From an uncultured Pelagibacteraceae bacterium (GTDB taxonomy: Bacteria > Pseudomonadota > Alphaproteobacteria > Pelagibacterales > Pelagibacteraceae), in assembly GCA_902626185.1 (NCBI GenBank), contig CACOEA010000003.1:1-61681 (forward strand): 61,681 nt of DNA. Reading direction: 5' to 3'. Shown here one piece after another: positions 1 to 61,681 of this stretch (positions are counted from its first letter, which is position 1; every line of letters begins with the position of its first letter). The notes below the pieces were generated by a model. The model ran no database searches and was not told the DNA's origin. It saw only the letters and a program-made list of their open reading frames with translations. The translations under genes were made by a program, and so were the position numbers.

Positions 1-515
<515 letters not shown>

Positions 516-516
<1 letters not shown>

Positions 517-1520
517 TGCATGCTTTAGTTTATACTGGTACAGAAAAAATAGTTTACAGAGAAGAAAAAGATCCTACCAAAAAACCTGGCGAGGCATTAG
601 TAAAAGTTCATGCATCAGGTATTTGTGGTTCAGATATGCATGCATATCACGGAAAAGATGAACGCAGAGTACCTCCTTTGATATTAGGTCACGAATTCAG
701 CGGAACAAGTTTAGATGGTAAATTCAAAAATAAAGAAGTCGTAATCAATCCACTTATTAGTTGTGAGAATTGTGATTATTGCAAAAACCAAAGAGAACAT
801 CTGTGCCCGCAAAGAACAATGATTGGGATGAGTACTCCGACAAAAAGAGATGGAGGTTTAGCAGAATTAGTTTCTGTTCCTGAACAAAATATTTTTGAGG
901 TACCAAAGGGTTTAAATATGAAAGAAGCAGCATTGGCCGAACCTACTGCTGTTGCTTTACATGCAGTTTTATTAGCTGAAACAAATTTAAAAAAACCTTT
1001 ATCAGAGTGTAAGATTTTAATTCAAGGTGCAGGGGCAATAGGTTTACTTTGTGGTTTGGTATTAAATAAAGAAAAAAAATCTACCAATATCATCATGTCC
1101 GATCCTAATAAAAAAAGATTAGATGAGTGTGGAAAATATCTTAAAGCAAGTTTTGTTGCACCAGATGATAAATCTATTAAAGAAAATCATTTTGATTTAG
1201 TATTAGAATCTGTGGGATTGGAAATCACTCGCCATCAGGCGATTAATTCAGTAGCACCAGGAGGCACTATAGTGCATATAGGCTTAACTCATCCCTCGGG
1301 AACGTTTAACTTTAAAAAACTTACAATTCAAGAAGTGACTTTAGTTGGAACTTATTGCTATACAAATGAAGACTTTAACAACAGCCTAGAAATTTTAAAA
1401 GAAAAAAAGTTAGGCAATCTTGGTTGGATTGAGTATAGAGATCTAAAAAAAGGGTCAGAGGCTTTTAGAGAAATACATAATGGAACTTGTATCGCACCAA
1501 AGATAATACTTATACCTTAA
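516..1520 (+). CDS. Zinc-dependent medium-chain alcohol/polyol dehydrogenase
   Basis: This 334-residue protein is an MDR-family NAD(P)-dependent dehydrogenase acting on a secondary alcohol. Catalytic zinc ligands appear as C37 in SGICGSD and H59-E60 in LGHEFSG. A four-cysteine structural zinc lobe lies at C83, C86, C89 and C97. The Rossmann motif GAGAIGLLCG is near residues 171-180. The start codon overlaps the upstream stop by one base, indicating translational coupling with the HisD/HpsN-like enzyme. In known dihydroxypropanesulfonate pathways a Zn-ADH (HpsP type) works beside HpsN, so that role fits by context, but sorbitol or threonine dehydrogenase-like activity cannot be excluded. Confidence 0.85.
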
Positions 1521-2395
1521 GCGTCAAACCACTCTTTATATCTATTCGAGTTTTCTCTTAAAAATTTAGGCAATAAACTCAAATCAGTTTTTTTAAGTTT
1601 ATGACTACTTTCCCATTTATTTTTTGAGGTAGTATCTTTAAAATGATTATAAAATAGCTCTCTATTTTTTATTTTATTTCTAATATCGTTAATTGTTAAA
1701 CCACTCATTCTGAACTCATTATGATGCCCAAAATTCATAAATTTATCATACATATCCTCAGGTGTTTTTAAATTTGTAAAATGCCAACCACCATCATCTA
1801 TAATATCTAAATTAATATGTTTAGTTTTGGAAAAATACGTATCTAATCTCCAGAATGGATATTTCTTCCATTTTATTTCTCTTAACCAAGATATAGACAA
1901 TAAATCCTTTTTTTTACATCCTTTTGTTCCAATCCACGACATCTGATCGTAAAGGAGGTTAAACTTATAATAAAAGAATAATTGCTTAAATAATATTATT
2001 TTATTTTTACTTTTTTTAAACTGTTCAGAGTTTAAATTGGGAATTTCATCATTGTCACTAAGCATGATAAAATCATCTTCACTATAATCTTTTATTGCTT
2101 CAAAACAGGCGTCATAAGACAATGCAACTCTTTTTAAACTATTAAGTCTTTGTGCCAAAGGATCTCCATTTTCCGCAATAATTCCATTCGGCTCCTTATC
2201 AATAACAATATATTTTATTTTATCTTTAAACTTAGGGTAATTATTTATGTTAAAATTTAAATTTTTCTTTTTACCGCTGTGAGAATAGGTTGACTCAGTA
2301 ACAACAAATTGATCAACTTTATCTTTTAATATATTCAACCTTACTTCATACATCATATGCTCATTATAAAATGATGTGCAATCAATGATTTTCAT
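1517..2395 (-). CDS. Glycosyltransferase family 17-like protein
   Basis: The 292-residue protein resembles GT17 (beta-1,4-N-acetylglucosaminyltransferase-like) proteins of bacteria: it opens with MKIIDCTSFYNEHMMYEVRL, followed by the FVVTESTYSHSGKKK segment, an acidic SDNDEIPN motif near residue 115 suitable for nucleotide-sugar/metal binding, and a GGWHFTNL motif near residue 202. There is no signal peptide, so it should act in the cytoplasm, probably on a surface glycan. It converges with the zinc dehydrogenase, overlapping it by four bases. It stands apart from the main polysaccharide island, and its acceptor is unknown. Confidence 0.75.
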   Translation of the reverse strand: MKIIDCTSFYNEHMMYEVRLNILKDKVDQFVVTESTYSHSGKKKNLNFNINNYPKFKDKIKYIVIDKEPNGIIAENGDPLAQRLNSLKRVALSYDACFEAIKDYSEDDFIMLSDNDEIPNLNSEQFKKSKNKIILFKQLFFYYKFNLLYDQMSWIGTKGCKKKDLLSISWLREIKWKKYPFWRLDTYFSKTKHINLDIIDDGGWHFTNLKTPEDMYDKFMNFGHHNEFRMSGLTINDIRNKIKNRELFYNHFKDTTSKNKWESSHKLKKTDLSLLPKFLRENSNRYKEWFDA

Positions 2396-2490
2396 TAACT
2401 TTTAACCTCAGGGTTGTAGACAATATGCATACCTGCAATCTACTTTTAACACAATTAAAATAATTCAAAATTTGCGAAAATAAAGTAATT

Positions 2491-2871
2491 ATGAAAAAAT
2501 ATTTTTTAATTTTTACAGTTTTTTTATATTTTGGCTCTGCTTATGGAGGAGGTCATTTAAGCGACAAAGATAAAAAAGCAGCTTTAAAATGCACAGGGCT
2601 TTATTACGCGCATAGTATGATACCTCAAGGTACTTTAGAATTAGATAAGATAGTTTATTCTATAGCTGCTAAAAAATTTTTAACATCGTATTTAATTAAA
2701 GAGGGAGTTAAGGAAGATCTTTTAAATTCAGAGCTTAATAAATCTGTTGATGAACTTTACGGCAAACCTTACGACGAAAAAAAGGCTAGTGATTGCGATC
2801 AATATATTCACAAATTAATACCTGAGTCCAAAGTAGAAATAGACAAACTGGTTAAATCAGGAATTTACTAA
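2491..2871 (+). CDS. Small secreted protein of unknown function
   Basis: This 126-residue protein starts with a clear signal peptide (KK, hydrophobic stretch to about residue 18, then SAYGGG). The mature part is polar and probably alpha-helical, with two cysteines (KCTGLYY near residue 34 and SDCDQY near residue 102) that could form a disulfide in the periplasm. I recognise no family. Its layout resembles the protein at 5839-6273, which also has a signal peptide and two separated cysteines. It lies 26 bases upstream of the GYD-domain gene and may share its transcript. Confidence 0.65.
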   Translation: MKKYFLIFTVFLYFGSAYGGGHLSDKDKKAALKCTGLYYAHSMIPQGTLELDKIVYSIAAKKFLTSYLIKEGVKEDLLNSELNKSVDELYGKPYDEKKASDCDQYIHKLIPESKVEIDKLVKSGIY

Positions 2872-2897
2872 GTAAAGGAATAAGAAAGGAGAACGAT

Positions 2898-3218
2898 ATG
2901 GCAAAAATGTATATAATGGGAAATTATACTGAAAAAGCATTTCAGGGTTTCTTAAAAGATCCTACGAGTGATAGAAAAGCCGTTGTTGAAAAACTTACTT
3001 CAGCAATGGGTGGTAAAATGCACTCCATGGATATAGTACGGGGATCATATGACTTTGTAGTTGTAACTGATGTTCCGAGTTTTGAAGACTTTGCAGCAAT
3101 AAAATTAGTAGTAGAATCATCTGGTGCTGTGAAAAATCTTACTGCCTTGGAAGCAATCGACTTTACAAAAGCAACTACAAAAGCCTCAAAAATATCTTAT
3201 AAAGCTCCAGGCCAATAA
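2898..3218 (+). CDS. GYD-domain protein
   Basis: This 106-residue protein matches the GYD family of small ferredoxin-like-fold proteins: an initial beta strand (YIMGNYTEKAFQGF), the central MGGKMHSMDIVRGSYDFVVV segment in which GSYD is the family signature, and a C-terminal strand-helix. A good ribosome-binding site (AGGAGA) sits just upstream of the ATG. It is cytoplasmic with no signal peptide. The biochemical role of the family is poorly known. It converges with the methyltransferase gene; the two are separated by no bases. Confidence 0.8.
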   Translation: MAKMYIMGNYTEKAFQGFLKDPTSDRKAVVEKLTSAMGGKMHSMDIVRGSYDFVVVTDVPSFEDFAAIKLVVESSGAVKNLTALEAIDFTKATTKASKISYKAPGQ

Positions 3219-3926
3219 TTATTTTTGATAAGTAATGCATTTTAGTGTGTCGGTGAATTTGATTTGATTATTATAATTTGATTTAATTTCACCGACACCA
3301 TTAACTAAATCTTTTTTCGAGAGATTAAGCAAGCAAGACATGTATCTTTTCTTAATCATTTTAATGTATTCTAATCTAGTAATTTTTACTTTGTAATTGA
3401 AATTCGTTTCTCGCGATTTTTTTAATTTATTTTTTATTAAACTAAGTAATCTTTCATCTTTTTGAAGACTTAAAGTTAATTTTTTCTTCATTTTTTTAAA
3501 ACAAGGAATATTATTTTTTTTAGTTTTTAACGAGAAAATCATTAATGTTCCATCATAATTGAGTTTTTCTAATAATAAGTTCAATAAAATCTTCAATCTA
3601 CTTTTAGAAAAAAAATGAATTGTTTGTTTAATTATAATTAAATCAAATTTTTCACTATTTCTTAGATATTTAATTGCGTCAGTTTTCTTAAATAAAATAT
3701 TTTTCTTAACATCATTATTTTTAATAATATCAATACCAATAGCCTTATTTCTAAATTTATATTTTCTTTGCAAGTAACTGATAATATTTGCCCTTCCACA
3801 TCCAATATCTAATATTTTCAAATTTTTATTAAAATTAATTTTTCTTTTTAGAAATTTATGAAATTGAGAGATATATGATTTAGATGATAACCAAGTTTTA
3901 TTATCCCAGTTTTTAAGTTTTTTCAT
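3219..3926 (-). CDS. Class I SAM-dependent methyltransferase
   Basis: The protein is 235 residues long. Motif I, LDIGCGRA, lies at residues 39-46 and is the SAM-binding glycine loop; an acidic residue follows in IGIDIIK, and KFDLIIIKQTIHFF is a motif IV-like strand. The C-terminal third is lysine-rich and unfamiliar. The substrate cannot be told. The gene is very AT-rich even for this window. The last 25 codons contain an 11-base inverted repeat (3247-3298). It lies 10 bases downstream of the phosphate acyltransferase gene on the same strand and may be the last gene of that minus-strand run. Confidence 0.75.
   Translation of the reverse strand: MKKLKNWDNKTWLSSKSYISQFHKFLKRKINFNKNLKILDIGCGRANIISYLQRKYKFRNKAIGIDIIKNNDVKKNILFKKTDAIKYLRNSEKFDLIIIKQTIHFFSKSRLKILLNLLLEKLNYDGTLMIFSLKTKKNNIPCFKKMKKKLTLSLQKDERLLSLIKNKLKKSRETNFNYKVKITRLEYIKMIKKRYMSCLLNLSKKDLVNGVGEIKSNYNNQIKFTDTLKCITYQK
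3247..3298. repeat. 11-bp perfect inverted repeat inside the 3' end of the methyltransferase gene
   Basis: GTGTCGGTGAA at 3247-3257 is repeated in reverse complement as TTCACCGACAC at 3288-3298, with a 30-base AT-rich spacer. Seven of the eleven pairs in a very AT-poor-in-GC neighbourhood are... GC-containing, which makes chance less likely than for an AT palindrome. Because it is inside coding sequence just before the convergent gene end, it could form an mRNA stem protecting or ending the minus-strand transcript. No T-run follows, so it is not a classical terminator. Confidence 0.6.
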
Positions 3927-3936
3927 TTAGTTATTT

Positions 3937-4845
3937 CTAAAGCGCAACAACAGCAGCAGCCATTGAGGCAAGTCTTGCTTGAGTATCATCAGCTCTACTT
4001 GTTATTACAACTGGAACTTTTCCACCAACCACTACACCAGCCGCACAAGCTCCCATAAAAAAAATCATCATTTTGACTAATCCGTTACCTGTTTCAACAT
4101 TTGGAACTAATAGAATATCTGTCTTACCAGCAACAGCATTTCTTATTCCTTTAATTTGAGCAGCTTCTTCAGAGACTGAATTATCGAAAGCCATAGGACC
4201 AAACACATCTGCATCTATGCCCTCGTCTTTAGCTCTAGAAGTCAATTCTTTTGCATCAACTGAACTTGGCATACTATCTAAAACCTCTTCAGTTGCTGAT
4301 AATACAGACACTTTTGGTTTTAATATTCCTATACGTTTAGCAAAATCAACAGAGTTTTTGAGGATATGCATCTTAGTTTCTAATTTTGGCAAAACATTTA
4401 AAGCCCCATCAGTTATAATAAAAGGCTTATCATTTTCTTCTAATGTCATATGCCAAACATGACTTAATCTTTTTTTTCCTATGAGATTTAAGTCTCTTTT
4501 TAATACAGCTTTCATTAATATATCGGTATGAATATGTCCTTTAACAATAATCTTCACCTTACCTTCACTTGCTAATTTTGCAGCTATTGGTGCTGTATTG
4601 TTCTCAATTGGTTCATGAATAATTTCATACTTAGAAATGTTCCAATTAATTTCTTTAGCAATGTTCTTTATTACAGTTTCATCTCCTACAAATACCGGTA
4701 CTATCAAATTAGCTTCTACAGCTTGTTTTGCTGAAATGATTGCAACTTTTTTTCCAGCGTTTACTATCACCGCTTTTGCTGGACCTTTCTTTTTAGCAAT
4801 TTCTAATAAGTTTTTTGGACAGATAATTTCTTTTTTAGATAGCAT
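3937..4845 (-). CDS. Phosphate acetyl/butyryltransferase
   Basis: This 302-residue protein belongs to the phosphate acetyl/butyryltransferase family, which interconverts an acyl phosphate and acyl-CoA. Supporting segments are the N-terminal AKAVIVNAG region, VKGHIHTDILMKAVLKRD, the SHVWHM segment, the ITDGALNVLP segment, and the conserved C-terminal block from DILLVPNVETGNGLVKM to GGKVPVVITSRADD. Its start overlaps the stop of the Ldh2-type dehydrogenase by 11 bases, so the two are one operon. Near taurine genes an attractive role is converting acetyl phosphate released by Xsc into acetyl-CoA; this is inference, and a Ptb-like role in butyrate or propionate metabolism is possible. Confidence 0.85.
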   Translation of the reverse strand: MLSKKEIICPKNLLEIAKKKGPAKAVIVNAGKKVAIISAKQAVEANLIVPVFVGDETVIKNIAKEINWNISKYEIIHEPIENNTAPIAAKLASEGKVKIIVKGHIHTDILMKAVLKRDLNLIGKKRLSHVWHMTLEENDKPFIITDGALNVLPKLETKMHILKNSVDFAKRIGILKPKVSVLSATEEVLDSMPSSVDAKELTSRAKDEGIDADVFGPMAFDNSVSEEAAQIKGIRNAVAGKTDILLVPNVETGNGLVKMMIFFMGACAAGVVVGGKVPVVITSRADDTQARLASMAAAVVAL

Positions 4846-5842
4846 TTAAGTCATCCATTTCTTTTAAAATTTTTTTTGGAATAGATATATCTTTATTCAT
4901 ATTTTTTTTATACAAAAAATTTTTTCTTTCACCTGGATAAAGAATTGAACTAAACCCTTTGGCTTTCGGTAGTTTTTTTATCAATCTAATATTTTTCTTT
5001 ATCTCTTTTATAAAATTTTTGCCTATAAATACCTTGGGATTAATTGTTATAAATAAGTGACCAACATTTTGAGGTCCGGTAAAATCATCGAAGGGGTCTT
5101 TTGTTTTTCCACCGTGACTACTCCCAGTTAGCACTCCACTTAAAATATCAACCATCCAGGCTAAGCCTGATCCTTTAAATCCACCAATTGGCAACTGAGT
5201 TCCCGAAAGTGCTTCTTTTGCATTAGTGGTCATTTTACCATACTTATTTAAGGCGACACCGAAAGGTATTTTTTTTCCAAATTTTTCTGCGTGTCTTATT
5301 TTACCTCTGTTTATCATTGATGTTGATGTATCTAATATAAAAGGAACTTTACCAGTTGGAACACCGAAACAAATAGGATTAGTACCAAATAAAGATTTTT
5401 TAGCACCATGTGGAGCAAGGGCAGGTGGTGCATTAGTAAAACAAAAAACAATTAAATTTTTTTTTACTGCTTGTTCAGCATAAAAGCTCGAAAGTCCATA
5501 ATGACCACTTCTTTTAATTCCAACTAGGCCTATCCCAGTTTTTTTTGCATTTTTAATTGCTTGAGAAATTCCAATATCGGCAGAAACAAAACCAATACTA
5601 TTATCCGCATCAATGTAAGAAATTGATGAATTAATCTTTTTAATCTTTATTTTTGGTTTGGCGTTGATTAATTTTCTGCGAATTCTTTCGCAATACATGT
5701 TGAGTCTGGTTAGACCATGTGATTTAGCCTCAACTAGTTCAGCCTTTATCAAATAATCTGCACAAATTTCTGAATGTTTTTTTGATAGTTTATGCTTTAA
5801 AAAAATTTGTATTATTTTTGACCTTAGAATATTTTTTTTCAC
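4835..5842 (-). CDS. Ldh2/ComC-type malate/L-lactate/sulfolactate dehydrogenase
   Basis: The 335-residue protein is an NAD(P)-dependent 2-hydroxyacid dehydrogenase of the Ldh2 (type 2 malate/lactate) family. Family marks are the helical N-terminus with SHGLTRLNMY, the RSGHYG catalytic-His loop near residue 112, FTNAPPALAPHG, FGTNPICFGVPTG, and QLPIGGFKGSGLAWMVD. Relatives include (R)-sulfolactate dehydrogenase (ComC), ureidoglycolate and delta1-piperideine-2-carboxylate reductases. Given the HpsN-like gene and the taurine locus nearby, sulfolactate to sulfopyruvate is a reasonable candidate reaction, but sequence alone cannot settle the substrate. It overlaps both neighbours on the minus strand, so it is in an operon with the phosphate acyltransferase. 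Confidence 0.85.
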   Translation of the reverse strand: MKKNILRSKIIQIFLKHKLSKKHSEICADYLIKAELVEAKSHGLTRLNMYCERIRRKLINAKPKIKIKKINSSISYIDADNSIGFVSADIGISQAIKNAKKTGIGLVGIKRSGHYGLSSFYAEQAVKKNLIVFCFTNAPPALAPHGAKKSLFGTNPICFGVPTGKVPFILDTSTSMINRGKIRHAEKFGKKIPFGVALNKYGKMTTNAKEALSGTQLPIGGFKGSGLAWMVDILSGVLTGSSHGGKTKDPFDDFTGPQNVGHLFITINPKVFIGKNFIKEIKKNIRLIKKLPKAKGFSSILYPGERKNFLYKKNMNKDISIPKKILKEMDDLNAI

Positions 5843-6273
5843 TTAATTATTTTTTTTCCTTCTTTTTCCCAATAATTAGTTCTTTGCTCAGGGTTTTCGA
5901 CAAGATTTTTACAAACTAAACCATATTTTTTAGCTAAAGCGGAAAGGTCCTTATTAGCTAATTTAACGAAGTCAGTTACTTTATCTTTTGTCATTTGTGC
6001 CATCACTTCCGGATTTAACCCCATAATTTCTCCAAGATCATAATTATATTTTAAGGCAACATCTGCACTTTCTTCTAAACTATCAATTATTTTTTTTTCT
6101 TTTCCAGATTTTTTAAAACTTTCTGCTGCGACTTTGTAAAAACTATAACAATTTACATAATCTTTTTGAATATTTTCCATTACATATTTGGCAATTCTTT
6201 TTTCTTTTACACTCTCATCAGCCAATACTGAGAAGGGCATTGAAGTAATAATTAGTACTAATAGTTTTTTCAT
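5839..6273 (-). CDS. Small secreted protein of unknown function
   Basis: This 144-residue protein begins with a cleavable signal peptide (MKKLLVLIITSMPFSVLA, then DES). The mature part is helical and charged, with two cysteines (VNCYSFYK near residue 43 and GLVCKNL near residue 121) separated by about 78 residues, compatible with one disulfide between helices. No family was recognised. It overlaps the genes on both sides by four bases, so it is part of a minus-strand operon with the racemase upstream and the Ldh2-type dehydrogenase downstream. A general resemblance to 2491-2871 (signal peptide, C-x3-Y-Y/F helix, late Cys) suggests the same lineage-specific family. Confidence 0.7.
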   Translation of the reverse strand: MKKLLVLIITSMPFSVLADESVKEKRIAKYVMENIQKDYVNCYSFYKVAAESFKKSGKEKKIIDSLEESADVALKYNYDLGEIMGLNPEVMAQMTKDKVTDFVKLANKDLSALAKKYGLVCKNLVENPEQRTNYWEKEGKKIIK

Positions 6274-6962
6274 TTATATTTCTTCATTGATGCTTCTGCC
6301 AAAATTAAATTAGGATCCATAAATATTTTTGACAACTTAGCTTTTTTAAAAGATTTATACGCAAAAATAGCTATTGGCAACTCTGTACAGCCCAAAATGA
6401 TTTTTTTGCATCTCTTTTTTAATAAATAATTAACTGCTGGTTTTATTGCTTTTTCAGCTTCTTTAGTTTTTCCCATCTTTACAAATTTTATAGACTTATT
6501 TACGCTTCTCATCTGTAATTTTTTTTGTGGTGATATCAATTTATATTTTTTACTAAAATATTTATTATAAATACCAGTTTTAATAGTTGCCTCAGTAGCT
6601 AAAAGACCTATTTTGGAATTCTTCTTACAATTTTTGGAGGCACTTTCGTAAACAATTTTTGGCATATTTAATATTGGGATTTTAATTATTTTTTTCAAAT
6701 CGTCGTACCAGTAATGAGCGGTATTACATGGTATAGATATAAATTTACATTTGTTTCTTTGTAAAAATTTGCAACCAGTTATTAGTGCTTTTAAAACTTT
6801 TTTGTACTTATCAAGATTTTGTTTTCTATCTGGAATGTTCGACTTATTATAAAGTAAAAAAAGAGGATAGTTCTGATCTGACTTACCTCTGTTTAGTTTA
6901 GCAAGTTTACTACAAAAGTCTAAACCAGCTTGAGTACCCATGCCACCAAGTATACCGATCAT
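6270..6962 (-). CDS. Aspartate/glutamate racemase family protein
   Basis: The 230-residue protein shows the two-cysteine active site of PLP-independent Asp/Glu racemases: PCNTAHYW near residue 80 and LGCTELPIA near residue 193. It opens with IGILGGMGTQAG, the usual N-terminal strand-loop of the family. It likely interconverts L and D forms of an acidic amino acid or a related acid in the cytoplasm. It is the first gene of the minus-strand operon that continues into the secreted protein, and it lies 23 bases downstream of the tauC-like gene, so read-through from the taurine transporter is possible. Confidence 0.85.
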   Translation of the reverse strand: MIGILGGMGTQAGLDFCSKLAKLNRGKSDQNYPLFLLYNKSNIPDRKQNLDKYKKVLKALITGCKFLQRNKCKFISIPCNTAHYWYDDLKKIIKIPILNMPKIVYESASKNCKKNSKIGLLATEATIKTGIYNKYFSKKYKLISPQKKLQMRSVNKSIKFVKMGKTKEAEKAIKPAVNYLLKKRCKKIILGCTELPIAIFAYKSFKKAKLSKIFMDPNLILAEASMKKYK

Positions 6963-6985
6963 AATTAAATTAAAAGAATTAGTTG

Positions 6986-8893
6986 TTAACCCTTACCTCG
7001 CCAAGGGATAGTTTTGTCAATAATTTTCCTTATTGTAACATCAAAAAGTAAGCCTAGCATTCCCATAATGAAAATAGTTATCCAAATAACTTCATACTGG
7101 AAGTATTTTTTTGCGACATTTTCGACAAAACCTACTCCAGTTGTACCTGCTAAAAATTCTGCAGCAACTAAAGTTCCCCAACACATTCCTGTTGCAACTC
7201 GTATTCCTGTAAGTATTTCCGGTAAGGAATTTGGAAAAATAACATGTCTAAGTATTTGCCATTTAGAAGCCCCAAGAGAATGTGCTGCATGGATTTTCGA
7301 TAATTGAGTTCCCGACGCTCCAGCTCTAGCTGAAATTATCATTATTGATAAAGACACCATAAATAATAAAAATACTTTTCCAAGATTGTCTATTCCAAGA
7401 ACTGAAATAACTAATGGTGCCCATGCTAATGGTGGAACAGGTCTGTACAGTTCAATTAAAGGATCAAAGAAGCCTTTGGCAAATCTATTTAATCCCATAA
7501 ATAATCCTAATGGAACTCCAACTATAATTCCTGCAACTAATCCAAGGAACACTCTCAAAAATGAATCCCATATATGGCCAGTAGGAATTGGAATTTTAAA
7601 TAAGTTAAAATCTCCAGTAACAAAACTTAAAACTTTACTTTTGAAATTTGGCTTAACTTCACCTTGTTCATTATGAACTGGGTACTCTCCAGGCAAAACA
7701 TCAGCAAACCAATCAGGTAGCAAGAAACCAATTATCTTACTTACATCCATCATTTCATACCAAATTAATGGAATTTGTTTGTAACCTATATTTGGGTTTA
7801 ACATTAATGTAAATTTATTGAGTGTATCGGATGGTTTTGGAAGCCATCTACCAGAACCTTGTTCAGAACAACTTGGGCCACTTGAAATGATCGTGCCTGA
7901 TGGAAACAAAAGAAGATCTACCCATCTAAGACTTCCTTGCTCTTTTTTTTGCACATTATCAAAACTGATTATTGATGCCTGCATGTCCTTTAACGTATTA
8001 GGTGGAAATATACTCGCATATTCAATTCTACGTGCAATCTTAAGAATATCTTTTGCAAATGAGGAGGAAATTTCCTCAGATTCGCTTAAATTATTTCTAT
8101 AATCTTTTATTTCTTTTTTTAGGTTTTTTAAGGCGGAGGCATATTGTTCATTATGATTTTTAAGCTCAAAGAATTCATCACTTATTAAATTCAATTCTGT
8201 GGCTGCTGCCTGAAATTTTAAACCTCGCTTTGTTTTTGGAATAAAGGGAATTTCGATTGTATTTTCAATTGAGGTACTTGATGCTTTCCAGGAACCTTCT
8301 TCCTTAGCAGCTTCAATTCTTTCTAATTTTTGTTCAGCGCTCTCGTTGGGATAATCACTTCTTTTAAAGTTCTCGATTAAATTTAAAATTTTTTCATTAA
8401 CTAATTTAATTTGTTCTCTAGTATCGTTATTTAAAAGTTGTTCATTTGTAAGCAATGGTATTGTATTTTTTGTTTGAGAGATAAAATTTAGTAACTTACT
8501 TTTATCTTGATTTTTGATTCCTGATTTTTCTACTTCAAGAATTATTTTATTTAAATTTTCTGTTTCAGTTTCTATTACCGATGTGCTCTTAAGTTGACGC
8601 TCATCTATTGGAAATAGATATTTAAGTGAAAGAAGAGATTCATTTACTTTACCAACTTGGCAAAGTTCATTAGCTGATTTTGGGAAAAAAGACTTAGCTA
8701 TATCCCATGAATAATATAGCCAGACCAATAATAGAAAACTACTTCCAACTATTACCCAATGAACTCCTCCTTTTGACCTCTCAGGATTTCCAAAAACAGC
8801 ATCAACTTTTTCAGTTCTAATTAATTTTCTTCCATATAAGACACAGCCTACTATGGCGAAAAAAAATAAAAATGTTAAAAAACCTGTGATCAT
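6986..8893 (-). CDS. tauC: Taurine-type ABC transporter permease with a large N-terminal extension (TauC-like)
   Basis: The last 196 residues (from about residue 440) are a standard inner-membrane permease of the TauC/SsuC type, with the EAA loop around AAHSLGASKWQILRHVIFPN. Usual TauC proteins are about 275 residues; this one is 635. The added part has two hydrophobic segments (about 1-20 and 45-65), then some 330 mostly polar residues rich in Glu, Lys, Asn and Ser with coiled-coil-like stretches, predicted to face the periplasm. No frameshift or stop interrupts it and codon use is uniform, so it seems a genuine long form. It directly abuts tauB (8893/8894), forming the tauA-tauB-tauC order. 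Confidence 0.85.
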   Translation of the reverse strand: MITGFLTFLFFFAIVGCVLYGRKLIRTEKVDAVFGNPERSKGGVHWVIVGSSFLLLVWLYYSWDIAKSFFPKSANELCQVGKVNESLLSLKYLFPIDERQLKSTSVIETETENLNKIILEVEKSGIKNQDKSKLLNFISQTKNTIPLLTNEQLLNNDTREQIKLVNEKILNLIENFKRSDYPNESAEQKLERIEAAKEEGSWKASSTSIENTIEIPFIPKTKRGLKFQAAATELNLISDEFFELKNHNEQYASALKNLKKEIKDYRNNLSESEEISSSFAKDILKIARRIEYASIFPPNTLKDMQASIISFDNVQKKEQGSLRWVDLLLFPSGTIISSGPSCSEQGSGRWLPKPSDTLNKFTLMLNPNIGYKQIPLIWYEMMDVSKIIGFLLPDWFADVLPGEYPVHNEQGEVKPNFKSKVLSFVTGDFNLFKIPIPTGHIWDSFLRVFLGLVAGIIVGVPLGLFMGLNRFAKGFFDPLIELYRPVPPLAWAPLVISVLGIDNLGKVFLLFMVSLSIMIISARAGASGTQLSKIHAAHSLGASKWQILRHVIFPNSLPEILTGIRVATGMCWGTLVAAEFLAGTTGVGFVENVAKKYFQYEVIWITIFIMGMLGLLFDVTIRKIIDKTIPWRGKG

Positions 8894-9691
8894 TTAGACT
8901 TCTTTTCCCATTATTTCTTCTTCCATGTCCCATATCATTGTGAGAATCTCTTCTCTTTTGGATACGAACTCTTTATTATTTTTGATATCTCTTAAGTTGC
9001 CATTGAGACCCATTGATGCAAAAGGTAATTTATATTCTTTGTGTATTCTCCCTGGTCTTGGCGCCATTACGTAAACTTTTTCTCCAAGTAATAACGCCTC
9101 TTCCACAGAGTGAGTTATAAGAATTATTGTTTTACCAGTTTCTTTCCAAATCTTAAGAACTAAAGATTGCATTTTTTCTCTTGTCAAAGCATCTAAGGCT
9201 CCTAAAGGTTCATCCATTAATATTAATTCTGGATCATTAATCAAACATCTTGCCAAGGCTACCCTTTGTTGCATTCCTCCAGATAATTGATAGGTAGGAG
9301 TATTACCAAAACCTTTTAATCCAACTATATCTAACCATTCATCAACTTTTTTTTGAGTTTGAACAATATCTTCTTCTTTCATTCTCAAACCGAAATTTAC
9401 ATTTTCAGCAACAGTCAACCATTCAAACAAAGCACCTTGTTGGAAAACCATTCCTCTATCAACACCTGGTCCGTTAATTTCTTTATTATTAAGAGTAATT
9501 TTTCCTGAGGTAGGTCTAATAAATCCTGCTGTAATATTTAATAAAGTTGTTTTCCCGCAACCCGAAGGCCCAAGTACAGTAAGCAACTCTCCTTTTTTAA
9601 TTGTAAAATTTAAATCTTTAAGAGCGTGAACTGTTTCTCCCTTAGGAGTTTTGAAAATCATATTTAAATTTTGAGAAATCAGATTGCTCAT
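8894..9691 (-). CDS. tauB: Taurine-type ABC transporter ATP-binding protein
   Basis: This 265-residue ATPase has a Walker A GPSGCGKTT at residues 41-49, a Q-loop (MVFQQGALFEW), an ABC signature LSGGMQQR at 136-143, Walker B LILMDEP at 156-162 and the switch His in ILITHSVEEA. The FEWLTVAENVNFGL stretch is typical of the taurine/sulfonate/nitrate importer ATPases. It sits between the permease gene, which starts one base after its stop, and the binding-protein gene, 80 bases upstream and separated by a terminator-like hairpin. It energises uptake with TauC at the inner membrane. Confidence 0.9.
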   Translation of the reverse strand: MSNLISQNLNMIFKTPKGETVHALKDLNFTIKKGELLTVLGPSGCGKTTLLNITAGFIRPTSGKITLNNKEINGPGVDRGMVFQQGALFEWLTVAENVNFGLRMKEEDIVQTQKKVDEWLDIVGLKGFGNTPTYQLSGGMQQRVALARCLINDPELILMDEPLGALDALTREKMQSLVLKIWKETGKTIILITHSVEEALLLGEKVYVMAPRPGRIHKEYKLPFASMGLNGNLRDIKNNKEFVSKREEILTMIWDMEEEIMGKEV

Positions 9692-9717
9692 AAAATAACT
9701 ATATTAGATATTTAAAC

Positions 9718-9754
9718 AAAAAAATAGGCACCAATAATATTTATTGATGCCTAT
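9718..9754 (-). terminator. Hairpin plus T-run between tauA and tauB (attenuating terminator)
   Basis: Read on the minus strand, ATAGGCATCAATAA is followed by a short loop and TTATTGGTGCCTAT, giving a stem of about 14 pairs with one T-G wobble (9754 to 9724), then seven T residues (9724 to 9718). This is a textbook intrinsic terminator shape. It lies 18 bases after the tauA stop and 27 bases before the tauB start. In an operon it would let most transcripts end after the binding-protein gene, giving excess TauA over membrane components, and protect the tauA mRNA 3' end. Confidence 0.75.
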
Positions 9755-9771
9755 AATTTTACTTTCAAGAA

Positions 9772-10710
9772 CTACGGTAAAAACTTAGTTGTTACTGTAC
9801 CTCTTGGAGTGTCAAATCCTTTTAAAAATTTAGCAAGGTTTCCACTCTTCATAGATTTTTTCGTTTCTTTTGGTGTTAAGAATTTGAAGCCACCTAAAGT
9901 ATCTTTCATGTCGGCAACTTTCATTTCTGACTCTTTAGACATAGCTTTCATATCACTTTTTCCAGCTCTATATCTAGCATTAGCTTCATGAGTTAATTCT
10001 ACGAAAGATTTCAACATACCTGGATTTTCTTTCATAAATTTATTCGTTACAGAAACGATATCTATTCCCATGATACCTCCAGCACGAGCTTCATCAACTG
10101 TTAATAGTCTTGTTCCAACAGATGTAGCTGATTTAATAGAGTTACCTCCAAATAGACATGCCATTACAACGTCACCGCTTACTAACGCAGCTGCACCTTC
10201 TTCAGGGTCCATTGCAATAATATTCATTTTTTTTCTGTCAGCACCAACTATTTTCATACTTTCAGTAAAAACATATTCGGCCATTGTTCCTAATGGAACA
10301 GCAACTTTTTTACCTTCAAGCTCAGAGGCATTAGCTTTAGTAATACCAGACTTATTAGAAGTGACACATGTTGTTCCTCCCATTCCGTATTCCATTGCAA
10401 CGTCTACTAAACTGATTGGCGCTTTTGCCTTAACAGCATTTATGTAAGGCATTAAACCTTGTGAGTAAGAGATATCAATATCTCCTGCCAACATAGCATC
10501 AGTCATTGCCACACCGTTTGTGAAATTAGTCCACTTAACCGGCACACCAAGAGCTTTTGCATATGCTTTTTTGTTCATGTCCTCAAGATTTGGAGATGGC
10601 CATTCCAAAAAGTACGCAACCCTTACTTCTTTTGCAGCTGAGTTAGCTACTGTAGCAGTTAGAGTAAACGCAAATAAAATCCCAAGAACTGTGCTTATTA
10701 TTTTTTTCAT
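9772..10710 (-). CDS. tauA: Taurine ABC transporter substrate-binding protein
   Basis: The 312-residue protein has a signal peptide ending near residue 25 (TVANSAA-KEV) and the periplasmic binding fold of the TauA/SsuA/ThiY-like group: VAYFLEWPSPN at the N-terminus, MLAGDIDISYSQGLMPYINA, the GGTTCVTSNKSGI strand and EGKKVAVPLGTMAEYVF. It captures taurine or a related sulfonate in the periplasm. A ribosome-binding site GGGAGAA precedes the ATG. The gene is first in the minus-strand tauABC operon and divergent from the taurine:pyruvate aminotransferase gene, which supports taurine as ligand. Confidence 0.88.
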   Translation of the reverse strand: MKKIISTVLGILFAFTLTATVANSAAKEVRVAYFLEWPSPNLEDMNKKAYAKALGVPVKWTNFTNGVAMTDAMLAGDIDISYSQGLMPYINAVKAKAPISLVDVAMEYGMGGTTCVTSNKSGITKANASELEGKKVAVPLGTMAEYVFTESMKIVGADRKKMNIIAMDPEEGAAALVSGDVVMACLFGGNSIKSATSVGTRLLTVDEARAGGIMGIDIVSVTNKFMKENPGMLKSFVELTHEANARYRAGKSDMKAMSKESEMKVADMKDTLGGFKFLTPKETKKSMKSGNLAKFLKGFDTPRGTVTTKFLP

Positions 10711-10741
10711 AGTTCTCCCATATGGTTTGTTAATATCTAAG

Positions 10742-10770
10742 ATTAAAAATGAAATTTAAACATAAGTAAA
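10742..10770 (-). promoter_or_regulatory. Candidate sigma70-type promoter for tauA
   Basis: On the minus strand TTTACT (10770-10765) and TTTAAT (10747-10742) are separated by exactly 17 bases. They match the -35 and -10 consensus at four and five of six positions. The predicted start would be near 10735, leaving a leader of about 25 bases before the tauA ATG at 10710 with its GGGAGAA ribosome site. In such AT-rich DNA the -10 match alone is weak evidence. Confidence 0.4.
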
Positions 10771-10815
10771 CACTAAGAAACTTTAATATGGGTCTAATTT
10801 TAGATACAACTTCAA

Positions 10816-10827
10816 ATTGTATACAAT
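10816..10827. promoter_or_regulatory. Perfect 12-bp palindrome between tauA and tpa (candidate operator)
   Basis: ATTGTATACAAT is its own reverse complement and sits in the 158-base divergent intergenic region, 42 bases before the aminotransferase ATG and about 46 bases upstream of the candidate tauA -35 box. The TTGTATACAA core looks like operators of FadR/FCD-type GntR regulators. A regulator gene is not in the window. It may control one or both divergent taurine operons; this is inference from position and symmetry. Confidence 0.45.
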
Positions 10828-10868
10828 ATTTCTTGATTTAATTTAACAATTGTCTACTACTTCAATCA

Positions 10869-12212
10869 ATGAGTTCATCGAATAGAACAAATATACCTAA
10901 TTCTCTGAATGAGCACTGGATGCCATTCACAGATAATAAAAATTTTAAAAAAAATCCTAGATTAATAACTGACGCTAAAGGTGTTTACTTGACTAATCAT
11001 GAAGGAAAGAAAATGATTGATGCCAGCTCAGGATTATTTTGTAACCCATTAGGTCATGGTAGAAAAGAAATTACAGAAGCTGTCTCAAAACAACTCGATA
11101 AACTAGATTATTGTCAACCATTCAATCAAGGATACGGAGGCTCATTTGAACTCGCCACTAGAATTGCAAAAAAAACACCCGAAGGAATTAATAGAATATT
11201 TTATACGATTTGCGGGTCTACGGCTGTTGAAACAGCAATAAAGATTGCAATCGCCTATCACAGAGCAAAAGGTGACTCAAAAAGATTTAGATTTGTTGGC
11301 CGGGAAAGAGGTTATCACGGTATGAATATCGGAGCTACTACTGTTGGAGGTATGATTAATAACGTAAAAACTTTTGCTAGTGTTTTAATGCCTGGAGTTC
11401 AGCATATGAGACACACTCATTTACCTGAACATAAATTTGTAAAAGGACAACCTGAAACAGGCGTTGAAATGGCTGAGGACTTAGAGAGAATTGCAATGAA
11501 TTTTGGAGGTGAAAATATTGCAGCATGTATAATTGAACCAATAGCTGGATCAACAGGAACATTAGTTCCGCCAAAAGGTTATTTAAAAAGAATAAGAGAA
11601 ATTTGTGATAAGCATGGAATACTTTTAATTTTTGATGAAGTTATTACGGGTTGGGGAAGAACGGGATCAGCTTTCGCTGCACAAGAGTGGAAAGTTACAC
11701 CAGATATAATGACTATGGCTAAAGCAACAACTAATGGAGTTGTTCCAATGGGTGTGGTGGCAGTCAAAGAGGAAATTTATGACACAGTTTTAGACGCATC
11801 GTCTGCTCCAGAGGGAACACCTGAATTATTTCATGGTTATACTTATTCAGGAATACCAGTAGCTGTTGCTGCAGCTCTAGCAGTTCAAGATATTTTTGAT
11901 AAAGAAGATATCTTTAAGAGAGCAAAAGAAATGTCACCTTATTTTCAAGATGGCCTACATTCTTTAAAAGATTTAAAAGAGGTTGTTAGCATTAGAGGAT
12001 ATGGAATGATGGGTGGAATTGAAATGAAAATGGTGGACAAACCAGGAAAAGCAGGATTTCAAACGTTTAAACATTGTTATGATGCTGGCGTAAATTTTAA
12101 AAATACCGGAGACTCATTAATTATAGCCCCACAATTCATCTGTGAAAAAAAACATATCGATGAGATAATTGATAAATTAAGAACCGGTATTTCAAATTAT
12201 ACTAAATCGTAA
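10869..12212 (+). CDS. tpa: Taurine--pyruvate aminotransferase (class III)
   Basis: The 447-residue protein is a class III PLP aminotransferase: GSTAVETAIKIA at 117-128 binds the cofactor phosphate, DEVITGWGRTG at 256-266 holds the PLP-pyridine Asp, and the Schiff-base lysine is K285 in MAKATTNG. Its likely reaction is taurine + pyruvate to sulfoacetaldehyde + alanine. The substrate call rests on context: it is divergent from tauABC and directly abuts alanine dehydrogenase, which would regenerate pyruvate. Omega-amino acid:pyruvate aminotransferases are close relatives, so beta-alanine or hypotaurine could also be used. No Shine-Dalgarno sequence is evident before the ATG. Confidence 0.82.
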   Translation: MSSSNRTNIPNSLNEHWMPFTDNKNFKKNPRLITDAKGVYLTNHEGKKMIDASSGLFCNPLGHGRKEITEAVSKQLDKLDYCQPFNQGYGGSFELATRIAKKTPEGINRIFYTICGSTAVETAIKIAIAYHRAKGDSKRFRFVGRERGYHGMNIGATTVGGMINNVKTFASVLMPGVQHMRHTHLPEHKFVKGQPETGVEMAEDLERIAMNFGGENIAACIIEPIAGSTGTLVPPKGYLKRIREICDKHGILLIFDEVITGWGRTGSAFAAQEWKVTPDIMTMAKATTNGVVPMGVVAVKEEIYDTVLDASSAPEGTPELFHGYTYSGIPVAVAAALAVQDIFDKEDIFKRAKEMSPYFQDGLHSLKDLKEVVSIRGYGMMGGIEMKMVDKPGKAGFQTFKHCYDAGVNFKNTGDSLIIAPQFICEKKHIDEIIDKLRTGISNYTKS

Positions 12213-13331
12213 ATGATTATTGGAGTTCCAAAAGAAATTAAGCTTCAAGAGCATAGAATTGGTTTAACTCCCGATAGCGTTCAAGTTCTAACAAAAAAAG
12301 GGCACGAGGTTTTAGTTCAAAACAATGGTGGATTTGAAGCAGGCTTTACTAATGAAGATTATAAAAATGCTGGAGCTAAGATAATTGAAAATGCCGAAGA
12401 AATATTTAAGAAATCTGAGATAATTGTCAAAGTAAAAGAACCGCAAATGAATGAGGTAAAAATGATAAGAGAAAATCAAATCATTTATACTTATTTACAC
12501 TTAGCTGCTGCAAAAGAGTTAACGGAAGGATTGATTAAATCTAAATCAATATGTATTGCCTATGAAACTGTTACTGACGATCATGGTCGTCTTCCCTTAT
12601 TAGCGCCAATGAGTGCTGTTGCAGGAAGAATGTCAATACAGGCAGGGGCACACTCACTTGAAAAAAATCAAAAGGGAAGAGGTTTACTATTAGGAGGAGC
12701 GCCTGGTGTTGAACCTGCAAACGTCGTGATTTTAGGAGGTGGTGTTGTAGGAGAAAATGCAGCAATTATAGCCACTGGAATGAAAAGTAAAGTTTACGTG
12801 GTTGATAAATCAAAAGATAGATTAAAACAATTACATGAAATGTTTGGAGACAAAATTATTCCAACAGATAGTGAAAAAACAGATTTAAAAAAACTTGTAT
12901 CTGAATGCGATCTTTTAGTTGGTGGAGTATTAATCCCAGGAGCTGAAGCACCTAAATTAGTAACAAAAGAAATGATTAAAAAAATGAAAAGAGGATCTGT
13001 AGTTGTAGATGTTGCAATAGATCAAGGAGGGTGTATAGAAACAAGCAAACCAACAACTCACGCTAATCCTACATTTTTAGTTGACGATGTTGTGCACTAT
13101 TGCGTGGCTAATATGCCAGGAGGAGTTCCAAGGACTTCAACTTTAGCGTTAAACAAGGCGATTTTACCGTTATTAGTGAAGATAGCTGACCAAGGCTATA
13201 AAAAAACTTTAAAAGAAAACAAAAATTATCAAGCAGGTTTAAACGTATATAAAGGTAAAGTGACTTTTAAAGGTGTAGCACAAGCTTTTAATTTAGATTA
13301 CACGCCAGCTGAAACTGCTTTGCTAGACTGA
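12213..13331 (+). CDS. ald: Alanine dehydrogenase
   Basis: The 372-residue protein has the full alanine dehydrogenase pattern: IGVPKEIKLQEHRIGLTP at the N-terminus, VKVKEPQ, the TYLHLAAA segment with the substrate His, the GGGVVGENAA NAD-binding loop near 170-180 and the NMPGGVPRTST stretch near 304. It oxidises alanine to pyruvate and ammonia with NAD. Its ATG follows the aminotransferase stop with no gap, so the two are co-translated. The pairing closes a cycle: the aminotransferase uses pyruvate as amino acceptor and this enzyme restores it, releasing ammonia that the cell can assimilate. Confidence 0.93.
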   Translation: MIIGVPKEIKLQEHRIGLTPDSVQVLTKKGHEVLVQNNGGFEAGFTNEDYKNAGAKIIENAEEIFKKSEIIVKVKEPQMNEVKMIRENQIIYTYLHLAAAKELTEGLIKSKSICIAYETVTDDHGRLPLLAPMSAVAGRMSIQAGAHSLEKNQKGRGLLLGGAPGVEPANVVILGGGVVGENAAIIATGMKSKVYVVDKSKDRLKQLHEMFGDKIIPTDSEKTDLKKLVSECDLLVGGVLIPGAEAPKLVTKEMIKKMKRGSVVVDVAIDQGGCIETSKPTTHANPTFLVDDVVHYCVANMPGGVPRTSTLALNKAILPLLVKIADQGYKKTLKENKNYQAGLNVYKGKVTFKGVAQAFNLDYTPAETALLD

Positions 13332-13428
13332 TTTAGGTTATCCATTTTGGTCTTTTTGAATATATTAGACCCAATATGTACTCTTATAACATTTCAAAAG
13401 TTCTTAAGCTGTGATGAAATAATGAAGT

Positions 13429-13617
13429 ATGAGTTCACAAGTAAAGTTTGAAAACCACTCTGTTCCTGACGATACTCTTAAAAAGGGAAAAGTTAAATTA
13501 ACAGATTTAATGATGAGATTAGAGCGAGAGAAGAAAAAAGAAAGACAAAGTAATATTGCGCTTTCTGTAGCTACTGTTTCAGCTGTAGCTGTGTTGGGTG
13601 TAATTTTAAGCCTCTAA
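13429..13617 (+). CDS. Small single-pass membrane protein of unknown function
   Basis: This 62-residue protein has a polar N-terminus, a basic helix (MRLEREKKKERQ, about residues 29-40) and a C-terminal hydrophobic segment (NIALSVATVSAVAVLGVILSL) that should span the inner membrane with the N-terminus in the cytoplasm. I recognise no family. The codon pattern and charge distribution look like a real small gene rather than chance. It lies about 100 bases after ald and 76 bases before the first gene of the polysaccharide island. Confidence 0.55.
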   Translation: MSSQVKFENHSVPDDTLKKGKVKLTDLMMRLEREKKKERQSNIALSVATVSAVAVLGVILSL

Positions 13618-13693
13618 AGCACAAACTCTTAAAAAAAGATCTAATTTATTGATAGTTGAGAATACCCCTTAACTAAAGTAATTTTATTTATCA

Positions 13694-14785
13694 ATGAATA
13701 TTGCTTTTTTTATTGGAGAGATGAATTTGAGAGGAGTTGCTAATTCAACGTACCAATATGCCATTCACAATAAACTATTACTTAAAAATAAATCAATAAT
13801 TTTTTATGATAAAAATAATCAGCGCAATAACAATCAAGTAATTAAAAAGTTTAAAAAAAAATTTGTATTAATTGGCGTAAATAATTTAGAGGAAATAGAC
13901 AGTTATAAATTTAAATTAGGCCTTGACTATCTTTATATACAAAAAAGTGGTCAAAATGATGCATGGCAATCTAACAATATAAAAACAATAGTTCACTCAG
14001 TTTACCCTCAAAAATTAAAAGAAGTACACGGAGATAAATATGCCTTTATTTCTGAGTGGATGAGTTACGAATTTTCAAATAATAAAATACCTTATGTACC
14101 ATATATTGTTAAATTAGAAAAAAATAAAGATAATTTAAGGCAAAAACTAAAAATAAAAAAATATCAAACAGTTTTTGGGTGTCACGGAGGTCATAGCAGT
14201 TTTGATCTCAAATTTGTTAAAGATACATTAATAGATATTGTAAAAAAAAGAAAAAATTTAACTTTTTTATTTTTAAATATTGAAAAATTTTACGATCATC
14301 CTAGAATAGTTTTCCTTAAAGGATCTTCTGACGAAAATTATAAAAGAAAATTTCTTAATACTTGTGACGCAATGTTGCATGGAAGAAGTTTAGGCGAGTC
14401 ATTTGGGTTATCGTGTGCAGAATTTGCTTATTTAAAAAAAAAAATTATTTCTTACAAGTTTAATAGACACAGGTCTCATTTATATCATTTAACCAACAAA
14501 AACTATTTAGAATATTCTAATAGAGGAAATCTTTTTAATATTTTAAGTAATTTTGATAAAAATGAACAGATTAAAAATAAGAGAAGCAAATATTCAAATT
14601 ATGATGCAAAAACAGTGATGAAAAAATTTAAGGAATCTTTTTTAGACTCACCTAAAGCTAAACAAATTTCATTGCCCGATTACTTAATAAATTATATTGC
14701 ACATATTAAGATGGGCTACTTTTATATAAGACATAAAATTTATAATCATTATTATAAATTTATAGCATCTAAACTAATTTATTAA
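13694..14785 (+). CDS. GT-B fold glycosyltransferase (GT4-like)
   Basis: The 363-residue protein has the shape of a family 4-type glycosyltransferase. The second Rossmann-like domain starts at about residue 155 (FGCHGGHSSFDL) and contains DAMLHGRSLGESFGLSCAEF near residues 228-247, where the E-S-F-G-x-x-x-x-E pattern is the usual nucleotide-sugar diphosphate contact of GT4 enzymes. The N-terminal domain (IAFFIGEMNLRGVANSTYQY) resembles the acceptor side. It is cytoplasmic and probably adds a sugar to a surface glycan. It is the first gene of the polysaccharide island and converges with gmd. Confidence 0.7.
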   Translation: MNIAFFIGEMNLRGVANSTYQYAIHNKLLLKNKSIIFYDKNNQRNNNQVIKKFKKKFVLIGVNNLEEIDSYKFKLGLDYLYIQKSGQNDAWQSNNIKTIVHSVYPQKLKEVHGDKYAFISEWMSYEFSNNKIPYVPYIVKLEKNKDNLRQKLKIKKYQTVFGCHGGHSSFDLKFVKDTLIDIVKKRKNLTFLFLNIEKFYDHPRIVFLKGSSDENYKRKFLNTCDAMLHGRSLGESFGLSCAEFAYLKKKIISYKFNRHRSHLYHLTNKNYLEYSNRGNLFNILSNFDKNEQIKNKRSKYSNYDAKTVMKKFKESFLDSPKAKQISLPDYLINYIAHIKMGYFYIRHKIYNHYYKFIASKLIY

Positions 14786-14793
14786 ATTTAAGA

Positions 14794-15828
14794 TTACTCA
14801 ATTTCCTCAAAATCTGAGAGCATCATTTCTTTTACAAGTTCTTTGAAACTTGTTCGAGGTTTCCACTTTAATTCTCTCCTAGCTTTTGACGGGTCTCCTC
14901 TAAGTTCATTAACATCTGTTGGTCTAAAATACACAGGGTCTATTTTTACATGAACTTTTCCAGTCTTACGATTTATACCAACTTCTTTCAGGCCATTTCC
15001 TCTCCACTTAATTTTAATGTCAACATGTTTAAAAGCTTCTTCAACGAATTGTTTAACCGTATAACTTTTTCCTGTTGCAATAACGTAATCCGAAGGTTTT
15101 TTTGCTTTAAGCATTAACCACATGCTTTCAACGTAATCTTTTGCTGATCCCCAATCTCTTTTTGCATGTAAATTACCAAGAGTAAAAAATTCTCTTTTAT
15201 TTTTTGCAATTTCACACACGGCTCTAGTTATTTTTCTTGAAACAAAAGTTTCCCCTCTTCTCGGACCTTCATGATTGAAAAGAATTCCGTTTACAGCAAA
15301 AATATTATATGCCTCCCTATAATTTACTGTTGTCCAATATGCATATAGTTTTGAAATTGCATAAGGACTTCTTGGTCTAAATGGAGTTTTTTCGTTTTGA
15401 GGGATATCTGTATTTCCAAAGATTTCAGATGTTGAAGCTTGGTAAAATTTTGTTTTTTTTTGTAACTTTAATATTCTTATTGCTTCTAGTATTCTTAAAG
15501 TTCCTAAAGCATCTGCATTTGCAGAATACTCTGGTATTTCAAAACTAGTATGTACATGTGATTGCGCACCTAAGTTATAAATTTCGTCAGGCTGTGTAGA
15601 TTGAATAATTCTTAAAATATTGCTCGAGTCAGTTAGATCTCCATAATATGGAATAAAATTTTTAGATTGAGAAATATCATTGTAAATATGATCAATCCTT
15701 TTAGTATTAAAACTCGAAGATCTTCTTTTAACGCCTATAATTTTATAGCCTTTTTTTATTAGAAAGTCTGTAAGATGAGATCCATCTTGACCAGTAACAC
15801 CAGTGATTAATGCAGTTTTTCTTTTCAT
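14794..15828 (-). CDS. gmd: GDP-mannose 4,6-dehydratase
   Basis: The 344-residue extended SDR has the Gmd N-terminus ITGVTGQDGSHL (NADP-binding), the STSEIFG catalytic Thr-Ser-Glu segment near 130, the YAISKLYAYW Tyr/Lys pair near 155 and the Gmd-specific FNHEGPRRGETFVSRKI and KRDWGSAKDYVE blocks. It converts GDP-mannose to GDP-4-keto-6-deoxymannose, the precursor of GDP-fucose, GDP-rhamnose, GDP-perosamine and GDP-colitose. It overlaps by four bases the ColD-like gene, the next enzyme that could use its product. Confidence 0.93.
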   Translation of the reverse strand: MKRKTALITGVTGQDGSHLTDFLIKKGYKIIGVKRRSSSFNTKRIDHIYNDISQSKNFIPYYGDLTDSSNILRIIQSTQPDEIYNLGAQSHVHTSFEIPEYSANADALGTLRILEAIRILKLQKKTKFYQASTSEIFGNTDIPQNEKTPFRPRSPYAISKLYAYWTTVNYREAYNIFAVNGILFNHEGPRRGETFVSRKITRAVCEIAKNKREFFTLGNLHAKRDWGSAKDYVESMWLMLKAKKPSDYVIATGKSYTVKQFVEEAFKHVDIKIKWRGNGLKEVGINRKTGKVHVKIDPVYFRPTDVNELRGDPSKARRELKWKPRTSFKELVKEMMLSDFEEIE

Positions 15829-16997
15829 ATCTTATCTACCATCAATAATTTTTTTGTTAAAAATTTGACTAAATTTTTATTTATTTTTTTAGGATGCAAT
15901 CCAATGAAAAAGCCTCTTTTTTCAATCTGGTCTGCATTTTTAAAGGTCTCTCTTCTTTTATTTAATTTATAAAGTTTAGAGGCTGGTTGATTTATAAAAT
16001 TACCACTTATTATAGGTCTAGTTTCAATTCCATTTTTGTTTAAATAATTCAAAAATTTTGACTTTTTGCTTATGTATCTTTTATTAATTAAAATAGGCAT
16101 ACCGAACCAACTTGGTTTTACTTTTTTATTTGAATCTAAAAAATCTATTTGATTATTCCAATCATTAGAGTTTTTAATACTGTCTATAATTAGTTTTCTA
16201 TTATTTGATCTAATTTTTATCATTTGGTTCAATCTTTTAAACTGGTTCAACCCAATAGCAGCAGTGATATCCATTGGTCTTAAATTGAATCCTGAGTTTA
16301 TGAAATTAAAACTATTTTTTTTACCATTATTAAGACCTCTGTCCCAACCATGGGATCTTAAGCTGTAGAGAATTTTATAATCATTATAATCATTACAAAC
16401 TATCATTCCCCCTTCTCCAGCAGAAATTTGATGGGAAACATAAAAAGAAAAAGTTCCAAAACGCCCAAAACCTCCTAAAAATTTTGATCCATATTTTGAT
16501 CCAAGAGACTCACATGTATCCTCTATTAAATTAAGATTTCTTTTTTTTACTATTTTTTTTAGTTCATCCATATTTGTAGAATTTCCCAATACATGAACAG
16601 TCAAAATTGCTTTAGTTTTTTTTGTGATTTTTCTTTTCAAGTCGTCTAGGTTTATATTAAAAGTTTTTAAATCGACATCTACAAAAACTGGTTTTAGTCC
16701 GGCTTGAATAATTGGCCATAAAGAAGTTGACCAACAAATGGTTGGAATTATACATTCGTCTTGCGATTTAACTCTTTTTTTTGCTTTAGGATTTATCAAA
16801 GCAAATAAAGCCAACAAATTAGCAGATGAACCTGAATTTACCATCAGCGCATACTTTACCCCTAAGTATTTTGCAAATCTTTTTTCAAATTCTCTGGTAA
16901 CTTTATTCATTGTTATAAATTTACCCATGGATAAGATTTTACGGCCTGAATTAATGTCATTTTTCGAAAAAGGATAGTCTACAAGTGGATATTTCAT
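15825..16997 (-). CDS. ColD-like GDP-4-keto-6-deoxymannose 3-dehydratase (DegT/AHBA family)
   Basis: The 390-residue protein is a PLP enzyme of the DegT/DnrJ/EryC1 family. D160 in IEDTCESLGSKY is the cofactor Asp. In the SFxxxK position, where transaminases carry the Schiff-base lysine, the sequence is SFYVSHQISAGEGG, placing His189 instead. Replacement by His is the hallmark of the dehydratases ColD and RfbH; ColD of E. coli has the His at 188 and a length of 388. It should remove the C3 hydroxyl from GDP-4-keto-6-deoxymannose made by Gmd. The reductase/epimerase that would finish colitose (ColC) was not recognised here. It is in a three-gene operon with gmd and a Gmd paralogue. Confidence 0.82.
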   Translation of the reverse strand: MKYPLVDYPFSKNDINSGRKILSMGKFITMNKVTREFEKRFAKYLGVKYALMVNSGSSANLLALFALINPKAKKRVKSQDECIIPTICWSTSLWPIIQAGLKPVFVDVDLKTFNINLDDLKRKITKKTKAILTVHVLGNSTNMDELKKIVKKRNLNLIEDTCESLGSKYGSKFLGGFGRFGTFSFYVSHQISAGEGGMIVCNDYNDYKILYSLRSHGWDRGLNNGKKNSFNFINSGFNLRPMDITAAIGLNQFKRLNQMIKIRSNNRKLIIDSIKNSNDWNNQIDFLDSNKKVKPSWFGMPILINKRYISKKSKFLNYLNKNGIETRPIISGNFINQPASKLYKLNKRRETFKNADQIEKRGFFIGLHPKKINKNLVKFLTKKLLMVDKI

Positions 16998-17978
16998 TTA
17001 TTTTATTCCTTTTAAAATTTTAAGATCATTTTCTACCATATCTACTATCAAAGAATTAAAATCAAATTTTCTTTTCCATCCTAATTTTTTTTGCATTTTA
17101 GTTGGATTGGCTATTCTTGCTTTGCTATCTTTCTTTCTTAATAATTTTTTATCAATCTTTAAATATTTTTTATAATCTAATTTGACGTGCGCAAAAGCTT
17201 TTTTAACAAAAGTCTCAACACTATTCAATTGACCTGATCCAATTATATAATCTGAGCTGACTTTTTGTTGATTTATAAGCCACATAGCATCTACATAATC
17301 TTTAGCATGTCCCCAATCTCTTTTTGATTTAATATTACCCAAGTGAAGTTTTTTTTGAAGACCGAGTTTAATTCTTGCCACTGACTTAGATATTTTTCTT
17401 AAAACAAACTTTTCATCTTTTCTGGGAGACTCGTGATTAAATAAAATTCCAGTTGAAGCATTAAAATTGAGATTATCTCTGTAATTTTTTATTAAATAAT
17501 GACTAGCAACTTTTGCAATTCCATATGCAGATTTAGGATTAAAATTTGTATTTTCATCAATTTTTCTTTTAATATCCTTACTATACATTTCTGAAGAACC
17601 AGCAAAAAAAAACTTTGCTTTTTTATTAGCCTTATAAACTGAAGATAAAATTTTATGAGTATAATTTAAATTAATGTCAAAAGTATAAAATTCATTATCA
17701 AACGAGTATCCGTCATAAGCCTGAGCAGCTAAATGATAAAATTCATTTGGTCTAATTTTTTTTATTAACCTGCTAATTGTTTTTAAGTCTGAAGTATCAA
17801 TTTTATGTAATTTGATCTTATTTAAAATTTTGTTTATTCTCCACAAGTTCTTTTTATTTCCGGCTTTTTTTCCTTTCCTTAAAAAGCCATGTACAACATA
17901 TTTTTTTTTAATCAGTAGTTCAGCTAAATAAGAACCATCTTGACCAGTGATTCCTGTAATAATAGCAATTTTTGACAT
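16998..17978 (-). CDS. Gmd-like sugar-nucleotide dehydratase/reductase (SDR)
   Basis: The 326-residue extended SDR is a clear paralogue of Gmd: ITGITGQDGSYLAELL N-terminus, SSEMYSK at the catalytic T-S-E position with Ser for Thr, YGIAK Tyr/Lys pair, FNHESPRKDEKFVLRKI and KRDWGHAKDYVDAMW. It is about 20 residues shorter than the neighbouring Gmd and has a much more lysine-rich C-terminal part. It may be a second dehydratase or may have changed to a reductase (RMD-like) acting after the ColD-like enzyme. It directly precedes that gene (stop and start adjacent) as first gene of the minus-strand operon. Confidence 0.8.
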   Translation of the reverse strand: MSKIAIITGITGQDGSYLAELLIKKKYVVHGFLRKGKKAGNKKNLWRINKILNKIKLHKIDTSDLKTISRLIKKIRPNEFYHLAAQAYDGYSFDNEFYTFDINLNYTHKILSSVYKANKKAKFFFAGSSEMYSKDIKRKIDENTNFNPKSAYGIAKVASHYLIKNYRDNLNFNASTGILFNHESPRKDEKFVLRKISKSVARIKLGLQKKLHLGNIKSKRDWGHAKDYVDAMWLINQQKVSSDYIIGSGQLNSVETFVKKAFAHVKLDYKKYLKIDKKLLRKKDSKARIANPTKMQKKLGWKRKFDFNSLIVDMVENDLKILKGIK

Positions 17979-18023
17979 ACTTGTTTATATCTTATAGAGA
18001 TTTAATATCATAACATTAAAAAA

Positions 18024-19325
18024 ATGCAGACCAAGAATGAAAATATTTCTTATCTTAAAAAATGCAAGATTTGTGGAAATATTAATCTTAAAAATGTGCT
18101 TTTTATAAATGAGCAATATATTTCTGCTACTTTTGTAAAATCAAATCAAAACAACGAGCTAACTAAAATTAAGACTCCTTTGACTTTAGCTTTATGTGCA
18201 GAAAATGAAAAAAAGGATAATTGTGGTTTGTTGCAACTTTTGGAAATCACAGAAGCCGATCTCTTGTACAGACAATATTTTTATAGATCAGCAACTAGTG
18301 ATACTATGAGGAAAGATTTAAAAGAAGTTGTTGAAAGTGTAAAAAATATAGTAAATCTTAAATCAAAGGATATTGTAGTAGATATAGGTGCTAATGATTG
18401 CACCTTACTTAATTTTTATCCAAACAGCTTAAGGTTAGTAGGTTTCGAACCTGCTCAAAATATTAAATTTATTGACGAGAACAAAAATATTAAAATATTT
18501 CCAACTTATTTTAATGCAAAAGATTTTAAAAATAATTTTGAAGAAAAAGCAAAAATTATAACTTCTTGTGCAATGTTTTATGATTTAGCTGAACCAAAAA
18601 AGTTTGTAGAGGATATAGATCAAATTTTACATAAAGACGGTGTTTGGTGTGTTCAAATAAGTTATTTAACTTCAATGTTAAAATATAATAATTTCTATGA
18701 TATTTGCCACGAACATTTATCCTACTACTCAATTGATACATTTAAAGCAGTTTTAAACGGGTTTAATCTTAAATTATTTTTTGCAGAAACAAATGCAGTA
18801 AATGGAGGGAGCATACGACTTTTTGTTTGTAGAAAAGATGTTAATATTTATGACAAAGAGGAATTTAGTTCCGCGTTGGGTAAATTAATTAATGAAGAAC
18901 AAAGTTATAATCTTAAAGATCATAAAACTTATAAAAATTTTCAAAATAAAATTGATAATATTAAGGAAAAAACAAATTTATTCGTAGATAATATTTTAAA
19001 ATCTAATAATAAGATTTTTGCTTTAGGCGCGAGCACTAAAGGAAATATTTTACTGCAACACTTTGGTTTAGATAAATCAAAAATACCATTTATTAGCGAA
19101 AGAAATCCTGAAAAAGTAGGATTGAGATGTTTAGGATCTGATATTGAATTAATATCTGAAGAAAATGCTCGATCAAAAAATCCTAAAGCATTTTTAGTGT
19201 TACCATGGAATTTTAAAGACGAAATAGTTAAAAGAGAAAAAGAATATTTAAATAATGGAGGAACACTTATGTTTCCTATGCCATATCCGCATATAATAGA
19301 TAAAAATGGTGAAAAGAAGCTTTAA
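18024..19325 (+). CDS. Sugar C-methyltransferase-like protein (zinc-binding, SAM-dependent)
   Basis: This 433-residue protein has the three-part layout of TylC3/NovU-like nucleotide-sugar C-methyltransferases. An N-terminal zinc lobe has CKICGN near residues 13-18 and further cysteines (ALCAENEKKDNCGLLQL). The central Rossmann SAM domain has VDIGANDCTLL near 118. The C-terminal domain contains FALGASTKGNILLQHFG near 333. It probably methylates a keto-sugar nucleotide, perhaps the product of the ColD-like branch, but the sugar is unknown. It is divergent from the Gmd-like gene with only 45 bases between, so the promoters must face each other there. Confidence 0.8.
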   Translation: MQTKNENISYLKKCKICGNINLKNVLFINEQYISATFVKSNQNNELTKIKTPLTLALCAENEKKDNCGLLQLLEITEADLLYRQYFYRSATSDTMRKDLKEVVESVKNIVNLKSKDIVVDIGANDCTLLNFYPNSLRLVGFEPAQNIKFIDENKNIKIFPTYFNAKDFKNNFEEKAKIITSCAMFYDLAEPKKFVEDIDQILHKDGVWCVQISYLTSMLKYNNFYDICHEHLSYYSIDTFKAVLNGFNLKLFFAETNAVNGGSIRLFVCRKDVNIYDKEEFSSALGKLINEEQSYNLKDHKTYKNFQNKIDNIKEKTNLFVDNILKSNNKIFALGASTKGNILLQHFGLDKSKIPFISERNPEKVGLRCLGSDIELISEENARSKNPKAFLVLPWNFKDEIVKREKEYLNNGGTLMFPMPYPHIIDKNGEKKL

Positions 19326-19331
19326 GTAAAT

Positions 19332-20234
19332 ATGTTTTTTAAGAATTTATGGCTCAAATTAACAGACTCTAACGAGCTTAGAGCGCAAAAATTTCTCAAA
19401 ATAAGAGAAAAAGCGAAGAGAGAATATGAGACAAAATTTTCAAAAGAAATAGAGGAAATTCACAAAAAAATTAATAACCAGAAAAAATTAAATTTTTTAC
19501 ATTCCGGACATGCTGCTGATATTGTTAATCTTTTACCAGTAATTAAAGAATTGTCTTTAGAACACGAGTGCAACTTATTTATTAGATTAAATAGACCTTT
19601 AAAATTTTACTACAAACATCCAGCTGATGGAGTTTTTATAAATGAAAAAATATTTTCTATGTTAAAACCTCTTTTAGAAAACCAGGATTATTTAAATCAA
19701 GTGGAGATTTATGACAATCAACCTATAGATATAAGATTAGATATGTATAGGGATATGCCAATTAATCAACTATTCGATAACATTACATACGCTACAATTA
19801 CCACAGGTGTTCGACCTAATTTTGATTTACCGTTCTTAAAAGCAGAAGATCATTCTCAACTAAATAATAAGATAATACTTCAAAGAACTTTTAGATATAG
19901 GAATGATTTTATAAATTATGAATTTTTAAATAATAAAAAAGATTTATTTTTTGTAGGCACAAAAGATGAATTTTTAGACATGAAGAAAGAAGTCAAGAAT
20001 TTAAACTTTTATGATTGTAAGGATTTTTTGGATATGGCTAGTATAATAAAATCTTCCAAACTTGTTGTTGCAAATTCGTCAATTGCTTTCCCTATAGCAG
20101 AAGGATTAAATAAACCTAGATTGCTAGAGGCATGTCCATATTTTCCTGCTGCTCAACCACATGGACAAAATGCTTATGGTTTTTATTTTCAACCTCATTT
20201 TGAAAGCTTGTTCAATAAATTGATGAAATTATAA
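19332..20234 (+). CDS. GT-B fold protein, possibly heptosyltransferase-like glycosyltransferase
   Basis: The 300-residue protein has a basic, helical N-terminus and then LNFLHSGHAADIVNLLPVIKEL near residue 55 (the SGHAADI stretch is where heptosyltransferases have GDxxxxxPxL). The C-terminal half has DFLDMASIIKSSKLVVANSS near residues 232-251, matching the GT9 pattern of a stretch that ends in a nucleotide-sugar-binding loop followed by a PIAEGLNKPRL helix. I am confident it is a GT-B-like glycan protein but not of the donor or whether it is active. It starts six bases after the methyltransferase stop. Confidence 0.55.
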   Translation: MFFKNLWLKLTDSNELRAQKFLKIREKAKREYETKFSKEIEEIHKKINNQKKLNFLHSGHAADIVNLLPVIKELSLEHECNLFIRLNRPLKFYYKHPADGVFINEKIFSMLKPLLENQDYLNQVEIYDNQPIDIRLDMYRDMPINQLFDNITYATITTGVRPNFDLPFLKAEDHSQLNNKIILQRTFRYRNDFINYEFLNNKKDLFFVGTKDEFLDMKKEVKNLNFYDCKDFLDMASIIKSSKLVVANSSIAFPIAEGLNKPRLLEACPYFPAAQPHGQNAYGFYFQPHFESLFNKLMKL

Positions 20235-20250
20235 TAAGATAATTAGCTAA

Positions 20251-21348
20251 ATGTTTAAAAAGAAATATTTTACAAATTTTTATAAGTTGATGGTTTATAA
20301 GATATTCAAAATTTTATATGGAGAAATTAATTCAGTATCGAACGCTAATAAAGAGCCTGGTATAGACAAGAAAGAAGTAAGTATAGAAAAAAGTGAATAC
20401 CAAGTTTTTTTTTGTAAAAACTCAATTTTATACACAGACAGAATACACGACACAGCCATAATTAAGGACAATAAGATTATAGAAGGTCCTTCATTTCAAT
20501 TACGTGAAAATATCTATGAAAAATGTGAAAAAAGTTTCGTTTTAAAAAATGGAACACCAAAAATAAGAAAAAATTTAAAAGGGACGACTTTTTCTTTATT
20601 AACGGGTGGAGGGGGAAATTCAAATTACTGGCACTGGTTATTAGATGTGCTTCCAAGATTACAGATCTTAAAAAAGACAAATAAGCTAAAAGAAATTAAT
20701 CATTATTTATTTCCAAGTCTTGAAAAAAAATTTCAAAATGAAACATTAGATTTATTAAGCATTCCTAAAGAAAAAAGATTATCTAGCAAGAATTTTAGGC
20801 ATTTTAAGTCAGAACAAATTATAGCTACAACTCATCCATACACGTTTTTAAATGACCCACTAGTTGACTCACTAAGAATTCCGACTTGGATATTTGATTT
20901 TTTGAGAAATGCATTTTTAAATTCAAAATATTTTAATAATTCAAAAAATAAATCTTACCCCTCTAAAATATTTATCAATCGTAAAGATGGAACCGGATGG
21001 AGATTCATTATTAATGAAAATGAGGTTGAAAAATTTTTAATCTCAGAAGGGTTTGAAAGTATAACGCTTAGTGAATATAGTTTTATCGATCAGGTGGAAA
21101 TGTTCAATCAAGCAAAGTCAATAGTTGGATTACATGGAGCCGGGTTCGCAAATTTAATATTTTGTAAACCCGAAACTAAAGTGTTAGAACTTAAGTCAAC
21201 TACAGCAGGTGATGCAATAAAAAATTTAGCAATAAATAATAAATTGATTTACAAAGATATTAGCTTAGTGCCAAAAACAATTAATTTTAACAATCAAGCT
21301 GGGGATATAGAAATAGATTTAAAAATACTTAATAAAACTTTAAATTAG
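20251..21348 (+). CDS. Glycosyltransferase family 61 protein (DUF563)
   Basis: The 365-residue protein matches GT61: GGGGNSNYWHWLLDVLPRLQ near residues 118-137 is the N-terminal signature, IFINRKDGTGWR lies near 238, and the late SIVGLHGAGFANLIFCKPE segment (about 289-307) with its HGAG motif is the family's core. It should transfer a sugar onto a surface glycan in the cytoplasm. It lies 16 bases after the preceding gene on the same strand, so 18024-21348 forms one run that probably continues into the DUF4956/CotH/VTC trio 49 bases downstream. Confidence 0.82.
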   Translation: MFKKKYFTNFYKLMVYKIFKILYGEINSVSNANKEPGIDKKEVSIEKSEYQVFFCKNSILYTDRIHDTAIIKDNKIIEGPSFQLRENIYEKCEKSFVLKNGTPKIRKNLKGTTFSLLTGGGGNSNYWHWLLDVLPRLQILKKTNKLKEINHYLFPSLEKKFQNETLDLLSIPKEKRLSSKNFRHFKSEQIIATTHPYTFLNDPLVDSLRIPTWIFDFLRNAFLNSKYFNNSKNKSYPSKIFINRKDGTGWRFIINENEVEKFLISEGFESITLSEYSFIDQVEMFNQAKSIVGLHGAGFANLIFCKPETKVLELKSTTAGDAIKNLAINNKLIYKDISLVPKTINFNNQAGDIEIDLKILNKTLN

Positions 21349-21396
21349 TTCAATAATGTTGTTATTTATTCAAAAAAAAGTATATAAGTTATAATC

Positions 21397-22014
21397 ATGG
21401 ATGAATTGCAACCAATAGTTTTGCTAATTGTAAGTGGTTTATTGTTAAGGTTTTCTTTAACATTAACAGGTCAAGCTTGGGCTAAATCTCATGCTCAAAC
21501 AGTTACTTTTATGGTGCTTCCAATCATAACTTATGTCATCACTAAAACTATTTCAGGAAATATTGCACTATCTTTAGGAATGATAGGAGCATTATCTATT
21601 GTAAGATTTAGGCATCCAGTGAAAAGTGCTCTAGAATTAGTCATGTACTTTAATTTAATTACGATAGGAATAGCAACAAGCGTACGAACCAAATGGGCAA
21701 TACAATTAGTTATATGCACTATATTAATAATATTTTTTGTTAAAATTCTGCAAAAGGTACTAAATAAATACGGCAAGTCTTTCTACAACATGTCATTCAA
21801 TGAAGGAAATACGAGCAACACATTAGAAGTGATTTCTATAAAGAAGATTGATTTCATTGAAGAAAGTGAAAATTTAGCAAATTCTTTAAATGACAATGAA
21901 AATAAACAATATACTTATAGATTACATTTCAATAACAAAGAGTCATTAGAAGAATTTAAGAAAAAGTTAGATAAAAATCAAAGTATCCAGAAAGTTAATG
22001 TAGTTTATAACTAA
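21397..22014 (+). CDS. DUF4956 membrane protein
   Basis: The 205-residue protein has four hydrophobic segments in its first 125 residues and the DUF4956 hallmark LGMIGALSIVRFRHPVKSAL near residues 60-79, which carries conserved Arg and His residues at a membrane boundary. The C-terminal 80 residues are a soluble alpha/beta domain (YTYRLHFNNKESLEEFKKKL) resembling an ACT-like or ferredoxin-like fold. DUF4956 proteins are commonly encoded next to VTC-domain and CotH proteins, exactly as here. The function is unknown; a membrane partner of the VTC domain is the simplest guess. The next gene starts six bases after its stop. Confidence 0.88.
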   Translation: MDELQPIVLLIVSGLLLRFSLTLTGQAWAKSHAQTVTFMVLPIITYVITKTISGNIALSLGMIGALSIVRFRHPVKSALELVMYFNLITIGIATSVRTKWAIQLVICTILIIFFVKILQKVLNKYGKSFYNMSFNEGNTSNTLEVISIKKIDFIEESENLANSLNDNENKQYTYRLHFNNKESLEEFKKKLDKNQSIQKVNVVYN

Positions 22015-22019
22015 TTTTT

Positions 22020-24389
22020 ATGAAAAAAATTATATTTTTTTCCTTTTTTTTCATATTATCTATAAATGCTTCAATAGCAGCTGAAAACAAACCTTTATAC
22101 AAATCCACAGGTTGTAGTAATGTAATTTCAGAAAATTATTTTTTAAATGCAGACAAAATTAAAATAAAAAAGATAGAGATTGATATCAATAACTACAAAA
22201 GTTGGACGGTAAATAATATAAAAATTTTAACGACAAGATCAAGGTTTATTCCCAACGAACTTAAAAGAAATTTTAACGGAGATGTAAAAATTACGTATGA
22301 GGATAACACAATTTGTTTTTTAAAAGCTCGAGTCCGTCATAGTGGAGATGCGAAAGATCATATAGCTTTTAAGGGAAATTCAGTTATCCAAAGTCTAGAT
22401 GTTAAACTTATTAATGGAAACATAAGAGGTATAACTAGGTTTAAACTTTTTAAACCAGACGTGAGAGGTAATTTAGACGATGTAATTATACTTACAAAAA
22501 TATTAAGAGAATTAAATTATCTAGCTCCAAGATCAATTAAAGTACAAGCTAGAGTAAATCAAACCGAGTCTGTAATGTTGTTTCAAGAAAAAGCAGCAAA
22601 AGAATTAATAGAATTCAACAACAGGAGAGAGGGGCCTATACTAGAGGGTGACCAAAAATTTTTTTTCAAAGTTGTAGAAGATATTCCAGACAATCAACTG
22701 AGCAATAGGTCTGTTGGGTTACCTCAATTAAGAAATAAAAGTAGCAAAGTTATGTTATCAAAATTAACAAACGCAAACTTTATAAATCGTGGTGAAATAC
22801 ATAAAATGATGTCTCTCGATGCACTTAACAATCTTAATTTAGTTTATCTTTATTGGTCAAATAGATTTCAAGATGAAAAAAATAATTTTTTCTTTTTTGA
22901 CTATGATTTGGATAATGTTTTATTATCATTATTTGATAAAGATAAAACAGCTGAATTAGATGTTTATAATTTGCTTTTACAAGCAACGAATAGCCATCAT
23001 GCCTTAAGCGCCACAAATAGAAAGTTTTATTGGAACTCCATAGAAAAATATTTTGAACCTATTTTATATGATGCTAACACAAATATAAATTTGGATTTTT
23101 CTACTACTACAACAAAATTAGTTCGTTTTCCAATTTCAAATCATTTTATGAATTCTTTTGAAATCTTGAAAATGAAACTTAATAATATTGATTTAAATAA
23201 ATTAAACAACGAAATTAATAATTCTGGGCTTAATTTGTCTCAAGAGGAGTTAAAAAAAAAGATAACAAAAATTATTCAAAATCTAAGCAGTATTAAAAAA
23301 GATTACAACAAATCCTCAGAAGGTGAAATTGTTGAGCATAATAACTTTAAACCTATAGATAACATATTAAATAAATTTTTTAAAAATTTAAACGAGATTG
23401 ATCCAAATGTATATCTAATACAGCATAGTGATGAAAAGTTACTTAAATGTGAAATTTATTTAGAGAATTGTAAATTTTATAATATTTTAGGCAGAGATTT
23501 TGTGGACTTACTCGAAGGTGAACTTAAAATAGATAACGTAAATTATCAGTATATTGGAAAAGATATTGATCTTAATTTTTTAAATTCAAAAAATAAAGAA
23601 AACGTTATAAATTATAAAGATACTAAAATTTTCTATGAAAATGGCATAAGTGTCGATATTGACGAAGCGAATAATTTAATAAAAATTGATCAGCAAAAAA
23701 TTGGATCAAGAGTTTATATCTCTGATGGCAAACTAGAAAATATTTCAATAGTTTTTAATGGAATTAAACCACCTTCAGATGAAAATTCTAACACTTACAT
23801 CCCCCCAAATTACCCTATCAATCAAAGGGGGCTAACTGGATGTATTTCATTTGTAAATATTTATTTTGATTATGTTGATTTAACAGCTAATAACTCTAAT
23901 TGCGAAGATGCGATAAACCTAGTTAATACAGCAGGAAAAATTAATACAATTTCTATTCAAAATTCATTTAGTGACGCTCTTGATGCAGATTTTTCTGAAT
24001 TAAAAATAAATAATTTAAATATTTCTTCAGCAATTAACGATTGTACTGATTTTTCTGCTGGAGAATACGATCTTGTTAATCTTGATCTAAATAATTGTGG
24101 AGATAAAGGGATTTCAATAGGAGAAAAATCTAAGGTAAAAATAAAAAATATAACTGTAAATAAAGCAGATATAGGAGTAGCGACAAAAGATAGTTCAATC
24201 TTATCATTAAAGAATGCCACTTTAGAAAATTTAAGGACATGTGTTTCAGCTTATAATAAAAAACAAGAATTTAATGGAGGATTTGTTAAAATTGAGAATC
24301 TTATTTGCAAAAAATTTACAAAAAAGTTTGAAATTGATAAGATGTCAAAAATTATAATAGATAAGAGTATTTTAACCAGTAAAAAATAA
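22020..24389 (+). CDS. Secreted CotH-like kinase-fold protein with C-terminal beta-helix repeats
   Basis: The 789-residue protein has a signal peptide (to about residue 20, ASIAAE). Residues about 60-420 resemble CotH-family atypical kinases: an RHSGD stretch near 103-107, NIRGITRFKLFKPDVRG, a His-rich HHALSATNRKFYW near 324, and EPILYDANTNIN near 346 where the YD would bind metal. The C-terminal part, from about residue 560, consists of short Asn/Ile/Ser-rich rungs (such as INNLNISSAINDC and VKIKNITVNKADI) typical of a right-handed parallel beta-helix. It should act in the periplasm or on the cell surface, perhaps phosphorylating a glycan or protein. The VTC-domain gene begins directly after its stop. 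Confidence 0.75.
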   Translation: MKKIIFFSFFFILSINASIAAENKPLYKSTGCSNVISENYFLNADKIKIKKIEIDINNYKSWTVNNIKILTTRSRFIPNELKRNFNGDVKITYEDNTICFLKARVRHSGDAKDHIAFKGNSVIQSLDVKLINGNIRGITRFKLFKPDVRGNLDDVIILTKILRELNYLAPRSIKVQARVNQTESVMLFQEKAAKELIEFNNRREGPILEGDQKFFFKVVEDIPDNQLSNRSVGLPQLRNKSSKVMLSKLTNANFINRGEIHKMMSLDALNNLNLVYLYWSNRFQDEKNNFFFFDYDLDNVLLSLFDKDKTAELDVYNLLLQATNSHHALSATNRKFYWNSIEKYFEPILYDANTNINLDFSTTTTKLVRFPISNHFMNSFEILKMKLNNIDLNKLNNEINNSGLNLSQEELKKKITKIIQNLSSIKKDYNKSSEGEIVEHNNFKPIDNILNKFFKNLNEIDPNVYLIQHSDEKLLKCEIYLENCKFYNILGRDFVDLLEGELKIDNVNYQYIGKDIDLNFLNSKNKENVINYKDTKIFYENGISVDIDEANNLIKIDQQKIGSRVYISDGKLENISIVFNGIKPPSDENSNTYIPPNYPINQRGLTGCISFVNIYFDYVDLTANNSNCEDAINLVNTAGKINTISIQNSFSDALDADFSELKINNLNISSAINDCTDFSAGEYDLVNLDLNNCGDKGISIGEKSKVKIKNITVNKADIGVATKDSSILSLKNATLENLRTCVSAYNKKQEFNGGFVKIENLICKKFTKKFEIDKMSKIIIDKSILTSKK

Positions 24390-24986
24390 ATGAGTTTTAG
24401 AATTGAAGAAAAACTATTTGTTAGAAGAGAAAATTTAATTGATTTTAAAAAATTCTTAGAAAAAAAATCTGTAAAACAAATTTATCATCCAAGAATAATT
24501 AAAAGTCTTTATTTTGATAATATTAATTTAGATATGTACACAGACTCAAAAGAAGGTTTGACTCCAAGAAAAAAAATAAGAATCCGAACTTACCCTAAGG
24601 AAGAAGATAAAAAAATCTACTTAGAGGTTAAAAATTCTTCAGTTGAAGGAAGATTCAAAACAAGGGAAATTTTGGATAAAAACGAATTTAACCAAAAAAA
24701 AACTTCAGGCATTTTAGATAATCAATACGGTCTTTGTTTTCCTAAATTATATGTGAGTTACAAAAGAGAATATTCAATAATTAATGATGTGAGAATTTCA
24801 ATAGATAATGAGATAAAGTATCAAGACTATAAAACTAATATAACATTTACAGATGACAACATAATAGTAGAGCTAAAAACTTCAATTAATAAAAATTTAG
24901 ATGAGCTGGTGCATGATTTTCCATTTCAAAGAATCAGGTTTTCAAAATATTGTTTTGCAGTAGAAAAACTATATAATTTTAATTAA
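24390..24986 (+). CDS. VTC polyphosphate-polymerase-domain protein
   Basis: The 198-residue protein is a stand-alone VTC domain, a triphosphate tunnel metalloenzyme related to the catalytic domain of yeast Vtc4. Basic tunnel residues appear in order: R4 and K8 (RIEEKLF), R64 and R66 (KKIRIRTY), K81 after E79 (YLEVKN), R126 (YKREY), K163 after E161 (VELKTS) and K186 (RFSKYCF); E79 and E161 would bind metal. No transmembrane segment is present, so the membrane link may come from the DUF4956 protein. It could make polyphosphate or act on another phosphate polymer. It is the third gene of a tightly packed trio. Confidence 0.85.
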   Translation: MSFRIEEKLFVRRENLIDFKKFLEKKSVKQIYHPRIIKSLYFDNINLDMYTDSKEGLTPRKKIRIRTYPKEEDKKIYLEVKNSSVEGRFKTREILDKNEFNQKKTSGILDNQYGLCFPKLYVSYKREYSIINDVRISIDNEIKYQDYKTNITFTDDNIIVELKTSINKNLDELVHDFPFQRIRFSKYCFAVEKLYNFN

Positions 24987-25037
24987 TACTATTTCCATCT
25001 ACAATAAAAAGTAATATAAATCTATTCAATAACAAAT

Positions 25038-25114
25038 GGCGAGGTAGCTCAGTTGGTTAGAGCACAGGACTCATAAGCCTGGGGTCGGCGGTTCGAATCC
25101 GCCCCTCGCTACCA
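25038..25114 (+). tRNA. tRNA-Met (anticodon CAT, elongator type)
   Basis: A full 77-base cloverleaf including encoded CCA is visible. The acceptor stem GGCGAGG pairs with CCTCGCT (first pair G-T), the D arm is GCTC/GAGC, the anticodon loop CTCATAA is at about 25069-25075 with anticodon CAT, and the T arm is GGCGG TTCGAAT CCGCC. The anticodon stem CAGGA/GCCTG has an A-G mismatch at its loop-closing pair (31-39). The D-loop and overall sequence look like alphaproteobacterial elongator tRNA-Met; tRNA-Ile2 with modified C34 is the alternative. It divides the VTC trio from the next glycosyltransferase. Confidence 0.93.
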
Positions 25115-25125
25115 GAAAAAAATAT

Positions 25126-25947
25126 ATGACTAATCTATCAATGTATTGTTTGACATTGAAACCTGAGCATGAAAAAAAAATATCTGATTTAAAATATATA
25201 CCAGTTGGTTTAGGTAAAGAAAAATTCTCAAAAAATTTTTTAAGTGATAAATCAGGTGAAACTATATCAGAAAAAAATTCATATTACGGAGAGTATACTT
25301 TTCATTATTGGATTTGGAAAAATTACTTAAATAAGATTCAAACAGACTGGGTTGGATTTTGCCAATATAGAAAATTTTTTGTTAAGCAACTTGTCGATGA
25401 GAAAAACTTACTTTACAGCACGTTAAAAGAGGTAACTATAAAAGAGATTGATGAAAATTTTAGTAATTATGACTGCATTTTGGGTAAACAATTTTCAGTA
25501 GAAAATTATAAGTTGATTAAGATAATTAAAAATCACTTCATGAAATTTTTATTAAATCCCTCGATTTTATTATCTAAAAAAAAACGGACTATAAAATTTC
25601 ATTTTGATTTATTTCATGGAGATGGAAATCTAGATTTAGCAATAGATTTACTTGATCAAAAAAATAAACATGATTTTAAAGAATTTGTTTACACCAAAAC
25701 ATCTTTTAATCCACATAATATGTTTATTTGTAAGACTAAATATTTGGCGAAATATTATGAAACTGTATTCCCATGGTTAGAAAAATGTGAGAGCCTTTTT
25801 AAAGGCAAAAAATTAGAAGGTTATGGCATGCAGAGAATTTACGGATTTTTAGCGGAAAGATTTTTATCTTTTTGGTTTACAAAGAATTATAAGGTTAAAG
25901 AATTACCAATTATTGTCAAAGATCTCTCTGATTATAATCCTTTATAA
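25126..25947 (+). CDS. DUF4422 glycosyltransferase-like protein
   Basis: The 273-residue protein resembles DUF4422 capsular/LPS glycosyltransferases: an early GETISEKNSYYGEYTFHYWI segment (family: S-x-x-x-x-x-Y-W-x-W-K-N), then DWVGFCQYRKFF near residue 67 (family: VGLxHYRRYF), and a late FNPHNMFICK and LEGYGMQRIYGFLAERF stretch around 190-250. It lacks a signal peptide. It starts 12 bases after the tRNA and converges with rfbC, overlapping its end by 16 bases. The sugar donor is unknown. Confidence 0.72.
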   Translation: MTNLSMYCLTLKPEHEKKISDLKYIPVGLGKEKFSKNFLSDKSGETISEKNSYYGEYTFHYWIWKNYLNKIQTDWVGFCQYRKFFVKQLVDEKNLLYSTLKEVTIKEIDENFSNYDCILGKQFSVENYKLIKIIKNHFMKFLLNPSILLSKKKRTIKFHFDLFHGDGNLDLAIDLLDQKNKHDFKEFVYTKTSFNPHNMFICKTKYLAKYYETVFPWLEKCESLFKGKKLEGYGMQRIYGFLAERFLSFWFTKNYKVKELPIIVKDLSDYNPL

Positions 25948-26468
25948 TTTTTACAAAAATCTTTAAACGAGCCTAATCTTTTATCTTTTTTAGAAAGTAA
26001 AACTTTTTTATTTGGCCATTTAATTTTAAAATGTTTATCCATAACATTAATTCCGTCTTCATATTTTGGTTTATAATAATTAGTTAGCTTGTAATAAATG
26101 ATATTTTTCTTTTCAAAACTGTAGTAAGCATGTGCAAATCCCTCTGGGATATATAAACTTAAACAATTCTTATCTGACAAAATTATTTTGAAAACTTTAC
26201 CAAAAGTTTTTGATCTTTTTCTCAAATCAATTACACAATCAAGAATTTTTCCCTCAAGAACATTCACATATTTTGCCTGAGGAAACTTAAATTGAAAATG
26301 AAATCCTCTTAATGAATTTATTTTAGAAATAGTACAATACTCAAAAATGAATCTATTTTGTTTAAAAACTTTTTTACTGAAAGTTTCTCTTAGACTACCT
26401 CTTTTATCTATATTATTTTTTTGTTTTATAATTAAAAGGCCCTTAAATTTTGTTTTATATATTTTCAT
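25932..26468 (-). CDS. rfbC: dTDP-4-dehydrorhamnose 3,5-epimerase
   Basis: The 178-residue cupin protein carries the RmlC pattern: DKRGSLRETF near 21-30, the catalytic base H57 in SLRGFHFQ, VLEGKILDCVIDLRKRS with the Asp partner, and YIPEGFAHAYYS near 107-118, then the DGINVMD turn. It epimerises C3 and C5 of the keto sugar made by RfbB. It is the last of four minus-strand genes giving the complete dTDP-L-rhamnose set; it overlaps rfbD by four bases. Confidence 0.92.
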   Translation of the reverse strand: MKIYKTKFKGLLIIKQKNNIDKRGSLRETFSKKVFKQNRFIFEYCTISKINSLRGFHFQFKFPQAKYVNVLEGKILDCVIDLRKRSKTFGKVFKIILSDKNCLSLYIPEGFAHAYYSFEKKNIIYYKLTNYYKPKYEDGINVMDKHFKIKWPNKKVLLSKKDKRLGSFKDFCKNYKGL

Positions 26469-27166
26469 CTTTTTATGATTTTTTTAATTTTACTTAAATT
26501 CATATCCATTCTTTTTGGAAACTCACCCTTTGAGGTTTTTTTCTTAACTTTTTTTTTATTTTTTTTAGCAAATTGATATATAGATTGAGATTTTCCTCCA
26601 ATATTAATTATACCTTTTTTGTCGATTACCTTTAGAAATATTTTTGCTAATTCATCTTGAAACATAAAATTGGACTTTACATTGCTAAATGCAGACTTAT
26701 GAATAAATGGCCTCTCAGTCATATTTGCTCTTATAATTAACGAGTTAGAGTACATCTGAACAGCTGATTCAGCGCCGAGCTTAGACCAGCCATAGTTATT
26801 CCAAGGTAAAACTGGATCTGTTTCTTTATAATTACCTTTTCTGCCAGGATAAAGATAACTTGTGGAAAAAAAAATTAATTTTATTTTTTTTTCATTACAT
26901 ATTTTGACTAAATTACATGTGCCAATAATATTTAAGTCGATACTTTTATTAATTTGCTTTTCATGAATGGACATAGGTCTAGATAAACCTGCTAAATGTA
27001 AAATATAATTAGGTTTAAAATTTTTTACATTTCTATTAATTGATTTTAAAGATAAGATGTTGAGTTGTTTTTTATTTCTAAAAATAAAATTATATTTACT
27101 TTTAATTTTTTTTAATTCTTGGGCAAATCTACCATCACTACCGGTAACAACAATTTTTTTCATCAT
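26465..27166 (-). CDS. rfbD: dTDP-4-dehydrorhamnose reductase-like SDR
   Basis: The 233-residue protein is an SDR of the RmlD/NAD-dependent epimerase class: VVTGSDGRFAQELKK nucleotide-binding start, FFSTSYLYPG near 110, YGWSKLGAES Tyr/Lys pair near 139 and late INIGGKSQSIYQFA. It is shorter than typical RmlD (about 290-300 residues), lacking much of the C-terminal substrate domain. Position between rfbA and rfbC in a four-gene cluster argues that it performs the final NAD(P)H reduction to dTDP-rhamnose; a different sugar reductase making a modified product is possible. The gap to rfbA is six bases. Confidence 0.75.
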   Translation of the reverse strand: MMKKIVVTGSDGRFAQELKKIKSKYNFIFRNKKQLNILSLKSINRNVKNFKPNYILHLAGLSRPMSIHEKQINKSIDLNIIGTCNLVKICNEKKIKLIFFSTSYLYPGRKGNYKETDPVLPWNNYGWSKLGAESAVQMYSNSLIIRANMTERPFIHKSAFSNVKSNFMFQDELAKIFLKVIDKKGIINIGGKSQSIYQFAKKNKKKVKKKTSKGEFPKRMDMNLSKIKKIIKR

Positions 27167-27172
27167 TTTTTA

Positions 27173-28042
27173 CTATCTTAAAATTTTTTTTAAATATTGT
27201 GAATATAGGCAATTACCGTAAAATTTTATTGCATCGACAATTTGTTTTTTATTTATCCAATTATAATTAAAAGCTATCTCCTCTAAACAGGCAATTTTAA
27301 GTCCTTGTCGATTTTCTAAGGCTGAAACAAATGAAGAAGTATTATAAAAGTCACTTATTGAACCAGTGTCTAGCCATGCACCACCTCTTCCTAAAAATTC
27401 AGCTTTAAGCTTATTTTTTTTTCTATATTTGTTCAGCAAATCAATAATCTCAATCTCTTTTCTTTTAGATGGTTTTAAAGACTTACTGTACTCCACGACT
27501 TTATTGTCGAAAAAGTAAAGACCCGTTACTGCCAAATTAGACTTAGATTGTTTTGGCTTTTCTTTTAATTGTAAAACTTTCTTTTTTTTATTTATCACAG
27601 CAACACCATATAATTCTGGAGAATTTACTGGATGCAATAAAACCTTACAACCTGACGATAACTTGATACAGTCTTTAAGTTTTTTAGTTAGACTTTGAGC
27701 GTAAAAAAAATTATCTCCAAGTATTAATGACACATTATCTTTACCAATAAATTTTTCACCTAAAATAAAAGCATCTGGCAAACCTCTTGGATAAGTTTGT
27801 TCTAAATATCTTATTTTGACACCAAATCTACTTCCATCAGATAATACTTTTCTAAACTGATGGAGCTGACCTTTATTAACAATTATTAGGATATCTTTAA
27901 TTCCTGCTAACATCAAAACAGAAAGGGGATAATAAATTAAAGGTTTATCATAAATTGGAAGCAATTGTTTATTAACAGCCTTAGTTAATGGACTCATTCT
28001 TGTTCCATGCCCGCCAGCAAGTATTATTCCTTTTTTAATCAT
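27173..28042 (-). CDS. rfbA: Glucose-1-phosphate thymidylyltransferase
   Basis: The 289-residue nucleotidyltransferase has the signature GIILAGGHGTRMSPLT at residues 5-20, the conserved KQLLPIYDKPLIYYPLS block, ILGDNFFY near 108-115 with the metal Asp, LKEKPKQSKSNLAVTGLYFF and the GRGGAWLDTGS segment. It makes dTDP-glucose from dTTP and glucose-1-phosphate. Its start overlaps rfbB by four bases, giving operon order rfbB-rfbA-rfbD-rfbC. Confidence 0.95.
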   Translation of the reverse strand: MIKKGIILAGGHGTRMSPLTKAVNKQLLPIYDKPLIYYPLSVLMLAGIKDILIIVNKGQLHQFRKVLSDGSRFGVKIRYLEQTYPRGLPDAFILGEKFIGKDNVSLILGDNFFYAQSLTKKLKDCIKLSSGCKVLLHPVNSPELYGVAVINKKKKVLQLKEKPKQSKSNLAVTGLYFFDNKVVEYSKSLKPSKRKEIEIIDLLNKYRKKNKLKAEFLGRGGAWLDTGSISDFYNTSSFVSALENRQGLKIACLEEIAFNYNWINKKQIVDAIKFYGNCLYSQYLKKILR

Positions 28043-29055
28043 CTTTTTAGCCCTAATCTTTTAAAAAATAATTTTTTAGAAAAATTATTGAAAAATTTAT
28101 AATTGCTCTGGTACCAAAGAAAAGTTTCAATCAGTCCTGATTTAAAAGTTTTTAAAGGTTTCCATTTTAGTTTTTTCTTAATCTTGTTACTATTTAGTGC
28201 ATATCTTAAATCATGTCCTGGTCTATCTTTTACAAATTTAATTTTTACATTATTTCCAATTTTAATTTTTTTGTTTCTAACAATGTTTAATAACATTTTG
28301 GTTAAATTAAGATTATTAACATTAATTCCAGTCCCAATATTATAACTTTCTCCCTTTTTTCCTTTTTTCAGAATAGCTAATAACCCTCTACAATGATCTT
28401 CTACAAAAATCCATTCACGAGAATTAACACCTTTTCCGTAGATAGGTAGGGGTCTATTGTTTAATATATTGTAAATGAGTGTTGGAATTAACTTTTCAGG
28501 AAATTGTCCAGGTCCATAATTATTACAGCAATTTGATATGCATGCATCAACATCAAAAGTTCTTACATAGGACATTATCAAATGATCTGAACTTGCTTTA
28601 CTTGCAGAATAAGGTGAGCTAGGGTTATATGGGTCGTTTTCACTTGACCTGCTTTTATCTTTTATGTCACCATACACTTCGTCAGTTGAAATGTGGATCA
28701 ACTTTATTTTTCTACTATACTCTCTTATTGCCTCTAGCAAATTAAATACACCATAAATATTACTGTGAATAAATTGATTTGGTGAGTCTATAGATCGATC
28801 AACATGCGTTTCTGCAGCTAGGTTAAAAATAGCACTCGGTTTATTTTTTTTCAAAATTTTTAAAACTTCTTTTTTGTTATTAATATCAAGTTTATGAAAT
28901 ATGTATTTTTTCTTATTAATATTTTTAAGAATGTAAGAATTTTTAGAATATGTATTTTTATCAATATTTATTACAAAATAATTATTTTTAATTAAAAATT
29001 TAATTAAATTGCTTCCAATAAATCCACTTCCACCTGTAACAATTACTTTTTTCAT
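28039..29055 (-). CDS. rfbB: dTDP-glucose 4,6-dehydratase
   Basis: The 338-residue extended SDR has VTGGSGFIGSNLIKFL at its N-terminus, AAETHVDRSIDSP near residue 80, the catalytic ISTDEVYGD near 122-130, PYSASKASSDHL near 147 and the family block SNCCNNYGPGQFPEKLIP. It converts dTDP-glucose to its 4-keto-6-deoxy form. It leads the minus-strand rhamnose operon; the 87-base gap to the divergent GT2 gene must hold both promoters. The C-terminal end (KKLFFKRLGLKR) is lysine-rich like other genes here. Confidence 0.95.
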   Translation of the reverse strand: MKKVIVTGGSGFIGSNLIKFLIKNNYFVINIDKNTYSKNSYILKNINKKKYIFHKLDINNKKEVLKILKKNKPSAIFNLAAETHVDRSIDSPNQFIHSNIYGVFNLLEAIREYSRKIKLIHISTDEVYGDIKDKSRSSENDPYNPSSPYSASKASSDHLIMSYVRTFDVDACISNCCNNYGPGQFPEKLIPTLIYNILNNRPLPIYGKGVNSREWIFVEDHCRGLLAILKKGKKGESYNIGTGINVNNLNLTKMLLNIVRNKKIKIGNNVKIKFVKDRPGHDLRYALNSNKIKKKLKWKPLKTFKSGLIETFLWYQSNYKFFNNFSKKLFFKRLGLKR

Positions 29056-29142
29056 CTGATTTACAAGACTATTGAGACATACTATATATATAATATTTAT
29101 AATGATTAAAATAGATAATCACCGAAAGCAATAGAATTAAAT

Positions 29143-29985
29143 ATGTCTAAGAGTGATCTAACGATCGTAATCAATACCTTTAATAGTGATGAGAAGATAT
29201 ACTCATGTTTAGACACAATTCATTCAGACTATAAAATTCTTATTATTGAGAATTCAAACAATTTACAGTTTAAGGAACTAATAGAAAAAAGATATCCTAA
29301 TGTAACTTGTGAATTAACAGGAGATAATCTGGGATATGCAAAAGGTAATAATTTAGGTTTATCTAAAGTAAATAGTAAATTTGCTCTAATTTTAAATCCT
29401 GATACTTCGTTAGATGGAGACGCATTAAATAATTTTTTTGTTACCGCACAAAAATTAGAAGAATTTGCAATTATAGCACCAGCCGTACAAGAGAAGGGAG
29501 ATGATAAGAAATTTAAATATAATAAAGATCCTATAGAAATTGAAAATGTTAAGGGATTTGCAATGTTTCTAAATATTGATCAGTTTAAAGATATTGGATT
29601 TTTTGATGATAATTTTTTTATATATTTTGAAGAAATAGACCTATGCAGAAGGTTAAGGAAGATGAAAAAAAAAATTTATTTAGATCAAACTATCAAGATA
29701 AACCACATTGGCGGCAGTTCACACAATCAACTAATTAATTTTGAAATGGAATTATCAAGAAATTGGCACTGGATGTGGTCTACTTTTTATTATCATAAAA
29801 AGTATTATGGTTTTTTTATAGCCCTATTAATGGTTAGTCGTAAATTCCTTTCTGCTTTAATTAAAGTAATATTTTACTCAATATTATTTGATCAAAATAA
29901 GAAAAAAATTTATTTTCAAAGACTTTCGGGTTTATTTAATTCTATAATGGGAAAAAAGTCGTGGTATAGGCCCAAGGTATCTTAA
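29143..29985 (+). CDS. Glycosyltransferase family 2, rhamnosyltransferase-like
   Basis: The 280-residue GT-A protein starts with LTIVINTFNSDEKIYSCLDT, has NLGYAKGNNLGL near 64-75 and the metal-binding ILNPDTSLDG near 84-93, then GFFDDNFFIYFEEIDLCRRL, the pattern of the rhamnosyltransferase subgroup. Hydrophobic residues near 223-243 suggest membrane association. It is divergent from the rfbBADC operon, which makes the dTDP-rhamnose donor, consistent with rhamnose transfer; that donor is inferred. Confidence 0.88.
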   Translation: MSKSDLTIVINTFNSDEKIYSCLDTIHSDYKILIIENSNNLQFKELIEKRYPNVTCELTGDNLGYAKGNNLGLSKVNSKFALILNPDTSLDGDALNNFFVTAQKLEEFAIIAPAVQEKGDDKKFKYNKDPIEIENVKGFAMFLNIDQFKDIGFFDDNFFIYFEEIDLCRRLRKMKKKIYLDQTIKINHIGGSSHNQLINFEMELSRNWHWMWSTFYYHKKYYGFFIALLMVSRKFLSALIKVIFYSILFDQNKKKIYFQRLSGLFNSIMGKKSWYRPKVS

Positions 29986-30026
29986 CTAATTGATTTAATA
30001 CAGATTTAAATATAAATAACTATTAA

Positions 30027-31043
30027 ATGAAATTTAATAAAAAAAAAATTTTAGTAACAGGTGCGGCTGGTTTTTTAGGGTCACATCTATCGGAAAAATT
30101 AGCTAATTTAGGCCATGATGTAATTGGAATTGATAACATGATTGGTGGTTATGAAGACAATGTTCCAAAGAATATAAAATTTCATAAAATTGATTGCTGT
30201 GATTTTGAAAAAATTAAAGAGATTATGAAAGATGTTAATATAGTTTACCATTGTGCAGCTACCGCTCATGAGGGACTTTCTGTTTTTTCTCCTTTTGAGA
30301 TAACTAAAAATAACTACTTAGCATCAGTTTCGATTTTTACTGCTGCAGTAAATGAGAAAGTTGAAAGAATTATTTTTTGTTCTTCAATGGCAAGATACGG
30401 TGAACAAAAAGCACCTTTTAAAGAAACAATGGAACCTCAGCCTGTTGACCCTTATGCAATTTCAAAAGTAGCTTCAGAAGAAGTTCTTAAAAATTTGTGT
30501 GATCTAAACAATATTGAGTGGGTAATTGCTGTGCCTCATAATATAATTGGTCCAAAGCAAAAGTATGACGACCCGTTTAGAAATGTTGTTTCAATAATGA
30601 TTAACAGAATGATGCAAGGTAAAGCACCAATTATTTATGGTGATGGAAAACAAACAAGATGTTTTTCATATATTGATGATTGTTTAAGCTGTTTAATTCC
30701 AATGTTAGATCAAAAAAATTTGAACAAACAAACAATAAATATAGGTCCGGATGAAGAATTCGTTACTATAAATAAAATTGCAGAAATATGCTCAAACATT
30801 ACTGGAGTTAATTTAGAACCGATTCATAAAAAAGATAGACCCAAGGAAGTAAAGCATGCTACGTGTTCGGCAGACAAAGCTAGATCTTTGCTTAACTACA
30901 AAACAACAGTTTCTTTAAAGCAAGGTATTGAAAAAACTTTTGAATATATTAAAAAACGAGGCACAAGACCTTTCGACTACAATATCAATATTGAAATTAA
31001 CAATGAGTTGACACCCTCTACGTGGAAGAATAAAGAAATTTAA
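30027..31043 (+). CDS. NAD-dependent sugar epimerase/dehydratase (GalE/WbpP-like SDR)
   Basis: The 338-residue extended SDR has ILVTGAAGFLGSHLSEKL at residues 8-25, HCAATAHEGL near 76, the catalytic FCSSMARYGE segment, PYAISKVASEEVL Tyr/Lys pair near 149 and GDGKQTRCFSYIDDC near 208. It probably epimerises or dehydrates a UDP- or other nucleotide-linked sugar. The C-terminal tail (RGTRPFDYNINIEINNELTP) is typical of a WcaG-like subgroup. It ends by converging with apt, overlapping by four bases, and marks the end of the main polysaccharide island. Confidence 0.85.
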   Translation: MKFNKKKILVTGAAGFLGSHLSEKLANLGHDVIGIDNMIGGYEDNVPKNIKFHKIDCCDFEKIKEIMKDVNIVYHCAATAHEGLSVFSPFEITKNNYLASVSIFTAAVNEKVERIIFCSSMARYGEQKAPFKETMEPQPVDPYAISKVASEEVLKNLCDLNNIEWVIAVPHNIIGPKQKYDDPFRNVVSIMINRMMQGKAPIIYGDGKQTRCFSYIDDCLSCLIPMLDQKNLNKQTINIGPDEEFVTINKIAEICSNITGVNLEPIHKKDRPKEVKHATCSADKARSLLNYKTTVSLKQGIEKTFEYIKKRGTRPFDYNINIEINNELTPSTWKNKEI

Positions 31044-31567
31044 TGACCTGGAAATTCTATTAAGCTCGTTGTTTTGTAACCCTTTTTCTTTAGTAAGTCA
31101 TTACCAGCCAAGTCAAACAAATTAATTACGAAAATAAAACCTGCTACTTTTCCTCCAGATAGTTCGATAAGTTTAGCAGCTGCCTCCGCTGTTCCACCTG
31201 TTGCAATCAGATCATCAATTACGAGTATTTTTTCTTCTTTTGAAATAGAATCTTTATGGACTTCAATTGTTGCTTCACCATATTCTAGCTTAAAATCAAC
31301 TGAGTGGGTTTCTGCTGGAAGTTTGTTCTTTTTTCGTAGAAGTATGAATGGTTTGTTTAACACATAAGAAATAGTGGATGCAAAAACAAAGCCTCTAGAC
31401 TCTATTGCTGAGACTTTATCAAATTCAATTGTTTTTGCGATTTCAATTATTTTATCATTAGCATATTTAAAGGCGGCAGGATTCTTAATAAGTGTAGTTA
31501 TATCTCTAAATAAAATACCTTTTTTGGGATAATCAGGTATTGATCTAATATGTTTTTTTAAATCCAT
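31040..31567 (-). CDS. apt: Adenine phosphoribosyltransferase
   Basis: The protein of about 175 residues shows IRSIPDYPKKGILFRDIT at its N-terminus, ESRGFVFAS, RKKNKLPAETH and the PRPP loop LVIDDLIATGGTAEAA. It converts adenine plus PRPP to AMP. I chose the ATG at 31567 (MDLKKH); a TTG four codons upstream at 31579 is also in frame but is less likely. It is divergent from mtaP with about 44 bases between. Since MtaP releases adenine, the two enzymes work together in salvage. Confidence 0.95.
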   Translation of the reverse strand: MDLKKHIRSIPDYPKKGILFRDITTLIKNPAAFKYANDKIIEIAKTIEFDKVSAIESRGFVFASTISYVLNKPFILLRKKNKLPAETHSVDFKLEYGEATIEVHKDSISKEEKILVIDDLIATGGTAEAAAKLIELSGGKVAGFIFVINLFDLAGNDLLKKKGYKTTSLIEFPGH

Positions 31568-31610
31568 ATTTAGCTTCAAGTTCTAACAAAAAAGCATTAA
31601 TAATTAAATA

Positions 31611-32486
31611 ATGAAAAAAAGAAAGCTTGGGATAATCGGTGGTAGTGGCCTTTATAAAATGGAGGGTTTTCAAAAGACCAAATGGAAAAAGATCAATACT
31701 CCTTGGGGAAAGCCATCTGATGAAGTTTTAATAGCAAAATTAAATAGTGAAGAAATATGTTTTATTCCAAGACATTCTAGGGGTCATAAAATAAATCCAT
31801 CAAATATTAATTTTAGAGCAAATATAGATGCAATGAAGCAACTAGGTGTTACTGATATAATTTCAGTCTCTGCTGTTGGATCTTTAAAAGAAAATTTAGA
31901 ACCAGGTAAATTTGTAATAGTAGATCAATTTATAGACAGAACTTTTGCGAGGGTTAAAACTTTTTTTGATGAAGAAATTGTAGCCCACGTATCAATGGCT
32001 AAGCCTACGAGCTCTGGATTGTCTGATTGTTGTGAGGCAGCTTTAAAAAAGCTCAACATAAAAAATCAAAGAAACGGAACTTATATTGTGATGGAAGGTC
32101 CGCAGTTTTCAACTTTAGCAGAGTCAAACCTTTATAGAACATGGGGAGCAGATGTCATAGGAATGACAAATATGCCAGAGGCTAAATTGGCTAGAGAAGC
32201 TGAAATTAGATATTGCACTGTAGCAATGGTAACTGATTATGATTGTTGGCATCCAGATCACGATGAAGTTGATGTGAGCATGGTAATTCAAACTTTGATG
32301 AAAAATGCATCCAATGCGCAAAATATGATTAAAGAAGTAATAAAAACATATAAAGATTATTCTGTAGATAAAGATCCAGCAAATGACTGTTTAGATGTAG
32401 CAGTAATTACAGACCCAAAATTAAGAACTAAAAAAACTATCAAAAAACTTAAAAATATAGCAGGAAGAATTCTTAATAAAAAATAA
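31611..32486 (+). CDS. mtaP: S-methyl-5'-thioadenosine phosphorylase
   Basis: The 291-residue protein matches MTAP/PNP family II: LGIIGGSGLYKMEGF start with the phosphate-binding Ser, FIPRHSRGHKINPSNINFRA near 52, SVSAVGSLKENL, VMEGPQFSTLAESNLYR and the DVIGMTNMPEAKLAREAEI block, then VTDYDCWH. It splits MTA into adenine and methylthioribose-1-phosphate. Its last base overlaps the first base of mtnA (TAATG), so it is translationally coupled to the next step. Confidence 0.95.
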   Translation: MKKRKLGIIGGSGLYKMEGFQKTKWKKINTPWGKPSDEVLIAKLNSEEICFIPRHSRGHKINPSNINFRANIDAMKQLGVTDIISVSAVGSLKENLEPGKFVIVDQFIDRTFARVKTFFDEEIVAHVSMAKPTSSGLSDCCEAALKKLNIKNQRNGTYIVMEGPQFSTLAESNLYRTWGADVIGMTNMPEAKLAREAEIRYCTVAMVTDYDCWHPDHDEVDVSMVIQTLMKNASNAQNMIKEVIKTYKDYSVDKDPANDCLDVAVITDPKLRTKKTIKKLKNIAGRILNKK

Positions 32487-33556
32487 TGAGAATAGAAAAT
32501 AAAGCTTATCGAACTATTTGGTTTGAAGATAATTTAGTTAAAATAATCGATCAAACCAAATTACCTCATCAGTTTATAATTAAAGATTTAAAAACTATAA
32601 AAGATGCAATTAATGCTATTAAAACAATGGAGGTAAGGGGAGCTCCTCTAATTGGTGCTACAGCTGCATATGGTTTAGTTCTATCAATAATTGAAAAAAA
32701 TGATTTATCTTTTTTAAAAAAATCTAGTGAAAATTTAATAGCCTCAAGACCGACAGCAATTAATCTCAAATGGGCAGTTGATAGGATGATGAAAAAATTG
32801 TCTGGTGTTAATGAAAAAGATATTCTTAAAATAGCACTTGATGAAGCTAAAGCTATAGCAGAAGAAGATGTTAGTTTTTGTAAAAGTATTGGATTAAATG
32901 GTTTGAAAATTATTGAAGAAATTTCTAGAAAAAAAAAAGATACAATAAATATCTTAACTCATTGTAATGCTGGGTGGTTAGCGACTATAGATTGGGGGAC
33001 AGCTACCTCACCAATTTATCATGCTCATCAAAAAGGAATTAAAGTCCATGTTTGGGTTGATGAAACAAGACCGAGGAATCAAGGAGCAAATTTAACTTCT
33101 TATGAATTAAATGAAGAAGGCATTCCAAATACTGTTATTACTGATAACGCCGGTGGTATTTTAATGCAAAGAGGAGAAGTAGATATGTGCATCGTTGGAA
33201 CCGATAGAACTTTGTCCAATGGAGACGTTTGTAATAAAATTGGAACTTACCTAAAAGCATTATCTGCAAAAGACAATAATGTTCCTTTTTATGTTGCTTT
33301 ACCAAGCTCAACTATAGATTGGAGCATAAAAGACCACAAACAAATTCCCATCGAAGAAAGAAATTCTGAGGAGTTATCTCACGTTGAGGGAGTAGACGAA
33401 AATGATAAAATTAAAAAGGTAAGAATTTACCCACAAAAAAGTAAGTCACTGAACCTAGCGTTTGACGTTACACCTGCTAAACTAGTTACAGGATTAATTA
33501 CAGAAAAAGGAATTTGTGAAGCTTCAGAAAAAGGTTTGAAAGGTTTATTTAAGTGA
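32486..33556 (+). CDS. mtnA: Methylthioribose-1-phosphate isomerase
   Basis: The 356-residue protein has the MtnA substrate loop EVRGAPLIGATAAYGL near 49-64, the catalytic Cys160 in LTHCNAGWLAT and Asp240 in VGTDRTL, both at the numbering known for B. subtilis MtnA, and DETRPRNQGANLTSYEL. It isomerises methylthioribose-1-phosphate to methylthioribulose-1-phosphate. It is flanked by one-base and four-base overlaps, showing a mtaP-mtnA-aldolase operon. Confidence 0.95.
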   Translation: MRIENKAYRTIWFEDNLVKIIDQTKLPHQFIIKDLKTIKDAINAIKTMEVRGAPLIGATAAYGLVLSIIEKNDLSFLKKSSENLIASRPTAINLKWAVDRMMKKLSGVNEKDILKIALDEAKAIAEEDVSFCKSIGLNGLKIIEEISRKKKDTINILTHCNAGWLATIDWGTATSPIYHAHQKGIKVHVWVDETRPRNQGANLTSYELNEEGIPNTVITDNAGGILMQRGEVDMCIVGTDRTLSNGDVCNKIGTYLKALSAKDNNVPFYVALPSSTIDWSIKDHKQIPIEERNSEELSHVEGVDENDKIKKVRIYPQKSKSLNLAFDVTPAKLVTGLITEKGICEASEKGLKGLFK

Positions 33557-34197
33557 GTAAATTAAAAGCTGAAGTAATTAAATATTCAAAAAAATTAAAT
33601 ATAACAAATTTATCTACCTTAAGATCAGGAAACATCTCTGTAAGAGCAAAAGAAAAAGGAGTGGAAGGTTTTTATATAACTCCATCGGGAAGAAAGTATT
33701 CATCTTTAAAACCAAAAGACATTATTTTCGTTTCGCTTAAAGGTTTTTATAATAAAAAAAGGGGCAAACCATCCTCAGAGTGGAGATTTCATCAAGATAT
33801 TTATGTGAATAAAAAAGAGGCAAAAGCAATAGTTCATGCTCACTCTACTTGTGCTACGGCTGTATCAACTCATCAAAAAAGTATTCCAGCATTTCACTAC
33901 ATGGTTGCAGTAGCTGGTGGAGAAGACATTAAATGTAGCAAATATGCAACTTTTGGAACAAAAAATCTTTCAAGAAATATTATCAAAGCTTTAAATAAAA
34001 GAACGGCATGTCTGATTGCTAATCACGGCCAGGTTGCTTTTGGAGAAAATTTAGAAAAGACTTTTGAGCTCGCTCAGGAGATCGAAAATATTTGCCATCA
34101 ATATATAAATGCCCTAAGAATTGGAATACCTAAGATTCTTTCAAAAAAAGAAATGAAAATTGTCTTAGGAAAATTTAAAAATTATAAAAAAGGGTAA
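33553..34197 (+). CDS. Class II aldolase (Ald2/fuculose-phosphate aldolase-like)
   Basis: The 214-residue protein starts at a GTG that overlaps the mtnA stop (GTGA). Its key residues line up with E. coli FucA shifted by three: E76 in PSSEWRFH, H95 and H97 in VHAHSTC, and H158 in NHGQ, against FucA E73, H92, H94 and H155. The HYMVAVAGGEDIKC and YATFGTKNLS segments also match FucA. This is closer to the FucA branch than to MtnB dehydratase. Following mtaP and mtnA it probably splits methylthioribulose-1-phosphate into DHAP and methylthioacetaldehyde (the DHAP shunt). MtnB activity cannot be fully excluded. Confidence 0.82.
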   Translation: MSKLKAEVIKYSKKLNITNLSTLRSGNISVRAKEKGVEGFYITPSGRKYSSLKPKDIIFVSLKGFYNKKRGKPSSEWRFHQDIYVNKKEAKAIVHAHSTCATAVSTHQKSIPAFHYMVAVAGGEDIKCSKYATFGTKNLSRNIIKALNKRTACLIANHGQVAFGENLEKTFELAQEIENICHQYINALRIGIPKILSKKEMKIVLGKFKNYKKG

Positions 34198-34202
34198 TTT
34201 TT

Positions 34203-35243
34203 ATGATTAAAGTTGGTGAGCACATTACCATTGATTTTCTTGGTGTAAAAAAAGATTATTCACCTGAATTTTACGAAAAAGTTATTTACAAGATAGCAAA
34301 AGCCGCGAAAGTTGAAATCCTAAATGTGGCTTCTCATAGATTTGAACCTCAGGGATTTACCTTAGTTGCATTGTTAGCAGAAAGCCATTTTAGTTTTCAC
34401 ACTTTTCCTGAAAAAGGTGTAATAAGTTTTGATTTCTTTACCTGTGGAAAAGTAAATCCAAAAGTTGCATTAAAAATTTTGAGAAAAGAAATTGATCACA
34501 ACAGAGTTGTGACAAATGCTTTTGAAAGAAGCAGTGTGGGTTTATATGATGATATATATAGTACTCCAGGCCAAAAAAAGTTTTATGTTGTAAAAGATGT
34601 TTTAGAAAAATTTACCTCAAAAGTTGGTCAATTCGTTGAGATAATGGATTTAGAAGAATTTGGTCACGCTTTATTTATTGATCATGAAATTCAAGTTGCC
34701 GAAAAAGATGAAAAGATTTATAGCTCAAATTTCTTTAAATCTAGTCACGATTTGAGCAAGAAAAATAACAATGTAGCCATCATTGGAGGAGGAGATGGGG
34801 GCGTCGCTAGAGCATGCTTAGAGAATAATTCCAACTATATTGATTGGTTTGAATTAGACCCAGAAATTGTAGATGTTTGTTACCGCCATTTACCAAAAAT
34901 TTGTTCAAAAGTTAAAAAGAGCAATAAGATCAAAACATTTTGGGGCGATGCTTTTAAAAGCATTAAAGAAATAGAGGATTCTAAATATGATAAAATTTTT
35001 GTTGATTTAAATGATGATCAATACTGTATTGATTTAGCAAAAAAAAATATGAAAGGACTAAAAAGAATTTTAAAAAAAGGTGGCATTATTACTGCACAAG
35101 TAGGCAGTAAAGACAAAAAGCCCAAACAAGTGGAAAATTGGTGTAAAGTCCTAGATAAAAGTTTTGGAAATGTAAGGGTTACTGGTGCTTATATCCCAAG
35201 TTTTGACTGTAATTGGAATTTTGCCTCATCTATAATGAAGTAA
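34203..35243 (+). CDS. speDE: S-adenosylmethionine decarboxylase/spermidine synthase fusion
   Basis: This 346-residue protein joins two polyamine enzymes. Residues 1-115 are a SpeD: ESHFSFHTFPE at 60-70 contains the Glu60-Ser61 self-cleavage site that makes the pyruvoyl cofactor, with catalytic His66 and Cys81 in FFTCG. From about 125 to the end is a SpeE-like aminopropyltransferase with IIGGGDGGVARACLE near 184, WFELDPEIVDV, and IFVDLNDDQYC. It makes decarboxylated SAM and transfers its aminopropyl group to a diamine, yielding spermidine and MTA. It sits six bases after the aldolase gene, beside the enzymes that recycle MTA. The SpeE part is short compared with about 285 for typical SpeE. 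Confidence 0.88.
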   Translation: MIKVGEHITIDFLGVKKDYSPEFYEKVIYKIAKAAKVEILNVASHRFEPQGFTLVALLAESHFSFHTFPEKGVISFDFFTCGKVNPKVALKILRKEIDHNRVVTNAFERSSVGLYDDIYSTPGQKKFYVVKDVLEKFTSKVGQFVEIMDLEEFGHALFIDHEIQVAEKDEKIYSSNFFKSSHDLSKKNNNVAIIGGGDGGVARACLENNSNYIDWFELDPEIVDVCYRHLPKICSKVKKSNKIKTFWGDAFKSIKEIEDSKYDKIFVDLNDDQYCIDLAKKNMKGLKRILKKGGIITAQVGSKDKKPKQVENWCKVLDKSFGNVRVTGAYIPSFDCNWNFASSIMK

Positions 35244-36040
35244 TGTTTCGTGTATCTTGTATTCAACTTTGTTCAAGTGATAATGTTACATATAATTTAA
35301 AAAGAACAACATCACTAATTTTAAAAGCAATTAAACAAAGAACAGATTTTATATTAACTCCTGAAGTTTCTTCAAAAATTTCTTTAGATAAGAAAAAACT
35401 TCTTAAATCAGCTACATCAATGGATAAAGATTTGTATCTTAAAGGCATTAAGTTATTAGCAAAAAAATATAAAAAGTGGATTTTAGTTGGCTCTTTGATT
35501 ATCAAAGTAAAGAAAAATAAACTTGTAAATAGATCAATACTTATTTCTCCATCTGGGAAAATTAAATGTTATTATGACAAAATTCACATGTATGATGCAA
35601 AATTAAATTCAAAGGAAAAATATTTTGAGTCAAGATTATTTAAGTCTGGTAATAAAGTTAAAACGACTAATTTGCCTTGGGGCAAACTTGGTCTTTCCAT
35701 CTGTTATGATTTGAGATTTCCACATATGTATAAAAAGATGTCAAAACTAGGAGTTATTTTTATTAGTGTGCCTTCAGCATTTACAGAAACGACTGGAAAG
35801 AAACACTGGCATACACTTTTAAAAGCTAGAGCCATAGAAAACTTTTCTTATGTTTTTGCTCCTGGCCAAGGAGGCAAGCACTGCAATGGAAGAAAAACTT
35901 ATGGACACTCTTTAATAGTTTCACCAGATGGTGAAATCTTAAAAGAATTGGGGAAAAAAGAAGGAGTAATTACGACAACTATTAATCCTAATTTGGTAAA
36001 AAAATTAAGAAAAAATATTCCTAGTGTTAAATATTTTTAA
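35243..36040 (+). CDS. Carbon-nitrogen hydrolase (nitrilase superfamily, Nit2-like)
   Basis: The ATG at 35243 overlaps the stop of the speDE gene (TAATG) and begins MFRVSCIQL, the usual first strand, so I prefer this start to one 30 bases upstream. The 265-residue protein has the Glu-Lys-Cys triad: E41 in LTPEVSS, K113 in YDKIHMYD and C154 in LSICYDLRFP. It is most like Nit/omega-amidase branches, which hydrolyse alpha-keto acid amides or N-carbamoyl/deaminated glutathione. Position after speDE and the MTA genes may suggest a role in methionine or polyamine metabolism, but this is inference. Confidence 0.88.
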   Translation: MFRVSCIQLCSSDNVTYNLKRTTSLILKAIKQRTDFILTPEVSSKISLDKKKLLKSATSMDKDLYLKGIKLLAKKYKKWILVGSLIIKVKKNKLVNRSILISPSGKIKCYYDKIHMYDAKLNSKEKYFESRLFKSGNKVKTTNLPWGKLGLSICYDLRFPHMYKKMSKLGVIFISVPSAFTETTGKKHWHTLLKARAIENFSYVFAPGQGGKHCNGRKTYGHSLIVSPDGEILKELGKKEGVITTTINPNLVKKLRKNIPSVKYF

Positions 36041-36432
36041 AAATGAGATTTTACCTCTTTAATATTTGATCCTAGAGTTTGATTAATTTTTAATTTGATT
36101 TTAGCCCTCTCATCGTTAAACTTATAAACGTTTCTGGCTAATTCAATAAATTTAGGCCCAAAATCATTTTTTTTTTCAGATAATCTTTTTTCATTTTCAA
36201 TATCCCAAAGCTTTAAATTTAAGTCTTTTAGTTGATCTCGTAATATTGAAATTTTTGATTTATCTTTAATTGAATCATTCATAGTAGCATTTAATGAATC
36301 TAACTCTTTGTCTATTTCAGTTTGCTTTGTTTGATCGGCTATCTTATCTTTTTTGATTTCCAATATTGTTATCTTATCAATGAGCTCTCCGGCTGAAATT
36401 TCTGCCAATATTTTGTCTAATTTGGTATTCAT
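36037..36432 (-). CDS. DUF6165 family protein
   Basis: The 131-residue protein matches a small helical family seen in lipopolysaccharide gene clusters: ISAGELIDKITILEIKKDKI near 12-31, LKLWDIENEKRL near 73 and IELARNVYKFNDERAKIK near 96. It is mostly alpha-helical with probable coiled coils, and soluble. Function is unknown. It converges with the nitrilase gene (four-base overlap) and is divergent from the heptosyltransferase gene with 48 bases between. Confidence 0.8.
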   Translation of the reverse strand: MNTKLDKILAEISAGELIDKITILEIKKDKIADQTKQTEIDKELDSLNATMNDSIKDKSKISILRDQLKDLNLKLWDIENEKRLSEKKNDFGPKFIELARNVYKFNDERAKIKLKINQTLGSNIKEVKSHF

Positions 36433-36480
36433 TATGTATTTTTAAGTTATACTAAGCAATAGATATACACAGATATTATA

Positions 36481-37413
36481 ATGTCAAATATTTTAGTTAT
36501 TAAACATGGGTCACTGGGTGATCTTATTCAAGCAAACGGCGCTATTAAAGATATAAAAGAACATTATAAAAATAGAAAAGTGTTTCTTTTAACTTCAATA
36601 CCTTACGCAATATTCATGTCAGAATGTCCTTATATAGACGGCGTTATAATCGATAAAAGATTACCGAGATGGAATCTATTCTTTTTATATAACTTAAAAA
36701 AATTATTATCAAAATATAATTTCAGTAAAGTTATCGATCTACAAAACTCAAGTAGAACAAAATTTTATAGAAAATTTATATTAAAAGATTCAGAATGGTT
36801 TTCTTCTTATGAAACTTTGGAACCCGGACAAAGTAAAAAAGATTTTGACAATTATCCTGTTCTGGATCGAATGGAACTTCAACTTAAAAAAGATAATATA
36901 CCAACAAAATATATTAAAAATATAGATTTAAGCTGGGCAAGTGAGCATATTCTTCCTTTAATAAAAAAATTTACAAACAGAGATTACATTTTGGTTTTCC
37001 CCTTCTGTTCAAAAAAAAATTTGAATAAAAAATGGCCTTTTTTTAAAGAATTGATTTCACAGATAAGGAGAGTGTACAAAAATCGATATTCAGTACTTAT
37101 TGCTCCTGGCCCGAGTGAAATAGATGAAGCAAAAGAACTAAATGCTAATGTTGTTTTAGAAAAAGGTGAGTCTATTAATATCAAACAATTGATATCACTG
37201 ATAAAAGATGCAAAATTTGTTATTGCTAACGATACGGGCCCAGCACATATTGCATCACATCTTAAAAAAAATGGACTTGTTTTATTTGGAAGTCATACTT
37301 CTGCAAGAAAAGTAAGTATTGAAAATCAAAATTTTCAAGCAATAAGTGTTGATCAACTAAGTGAGTTAAGTGTTGAAGTAGTCATGAACAAAATTACTGC
37401 TAATTTAAATTAG
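36481..37413 (+). CDS. Glycosyltransferase family 9 (heptosyltransferase-like)
   Basis: The 310-residue GT-B protein has ILVIKHGSLGDLIQANGAI at residues 4-22, where GSLGDLIQA is the acceptor-domain signature, and FVIANDTGPAHIASHL near 245-260, with the conserved D-T-G-P-x-H motif binding ADP-heptose. It adds a sugar to the lipopolysaccharide inner core at the cytoplasmic face. It converges with a GT4 gene, overlapping nine bases. DUF6165 next to it is a usual neighbour of such genes. Confidence 0.9.
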   Translation: MSNILVIKHGSLGDLIQANGAIKDIKEHYKNRKVFLLTSIPYAIFMSECPYIDGVIIDKRLPRWNLFFLYNLKKLLSKYNFSKVIDLQNSSRTKFYRKFILKDSEWFSSYETLEPGQSKKDFDNYPVLDRMELQLKKDNIPTKYIKNIDLSWASEHILPLIKKFTNRDYILVFPFCSKKNLNKKWPFFKELISQIRRVYKNRYSVLIAPGPSEIDEAKELNANVVLEKGESINIKQLISLIKDAKFVIANDTGPAHIASHLKKNGLVLFGSHTSARKVSIENQNFQAISVDQLSELSVEVVMNKITANLN

Positions 37414-38496
37414 TTCTATATATTTTTTAACAATTTTGTTCCAACTAAAATTTTTAGAGAATTCGTAAGCGTTTTTTCCTAGAACTTTGAAGTTGTCATT
37501 TTCAACCATCTTTAAAAGAGTTTCATATAAAGCATTAAGATCATTTCCGTCACAAAGATATCCAGTTTTACCATCAATTATTGCATCAGCTTCACCACCA
37601 AAAATTCCACCTATTGATGGTTTGCCGTATGAAGCAGCCTCAATAAAGGTAATACCAAAGCCTTCGATTGATTTTTTATACACCACAGATGGCATGACAA
37701 ATAAATCTGCTTTTTCTAGTAAACCTAACTTTTCTTGTTCGGATGATTTGTAGATAAAAACTACCTCTTTAGAAAGACCTAATTCTTTTTTTAAATTTTC
37801 TAATTTTTCTTTTTCTTCTCCATCGCCGATCGAAACGTATTTTAGATTAGGATATTTTGGTAAAAGATTTTTTATAGTCATTAAAATATTTTGATGACTT
37901 TTCCTTCCATCCAATCTGGATATAGTTAATAATTTTGGGAAAGAGTTCCCAAATATAGTTTTAGCAAATTCTTTTGATGAAGGTTTAACTTCAATAGGGT
38001 AATTACATCCTGGGTTAATAATTTTTATGTTATTTTTTTCGTAACCAAGTTTATTTAATAGATTTTTTGTAAAATTTGAGTTTGAAATTACAAAATCAGG
38101 TTTTTCAAGAGCCGATATCATTCTTTTGTTTAACTTTGAGCCTACTAAATGATTAATTTCTTTTGAATGTATAAGACAAAAAGATTTCGTTTTTTTTAGA
38201 ATTTTTAAATCAATATTTTCAATGCTTTTCCAATGATCAAAAAATGTTGCTCTTGGAGTGTGACTATTGATATAATCTTTTACAAGATTTGCTTTTCTAT
38301 ATTTTTTAAAAAATTTAAATCCTGAAATTCTTTCAATATTCAATTTTGAATTTTTGTCATATTTTTCACAATCCTCAAATTTATCTGCAAATACTTTTAC
38401 TGGGCCGTGATTTAGAAGCGCTATCGACAGACCTTCCATAAGGTTTTGTATACCTCCAATATCTGGTGGAAAATTTCTTGTTGAAATTAAAAACAT
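37405..38496 (-). CDS. Glycosyltransferase family 4 protein
   Basis: The 363-residue GT-B protein has RNFPPDIGGIQNLMEGL at residues 7-23 (donor/acceptor loop of GT4), a FLTISRLDGRK-like segment (LLTISRLDGRKSHQNI near 190) and KSIEGFGITFIEAASYGKPS near 280, with the E-x7-E pattern at EGFGITFIE. It transfers a sugar to a surface glycan from the cytoplasm. Its ATG shares the last base of the upstream redoxin stop at 38496, so they may be co-transcribed. Confidence 0.9.
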   Translation of the reverse strand: MFLISTRNFPPDIGGIQNLMEGLSIALLNHGPVKVFADKFEDCEKYDKNSKLNIERISGFKFFKKYRKANLVKDYINSHTPRATFFDHWKSIENIDLKILKKTKSFCLIHSKEINHLVGSKLNKRMISALEKPDFVISNSNFTKNLLNKLGYEKNNIKIINPGCNYPIEVKPSSKEFAKTIFGNSFPKLLTISRLDGRKSHQNILMTIKNLLPKYPNLKYVSIGDGEEKEKLENLKKELGLSKEVVFIYKSSEQEKLGLLEKADLFVMPSVVYKKSIEGFGITFIEAASYGKPSIGGIFGGEADAIIDGKTGYLCDGNDLNALYETLLKMVENDNFKVLGKNAYEFSKNFSWNKIVKKYIELI

Positions 38497-39053
38497 TATT
38501 TAAACCATTTAATATTACATCCCATACTTGGAATTTGTTTTTGAGGACCCCTATGGGTTTCTGCGATTAATTTCATTGCTAATTTTAATTCACTTTCTCC
38601 ATGGTTAACAGGTTTTAGATCTTTTAACTCTCTAAATCTTCCCCGATATTGAAGTTCTAAATTCTTGTTATAGCCAAAAAAATCTGGTGTGCATACAGCT
38701 CCGTATTTTTTTGCAATTTCTTGAGACTCATCAATTAAGTAATGTAAATTATCAAAGTTGTTATTTTTAGCAAACTCTATCATCTTGTCAAAAGAGTCCT
38801 CAGGATAATTTTTAGTATCATTAGACATTATTGCAATTGAATTAATCCCTTCTTTTTGTAAATTTTTACAGTCTTCAACAAGATCTTTTATAATAGCTTT
38901 TACATAAGGACAGTGATTACAAATAAACATTATTAATGTTCCGTTTATCCCCTTTGCACCACTTAGAGATATAAATTCGTTATTAATTGATTTGAGACTA
39001 AAATCTTCTGCTTTTTTACCAAACTCACAAATTGGTGTTTTAGTTAAAACCAT
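38496..39053 (-). CDS. Thioredoxin-fold redoxin (AhpC/TSA-like) protein
   Basis: The 185-residue protein has the peroxiredoxin-like start AEDFSLKSINNEFISLS, a CNHCPYVK motif near residue 46 in place of the usual thioredoxin CxxC, and YGAVCTPDFFGYN near 118 with the cis-proline strand. No signal peptide is present, so it is cytoplasmic. It likely handles thiol-disulfide exchange or peroxides; the exact substrate is unknown. It is divergent from the gamma-carbonic anhydrase gene (41 bases). Confidence 0.82.
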   Translation of the reverse strand: MVLTKTPICEFGKKAEDFSLKSINNEFISLSGAKGINGTLIMFICNHCPYVKAIIKDLVEDCKNLQKEGINSIAIMSNDTKNYPEDSFDKMIEFAKNNNFDNLHYLIDESQEIAKKYGAVCTPDFFGYNKNLELQYRGRFRELKDLKPVNHGESELKLAMKLIAETHRGPQKQIPSMGCNIKWFK

Positions 39054-39094
39054 AATATATTATAAGTGTTATATATAAATTATACAGCAATATT

Positions 39095-39604
39095 ATGATT
39101 TACGATTTTGAAGGTCACACACCAAAAATAGATCCAAATAGCTGGGCTGCGCCTAATGCAGTATTGATAGGTAAGGTTGAATTAAAAAAAGACTCGAATG
39201 TTTGGTTCAACGCTACCTTAAGAGGAGATATTGAGCCAATTGTTATAGGTGAGGGTACAAACATACAAGATGGAAGCGTTTTACATACAGACCCAGGTTG
39301 TCATATTACAATTGGAAAAAATGTGACAGTTGGTCATTTAGTAATGTTACATGGGTGTGTAATTGAAGATGACTGTTTAATTGGCATTGGAAGCACTATT
39401 TTAAATAAAGCGAAGATAGGAAAAAACTCAATAATCGGGGCGAATTCATTAATAACCGAAAATAAAGTTATACCCGAAAGATCCTTAGTTATTGGAAGCC
39501 CTGGCAAAGTAATAAGACAAGTAACTGATGAAGAGATTAAAGGCATTAAAGAAAATGCTTTTCATTATGTTGAAAATTACAAAAAATATAAAAAAAAAGT
39601 TTGA
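39095..39604 (+). CDS. Gamma-carbonic anhydrase family protein
   Basis: The 169-residue protein is a left-handed beta-helix of hexapeptide repeats. The three zinc-type His ligands are at H64 (LHTDPG), H81 (VGHLVM) and H86 (LHGCVIE). FNATLRGD near 38-45 is the family's conserved loop. Proteins like this (PaaY, YrdA types) form trimers and may have carbonic anhydrase or thioester hydrolase activity; many have no measurable activity. It is followed after eight bases by the dioxygenase gene. Confidence 0.9.
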   Translation: MIYDFEGHTPKIDPNSWAAPNAVLIGKVELKKDSNVWFNATLRGDIEPIVIGEGTNIQDGSVLHTDPGCHITIGKNVTVGHLVMLHGCVIEDDCLIGIGSTILNKAKIGKNSIIGANSLITENKVIPERSLVIGSPGKVIRQVTDEEIKGIKENAFHYVENYKKYKKKV

Positions 39605-39612
39605 TAAAGTAA

Positions 39613-40653
39613 ATGATAAATTCAATTAAAAGATTTTTACCTCATAAAAGACAAGATCAAAGACATTATGGAAAATTTATTGGTTCGTTTAATTTTCTCA
39701 GATTACTTTCATGGAATATCTCACATCCTAAAAGATTAATGAATAGATTAAAATGGAAAACTTTATTTTCAAATTCTAAAATGAAAATAAAAAAATATAA
39801 TCAGCATTTAAATGGCAAACATTTAGATAATAAATTATCTGGCAAACTTGGAAATTTTCTTAAAGATGGTGGTTTAATAGTAAATAATTTTTTTGAAGAA
39901 AAAAAAATTGATAATTTTTTAAATGAATATAAGAATTTAATAGATAAAGAAAAAGATAATATCAAAGAAAAAAATTCAAACCAGGCAACAGTCTATAAAA
40001 GAATTAATTTATATCTATCAGATGCATTATTTGATCTTTGGCTTGATAGCTCGATCATAGATTTTATTGAACACTCTTTAGGAAACAAAATATATGCTAG
40101 AGAGTATCCAACCCTGGTTTATACAAAATATTTACTTGACGAAAATTTAAATTCAAAAGACGAATATAACCAAAAATATAAAGGACAGAATATTCAAGGA
40201 CCTTATTTTTGGCATGTAGATCATACTGCGGGTTTAGTAAACTTGCATATTTTATTGGAGGATATAGATAATACTTGTACTCATATGCAATTTTTAAGTA
40301 AGAGTAACAAATATTCTAATACGAGAGATTTGTATTCAGACGAAACAGTAAAACACTCTGGGCACGAGGTGGTTGATTGTATAGGAAAAAAGGGCTCAAT
40401 ATATTTTCATAATGGTAATACTTTACACAGAGTTGTAGGAAAAAAAAATTCAAGCAGGTTAGGATTAATATTTTCATTTTCAACCGGTTCTAATATCGAA
40501 TTTAATTGTAAAAATATTTTTAATGGATACTCATCTAGTTATGATTTGAAAAAAATGGAAAAAAGAAAAAGAAACATCTTAAAAGGCTTATTTCCTTTTG
40601 AAGGTGTAAATGATTTAATAGGAGAAGATTTAATAAAAGGGACTGGTCAATAA
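39613..40653 (+). CDS. Fe(II)/2-oxoglutarate dioxygenase, phytanoyl-CoA hydroxylase-like
   Basis: The 346-residue protein has the double-stranded beta-helix metal triad H201-x-D203 in YFWHVDHT and distal H272 in TLHRVVG, with R282 binding 2-oxoglutarate ten residues later. DCIGKKGSIYFHNGNTLHR matches the PhyH signature. The first 90 residues are basic and unfamiliar. It hydroxylates an unknown small molecule; position among glycan genes and before a polysaccharide-lyase-like protein gives only weak hints. No signal peptide is present. Confidence 0.8.
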   Translation: MINSIKRFLPHKRQDQRHYGKFIGSFNFLRLLSWNISHPKRLMNRLKWKTLFSNSKMKIKKYNQHLNGKHLDNKLSGKLGNFLKDGGLIVNNFFEEKKIDNFLNEYKNLIDKEKDNIKEKNSNQATVYKRINLYLSDALFDLWLDSSIIDFIEHSLGNKIYAREYPTLVYTKYLLDENLNSKDEYNQKYKGQNIQGPYFWHVDHTAGLVNLHILLEDIDNTCTHMQFLSKSNKYSNTRDLYSDETVKHSGHEVVDCIGKKGSIYFHNGNTLHRVVGKKNSSRLGLIFSFSTGSNIEFNCKNIFNGYSSSYDLKKMEKRKRNILKGLFPFEGVNDLIGEDLIKGTGQ

Positions 40654-40695
40654 TCCGGTAAATAAAATTTAAAAAATAACCAATTATTTTTCTTA

Positions 40696-41508
40696 ATGTT
40701 ACAAACTATAAAAAATATAAGAAATAGTTTTTTTATTTTAATCGTAATATGCCCAAACATTTCTGCAAAAGAAATTACAAATTTGTCTTGGAAGAAAAGC
40801 GTATTTGTTGGAAAAAAACTTTCTAATTTTAGAGAAACAGTCACATCCCCAGCTTTAGGAAAAGAAGCCTGGAAAATCACATTGCTACCTAAAGATTGTG
40901 GAAGAGATGAAGAAGGAGATTACTCAGATTGTAAAAACAATGGTAGAGATCCTGTTGTTGGGCATGGAGGAGGAGACAGAGCTAGAAGCGAGTATTACAC
41001 ATCAACAAAATTTAAAGGTGAGAAATGGCATTCGGTAAGTATTTTTATTCCAAATGATTTTAAAAGCGTAGAGCCTGTAAGTACTTCCTTTTTTCAAATA
41101 TATGAGAGAGGAGAAGGCCCAAGATTAATGTTAAGACCAAAATATGGTGTGTTATCACCAAGATATTACCCAGTAAATGGTATGGACTCAGCAGGAGTTG
41201 TGTATAAGAGACTTAGGATTAAAGACATGAAAGGAAAATGGACCACAATTTTATTTCATACAAAAATGTCTAAAGACCCCAAAAAAGGATTCATGAAAAT
41301 GTATGTAAACGATACACTTTATAATGTATTCGAAGGAAGAACTAGTTTTGGAGGGGAGCACTACAATAAATTTGGAATATATCATAGTTGGATTAGTAGA
41401 TGGAATGACAAGTTTAATGGTGAGTATCCTAAACAAGTTATTTATTATGACAATCTTTTTAGAACAAATAAAAAGGAAAAGCTTTTAAAACTTATACAAA
41501 AAAACTAG
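40696..41508 (+). CDS. Secreted polysaccharide-lyase-like protein (heparin lyase I fold)
   Basis: The 270-residue protein has an N-terminal hydrophobic signal (to about residue 24, ISAKE). The rest resembles the concanavalin-like polysaccharide lyase family (PF14099): GHGGGDRARSEYYTST near 89-104 holds the R-x-E pattern of family members, EKWHSVSIFIPNDF near 108, a FQIYERGEGP stretch, KGKWTTILFHTKMS near 178, and FGIYHSWISRWND near 228. It would act in the periplasm or outside on acidic polysaccharides. It converges with the PNPOx-like gene (four-base overlap). Confidence 0.72.
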   Translation: MLQTIKNIRNSFFILIVICPNISAKEITNLSWKKSVFVGKKLSNFRETVTSPALGKEAWKITLLPKDCGRDEEGDYSDCKNNGRDPVVGHGGGDRARSEYYTSTKFKGEKWHSVSIFIPNDFKSVEPVSTSFFQIYERGEGPRLMLRPKYGVLSPRYYPVNGMDSAGVVYKRLRIKDMKGKWTTILFHTKMSKDPKKGFMKMYVNDTLYNVFEGRTSFGGEHYNKFGIYHSWISRWNDKFNGEYPKQVIYYDNLFRTNKKEKLLKLIQKN

Positions 41509-42104
41509 GGAACTAACCAATTTTGTTTTTTATTTTTTATATCAAAAATAGCTCTACGATGACCTTTTGCGGCTAAGTATAACCATTCAATAGATTTAAT
41601 ATTACATTTGATTACCGTAAAATTTTCATAACCTTTTTCACTTTGCTCCATCGTATAATCAAAATCCTCTAATTTCGAAATCATACCTGATGTTGGATTT
41701 TTTGATGTAGTGCCAGGCGCATCATCTGTAAGGTAACATCTTCTACTGATATGTTGAGTTTTTTTCCAGGACTCTTCAGTTATTTCATTTTTATTATTAA
41801 TTTCACAGGTAACTTTAACTCTTAATTGAATTTTTTCTTCTTTATCGTAAAAAACTAAAGATGCATTCTTGTTTTTCTTAAGTATATCTACTTTTGGAGA
41901 CCTAAGATCTGTATGAAATTGCAATAGATTATTGTTCTTATCTGACTTTCTTAAAACAACGATTCTTCCATCTATATCATTTTGGTCGGTGCAAATAAAT
42001 ACTGGTATTCTAAATGGCGAACTTCTATTAATTACTGCATCGTCCAACATGGACCATAATTTTTTTTGTATTTCTTCTAAGCTTTCATAGTATGCTGGTT
42101 GCAT
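41505..42104 (-). CDS. Pyridoxamine 5'-phosphate oxidase-like flavoprotein
   Basis: The 199-residue protein has a split-barrel FMN fold: RIVVLRKSDKNNNLLQFHTD near 47-66, RSPKVDILKKNKNASLVFYD near 68-87 (FMN phosphate contacts) and a C-terminal IEWLYLAAKGHRRA motif. It is similar to the Alr4036/PPOX class rather than true PdxH, whose C-terminal substrate-binding motif differs. The substrate is unknown. It is three bases downstream of the dehydrogenase gene on the same strand. Confidence 0.75.
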   Translation of the reverse strand: MQPAYYESLEEIQKKLWSMLDDAVINRSSPFRIPVFICTDQNDIDGRIVVLRKSDKNNNLLQFHTDLRSPKVDILKKNKNASLVFYDKEEKIQLRVKVTCEINNKNEITEESWKKTQHISRRCYLTDDAPGTTSKNPTSGMISKLEDFDYTMEQSEKGYENFTVIKCNIKSIEWLYLAAKGHRRAIFDIKNKKQNWLVP

Positions 42105-42107
42105 ACT

Positions 42108-42977
42108 CTATTTCCTAAATCTTTTGATTAAGCTCGAGGTATCCCATCTCTGTCCACCCATTTTTTGAACATCTGCATAATACTCGTCTATTAATTTAGT
42201 GATGGGCAATGGAGAATTATTTTTTTTTGCCTCTTCCATTGCTATTTTTAAATCTTTTCTCATCCAATCAACAGCAAAACCATAATCAAACTTATCTTCA
42301 ATCATTGTTTTATGCCTATTATCCATTTGCCAGGATTGTGCAGCCCCTTTAGATATTACTTCAATTACATCGTGCATATTTAAACCAGCATTCATTCCAA
42401 AATTTATTGCCTCTGATAAACCTTGAACTAATCCAGCAATACATATTTGGTTAACCATTTTAGTTAACTGACCACTGCCCGAAGGGCCAAGTAATTTAAT
42501 TTTTTTGCTGTAACAATCAATTACTGGTTCTGCTTTTTTATAAGGCGTCTCATCACCTCCAACCATTACCGTTAAAGATCCACCTTCGGCTCCAGCTTGT
42601 CCGCCAGATATTGGAGCATCTAGAAAATCAAATCCTTTGGTCTTCGCTTCTTTATATAGCTCACGAGCTATATTAGCTGATGCAGTGGTATTGTCGATAT
42701 AGATAGAACCTTTTTTAGCAGTTTTAAACAGTCCTTTATCACCAAGAGTTACCTCTCTTAAATCGTTATCATTACCGACGCATGTAAAAATATAATCACT
42801 ATCTCTTGCAGCATCTTTAGGCGTATCTGCAAGTTGCCCACCAAATTCTTTGACCCATTTTTCAGCTTTTGATTTTGTTCTATTATAAACAGTTACATTA
42901 TGGCCAGCTTTTGATATATAACCTGCCATAGGGTAACCCATTACGCCCAGACCAATGAAAGATACTTTACAACTCAT
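42108..42977 (-). CDS. 3-hydroxyisobutyrate/tartronate-semialdehyde-type reductase
   Basis: The 289-residue beta-hydroxyacid dehydrogenase has VSFIGLGVMGYPMAGYI at its N-terminus (NAD(P) loop GxGxMG), DAPISGGQAGAEGGSLTVMV near 117-136 (substrate loop) and the catalytic Lys in KMVNQICIAGLVQG near 169. It reduces or oxidises a beta-hydroxyacid such as 3-hydroxyisobutyrate, glycerate or 3-hydroxypropionate. It is divergent from the MFS gene with only two bases between the start codons, so promoters must lie inside the other gene. Confidence 0.88.
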   Translation of the reverse strand: MSCKVSFIGLGVMGYPMAGYISKAGHNVTVYNRTKSKAEKWVKEFGGQLADTPKDAARDSDYIFTCVGNDNDLREVTLGDKGLFKTAKKGSIYIDNTTASANIARELYKEAKTKGFDFLDAPISGGQAGAEGGSLTVMVGGDETPYKKAEPVIDCYSKKIKLLGPSGSGQLTKMVNQICIAGLVQGLSEAINFGMNAGLNMHDVIEVISKGAAQSWQMDNRHKTMIEDKFDYGFAVDWMRKDLKIAMEEAKKNNSPLPITKLIDEYYADVQKMGGQRWDTSSLIKRFRK

Positions 42978-42979
42978 AA

Positions 42980-44188
42980 ATGATTAATATCTCTATAAAT
43001 AAAAAAGTTATTATTTTTGGTTTTATTTTTACATTTTTTTCAAGTTTTGGACAGAGTTTTTTTTTGGGATTGTTTAACGCACCAATTCGAAACGAATTAG
43101 ATATTTCACACGGGCAATTTGGAAGTATTTACGCAACTGCAACAATTTTCTCAAGTTTGTTATTAATTTGGGTTGGTAAAAAAATAGATGAGTATAGTTT
43201 GCTACATTACTCACTTTTTGTTGTTATCTTGCTTTCAATTTCCTCATTATTTTTTTCATATATTGAAAGTATTTACTTTCTATTTGTTGGAATATTTTTG
43301 ATGAGGTTCTCCGGCCAAGGATTAATGAGCCATACATCAACAACTGCAATTTCAAGATTTTTTGAAAAAACTAGGGGAAAAGCATTAAGCATTATCTGGT
43401 TTGGATTATCTACTGCAGAATTTGTTTTACCGGTACTTATTACTTATTTATTTTTATCTTATTCTTGGAGAACTATCTGGCAGGGAATAGCTTTATTAAT
43501 ATTGATGTTATTACCTTTAGTTATTTTAAAAACAATTAAAACTATAAAATTAGACTCAAGAGAAGAAAAAACAAGTAGCGAAAAAAATATTAGAATTAAA
43601 AGTTGGAAAAGAAAAGAAATAATTAAAGATTATAGATTTTATATAATCTCTCTTAATATGTTAGCTGGACCTTGGATTATTACAGGAATTTTTGTGTACC
43701 AATCTTTTATATCAGAGGCAAAGATGTGGGATATATATGCGATACCAAAAGCTTTTATGATATACTCCATTACTTCAATTATTTCTTTAATTTTATCTGG
43801 TTTTTTAGTCGACAAATTTACAAGCAGAAAATTAATTCCAATTATTAATATTCCCTTATTGTTTTCAATGACGGCATTATTTATGATTCATGACGAAATT
43901 GGTGCTTATATTTTTCTAGGACTTATAGGTGTTTCGAACGGCTTAGCTAATGTTCTTGGATCATCAACTTGGGCTGAAATTTATGGAGTAAAGTATATTG
44001 GAAGCATAAAAGCTTTAACAACAGCCTTAATGGTTTTTTCTACAGCATTTGGTACAGCATTATTTGGTTTATTAATTGACTTTAGGTTTTCAGTAGAGAG
44101 TATAGCTTTTATAAGTGGAGCATATATTGTCGTTTCTCTAATTTTACTGCTCATTTTCAGAAAAAATCTAGAACCCATAAAGCTTTAA
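42980..44188 (+). CDS. Major facilitator superfamily transporter
   Basis: The 402-residue protein has about 12 transmembrane segments with the MFS loop SLLLIWVGKKIDEYSL near residue 53 (motif A-like, GxxxD) and a central charged loop (about 190-212). It belongs to the OFA/MCT-like branch by general look (AIGFGxxxP-type start is FSSFGQSFFLGLF). It exports or imports an unknown small molecule across the inner membrane. The first codons lie two bases after the divergent dehydrogenase gene. Confidence 0.85.
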   Translation: MINISINKKVIIFGFIFTFFSSFGQSFFLGLFNAPIRNELDISHGQFGSIYATATIFSSLLLIWVGKKIDEYSLLHYSLFVVILLSISSLFFSYIESIYFLFVGIFLMRFSGQGLMSHTSTTAISRFFEKTRGKALSIIWFGLSTAEFVLPVLITYLFLSYSWRTIWQGIALLILMLLPLVILKTIKTIKLDSREEKTSSEKNIRIKSWKRKEIIKDYRFYIISLNMLAGPWIITGIFVYQSFISEAKMWDIYAIPKAFMIYSITSIISLILSGFLVDKFTSRKLIPIINIPLLFSMTALFMIHDEIGAYIFLGLIGVSNGLANVLGSSTWAEIYGVKYIGSIKALTTALMVFSTAFGTALFGLLIDFRFSVESIAFISGAYIVVSLILLLIFRKNLEPIKL

Positions 44189-44233
44189 AATTAACTTGAT
44201 TTCTTAATATTAATTGAATAAACCATCTTCATC

Positions 44234-44743
44234 ATGGCTAGAATTACCGTTGAAGATTGCTTAGAAAAAATTGATAACCAATATGATTTAGTTCTTCTTG
44301 CAAAGGAGAGGACGGTTCAATTAAATGCTGGCGCACCAATGCTTGTTGAGGAAGACAATGATAAGAGAACAATTATTTCTTTAAGAGAAATAGGAGATGG
44401 AAAAATTTCAGTAAAGGACTTAGAAGAAAGCGCAATAAAAAGACTTAGAAAAGAACCAGATGAAGTAGAGCAACAAGAGGAAACGGAAGAAGAGACCAAC
44501 GACGATTTTGAGAATTTATACAAAGGTCAAATTTCAAAGAGCGGGGTGGCCATTTTACCATCAAAAAGGACTAGAAGAATACCAGAGGCAAAAAAACCAG
44601 AGCAAAGTAATTTAGCTAAAGAGGCATTATCCGAACTAAAAGCAGAGCAACCAGAAATAAAAGAAGAGAATTTAGAAAAAGAAGAAGCACCTCTTGAGCT
44701 TAAAGAGGAAGTGTCTACCAAAGAAGAAAATACATCAGAATAA
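44234..44743 (+). CDS. rpoZ: RNA polymerase omega subunit with long acidic tail
   Basis: The first 70 residues are omega: MARITVEDCLEKIDNQYDLV, LLAKERTVQLNAGAP and NDKRTIISLREIGDGKIS match RpoZ, which helps assemble the beta' subunit. Typical bacterial omega is about 70-130 residues; this one is 169 and its second half is rich in Glu, Lys and Pro, with little predicted fold. The tail contains an ISKSGVAILPSKRTRRIPEA segment near 100-119 that breaks the acidic pattern. dusA follows after three bases. Confidence 0.93.
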   Translation: MARITVEDCLEKIDNQYDLVLLAKERTVQLNAGAPMLVEEDNDKRTIISLREIGDGKISVKDLEESAIKRLRKEPDEVEQQEETEEETNDDFENLYKGQISKSGVAILPSKRTRRIPEAKKPEQSNLAKEALSELKAEQPEIKEENLEKEEAPLELKEEVSTKEENTSE

Positions 44744-44746
44744 TTT

Positions 44747-45730
44747 ATGATTAAGACAGTCTCAGTCGCACCAATGATGGATTGCACTGATAAGCACGAA
44801 TTATATTTTTTAAGTCTTATCAGTGAAAATATTCACTTATATACTGAAATGATTGTTGCTAACGCAATTATAAGAGGAGATAGAAATAAATTATTATCGT
44901 TTAAAAAAGTCTCTAATCCTATTACCCTACAATTAGGAGGATCAAATCCCAATGAGCTTGCAGAAGCATGTAAAATTTCTGAAGATTATGGTTATGCAGA
45001 AGTTAATCTAAATCTTGGCTGTCCTAGTAAAAAAGTTCAAAAAAATAAATTTGGCGCGTGTTTAATGCAAGAACCAGAACTTGTTGCAAAATGTATAGAA
45101 GCTATGTCTAAAGCTACAAACCTTCCAGTAACAATCAAAACAAGAATTGGTTACAATGAAGTTGAAAATTTTGAATTTTTAAAATCTTTTATTCAAACGA
45201 CCAAAGATGCTGGATCAAAAAAATTTATTATTCATGCAAGAAAAGCTTTATTAAAAAAATTAAGTCCAAAAGAAAATTTAAATATTCCACCATTAAAATA
45301 TGATTTTGTTTATAAGCTTAAAGACTATTTTAAAAATGATGAAATTATTATCAATGGAGGTATTAAAACAACTAATGAAATTAAAGATCATTTTCAAAAA
45401 GTAGATGGTGTTATGATTGGTAGAGCTATTTATCATTCACCCTATTTTTTAGCTGAAATTGAGAAAGAAATATTTAATAATAAGAAAGTTCCAACAAGAT
45501 CAGAGGTGATGGAAAAATTGATACCATATATTCAAGAAGAAACTTCCAAAGGCACTCAACTAAATCATATCATGCGACATACAGTTGGTTTGTTTCATGG
45601 ACAGAATGGGTCAAGAGTCTGGAAACAATATCTTTCAAAAAATATGTGTATAAGAGACGCAGATCTTCAAAAAGTAAATCACATTATGGACCAGGTTAAA
45701 AAGACAAGTCCTGTATCACTAGAAAGATAA
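44747..45730 (+). CDS. dusA: tRNA-dihydrouridine synthase A
   Basis: The 327-residue FMN TIM-barrel protein has VSVAPMMDCTDKHELYF at the N-terminus, LNLGCPSKKVQKNKFGACLM near 84-103 with the catalytic Cys, VTIKTRIGYN near 127, HARKALLKKLSPKENLNIPP near 157, and GVMIGRAIYHSPYFLAEI near 220. These match DusA, which reduces U20/U20a in the tRNA D-loop. It follows rpoZ directly and precedes the TauE/SafE gene. Confidence 0.94.
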   Translation: MIKTVSVAPMMDCTDKHELYFLSLISENIHLYTEMIVANAIIRGDRNKLLSFKKVSNPITLQLGGSNPNELAEACKISEDYGYAEVNLNLGCPSKKVQKNKFGACLMQEPELVAKCIEAMSKATNLPVTIKTRIGYNEVENFEFLKSFIQTTKDAGSKKFIIHARKALLKKLSPKENLNIPPLKYDFVYKLKDYFKNDEIIINGGIKTTNEIKDHFQKVDGVMIGRAIYHSPYFLAEIEKEIFNNKKVPTRSEVMEKLIPYIQEETSKGTQLNHIMRHTVGLFHGQNGSRVWKQYLSKNMCIRDADLQKVNHIMDQVKKTSPVSLER

Positions 45731-45732
45731 TT

Positions 45733-46563
45733 TTGGATATTCTTTCTCAGTCGGAAATTATTTATTTAATCTTTATAATGGTAATCACTGCAGTTCCTGC
45801 AGGCTTTGCAGCAGGATTGTTTGGGATTGGTGGAGGCTTAATTACGGTTCCAATTTTATTTTATATTTTTAGTACATCAGGAATAGAACCTAGTTATTTA
45901 ATGCATTTAGCAGTTGGAACATCTTTTGGAATTATAATTCCAACCTCTATTGTTTCTGTTATGACCCATCATCAACATAAAGCTGTAGATTTTAACATTG
46001 TTAAAGGTTACGGAATATTTGTAGCTATTGGAGTTATTTTAGGAACAATTTTAGCAGCAAGTTTAAAAACAAAACCTTTGATTTTATTTTTCACAGTTGT
46101 TGTTTACTTTTTAGCTTTTTATTTACTTTTCCTTAAAGAGAAAGAGGAAAATTTAGATGTAAAAATGAGTTTACCAGCGAGGATAATAGCAGGGATTGTT
46201 AGTGGTTTTATATCCGCACCGATGGGTATAGGAGGCGCGGTCATGAACGTCCCGATTTTAAAGTTCTTTGGCTACCCGATAAATAAAGCCATCGGTAGTG
46301 CCGCAGCTATTGGCTTTATTATTGCATTGTTTGGAGCTGTAGGATTTTTAATATCTGGCTCATATTTAAATGCTCAATTACCCTTAAGTGTTGGTTTTAT
46401 AAATATACCAGCTTTTTTAATATTTTTTCCAATTACAGCTTTCATGGCTAGGTTAGGGGCTAAAGCCAGTCATAGAATTAATAAGAAAAAAATGACAAAG
46501 TATTTTGGTTTATTTTTAGTTTTTATAGGAACAAGATTTCTTTACGAATATTTTTCTCTTTAA
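45733..46563 (+). CDS. TauE/SafE-family sulfite/anion exporter
   Basis: The 276-residue membrane protein has about eight hydrophobic segments and the family repeats GLFGIGGGLITVPILFYIF near residue 29 and GFISAPMGIGGAVMNVPIL near 153. TauE/SafE members export sulfite, sulfoacetate or other organic anions across the inner membrane. The TTG at 45733, three bases after the dusA stop, gives the full first helix; an ATG 15 codons later would cut it. If taurine is degraded by the genes at 7-13 kb, sulfite must leave the cell, making this a possible partner, though it lies far away. Confidence 0.85.
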   Translation: MDILSQSEIIYLIFIMVITAVPAGFAAGLFGIGGGLITVPILFYIFSTSGIEPSYLMHLAVGTSFGIIIPTSIVSVMTHHQHKAVDFNIVKGYGIFVAIGVILGTILAASLKTKPLILFFTVVVYFLAFYLLFLKEKEENLDVKMSLPARIIAGIVSGFISAPMGIGGAVMNVPILKFFGYPINKAIGSAAAIGFIIALFGAVGFLISGSYLNAQLPLSVGFINIPAFLIFFPITAFMARLGAKASHRINKKKMTKYFGLFLVFIGTRFLYEYFSL

Positions 46564-48002
46564 ATTTTTTGGTCATACTCTCCAACTTTACCGGTCTTTT
46601 GCAACAGACTATCAATAAATTTAAATATTTCCTTTTTACGTTCATCTGATGATGGACTTTCTGTCACCACAACTAGTGAAGGTTTGTTTGAAGAAGCTCT
46701 AATTAAACCCCAAGAACCGTCTTCTAAAGAAAATCTTACTCCATTAACAGTTAAAACTTCAGTTATTCTTTGACCGGCAATTTTTGTATTTTCTTTCTTA
46801 AGTTTTTGAACTTCCTTTACCATGTCATCAACAACTTTATATTTTTCTTCATCTTTGCAGAAAGGAGCCATGGTAGGACTTTGAAATGTATTTGGTAATT
46901 CTTTCATTAATTCACTTATTTTTTTACTCTGGTCATTTAACAAATGACAAACCTGTATTGCAGAGTTAATGCCGTCATCATAACCATATCCTAAAGGTTG
47001 ATTAAAAAAGAAATGCCCACTTTTTTCAAAACCTGCCAAAGCTTTTTCTGTATACACTTTTCTTTTAATATGTGAATGTCCTGTTTTCCAATAAATAGTC
47101 TTACATTTATTTTCTTTTAAAACCTTATCTTTAGAATAAAGACCAGTTGATTTAACATCTACAATGAATTTAGAGTTCTTGTGTTTTGGCGCTAAGTTTC
47201 TAGCAATTAATAAACCTATCTTGTCGGAGAAAATTTCTTTCCCTTTTTCGTCAATTACCCCACATCTATCACCGTCACCATCAAAACCAAAACCAATATC
47301 AGCTTTATTATCTGTTACGGCCTTAGAAATAGCATGAAGCATTTCCAAGTCTTCTGGATTTGGATTATATTTTGGAAATGACCAGTCTAGTTTACAATCT
47401 AATTCTATTACATCGCAGCCTATACCCCTTAAAATATCTGGCGCAAAAACACCAGCTGTTCCATTTCCACAAGCGACTACAGCTTTAATTCTTTTATTAA
47501 TTTTATTATTATCGATTAAATCTTTTATGTATATCTTTTTAAAGTTATCAATTTTTTTGATATCTCCTTTGCCTGAATTGAATTTGTTGTTAAGAGTTAT
47601 ATCTTTAAGTTCAGACATTTCCTCAGGAGCATGTGTTAAACCCTTTTTAATCCCCATTTTAACTCCAGTCCATCCATTTTCATTGTGACTTGCTGTTACC
47701 ATTGCTATTGCATCAGAGTTTAAATTAAATTGAGCAAAGTAAACCATTGGAGAAAGAGATAAACCAACATCTTCAACACTGCATCCTGTCGATATTAAAC
47801 CTTCACTTAGAGCTTTTTTAATTTTTTCACTGTATGATCTATAATCATGTCCTACTATCACTCTAGGATTATTTTTTTTTGTATGATTGATTATTTGAGT
47901 CCCAAGACCCTTTCCTAATTTAGTGATTCCCTCTATATCGATGTCTTTTTCAAATACCCACCTTGCATCATACTCTCTAAAACCGTTTGGATTGATTTTC
48001 AT
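46560..48002 (-). CDS. Phosphomannomutase/phosphoglucomutase
   Basis: The 480-residue phosphohexomutase has the phosphoserine loop VTASHNENGWTGVKMG near 101-117, the metal-binding FGFDGDGDRCGVID near 238-251, a sugar-binding AGFEKSGHFFF loop near 324, and SSNKPSLVVVTES near 434, which contacts phosphate. It interconverts hexose-6- and hexose-1-phosphate, supplying mannose-1-phosphate and glucose-1-phosphate for the GDP-mannose and dTDP-rhamnose routes in the polysaccharide island. It converges with the TauE/SafE gene, overlapping four bases. Confidence 0.92.
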   Translation of the reverse strand: MKINPNGFREYDARWVFEKDIDIEGITKLGKGLGTQIINHTKKNNPRVIVGHDYRSYSEKIKKALSEGLISTGCSVEDVGLSLSPMVYFAQFNLNSDAIAMVTASHNENGWTGVKMGIKKGLTHAPEEMSELKDITLNNKFNSGKGDIKKIDNFKKIYIKDLIDNNKINKRIKAVVACGNGTAGVFAPDILRGIGCDVIELDCKLDWSFPKYNPNPEDLEMLHAISKAVTDNKADIGFGFDGDGDRCGVIDEKGKEIFSDKIGLLIARNLAPKHKNSKFIVDVKSTGLYSKDKVLKENKCKTIYWKTGHSHIKRKVYTEKALAGFEKSGHFFFNQPLGYGYDDGINSAIQVCHLLNDQSKKISELMKELPNTFQSPTMAPFCKDEEKYKVVDDMVKEVQKLKKENTKIAGQRITEVLTVNGVRFSLEDGSWGLIRASSNKPSLVVVTESPSSDERKKEIFKFIDSLLQKTGKVGEYDQKI

Positions 48003-48065
48003 TAGCTATAAATACTAAAGAATATAGACATTTGTTATTAAATGTTTATTAACAAAACTTTCCAC

Positions 48066-48094
48066 TTGCAAAATTATTTAAATGTTCTTATAAT
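48066..48094 (+). promoter_or_regulatory. Candidate sigma70-type promoter for nrdAB
   Basis: TTGCAA at 48066-48071 and a perfect TATAAT at 48089-48094 are separated by exactly 17 bases. The predicted start near 48101 would place the NrdR-like boxes in the early leader, where a bound repressor could block initiation or early elongation. The 185-base gap before nrdA is one of the longest in the window, consistent with a regulated promoter. Confidence 0.5.
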
Positions 48095-48107
48095 GTTCTA
48101 TTGATTT

Positions 48108-48154
48108 CGATGTTATATAGTATATTAACATAAATGTAACACAACATGTAGTTG
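48108..48154. promoter_or_regulatory. Tandem candidate NrdR boxes upstream of nrdA
   Basis: Two 16-base sites fit the NrdR consensus (acaCwAtATaTwGtgt): box 2 ACACAACATGTAGTTG at 48139-48154 matches at 12 positions, and box 1 CGATGTTATATAGTAT at 48108-48123 has a nearly perfect right half but a poor left half. The centres are 31 bases apart with a 15-base gap, the spacing known for NrdR box pairs. They lie 34-80 bases before the nrdA ATG. NrdR itself is not in this window. Confidence 0.6.
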
Positions 48155-48187
48155 TTTTGTTAACAAATCGAGCAAAATAAGGAAAAT

Positions 48188-50137
48188 ATGAACAAAAGTG
48201 TATCATTGGCAATAGAGAAAGCTGTCGGCAGTATAAGCCAGAAAAACCATAATGAACTAAAAAACAACGGTCCTAAAAAACCAGATTTATTTTCGCTGTC
48301 TGGAGACACAGAGCTATTTCAGAATGAAAAAGGTATTACAATTAAAATTGACAGATCAAGAGACTCTAATTTAACAGACTTTGGTAAAGCGACCCTTAAA
48401 GATAGATATTTAGGTCAAAACGAAAGTTTCCAAGATTTATTTGCTAGAGTAGCAAGTGTTTATGCTGATGATAATTTACACGCTCAAAGAATTTACAATT
48501 ACATTAGTAACCTTTGGTTTATGCCCGCAACACCAGTTTTGTCTAATGGTGGAACAGAAAGAGGCTTACCGATTTCTTGTTTTTTAAATGAAGCAAATGA
48601 CAGTCTCGAAGGTATTACTAATTTATGGGAAGAAAATGTTTGGTTGGCTGCAAGAGGAGGTGGCATCGGCAGCTATTGGGGAAACTTAAGATCTATCGGT
48701 GAAAAAATAGGCAAAGTGGGAAAAACTTCTGGAATTATTCCATTTATTAAAGTGATGGACTCTTTAACGCTTGCTATCAGCCAAGGTTCTTTAAGAAGAG
48801 GTTCTGCCGCATGTTATTTACAAATAGACCATCCAGAAATTGAGGAATTTATTGAAATGAGAAGACCGACTGGCGGAGACGTCAACAGAAGATCATTAAA
48901 TTTACACCACGGAGTTTTAGTTACAGACGACTTTATGAGAGCTGTTGAAACAGATGGTCAATGGGCGCTAAGAAGTCCTTACGATGGTTCAGTGCAATCA
49001 ACTATTCCGGCAAGAAATTTATGGATAAGACTTTTGACTGCAAGAATAGAAACAGGAGAACCTTATATTGTATATATCGACACAGTTAATAGACAAATAC
49101 CTCAACATCATAAATTAGCAGGTTTAAAAGTTAAGACATCAAATTTATGTAGTGAGATTACATTACCAACTGGATTAGACAATGATGGAAAACAAAGAAC
49201 AGCTGTTTGTTGTCTCTCATCTTTAAATATTGATACTTATGATGAATGGAAAGATGATTCTCAATTTGTCGAAGATGTTATGAGATTTTTGGACAACGTT
49301 ATGACAGATTTTATAAATAGAGCTCCAGATGAATTTGCCCATGCCAAATATTCAGCAATGAGAGAAAGAAGTGTAGGATTAGGAGTAATGGGGTTACACT
49401 CATACTTTCAACAAAAAAATATACCTTTCGGATCGGTTATGAGTAAAGTATGGAATAAAAAGATATTTAAAAACATACAAGATAAAGTTGATACCGCTTC
49501 TAAAACTTTAGCAGAAGAACGGGGAGCTTGCCCAGACGCTGCCGAATACGGAATTAAAGAAAGATTTTCAAATAAAACTGCTATTGCGCCAACTGCATCC
49601 ATTTCGATTATATGCGGCGGGTCTTCACCTGGTATTGAACCTATAGCCGCAAATAGCTATACACATAAAACTTTATCAGGGTCTTTTAATGTAAGAAATA
49701 AATACCTTAAAAAAGTTCTTCGAAAATATAAAAAGGACACAGACGAAGTTTGGTCATCAATTACAACAAACCAAGGATCCGTTTCTCACCTGGATTTTTT
49801 AACAGCAGATGAAAAAGATACCTTTAAAACTGCTTTTGAAATTGATCAAAGATGGATTGTTGAATTAGGTGCAGATAGAACACCTCATATTTCTCAAGCT
49901 CAATCAATAAATGTTTTTGTGCCAGCAGATATACATAAAAAAGAACTTCACGATATTCATTTTCAAGCATGGAAGAAAGGTTTAAAGAGCCTTTATTATT
50001 GTAGATCAAAATCTATCCAAAGAGCTGAAAATGTAACAGCAGGATCATCAACAGATGTGACGAAAAATGTTTATTCGAAATCGAATGAATCAAATAATAA
50101 AGACAACAACTATGAGGAGTGTTTATCATGTCAGTAG
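48188..50137 (+). CDS. nrdA: Ribonucleoside-diphosphate reductase alpha subunit (class Ia)
   Basis: The 649-residue catalytic subunit has PISCFLNEAND near 128 (first redox Cys at 131), NLCSEITLP with the thiyl Cys and the Glu, CCLSSLN with the partner Cys, TASISIICGGSSPGIEP and the C-terminal CLSCQ pair that passes electrons. E. coli NrdA is 761 residues with an N-terminal ATP cone; here residues 1-60 are too short and lack the cone, so activity regulation by dATP may be missing. A TAAGGAAA ribosome site precedes the ATG. It overlaps nrdB by ten bases. Confidence 0.95.
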   Translation: MNKSVSLAIEKAVGSISQKNHNELKNNGPKKPDLFSLSGDTELFQNEKGITIKIDRSRDSNLTDFGKATLKDRYLGQNESFQDLFARVASVYADDNLHAQRIYNYISNLWFMPATPVLSNGGTERGLPISCFLNEANDSLEGITNLWEENVWLAARGGGIGSYWGNLRSIGEKIGKVGKTSGIIPFIKVMDSLTLAISQGSLRRGSAACYLQIDHPEIEEFIEMRRPTGGDVNRRSLNLHHGVLVTDDFMRAVETDGQWALRSPYDGSVQSTIPARNLWIRLLTARIETGEPYIVYIDTVNRQIPQHHKLAGLKVKTSNLCSEITLPTGLDNDGKQRTAVCCLSSLNIDTYDEWKDDSQFVEDVMRFLDNVMTDFINRAPDEFAHAKYSAMRERSVGLGVMGLHSYFQQKNIPFGSVMSKVWNKKIFKNIQDKVDTASKTLAEERGACPDAAEYGIKERFSNKTAIAPTASISIICGGSSPGIEPIAANSYTHKTLSGSFNVRNKYLKKVLRKYKKDTDEVWSSITTNQGSVSHLDFLTADEKDTFKTAFEIDQRWIVELGADRTPHISQAQSINVFVPADIHKKELHDIHFQAWKKGLKSLYYCRSKSIQRAENVTAGSSTDVTKNVYSKSNESNNKDNNYEECLSCQ

Positions 50138-51135
50138 CAGAAAAAGTTAAGCCAGGAATTATTCAACCTAAAAAAATGGGATTACTAGTAGAAAACCCAG
50201 TTTATAAGCCATTTAGATACCCATGGTGTTATGATGCTTGGTTAACACAACAAAGAATACATTGGTTGCCTGAGGAAGTTCCTCTTGGAGATGATGTCAG
50301 GGATTGGCAGAAGAATTTAACAAAAGAAGAAAAAAATCTTTTAACACATATTTTTAGATTTTTTACTCAAGCAGATGTTGAAGTTAATAATTGTTATTTA
50401 AGACATTACACAACAGTTTTTAAGCCAACTGAAGTTCTGATGATGATGACAGCTTTTGCCGCGATGGAAACAGTTCACATTGCTGCATATTCTCATCTTC
50501 TAGATACAATTGGAATGCCAGAGACAGAATACTCTGCTTTCTTACAATATAAAGAAATGAAAGATAAATACGATTACATGCAAGGTTTTGATGTTAAATC
50601 AAAACATAACATTGCAATGACAATGGCAGTGTTCTCAGCTTTTACAGAAGGGCTTCAGTTATTTGCAAGTTTTGCAATTCTATTGAACTTTCCGAGATTT
50701 AATAAGATGAAAGGCATGGGTCAAATCGTAACTTGGTCAGTGAGGGACGAAACTTTGCATTGTAACTCAATGATTAGATTATTCAAAGATTTTGTGAAAG
50801 AAGAACCACAAATTTGGAACGATAAATTAAAAAATGAAATTTACGATGCATGTAAAACAATAGTTGAACATGAAGATGCTTTCATCGATTTAGCTTTTCA
50901 AATGGGTCCATTAGAAGGTTTAACTGCAGATCAAGTAAAGCAATACATTAGATTTATTGGTAATAGAAGATTAGAGCAATTAGGTTTAAATCCAATATAT
51001 GATGTGAAGAAAAATCCATTAACTTGGTTAGACACAATGTTAAATGGAGTAGAGCACATGAACTTCTTTGAAGGTAGAGCTACAGAATATTCTAAAGCTT
51101 CTACAAGAGGTACATGGGGTGAAGTATTTGCTTAA
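50128..51135 (+). CDS. nrdB: Ribonucleoside-diphosphate reductase beta subunit (class Ia)
   Basis: Using the ATG at 50128 (preceded by GAGGAG) the protein has 335 residues. Diiron ligands and radical Tyr align with E. coli NrdB: D83 in TQADVEV, E114 and H117 with the radical Y121 in METVHIAAYSHLL, then the Glu in AFTEGLQLF and the Glu/His in VRDETLHCN. It generates the tyrosyl radical used by NrdA. A start three codons upstream (50119) is possible but lacks support. It ends one base before the convergent znuA gene. Confidence 0.95.
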   Translation: MSVAEKVKPGIIQPKKMGLLVENPVYKPFRYPWCYDAWLTQQRIHWLPEEVPLGDDVRDWQKNLTKEEKNLLTHIFRFFTQADVEVNNCYLRHYTTVFKPTEVLMMMTAFAAMETVHIAAYSHLLDTIGMPETEYSAFLQYKEMKDKYDYMQGFDVKSKHNIAMTMAVFSAFTEGLQLFASFAILLNFPRFNKMKGMGQIVTWSVRDETLHCNSMIRLFKDFVKEEPQIWNDKLKNEIYDACKTIVEHEDAFIDLAFQMGPLEGLTADQVKQYIRFIGNRRLEQLGLNPIYDVKKNPLTWLDTMLNGVEHMNFFEGRATEYSKASTRGTWGEVFA

Positions 51136-52143
51136 TTAACAGCCTTTAAAAGAAGAATACATATTAGACAATAAAGCAACATACATAGCTTTACCTTTGT
51201 CGAGAGATGCACCAAGAGGATCTAAAACACCAGTTTTGATTTTAGTATCTTTGGCAATAGATTTTATGATTGCAGGGTTAAATTGTGGTTCTGAAAATAG
51301 GCAATTTACTTTCTCATGTTCAATAATTTCTCTAATTTCAGATAATTGTTCGGCACCAGGCAGGACATCAGGATTTACTGTTAATGCCCCTAAAACTTTA
51401 ATACCAAACCTATTTTCAAAATATTGATAAGCATCATGAAAAACTACAAACCTCAGATTACCTTTAAGATCTTTTTTAATATTTTTTGTTAAATTATCCA
51501 ATTCAGACTGAGCTTTTTTAGAATTAGCTTTATATTTCGAGCTATTGTCAGGATCTAATTTAACTAATTGGTTTTCTATTTCTTTAATTATTACTTTAGC
51601 ATTCATTGGATCCAACCAAACATGTGGATCGTGCTCTCCGTGTGCGTGTCCTTCATGCCCGTGGTCATCATGTTTTTCTTTTTTATGACCATGATCATCA
51701 TGTTCTTTGTGTTCTTTATGTCCGTGGTCATCGTGTTTTTCTTCTTTATGACCATGTCCATGATCATCATGACCTTCGAAAATATTTTTTTCTCTGAACT
51801 TAAGTTTTTTTATTCCCTTTAAATCCATAATTTCAATATTTACAGATTTTTTAGCTATTGTATTTAGAGGTTTCTCTAAGAAAGCTTCTAAATCTTCACC
51901 CACCCAAATGATAAGATCTGCATTTTCTATCATTTTTGCATGAGAAGGTTTTAAACTAAAACCGTGCGGTGAATTATAACCATCAACAATTACATCAGGT
52001 TTAGCAACGCCATCCATTACATAAGCAGCTAATGAATGTATTGGTTTAATTGATGTTACAACTTTAATATCAGCTTTTGATATTGAAAAAGTTACTAAAA
52101 ATGTAATTAATGTAGAAGAAATTAATGGAAGAAATTTTTTCAT
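51136..52143 (-). CDS. znuA: Zinc ABC transporter substrate-binding protein
   Basis: The 335-residue protein has a signal peptide (to about residue 23), VVTSIKPIHSLAAYVMDGV near 28 with the first zinc His, NSPHGFSLKPSHAKMIENAD near 58 with the second His, HDPHVWLDPMNAKVI near 171 with the third, and VFHDAYQYFENRFGIK near 237 with further ligands. Residues 125-174 are a His/Asp/Glu/Lys-rich loop with four HDDHGH units, thought in this family to scavenge or sense zinc. It is divergent from znuCB across a 61-base region with Zur-like boxes. Confidence 0.95.
   Translation of the reverse strand: MKKFLPLISSTLITFLVTFSISKADIKVVTSIKPIHSLAAYVMDGVAKPDVIVDGYNSPHGFSLKPSHAKMIENADLIIWVGEDLEAFLEKPLNTIAKKSVNIEIMDLKGIKKLKFREKNIFEGHDDHGHGHKEEKHDDHGHKEHKEHDDHGHKKEKHDDHGHEGHAHGEHDPHVWLDPMNAKVIIKEIENQLVKLDPDNSSKYKANSKKAQSELDNLTKNIKKDLKGNLRFVVFHDAYQYFENRFGIKVLGALTVNPDVLPGAEQLSEIREIIEHEKVNCLFSEPQFNPAIIKSIAKDTKIKTGVLDPLGASLDKGKAMYVALLSNMYSSFKGC
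51622..51771 (-). repeat. Tandem His-rich repeat in znuA
   Basis: The coding stretch holds four imperfect copies of a unit encoding HDDHGH plus a charged linker (GHKEEK, KEHKE, KKEK, EGHAHGE). At the DNA level the copies share ATGATCATGG/GATGACCACGG-like words, so copy number could vary by slippage or recombination. The repeat stays in frame and ends right before the conserved HDPHVWLDP zinc site. Confidence 0.85.
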
Positions 52144-52147
52144 AATA

Positions 52148-52180
52148 TGTTATAAAGTAACAAACTGTTATATTATAACA
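52148..52180. promoter_or_regulatory. Candidate Zur boxes between znuA and znuC
   Basis: TGTTATATTATAACA at 52166-52180 has perfect seven-base inverted arms around one central base and matches the GTTATAnnATAAC-type Zur operator of alphaproteobacteria. A second, weaker copy TGTTATAAAGTAACA at 52148-52162 keeps the outer five bases of each arm. Centres are 18 bases apart. They fill the 61-base divergent region, so zinc-loaded Zur (53786-54184) could repress both znuA and znuCB-zur. Confidence 0.75.
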
Positions 52181-52204
52181 ATTATAATTGCAAGGGATAA
52201 TTTT

Positions 52205-52957
52205 GTGAATAAATCAAGCTCTGAGACTTTAATTAAAGTAGATAGCGTTGGCCTATTTAAAAATGATAAGTGGTTAGTTAAAGGGGTATCACTAGAAGTA
52301 AAGCGGGGTGAAATCGTTACATTGATCGGGCCAAACGGGTCTGGAAAAACAACTACAGCCAAGATTGCTCTAGGAATTTATAAGAATATAGAGGGGAAAG
52401 TTTCAAAATTTACTAATAACATTGGATATGTTCCTCAAAAGATTTCTATCGATTGGACTCTACCAATACGGGTAGTTGATTTTATGCTATTAACCCAAAA
52501 CTTAGATGACGAGGAAATATCTAATGCTTTAAAACTTACTGGAGTTAAACACCTCAAACATAATAATTTGAGCAACTTATCAGGCGGGGAGTTTCAAAGA
52601 GTTTTAATTGCTAGAGCAATAGCAAAAAATCCTGACCTTTTAGTTTTGGACGAACCAGTTCAAGGTGTAGATTTTAAAGGTGAGATTTCTTTGTATGAGC
52701 TGATAAAAGAGATTTCTGAAAAGATTAATTGTGGAATTCTATTAATATCTCATGATTTGCATGTGGTAATGTCATCGACTGATTACGTAGTTTGTTTAAA
52801 TGGTCACGTTTGTTGCTCTGGCACACCTCAATCTGTAGCTAACAATAACAAATACCAGGAATTGTTTGGAGATCGCGCTTCAACAATTTTATCTGTGTAT
52901 GAACACAAACATGATCATACGCATTCACCAGATGGAACAATAAAAAGGAAACAATAG
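52205..52957 (+). CDS. znuC: Zinc ABC transporter ATP-binding protein
   Basis: The 250-residue ATPase has Walker A GPNGSGKTT near 42-50, the Q-loop IGYVPQKISIDWTLPI near 76-91 (typical of ZnuC), signature NLSGGEFQRVLIARAI near 124, Walker B LLVLDEPVQGVD near 146 and the switch His in LLISHDLHVVMS near 181. It starts with GTG at 52205. A His-rich end (YEHKHDHTHSPDG) is a further zinc-protein trait. znuB starts two bases after its stop. Confidence 0.94.
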   Translation: MNKSSSETLIKVDSVGLFKNDKWLVKGVSLEVKRGEIVTLIGPNGSGKTTTAKIALGIYKNIEGKVSKFTNNIGYVPQKISIDWTLPIRVVDFMLLTQNLDDEEISNALKLTGVKHLKHNNLSNLSGGEFQRVLIARAIAKNPDLLVLDEPVQGVDFKGEISLYELIKEISEKINCGILLISHDLHVVMSSTDYVVCLNGHVCCSGTPQSVANNNKYQELFGDRASTILSVYEHKHDHTHSPDGTIKRKQ

Positions 52958-52958
52958 A

Positions 52959-53762
52959 ATGTTTGATGATTTTTTTATAAGAGCATTAATTGCAGGAATA
53001 GGCATTGCACTTGTTACTGGTCCTCTAGGATGTTTTATAATTTGGAGAAGACTGTCTTTTTTTGGTGATACTTTATCTCACTCTGCTTTACTCGGAGTAA
53101 CCATTGCTTTCTTTTTTGAACTTAATATAGCTTTTTCAGTTTTTTTAATTTCATCAGCTATTGCGCTCATACTTTTAAAACTTCAAAAAACCACAAAACT
53201 CCCTGGAGATGCGCTATTAGGTCTATTAGCCCACTCATCTCTTGCAGTTGGCTTAGTTGTTATTGGTTTTTTAACTACAATAAGATTTGATATCATGGGT
53301 TTATTATTTGGAGATATTCTAGCCGTAAATGAAATAGATTTGTTAATAATTTGGATTGGTGGAGCACTTATTTTATTAATTCTTAAATTAATCTGGAAGC
53401 CTTTATTTGCATCTACAGTAAATCATGAATTAGCTGAAGCTGAAGGAATGAACCCAGATAAAGTGAACGCGATTTTCACAGTTTTATTAGCAGCTATAAT
53501 CGCAATATCTATTAAAATTGTTGGATTACTATTGATTACAGGAATGTTAATTATGCCAGCTGCAATGGCAAGAAATGTTTCTAATAACCCAACACAAATG
53601 GTTAAACTTTCAATCGTAGGAGGCTTGTTATCTGTTTTAATTGGTTTATTTTCATCATTACAAGTTAATACTCCATCAGGACCATCAATTATAACAGCAG
53701 CATTATTTTTATTTTGCTTAACACTTATTAAGATAAAAAATTATTCTGAATTGAAAAAATAA
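52959..53762 (+). CDS. znuB: Zinc ABC transporter permease
   Basis: The 267-residue ABC-3-type permease has about eight hydrophobic helices. Family segments are FIWRRLSFFGDTLSHSALLG near 27-46, with the conserved gly-asp-ser-his cytoplasmic loop, GDALLGLLAHSSLAVGLVV near 84, and MLIMPAAMARNVSNNPTQM near 198. It forms the zinc channel with ZnuC. Zur follows after 23 bases. Confidence 0.94.
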   Translation: MFDDFFIRALIAGIGIALVTGPLGCFIIWRRLSFFGDTLSHSALLGVTIAFFFELNIAFSVFLISSAIALILLKLQKTTKLPGDALLGLLAHSSLAVGLVVIGFLTTIRFDIMGLLFGDILAVNEIDLLIIWIGGALILLILKLIWKPLFASTVNHELAEAEGMNPDKVNAIFTVLLAAIIAISIKIVGLLLITGMLIMPAAMARNVSNNPTQMVKLSIVGGLLSVLIGLFSSLQVNTPSGPSIITAALFLFCLTLIKIKNYSELKK

Positions 53763-53785
53763 AATCAAATTGGTAAATTATATTT

Positions 53786-54184
53786 ATGGCTCAAACACAA
53801 ATACTTTCTAGAAATCAACAAATAGTTTTAGATATCATTGAAAAAGCTAAAGGCCCTCTTAAAGCCTATTCAATATTATTTAATGTTCAAAAAAAAGGGA
53901 TTAATGCCCCACAACAGATTTATCGAGCGTTAGACAAATTAATTAAAATAGGAAAAATTCATAAAATTGAGAGTAAAAATGCTTTTGTTGCTTGTACAAG
54001 TTCTAATTGTGAAATTTCTAAAGCAACAGCTTTTTCTATATGCGAAAAATGTGAAGTAGTCGATGAAGTAAGCGATGCAAAACTCTCAAAATTTTTATTA
54101 AAATTTAATGATAAAAAAGGCATGAAATTTAAAAGATTTAATTTAGAATTTTTTGGTTTATGCAAAAGGTGTAAAATCAAGTAA
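53786..54184 (+). CDS. zur: Zinc uptake regulator, Fur family
   Basis: The 132-residue protein has a winged-helix start (LSRNQQIVLDIIEKAKGPLK, recognition helix around GINAPQQIYRALDKLIKIGK) and a zinc-binding C-terminus with CTSSNCEIS near 69, FSICEKCEVVDEV near 81 and FFGLCKRCK near 121, giving the two CxxC pairs of Fur/Zur structural zinc. Location right after znuCB supports Zur over Fur. It should bind the boxes upstream of znuA/znuC when zinc is abundant. Confidence 0.9.
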   Translation: MAQTQILSRNQQIVLDIIEKAKGPLKAYSILFNVQKKGINAPQQIYRALDKLIKIGKIHKIESKNAFVACTSSNCEISKATAFSICEKCEVVDEVSDAKLSKFLLKFNDKKGMKFKRFNLEFFGLCKRCKIK

Positions 54185-54237
54185 AATAAGAATTTAATTA
54201 GTCTTATCTTAAAGGAATATTAAAGTATATTAGGATA

Positions 54238-54987
54238 ATGACATTATCAATTAAACACATCGATAGTAAATTCAAAAATAAAAATAATCCTAAAGTTGGT
54301 TTAATTGCTCTTTCAACTGATCAGACTATTGAAAGTGATTTTAATAAAATTTGTAATGATTTACCTTTAAGTATATTTATTAATCGTATTCATAATCAAA
54401 ATCCACTTACAAAAGAAAACTTACTTAAAATGCAAGACGATCTTGAGTCAGTAACCAACAAGATACTGCCCAATGAAAAGATTAATACAATTGCTTATGG
54501 TTGTACCTCAGGAACAATCGCAATCGGTGAGGATAAAGTGAGAGAACTTATATTATTGGCTAAAAAAGGTTGTTATGTTTCTACGCCTGTAACCTCTGCA
54601 TTAAAAGCATTTAAACTAATGAACATTAAAAAGATAGCCTTATTTACTCCTTATCCAGACTCAGTAAACAAAACAATATTAGAATATTTTATAAAAAAAA
54701 ATATTGATGTAACTTCATTTGCAAGCCTAAATTTAAATTTTGACTCTGAGTTTGCTAACATTGATCCAAATTATATTTTAGAAATTTCATCTAACCTAGA
54801 AATGAAAAATGCAGATGCTTTATTTATTTCTTGTACAGCCTTACCAGTATTAAGTATTCTTGATGAGTTAGAAAAAAAATTAAAAAAACCAGTATTATCT
54901 AGTAATCAAACCTTAATTTGGGATACAATTAGATCAATTGGTTATAAGTCTCCAATAAAAGGTTACGGAAAACTTTTAGAAAAATAA
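54238..54987 (+). CDS. Asp/Glu racemase-fold protein, ectoine-utilisation EutA-like
   Basis: The 249-residue protein is of the maleate isomerase/arylmalonate decarboxylase/EutA branch: VGLIALSTDQTIESDF near 21-36, the first Cys in IAYGCTSGTIAIG near 84-96 and the second in LFISCTALPVL near 197-207. The GCTSGT pattern is what EutA and maleate isomerases share. It abuts the DoeA-like gene without a gap. In known ectoine degraders EutA is encoded beside the ectoine hydrolase, which supports that role; the enzymatic reaction of EutA is not well established. Confidence 0.75.
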   Translation: MTLSIKHIDSKFKNKNNPKVGLIALSTDQTIESDFNKICNDLPLSIFINRIHNQNPLTKENLLKMQDDLESVTNKILPNEKINTIAYGCTSGTIAIGEDKVRELILLAKKGCYVSTPVTSALKAFKLMNIKKIALFTPYPDSVNKTILEYFIKKNIDVTSFASLNLNFDSEFANIDPNYILEISSNLEMKNADALFISCTALPVLSILDELEKKLKKPVLSSNQTLIWDTIRSIGYKSPIKGYGKLLEK

Positions 54988-56154
54988 ATGCTTTTCGAAA
55001 AAAATGAATACAAAGAACGTTTAAAAAAAGTCAAGATCGATATGCAAAAAAAAGGCATTGAACTTCTTGTATCTCACGACCCAGCAAACATGAATTATCT
55101 AACAGGATATGATGCTTGGTCTTTTTATTATGCTCAATGTGTTTTGGTTCATATTAATGAGGATGAACCAATTTGCTTTGTTAGAGCTCAAGATGGGGGA
55201 GGAGCATATATAAAAACTTATCTTAAAGACGAAAATATTATTGAATACGATGAAAAGTATATACATACTTGGCCATTACATCCTTACCAGTATCTGACTG
55301 AAATAATTAAAAAAAGAAAATGGGGCAACCTAAATATTGGTTTAGAGATGGACAGCCATTATTTTACTGCTTTTTGTTATGAGACCATTAAAAAAGGTTT
55401 GCCTAATGCAAAATTAAAAGACGCTGAACGATTAGTTAACTGGGTAAGAGTTGTAAAATCAAATGCAGAAATTAAATTAATGCAATCTGCCGCTCGTATA
55501 GTTGAAAGCGGAATGAAAACAGCATTCAAAAGTATAAACCCTGGCGTTAGGCAGTGCGATGCAGTTGCTGATATACAAAAAGCTTTATTTAATGGCACAA
55601 AAGAATTTGGAGGAGACTATCCAAGTATTGCAACTTTATTACCGACTGGAAAGGGAACTTCCGCCTCTCATTTAACTCACACGGATGAAAAATTTGTTTC
55701 TGGAGAGGCAACAATTATCGAAATAGCAGGTGCATATAAAAGATACCATTGTCCTATGGCTCGTACAGTTTTATTAGGAAAAAAAGATCAAAAAAAAATT
55801 GATACTATGAAAGCAACTAATGAAGCATTAGATACTGGGATCTCAGCAGCTAAACCTGGTAATACAGTTGATGATATTGCACAAAAATTTTGGGGTATTT
55901 TAGATAAATATAATATCAAAAAAGAATCGAGAACAGGATACTCAATAGGTATTGGTTACCCACCTGATTGGGGAGAGCAAACATTTAATATATTAAAAGG
56001 CGATAAAACAATTTTACAACCTAACGTTACTTTTCACATGATAGCAGTAATGCAATTTGGTGATTGGGGTGTAGAAGCCAGCGAAGCAGTGAGAGTTACA
56101 GAAACAGGTTCTGAATTATTCTGCAATTTATCTAGAGAATTACATATTAAATAA
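54988..56154 (+). CDS. doeA: M24-fold hydrolase, ectoine hydrolase (DoeA/EutD)-like
   Basis: The 388-residue protein has a creatinase-like N-domain (MNYLTGYDAWSFYYAQ near 35-50) and a pita-bread C-domain. Metal ligands are lost: E245 and P256 stand in IIEIAGAY and YHCPMARTV where aminopeptidase P has Asp, and the GHGxG His is replaced by Tyr in TGYSIGIGYPPDWGE near 316. The last form is characteristic of ectoine hydrolases, which open the ectoine ring. It follows EutA directly. DoeB/EutE deacetylase was not found in the window. A different amidine or amide hydrolase remains possible. Confidence 0.75.
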   Translation: MLFEKNEYKERLKKVKIDMQKKGIELLVSHDPANMNYLTGYDAWSFYYAQCVLVHINEDEPICFVRAQDGGGAYIKTYLKDENIIEYDEKYIHTWPLHPYQYLTEIIKKRKWGNLNIGLEMDSHYFTAFCYETIKKGLPNAKLKDAERLVNWVRVVKSNAEIKLMQSAARIVESGMKTAFKSINPGVRQCDAVADIQKALFNGTKEFGGDYPSIATLLPTGKGTSASHLTHTDEKFVSGEATIIEIAGAYKRYHCPMARTVLLGKKDQKKIDTMKATNEALDTGISAAKPGNTVDDIAQKFWGILDKYNIKKESRTGYSIGIGYPPDWGEQTFNILKGDKTILQPNVTFHMIAVMQFGDWGVEASEAVRVTETGSELFCNLSRELHIK

Positions 56155-56201
56155 TAAAAACCTTGAAATAAATTTTCACAAATGCTTTATATAATCACAA
56201 T

Positions 56202-57296
56202 ATGACTTCTTCAAAAAGTTTTGTAAAATTTGATAAAGTTGACAAAAGTTATGACGGAAAGGTTTTAGTCGTAAAAGACCTTAACTTAGATATTAACGAA
56301 GGTGAATTCATTACAATGTTGGGGCCGTCTGGCTCTGGTAAGACAACTTGCTTGATGATGTTAGCTGGCTTTGAAACTCCAACAAACGGAGAGATATACT
56401 TAGACTCAAAACCTATTTCTAGAATTCCACCGCATAAAAGAGGTATCGGTATGGTATTTCAAAATTACGCTTTATTTCCTCATCTAACAGTTTATGAAAA
56501 TTTGGCATTTCCATTAAAAGTTAGAAAACTTTATAAAGATGAAATCGACAAAAAAGTTGATAAGGCTTTATCAATGGTTTCATTATCAGGTTTAGAAAAA
56601 AGAATGCCTAATCAGTTGTCTGGCGGACAACAACAAAGAGTTGCCGTAGCAAGGTCATTAGTTTTTGATCCTCAATTAGTTTTGATGGATGAACCTTTAG
56701 GAGCTTTAGATAAAAATTTAAGGGAAAGCATGCAATATGAAATTAAACACATTCATGAAAATATAGGAGTTACTGTTGTTTACGTAACTCATGATCAAAG
56801 TGAAGCTTTAACTATGTCTAGCAGGATAGCTGTATTCAACGACGGAAAGGTACAACAACTATCCAGTCCAGATAAGTTATACGAAGAACCTGTAAATTCA
56901 TTTGTTGCAGAATTTATAGGAGAAAATAATACATTCACTGGTGAAGTAACTGATATTTCGGGAGGTAAATGTAAAGTTAAATTAGCATCAGGTGCTGAAA
57001 TAATATCAAATCCAATTAGAGTTAAGTCAAAAGGAGAAAAAACAAAAGTTTCTCTTAGACCGGAAAGAGCAATAATAGATCCTGAAGATAAAATGGATAA
57101 CAAGCATAAAGGCAAAATAGAAGAAATTATTTATCATGGAGATCATGCTAGAGTAAGGTTAAATTTACTTGGTAATGCAGAGTTTATTTTAAAAGTTCCG
57201 AATAGTTCTGCGAGATTGGACATTAAACGTGGAAATGAGATTAATGTTGGCTGGAATAGTCACGATGCTAGAGCATTAGATCCAAAATCAATCTGA
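56202..57296 (+). CDS. PotA-type ABC transporter ATP-binding protein
   Basis: The 364-residue ATPase has Walker A GPSGSGKTT at 41-49, Q-loop GMVFQNYALFPHLTVYENL, signature LSGGQQQRVAVARSL near 139, Walker B LVLMDEPLGALDK near 160 and switch HDQSEALTMS. From about 240 a TOBE domain follows (FIGENNTFTGEV, VSLRPERAII). It belongs to the polyamine/iron/osmolyte (PotA/PotG) class. It begins the four-gene transporter set potA-D-B-C, 47 bases after the DoeA-like gene. Confidence 0.92.
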   Translation: MTSSKSFVKFDKVDKSYDGKVLVVKDLNLDINEGEFITMLGPSGSGKTTCLMMLAGFETPTNGEIYLDSKPISRIPPHKRGIGMVFQNYALFPHLTVYENLAFPLKVRKLYKDEIDKKVDKALSMVSLSGLEKRMPNQLSGGQQQRVAVARSLVFDPQLVLMDEPLGALDKNLRESMQYEIKHIHENIGVTVVYVTHDQSEALTMSSRIAVFNDGKVQQLSSPDKLYEEPVNSFVAEFIGENNTFTGEVTDISGGKCKVKLASGAEIISNPIRVKSKGEKTKVSLRPERAIIDPEDKMDNKHKGKIEEIIYHGDHARVRLNLLGNAEFILKVPNSSARLDIKRGNEINVGWNSHDARALDPKSI

Positions 57297-57351
57297 GATT
57301 GATTCAGTCAAAAAAAAGTTAATATTTTCAACAATAAAACAAAATCAGAGG

Positions 57352-57380
57352 TTGACTTAATTTTTGTTAATTGTTGTAAT
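57352..57380 (+). promoter_or_regulatory. Strong sigma70-type promoter for the PotD-like gene
   Basis: TTGACT at 57352-57357 and TGTAAT at 57375-57380 match the consensus at five of six positions each and are separated by exactly 17 bases. The expected start is near 57387, about 31 bases before the PotD-like ATG, with an AAGGGGA ribosome site in between. It would give the binding protein its own high-level transcript, independent of the ATPase gene upstream. Confidence 0.7.
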
Positions 57381-57417
57381 AAAGCATTAAAAAACGTTTA
57401 AACGAAGGGGAACAACA

Positions 57418-58536
57418 ATGAGAAAATTAAGTAAACTATTACTTACACTAGTATTTGCTCTTTCAATTTCTTCAACTTCATATGCTGTAACAGTTGCATC
57501 TTGGGGTGGAGCTTACACAGAAAGTCAAAAATTAGGGTATGGAGATCCAACTGCTAAAAAATTAGGTATACCTATTAATTGGGTAGACTATTCAGGTGGA
57601 TTATCTGAAATAAAAGCTCAAAAAGCAGCAGGTAAAATTACTTGGGACATCATAGACGTTTTCGCTATGGATACTATCAATGGATGTGACGAAGGTTTAT
57701 TTGTTAAATTCGATTTTGACAAAGACTTCCCACCAGCTCCAGATGGAACTAAAGCAAGTAAAGACTTCTTTACGTCAATGCCTAGTAAATGTGCTGTAGG
57801 AAATATTTTATATTCTTGGACATACGCTTACAATGACAAAACAATTGGAAGCAATAAACCAAAAACAATAAAAGATTTCTTTGACACAAAAAAATTTCCT
57901 GGAAAAAGAGGTATCTATAAATCAGCTATGCACAATGTAGAAATGGCAGTGGCTGCAGCAGGTACTAAACCAGGTAAAGGTGGAAAAAATATCTACAAAA
58001 AACTTTCAAAAGCTAAAGGTTTAGATGCTGCAATTAAAAAAGTTGAAGCTCTATGTAAAGATCCAAATGGCGGATGTGTATTTTGGTCAGCTGGTGCAAA
58101 ACCACCTGAACTACTTATGCAGGGTGAAGTTGTAATGGCAACAGGTTGGAATGGTAGATTCTTTAACGCAGAAGTTGGAGAAGGCGCACCATTAAAACAA
58201 GTTTGGGATGCTCAAGGTTTAGATTACCAGTACATGGTAGTTGTTAAGGGTGGACCTAACGAAGCTGATGCTATGAAAGCAATTGCACAAATGACTAGCA
58301 CAGAAGGTTTAGCTGGTTCTGCGAAGTACATTGCTTACGCACCTTGGAGAAAATCTTCTCTAAAAGTTATTGAAGCGGGTGAACCATGGTACAAAGATGG
58401 TAAAACAATGATGATGACTCAAATGCCAACTCATCCAAACAATACAAAAAGCTATATCCTGATTGATCCATTATTTTGGGCTGATAACGGTTCAGAAATT
58501 GGTGAAAAATGGGAAGCTATGAAATCTGGTCTATAA
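57418..58536 (+). CDS. PotD-type periplasmic substrate-binding protein
   Basis: The 372-residue protein has a signal peptide (to about residue 23, SSTSYA) and VASWGGAYTESQKLG near 25-39, the usual opening of PotD-like type II binding proteins. Further family parts are WDIIDVFAMDTINGCDEGL near 79 and LLMQGEVVMATGWNGRFF near 237. The ligand may be a polyamine or another cationic or zwitterionic solute; aromatic residues (W42, Y45, W247) could form a cation-binding box. Position next to ectoine-type catabolic genes is a hint, not proof. It has its own promoter and terminator. Confidence 0.88.
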   Translation: MRKLSKLLLTLVFALSISSTSYAVTVASWGGAYTESQKLGYGDPTAKKLGIPINWVDYSGGLSEIKAQKAAGKITWDIIDVFAMDTINGCDEGLFVKFDFDKDFPPAPDGTKASKDFFTSMPSKCAVGNILYSWTYAYNDKTIGSNKPKTIKDFFDTKKFPGKRGIYKSAMHNVEMAVAAAGTKPGKGGKNIYKKLSKAKGLDAAIKKVEALCKDPNGGCVFWSAGAKPPELLMQGEVVMATGWNGRFFNAEVGEGAPLKQVWDAQGLDYQYMVVVKGGPNEADAMKAIAQMTSTEGLAGSAKYIAYAPWRKSSLKVIEAGEPWYKDGKTMMMTQMPTHPNNTKSYILIDPLFWADNGSEIGEKWEAMKSGL

Positions 58537-58572
58537 TAAAGTTTTAAAGACTTAGATAATATATTATATTTA

Positions 58573-58604
58573 GGGCGGTTATAAATTAACCGCCCTTTTT
58601 ATTT
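58573..58604 (+). terminator. Intrinsic terminator between the PotD-like and first permease genes
   Basis: GGGCGGTTA at 58573-58581 pairs perfectly with TAACCGCCC at 58587-58595 across a five-base loop, followed by five T, A and three T. This is the most GC-rich hairpin seen in any intergenic gap here. The T-run ends immediately before the permease ATG at 58605, so there is no room for a Shine-Dalgarno site; read-through must feed permease expression or it starts leaderlessly. It should raise binding protein over permease. Confidence 0.85.
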
Positions 58605-59858
58605 ATGAGCAGTGAAACACAAAAAATTTTAACTACTGACGGTATACCTTTAGAGGTGAGTCTTAAGAAAGTTGAGAGAAGAAATAAACTTAAGGCCTTT
58701 TTATTGGTGGCACCTTTATTATTTTTTCTATTAATAGTTTATATTTCTCCTATTATCGGAATGTTATTCAATAGTGTCGATGACCGTATGGTCACGAAAG
58801 CTCTACCTAAAACATTTATAGCTATGGAGAAATGGGATGGAAAAGAGCTTCCATCAGAGGAAGTATTCGAAGCTTTTTACATTGATTTTCAAAAATTGAT
58901 TGAGGAAGAAAGAGAGGGAAAATTATCTACTCAATTAAATTATGAAAAAAATGGTTTTAAAAGCATTATTAAAAAACTAAGACGAAAATCAAAATCTTTT
59001 GAAGAAGGGAATTATAAAGAACAAATCATGGCAGTACATGAAAGATGGGCAGACGTTGAATATTGGAGAGCAATTAAAAGACGTGCACCCTCTTATTCGT
59101 ATTCAAAATATTTAAAGGGTATTGATATGTATCAAAATGAAGATGGAAAATTCGTTGAAGTTGAAGAGGATCGAAGAATTTATAAAAAATTATGGGTTAG
59201 AACTTTAAAGATAGCCTTTTATGTCACTCTTTTTTGTTTTTTAATGGCTTATCCAATTGCACACTTGTTAGCTACTCTTCCTATGAAATACAGCAATTTA
59301 TTAATGATTTGTGTTCTTCTTCCCTTTTGGACTTCATTATTAGTTAGGACTGCAAGTTGGATGATTTTACTTCAACAACAGGGAGTAGTTAATGATTTTT
59401 TAGTTTGGATAGGTTTAGTAGCTGACGATGAGAGATTAGTTATGATGTATAATGAAACCGGGACTTATATTGCAATGACCCAAATTCTCTTACCATTTAT
59501 GGTTTTACCGCTGTATAGTGTCATGAAGACAATATCTCCTAGCCTTGTTAGAGCTGGAAAATCTCTAGGCGGAACACCGTTCATTACATTTTGGAAGGTA
59601 TACTTTCCACTAACCATCCCAGGTATAGGGGCAGGGTCTCTTTTAGTTTTTATTCTTGCAATTGGCTACTACATTACTCCAGAATTAGTAGGAGGTGCGT
59701 CAGGAACTCTTATTAGTAATATGATTGCATATCATATGAAGTCTACTTTGGATTGGAGCTTTGCCTCTGCTATGGGATTGATGTTGTTAGCAGGAGTTCT
59801 TGCAATTTATTGGGTTTATAACAAATTAGTTGGGATAGATAATATTAAATTAGGATAA
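58605..59858 (+). CDS. PotB-type ABC transporter permease with a large internal insertion
   Basis: The 417-residue protein has its first transmembrane helix at about 30-52. The typical PotB then needs only a short periplasmic loop, but here some 140 residues follow (about 55-195), charged, with EERE/EEGN-like helical stretches, before the remaining five helices (from LKIAFYVTLFCFLMAYPIAH on). The EAA loop is at SLGGTPFITFWKVYFPLTIP. Normal PotB is about 285 residues. The insert would lie in the periplasm close to the binding protein. The next permease gene starts after two bases. Confidence 0.9.
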   Translation: MSSETQKILTTDGIPLEVSLKKVERRNKLKAFLLVAPLLFFLLIVYISPIIGMLFNSVDDRMVTKALPKTFIAMEKWDGKELPSEEVFEAFYIDFQKLIEEEREGKLSTQLNYEKNGFKSIIKKLRRKSKSFEEGNYKEQIMAVHERWADVEYWRAIKRRAPSYSYSKYLKGIDMYQNEDGKFVEVEEDRRIYKKLWVRTLKIAFYVTLFCFLMAYPIAHLLATLPMKYSNLLMICVLLPFWTSLLVRTASWMILLQQQGVVNDFLVWIGLVADDERLVMMYNETGTYIAMTQILLPFMVLPLYSVMKTISPSLVRAGKSLGGTPFITFWKVYFPLTIPGIGAGSLLVFILAIGYYITPELVGGASGTLISNMIAYHMKSTLDWSFASAMGLMLLAGVLAIYWVYNKLVGIDNIKLG

Positions 59859-59860
59859 TC

Positions 59861-60715
59861 ATGGCTTTACCAAAATATACAGAACCACATTATAGAATAT
59901 GGCATTATGTGTATCTTTTTATTTGTGGTTGTGTTTTTTTCTTTTTGATTGCTCCTTTATTTGTAATTTTTCCACTGTCGTTTAATGCAGAAGAATTTTT
60001 AGTTATAACTGACGGTATGAAGAGACTAGACCCTGATGCTTTCTCTTTAAGATGGTACAAGGATATGGTTTATGGAACTAAAAATCCTTGGGGATTAGCC
60101 GCAAAGAATAGTTTTTTTATAGCAATATTTGCAACAATTGGTGCCGTTATTTTAGGAACAGTTGCTGCATTAGGTTTGAGTAGCAGATACATGCCTTATA
60201 AAGGAATAATAATGGCAACCTTAATTTCTCCAATGATTGTTCCATTAATTATTTCTGGAGTTGCAATTTTCTTTTTTATGGCTAAAGCAGGTTTAGCAGC
60301 AACCCACACAGGAATAATTATAGCCCATATAATTTTAGGTACACCGTTTGTTGTAATTACTGTTACTGCCACTTTATCTGGTTTTGATCATAGTGTTACA
60401 AGAGCTGCCGCAAGTTTAGGAAGCAACCCTGTAAATACTTTTATGAAAATAACATTACCTTTAATTTTACCAGGTGTAATATCTGGGGCCTTATTTGCTT
60501 TCGTTACTTCTTTTGATGAAGTTGTAATTGTATTATTTTTAGCCGGTTTAGATAATACAACTATTCCAGTTCAAATGTGGACTGGATTAAGAGAACAATT
60601 AAGTCCAACTATATTATCTGTTGCTACTTGTTTGATATTACTCTCAACATTAGTCCTAGTTGCTGCTGAACTTTTAAGAAGAAGATCTGAAAGAATAAGA
60701 GGAATTAATAGATAA
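59861..60715 (+). CDS. PotC-type ABC transporter permease
   Basis: The 284-residue permease has six hydrophobic helices and the EAA loop AASLGSNPVNTFMKITLPLI near 185-204. SFDEVVIVLFLAGLDNTTIP near 222 is typical of PotC. It pairs with the upstream permease to form the channel. It is of normal size, unlike its partner. It ends one base before the convergent cyclophilin gene. Confidence 0.92.
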   Translation: MALPKYTEPHYRIWHYVYLFICGCVFFFLIAPLFVIFPLSFNAEEFLVITDGMKRLDPDAFSLRWYKDMVYGTKNPWGLAAKNSFFIAIFATIGAVILGTVAALGLSSRYMPYKGIIMATLISPMIVPLIISGVAIFFFMAKAGLAATHTGIIIAHIILGTPFVVITVTATLSGFDHSVTRAAASLGSNPVNTFMKITLPLILPGVISGALFAFVTSFDEVVIVLFLAGLDNTTIPVQMWTGLREQLSPTILSVATCLILLSTLVLVAAELLRRRSERIRGINR

Positions 60716-61363
60716 TTAATTTATAAATAATTTAAAGCTATTAATAAAGTCTGGCCTTAACACGTAGTCAGATTTATCATTGTTTTTTATTTTCTTCAAA
60801 ACTTCAATACCATAAAGAACTTTTCCAATTGGAGTATATCTGCCATTAAAAGCTGGAGCGTCTCGAAGTAAAATAAAAAACTGACTATCCTCAGTATCTT
60901 TTTTGTCTAATTTAACCATGGCCACCGTTCCTTCTTCAAATTTAAATTTTTTATTTAACTCTGATTTAATGAGACCAAATCCAGACTTTCCTGATCCAAT
61001 GTAGGTATAGTTTATATTATCCTTTTTCCCATATTCTAAATCTCCTGCTTGAACTAGGACGTCTTTAATTACTCTGTGAAAAGCAACATCATCATATTTT
61101 CCAGCTTGAATTAACATTTTAAATCTTTTTACCGCAACCGGAGAAATATCTGGATAAAGTTCTATAATTACATTTCCGCAACTAACGTTTAAAACTGAAA
61201 TGTTCTCGGGTTTTTCAAAATTAATTTCCTTCGGGTCATAATTTTTTACAAATAAACATTTATTAGGCAGAATTACAAAAATGTATAGAATCAATATAAT
61301 TAATATTAGAATTAAGCCTACAAGAAATTTTTCAGATTTACTTTGTTTTATTATTTCAGACAT
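60716..61363 (-). CDS. Membrane-anchored peptidyl-prolyl cis-trans isomerase, cyclophilin type
   Basis: The 215-residue protein has one N-terminal transmembrane segment (VGLILILIILILYIFVIL, about 15-32) without a clear cleavage site, so it is probably anchored with the domain in the periplasm. The cyclophilin domain (about 55-205) shows VIIELYPDISPVAVKRF, VAFHRVIKDVLVQAGD with the catalytic Arg, DSQFFILL and GRYTPIGKVL. It catalyses proline isomerisation during folding of exported proteins. It lies 18 bases downstream of argE on the same strand. Confidence 0.9.
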   Translation of the reverse strand: MSEIIKQSKSEKFLVGLILILIILILYIFVILPNKCLFVKNYDPKEINFEKPENISVLNVSCGNVIIELYPDISPVAVKRFKMLIQAGKYDDVAFHRVIKDVLVQAGDLEYGKKDNINYTYIGSGKSGFGLIKSELNKKFKFEEGTVAMVKLDKKDTEDSQFFILLRDAPAFNGRYTPIGKVLYGIEVLKKIKNNDKSDYVLRPDFINSFKLFIN

Positions 61364-61380
61364 AAAGGTAAAATTAAGGA

Positions 61381-61681
61381 TTATTTACTTTCAATTCTTT
61401 TTTGGAGATTGACCAGCATTTTCAAACATTTCTTAAGCTGATCATAGGAAATACATTCATCTACTGTATGTGCTTGATCAATAGATCCTGGTCCGCATAT
61501 TACAGTGCTAATCCCAGAACTTTGAAATAAACCTGCTTCAGTTCCAAAAGACATTGTGCCTATTGAATTATCACCAGTTAAATTACAAACAAGATTTACT
61601 GCTTCAGAATTTTCCTCTTTATAAAAACCAACAACCTCACCTATTATTTCTTTTTTAATATTTCCTTTAGGGCTATTTTTT
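61381..61681 (-). CDS. argE: Acetylornithine deacetylase-like protein, 3' part
   Basis: The minus-strand frame is open from the window edge to a TAA at 61381-61383, giving the C-terminal 99 residues. The readable segments SFGTEAGLFQSSG, TVICGPGSIDQAHTVDE and the following helix match the C-terminal catalytic domain of ArgE (M20 family), in which the Glu and His here bind metal. ArgE removes acetyl from N-acetylornithine in arginine synthesis. The start lies outside the window, so the size is unknown. Confidence 0.88.
   Translation of the reverse strand, partial: KNSPKGNIKKEIIGEVVGFYKEENSEAVNLVCNLTGDNSIGTMSFGTEAGLFQSSGISTVICGPGSIDQAHTVDECISYDQLKKCLKMLVNLQKRIESK

Follow-up and report, generated by a model that had tools for sequence, protein, structure and literature searches.

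A conserved DUF4956, CotH-fold/beta-helix and VTC-domain gene trio in a Pelagibacteraceae genome, a possible polyphosphate synthesis and export cassette

Three adjacent genes of an uncultured Pelagibacteraceae bacterium, coding for a DUF4956 membrane protein, a secreted CotH-fold/beta-helix protein and a soluble VTC domain, form a real unit in which, judged from the sequences, a single membrane protein joins the inside and outside parts. This system probably handles pyrophosphate or short polyphosphate on the outer side of the inner membrane. Our best explanation, which we put forward tentatively as a whole chain, is a polyphosphate synthesis-and-export cassette that feeds an extracytoplasmic enzyme. 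Phosphate chemistry beyond the cytoplasm is best supported by an exported or fused pyrophosphatase, which was found in relatives, outside the window (the whole stretch of 61,681 nucleotides that was analysed). The trio itself is already known from Gram-positive Pel loci.

All three open reading frames lie on the forward strand: the DUF4956 gene (205 amino acids) at 21397..22014, the CotH-fold/beta-helix gene (789 amino acids) at 22020..24389 and the VTC gene (198 amino acids) at 24390..24986. The gaps had been given as six and zero bases in an earlier note on this DNA; the second is indeed zero, but the first is five, with the last base of the DUF4956 gene at 22014 and the following ATG at 22020. 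The dN/dS values against the nearest relative (locus L091) were 0.056 for DUF4956, 0.125 for the CotH-fold/beta-helix protein and 0.051 for VTC; against L102 and L215 they were 0.10-0.27 for the trio genes, where computable. Directly 3' of VTC lies a tRNA-Met gene (25038..25114, forward strand), an insertion-site context and no working part, and a tRNA-Met is also found at most 60 bases from the VTC end in L091, L102, L104 and L215.

Seven window neighbours between 17 and 31 kb were scanned (four ORFs at 25932-29055 lay outside the scan), and they matched methyltransferase, GT61, DUF4422, GT2 and epimerase/dehydratase families or nothing. No pel gene was among the seven and, by the same scan, the window trio is not contiguous with pelDEA(DA)FG as a Pel accessory module would be. 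Since the trio occupies many genomic sites, the surface-glycan island proposed as its setting is a local context. A glycan island as the general home of the trio was given up after a family scan of 121 SAR11-region neighbour proteins, hand-picked out of 245 neighbour ORFs: in the 25 commonest of 190 families no glycosyltransferase family had more than six members, and ilv/leu genes stood alongside. The SAR11 neighbours are frequently non-glycan genes. PelG matched 3 of 74 non-SAR11 neighbours, which were hand-picked out of 205 ORFs of at least 250 amino acids.

Among 297 Pelagibacterales genomes VTC was present in 37, DUF4956 in 41 and both in 34, against 5.1 expected by chance. Joint occurrence of the three genes was looked for in related genomes and was found, with a mostly fixed gene order. 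The trio also occurs in loci of several phyla, Prochlorococcus among them, and SAR11 and Prochlorococcus have it in common by transfer. All three families were also matched in Corynebacterium glutamicum, which served as a control genome. Homologue counts were taken after length and score filters. The VTC-DUF4956 pair is carried by one viral contig (L195). The cassette is patchy, with many insertion sites, transfer between phyla and, in genome G044, three different copies; together with the viral pair, this would suit a mobile cassette for surface variation or phage defence that alters the cell surface by its phosphate chemistry. However, PADLOC gave no match at E <= 0.01 for the nine proteins tested, and the genes are conserved in several phyla, often next to ordinary genes. 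We consider this explanation very unlikely.

The VTC domain, of the triphosphate tunnel fold, matched PF09359 with 82 bits (cut-off 23) over residues 4-195. The complete basic phosphate tunnel that the sequence had been said to encode is there: R4, K8, R64, R66, K81, R126, K163 and K186 are all present in the window protein, and a search for their conservation found them kept in 95-96 of 96 homologues across phyla. The family profile matched yeast VTC4 at E 6.2e-19, and by profile the basic tunnel residues align with those of the catalytic VTC4. We take most of these aligned VTC4 residues in their generally accepted roles. For one aligned pair, Arg264/Arg266 of yeast, an essential role in polyphosphate synthesis is described (PMC8749416). 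The bacterial domains carry RxExK where yeast VTC4 has RxTTK, thus a hydrolase-type activity of the bacterial domain is possible. No membrane segment was found in any of 37 VTC proteins; the window protein, with 198 residues and no hydrophobic segment, has neither an SPX domain nor same-chain membrane helices, and was therefore filed as a VTC-domain protein and not as a VTC complex member. In a single-sequence PDB search its sole match was VTC2, a weak one (E 0.61). In the literature examined we found no report on the activity of any bacterial VTC-domain protein or of DUF4956.

The DUF4956 protein matched PF16316 with 40 bits (cut-off 30.6), and all 54 aligned members matched this profile at E <= 1. 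Its AlphaFold2 model (pLDDT 86.6) contains the four long helices already described for it, and adds a half-helix and a C-terminal domain. Residues 136-205 resemble ACT/Lrp/PII-like folds weakly (Foldseek E >= 0.003, Z about 8), the fold matches covering this C-terminal domain alone. The half-helix and a basic loop make up a conserved signature, residues 58-76 (21568..21624, forward strand), in which G64, A65, L66, S67, R70, F71 and R72 are the same in all 111 homologues, of which 67 come from outside SAR11. This signature would lie at the cytosolic face of the membrane. The MgtC profile, PF02308, matched 32 of the 54 members at E <= 1, weakly (best E 0.00013).

The CotH assignment failed when attempted from the single window protein, which matches no Pfam or NCBIfam family at E <= 1; a single-sequence PDB search gave no match either. 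It was reached through homologues that match CotH and are joined to the window protein by iterated profiles, through the family alignment, which matched B. cereus CotH at E 6.8e-16, and through the fold. In the AlphaFold2 model (pLDDT 83, pTM 0.85) residues 47-434 (22158..23321, forward strand) superposed on CotH 5jda with Z 18.2 and rmsd 4.5 over 311 aligned residues. The PF08757 profile had no match in G000 and matched in 18 of the 297 genomes of the order. A Sec-type signal peptide was recognised by inspection at residues 1-21 (22020..22082, forward strand), and residues 3-22 are the sole hydrophobic segment. None of 36 CotH proteins had a membrane segment beyond the N-terminus, and the N-terminal segment was above threshold in 29 of them. 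The membrane segments fit the topology proposed beforehand, in which VTC sits at the inner face, with DUF4956 as its partner in the membrane and CotH outside. At the Thiodiazotropha locus (L137) a secreted protein (8501-9490), encoded between DUF4956 and CotH, was considered as a second tunnel-fold protein, which the profile comparison did not support (probability 0.4%).

In a profile alignment to 5jd9, in which the placing of D228 is our own reading, the catalytic Asp of B. subtilis CotH is replaced by His327 in the window protein and by His in 53 of 57 proteins, while the second active-site Asp (D251 in B. subtilis) is kept as Asp351 in the window and as Asp in 53 of 57. The B. subtilis D228Q enzyme is described as inactive (PMC7821199). 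Since His stands for the catalytic Asp, the domain is called CotH-fold and not CotH kinase, and judged from these residues it may be a dead kinase; the earlier suggestion that CotH uses phosphate chemistry does not hold in the sense of ordinary kinase activity. Six beta-helix-type proteins (L079, L080, L082, L128, L137 and L145) have an Asp two residues further on, which the window protein does not, and some members of the class may hence be ordinary kinases. Of 31 CotH-type proteins encoded at other trio loci, 22 had a readable motif, and an Asp, counted by eye, was present in that stretch in all 22; the other nine had no readable motif.

Alternatively, the domain, with His in the catalytic loop, could be a different kind of nucleotidyl- or phosphotransferase that itself releases pyrophosphate, the fused pyrophosphatase pulling the reaction forward. 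The conserved His and second Asp, the contrasting Asp of the other trio loci and the presence of a pyrophosphatase in the same polypeptide in four genomes are in its favour. Pyrophosphate is the product of nucleotidyl transfer, and the CotH-fold domain may be akin to redirected kinase folds. However, such an enzyme requires a nucleotide outside the inner membrane, VTC is left without a role, and the displaced Asp of the six proteins also speaks against it; we judge it improbable.

Residues from about 525 to 789 (23595..24386, forward strand) form, in the AlphaFold2 model and by fold matches, a right-handed beta-helix of the polysaccharide lyase/epimerase/hydrolase kind. AlgE4, AlgG, alginate lyases, Pel9A, GH28 and phage tailspikes were matched with Z about 17-20, and a PL3 pectate lyase stood at Foldseek rank 3 (E 0.0028). 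The beta-helix had been named before, but its Asp/Lys ladder had been missed. The ladder (23907..24260, forward strand) repeats about every 22 residues and comprises D630, D652/D655/D657, D674/D677, D695-K696, S699, G701, E702, K723-D724 and K747; it is invariant in 48 of 48 beta-helix domains and kept in 55-57 of 57 in a larger set, and the beta-helix holds most of the invariant residues of the whole protein. The window domain matched no Pfam family at E <= 0.01. PF03211 (PL3 pectate lyase) matched 7 of 48 relatives at this threshold, with L093 as the sole one over the cut-off (26.9 against 25 bits). Since the domain profile gave no PDB sequence match below E 0.1 and single queries nothing usable, no lyase family is claimed. 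The CotH-beta-helix protein of L176 carries a carbohydrate-binding domain.

The conservation of the beta-helix, its many glycan-active fold matches and the PL3 match of L093 could mean that it is a working lyase, epimerase or hydrolase on a surface polysaccharide, with CotH as a scaffold and VTC/DUF4956 regulatory or energy-sensing, no polyphosphate being made; the weakly ACT-like domain and weak MgtC kinship of DUF4956 would agree with this. The exported and fused pyrophosphatase and the conserved tunnel residues are, however, left unexplained, and the window domain matches no Pfam family at the threshold given above. The chance of this explanation appears to us small. For our preferred model, polyphosphate export to an extracytoplasmic enzyme, the glycan-active matches count in favour as well, as does the carbohydrate-binding domain of L176.

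An exported-type family I pyrophosphatase was found in 9 of 397 genomes of the family (E <= 1e-10), in all nine at the trio locus. Five are standalone genes beside the trio, located 5' of DUF4956, between CotH and VTC, or 3' of VTC, and four are C-terminal fusions to the CotH-beta-helix protein. The loci are not all independent, L099 and L212 being close relatives, and a chance estimate for all nine lying near VTC, which assumes independence, was therefore set aside. The five standalone proteins have signal-like N-termini, four of them above the hydrophobicity threshold, and the four that were aligned retain the enzyme's characteristic acidic and basic positions, which we take to be catalytic. 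PF00719 was found in 5 of 10 genomes searched, always over the cut-off; the fused domain of L201 matched it at E 1.6e-31, and SAR11 genome G026 (listed as 100% complete) has no other match at E <= 0.001. The tree was built from 53 loci with all three proteins, and L201 was left out because its contig stops before DUF4956; three of the four fusions fall in the eight-row clade of the window. The pyrophosphatase accompanies a minority of cassettes (4 of 36 SAR11 regions first taken), and it was found neither in the window and the examined contigs of its genome (66% complete) nor in the non-SAR11 loci scanned. The 63 solved sequences matched by it include acidocalcisomal pyrophosphatases and ordinary cytosolic ones; acidocalcisomes are described as carrying the VTC complex (PMC7332688). 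Our literature search returned no paper on a link between pyrophosphatase and trio. The fusion in some relatives points to phosphate chemistry beyond the membrane.

The topology and the pyrophosphatase would also serve if polyphosphate itself were the product, deposited by VTC and DUF4956 at the surface or in the periplasm as a phosphate store or coat, bound or anchored by the CotH-beta-helix protein through its Lys cluster and, with metal ions, its Asp ladder, and recovered as phosphate by the pyrophosphatase. Such a store could be connected with the phosphate buffer that was measured in the periplasm of SAR11 and Prochlorococcus (PMC7250820), two groups that both have the cassette, and the loss of the CotH catalytic Asp would fit. 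On the other hand, the cassette genes occur in 37-41 of 297 genomes of the order, while the buffer study (PMC7250820) ascribes it to entire populations and to Synechococcus as well, and treats it as inorganic phosphate built up from external sources, and the Gram-positive trio accompanies a polysaccharide cluster (PMC7112168). We regard this explanation as unlikely.

In the preferred model, the cytosolic VTC domain would convert ATP to polyphosphate, and the half-helix and Arg loop of DUF4956 would receive the chain and lead it through the inner membrane, in the manner of the VTC complex of the yeast vacuole. The secreted protein would then use up the phosphoanhydride bonds on a substrate at the surface, for which a polysaccharide bound by the beta-helix is the likeliest candidate, and in some relatives the pyrophosphate outside would be cleared by the exported family I pyrophosphatase, for which linkage was observed, the location was read from N-terminal sequences and the reaction is presumed. 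To our knowledge, extracytoplasmic CotH-type kinases have no obvious phosphate donor. A bolder joint reading, possible but doubtful, is that DUF4956 is a bacterial polyphosphate channel forming with VTC a two-gene synthase-exporter, so that the periplasm works like an acidocalcisome. It would also have phosphoanhydride energy supplied beyond the inner membrane, in a space without ATP, and used on a surface glycan by a redirected CotH-fold/beta-helix enzyme, the pyrophosphatase making the reaction irreversible and the cassette moving between SAR11 and Prochlorococcus.

In S. intermedius deletion of the DUF4956 or CotH gene alters Pel level and aggregation, which counts in favour of the preferred model. 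Pel production there needs none of the accessory genes, and the mutants with changed aggregation or Pel named in the available text of PMC12345266 do not include the deletion of the VTC gene SIR_1593. Against the model stand the SIR_1593 result and the Pel independence, along with the RxExK motif, His for Asp, the pyrophosphatase in a minority of cassettes and the non-glycan SAR11 neighbours. No described job for the CotH/VTC/DUF4956 trio was found in the literature, though it occurs in several phyla. The restriction of the pyrophosphatase to cassette-bearing loci in the SAR11 genomes searched, with its four fusions, is a concrete clue to the chemistry, and it makes a specific model testable, with polyphosphate as an exported phosphate or energy source.

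The closest known system is the group of CotH, poly-phosphate polymerase and DUF4956 (plus DUF4832) accessory genes of Gram-positive pel clusters (PMC7112168, PMC12345266), where the same three families occur together, DUF4956 has four transmembrane segments and a C-terminal ACT domain, and the CotH protein is secreted. Here, in contrast, CotH is joined to a beta-helix and has lost the catalytic Asp, and an exported pyrophosphatase is added in some relatives. The 2025 paper on these clusters reports, in its available text, that the trio was not found outside Pel (PMC12345266), whereas the loci described here, in several phyla and with the few PelG neighbours given above, are not confined to Pel. 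The DUF4956 family shows a weak profile similarity to MgtC and has a weakly ACT-like C-terminal domain, but bears a distinct signature. From Bacillus CotH kinase (5jda, 5jd9), with which it shares the fold and the second active-site Asp, the CotH-fold domain differs in the His at the Asp228 equivalent and in the attached beta-helix. The latter resembles the polysaccharide enzymes AlgE4, AlgG, PL3, PL9 and GH28 in fold and in charged residues once per rung, but the window domain reaches no family profile. The eukaryotic VTC complex of yeast vacuoles and acidocalcisomes (Vtc4 polymerase plus membrane subunits) has a tunnel domain whose basic residues align with those found here, and an adjoining membrane protein, and acidocalcisomes also have a soluble pyrophosphatase, according to PDB names. 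Unlike in that complex, VTC and membrane parts are separate proteins here, linked to its membrane helices by no test in the case of DUF4956, the SPX domain is missing, RxExK replaces RxTTK, and a CotH partner is present.

The three genes of the cassette lie on the forward strand, DUF4956 at 21397-22014 (profile score above the family cut-off), the secreted CotH-fold/beta-helix protein at 22020-24389 and VTC at 24390-24986 (score far above the cut-off). The middle ORF matched no family in Pfam or NCBIfam at E <= 1. By these coordinates the intergenic gaps are 5 and 0 bases, which corrects the first of the two values reported earlier (six and zero) and leaves the second. The nearest named loci belong to uncultured Pelagibacteraceae, and the dN/dS values against the closest relative, L091, were 0.056 (DUF4956), 0.125 (CotH) and 0.051 (VTC), thus all three genes are under purifying selection.

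The profile search of 297 Pelagibacterales genomes detected VTC in 37 and DUF4956 in 41 of them, and 34 genomes had both, while 5.1 would be expected; the joint occurrence in related genomes, on which the model of the earlier note depended, is thus borne out. Ten genomes had a single gene of the pair, and since in 7 of the 10 this gene lies within 300 bases of the contig's first base, most of them can be put down to broken assemblies. Pfam CotH matches were obtained in 18 of the 297 genomes, each with VTC or DUF4956 present, and in 14 control genomes VTC and DUF4956 matched in the identical set of three. When 36 SAR11 regions were fetched and searched with profiles iterated from the window proteins, all three genes were found in 32, usually in the order DUF4956-CotH-VTC; VTC precedes CotH in L083 and L113, and CotH is on the opposite strand in L105. 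One gene is missing in L081, L113 and L114, where contig ends truncate the locus. The trio is a real unit. A degenerate-looking cassette was also seen (L097, 6634-7486, reverse strand), having a DUF4956 ORF of 110 aa, a VTC ORF of 170 aa without the N-terminal motif and no CotH gene.

The spread of the cassette was followed by searching named genome contigs for DUF4956; the best 80 loci were kept, and one contig from a viral collection was added. The latter (L195, IMGVR_UViG_3300010163_000107) carries a VTC-DUF4956 pair at 5101-6456, the sole confirmed match of the viral scan. The 80 loci, a biased set chosen by similarity to the window and with many short contigs, include SAR11, Prochlorococcus, Firmicutes, Bacteroidota, Campylobacterota, Elusimicrobiota and others. 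DUF4956 was clear in 66 of the 70 non-SAR11 loci; VTC accompanied it in 54 of the 66, always on the same strand and within 400 bases in 50, and a CotH-like protein, as judged by a SAR11-trained profile, in 38 (beta-helix form in 13). Among 74 hand-picked neighbour proteins of the non-SAR11 loci CotH was matched by 36 and PelG by 3. Two of the 74 matched the NAGPA phosphodiester glycosidase (PF09992), which could have a bearing on a glycan-phosphate substrate. In the tree of the 53 loci with all three proteins, a quick tree with SH-aLRT support only, the two Prochlorococcus cassettes nest within a SAR11 clade, and rows from Bacteroidota, Campylobacterota and Elusimicrobiota alternate with those from SAR11, hence transfer has been frequent.

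The surface-glycan island, proposed earlier as the setting of the cassette, does not hold as a general rule in SAR11. In three genomes (L087, L089, L092) the cassette is flanked by ilvC- and leuA-type genes, and it adjoins a tRNA-modification gene in L098 and L112; a sugar-nucleotide neighbourhood is common to the window, L091, L102, L215 and in part L104, and one genome (G044) has three distant copies. Since the neighbours differ between SAR11 genomes, the island of the window is one landing site. The tRNA-Met gene 3' of the window VTC gene (25038-25114) possibly marks an insertion hot spot: of 10 regions scanned, 5 had a tRNA-Met, which lies at most 60 bases from the VTC end in L091, L102, L104 and L215 and roughly 1 kb upstream of the DUF4956 gene in L116.

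Several neighbouring proteins were also noted. The 300-aa island ORF at 19332-20234 had no Pfam match and a weak, chance-level NCBIfam match. In one SAR11 subclass an unannotated protein, some 340 aa long, directly precedes the CotH gene (L079 10013-11041, L080 10546-11595, L081 11174-12022, L082 7322-8344), and lies between DUF4956 and CotH wherever the contig extends far enough; the L081 copy (282 aa) is cut by the contig end. A second CotH-like protein, with an N-terminal hydrophobic segment and without the beta-helix, stands just upstream of DUF4956 in L214 (9182-10792, reverse strand) and L215 (2388-3995). In Thiodiazotropha (L137, 8501-9490) a secreted-looking 329-aa protein is found between DUF4956 and CotH; its likeness by eye to tunnel-fold proteins gained no support from profile comparison.

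The complete basic tunnel claimed for the VTC domain was confirmed, as R4, K8, R64, R66, K81, R126, K163 and K186, along with E6 and E161, are conserved in 95-96 of 96 homologues (52 of them non-SAR11), with a gap in one homologue as the sole exception at R4, E6 and K8. The alignment of the family profile to catalytic yeast VTC4 (E 6.2e-19) covers almost the full length, the bacterial Arg pair falling on the yeast Arg pair described as essential for polyP synthesis (PMC8749416). However, bacterial VTC domains have RxExK in place of the yeast RxTTK, therefore a hydrolase-type activity is also possible. No membrane segment was found in any of the 37 VTC proteins searched for one. In DUF4956, G64-A-L-S and R70-F-R72 are identical in all 111 homologues. 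Its model (pLDDT 86.6) has helices at 4-23, 32-52, 56-68, 78-96 and 98-124, followed by a C-terminal domain with weak ACT/Lrp/PII-like matches. By the positive-inside rule, the signature and this domain would be on the cytosolic side, the same side as VTC. The MgtC profile was weakly matched by 32 of 54 members, consistent with the description of the S. intermedius protein as MgtC/ACT (PMC12345266).

The model of the secreted protein (pLDDT 83) has a CotH fold at residues 47-434 and a beta-helix at 526-789. The B. subtilis CotH kinase is reported to be inactive when its catalytic Asp228 is changed to Gln (PMC7821199). The equivalent in the window protein is His327, and His occupies this position in 53 of 57 beta-helix-type proteins; the Asp251 equivalent is likewise retained in 53 of 57. 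Since an Asp stands two residues further along in L079, L080, L082, L128, L137 and L145, the register of these six is uncertain; the window protein has no Asp between His327 and Asn333. In the CotH-type proteins of other trio loci the motif was readable in 22 of 31, all 22 having an Asp in this stretch. With His in place of the catalytic Asp, the CotH part of the earlier model needs rethinking. Fourteen beta-helix positions do not vary among the 48 domains compared (mean column identity 39%). They are spaced by about 22 residues, one rung, and coincide with the beginning of the modelled strands 630-635, 652-657, 676-679 and 696-701 or directly adjoin it. The fold matches include many glycan-active enzymes; PL3 profile matches were weak, above the cut-off in one relative.

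A family I pyrophosphatase adjoins the trio in 4 of the 36 SAR11 regions, in three different positions relative to its genes. The N-termini of these four are signal-peptide-like (three exceed the hydrophobicity threshold) and the positions typical of the enzyme are conserved. Searched separately at E <= 1e-10, the pyrophosphatase was detected in 5 of the 297 order genomes and in 9 of the 397 family genomes, the same five included and G198 and G430 being near relatives, hence not all independent; in all nine it is located at the trio. It is standalone in five (G026, G177, G198, G202, G430), and G026, listed as 100% complete, had no PF00719 match besides the trio copy. In the other four, natural SAR11 fusions, the CotH-beta-helix protein carries it as a C-terminal domain (L213 4623-7610; L214 5523-8525, reverse strand; L215 4670-7675; L201 629-3334, reverse strand). 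The fused proteins showed no hydrophobic segment beyond the N-terminus, and those with a complete start have, by inspection, a secreted-like N-terminus, therefore the fused pyrophosphatase is expected on the outside. Three of the fusions (L213, L214, L215) fall within the window's eight-row clade, and the downstream genes of L215 match those of the window in size and order; hence the domain was either lost from the window lineage or never acquired there. No paper on a CotH-pyrophosphatase link was found among those listed by a full-text search of open-licence PMC papers, judged by titles and term counts.

The mechanism that we consider most likely builds on gene linkage and conservation and on topology read from the sequence; the polymerase activity, transport, donor and substrate are what we infer. 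VTC would make polyphosphate inside, DUF4956 would pass it through the inner membrane, the CotH-fold/beta-helix protein would transfer or spend phosphate on a surface substrate outside, and pyrophosphate would be split there. The polyphosphate model of the earlier note gains from the pyrophosphatases outside the window, while its glycan-island argument falls and its CotH role has to be revised. Among working systems the acidocalcisome comes closest: its membrane is described as containing VTC (PMC7332688) and, by PDB molecule names, it also has its own soluble pyrophosphatase.

The three families are described as occurring together, with an accessory role, in the pel clusters of Gram-positive bacteria (PMC7112168), and an earlier report on C. 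perfringens places genes for VTC, 'tubulin/FtsZ' and CotH at a single locus (PMC2879425). In S. intermedius, according to PMC12345266, deletion of the DUF4956 gene gave more Pel and of the CotH gene less, with either deletion more than half of the aggregation in artificial sputum medium was lost, and none of the trio genes is needed for Pel production. A change in Pel or aggregation is not reported for the VTC deletion, which speaks against an essential VTC in that species. The authors of this study did not find the arrangement outside Pel; the present loci show that it does exist there. The trio is confirmed as a gene module that is widespread and can be transferred, with a putative biochemical role. 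Here it takes a new form, with CotH joined to a beta-helix, a changed CotH active site and, in some relatives, a pyrophosphatase that is exported or fused.
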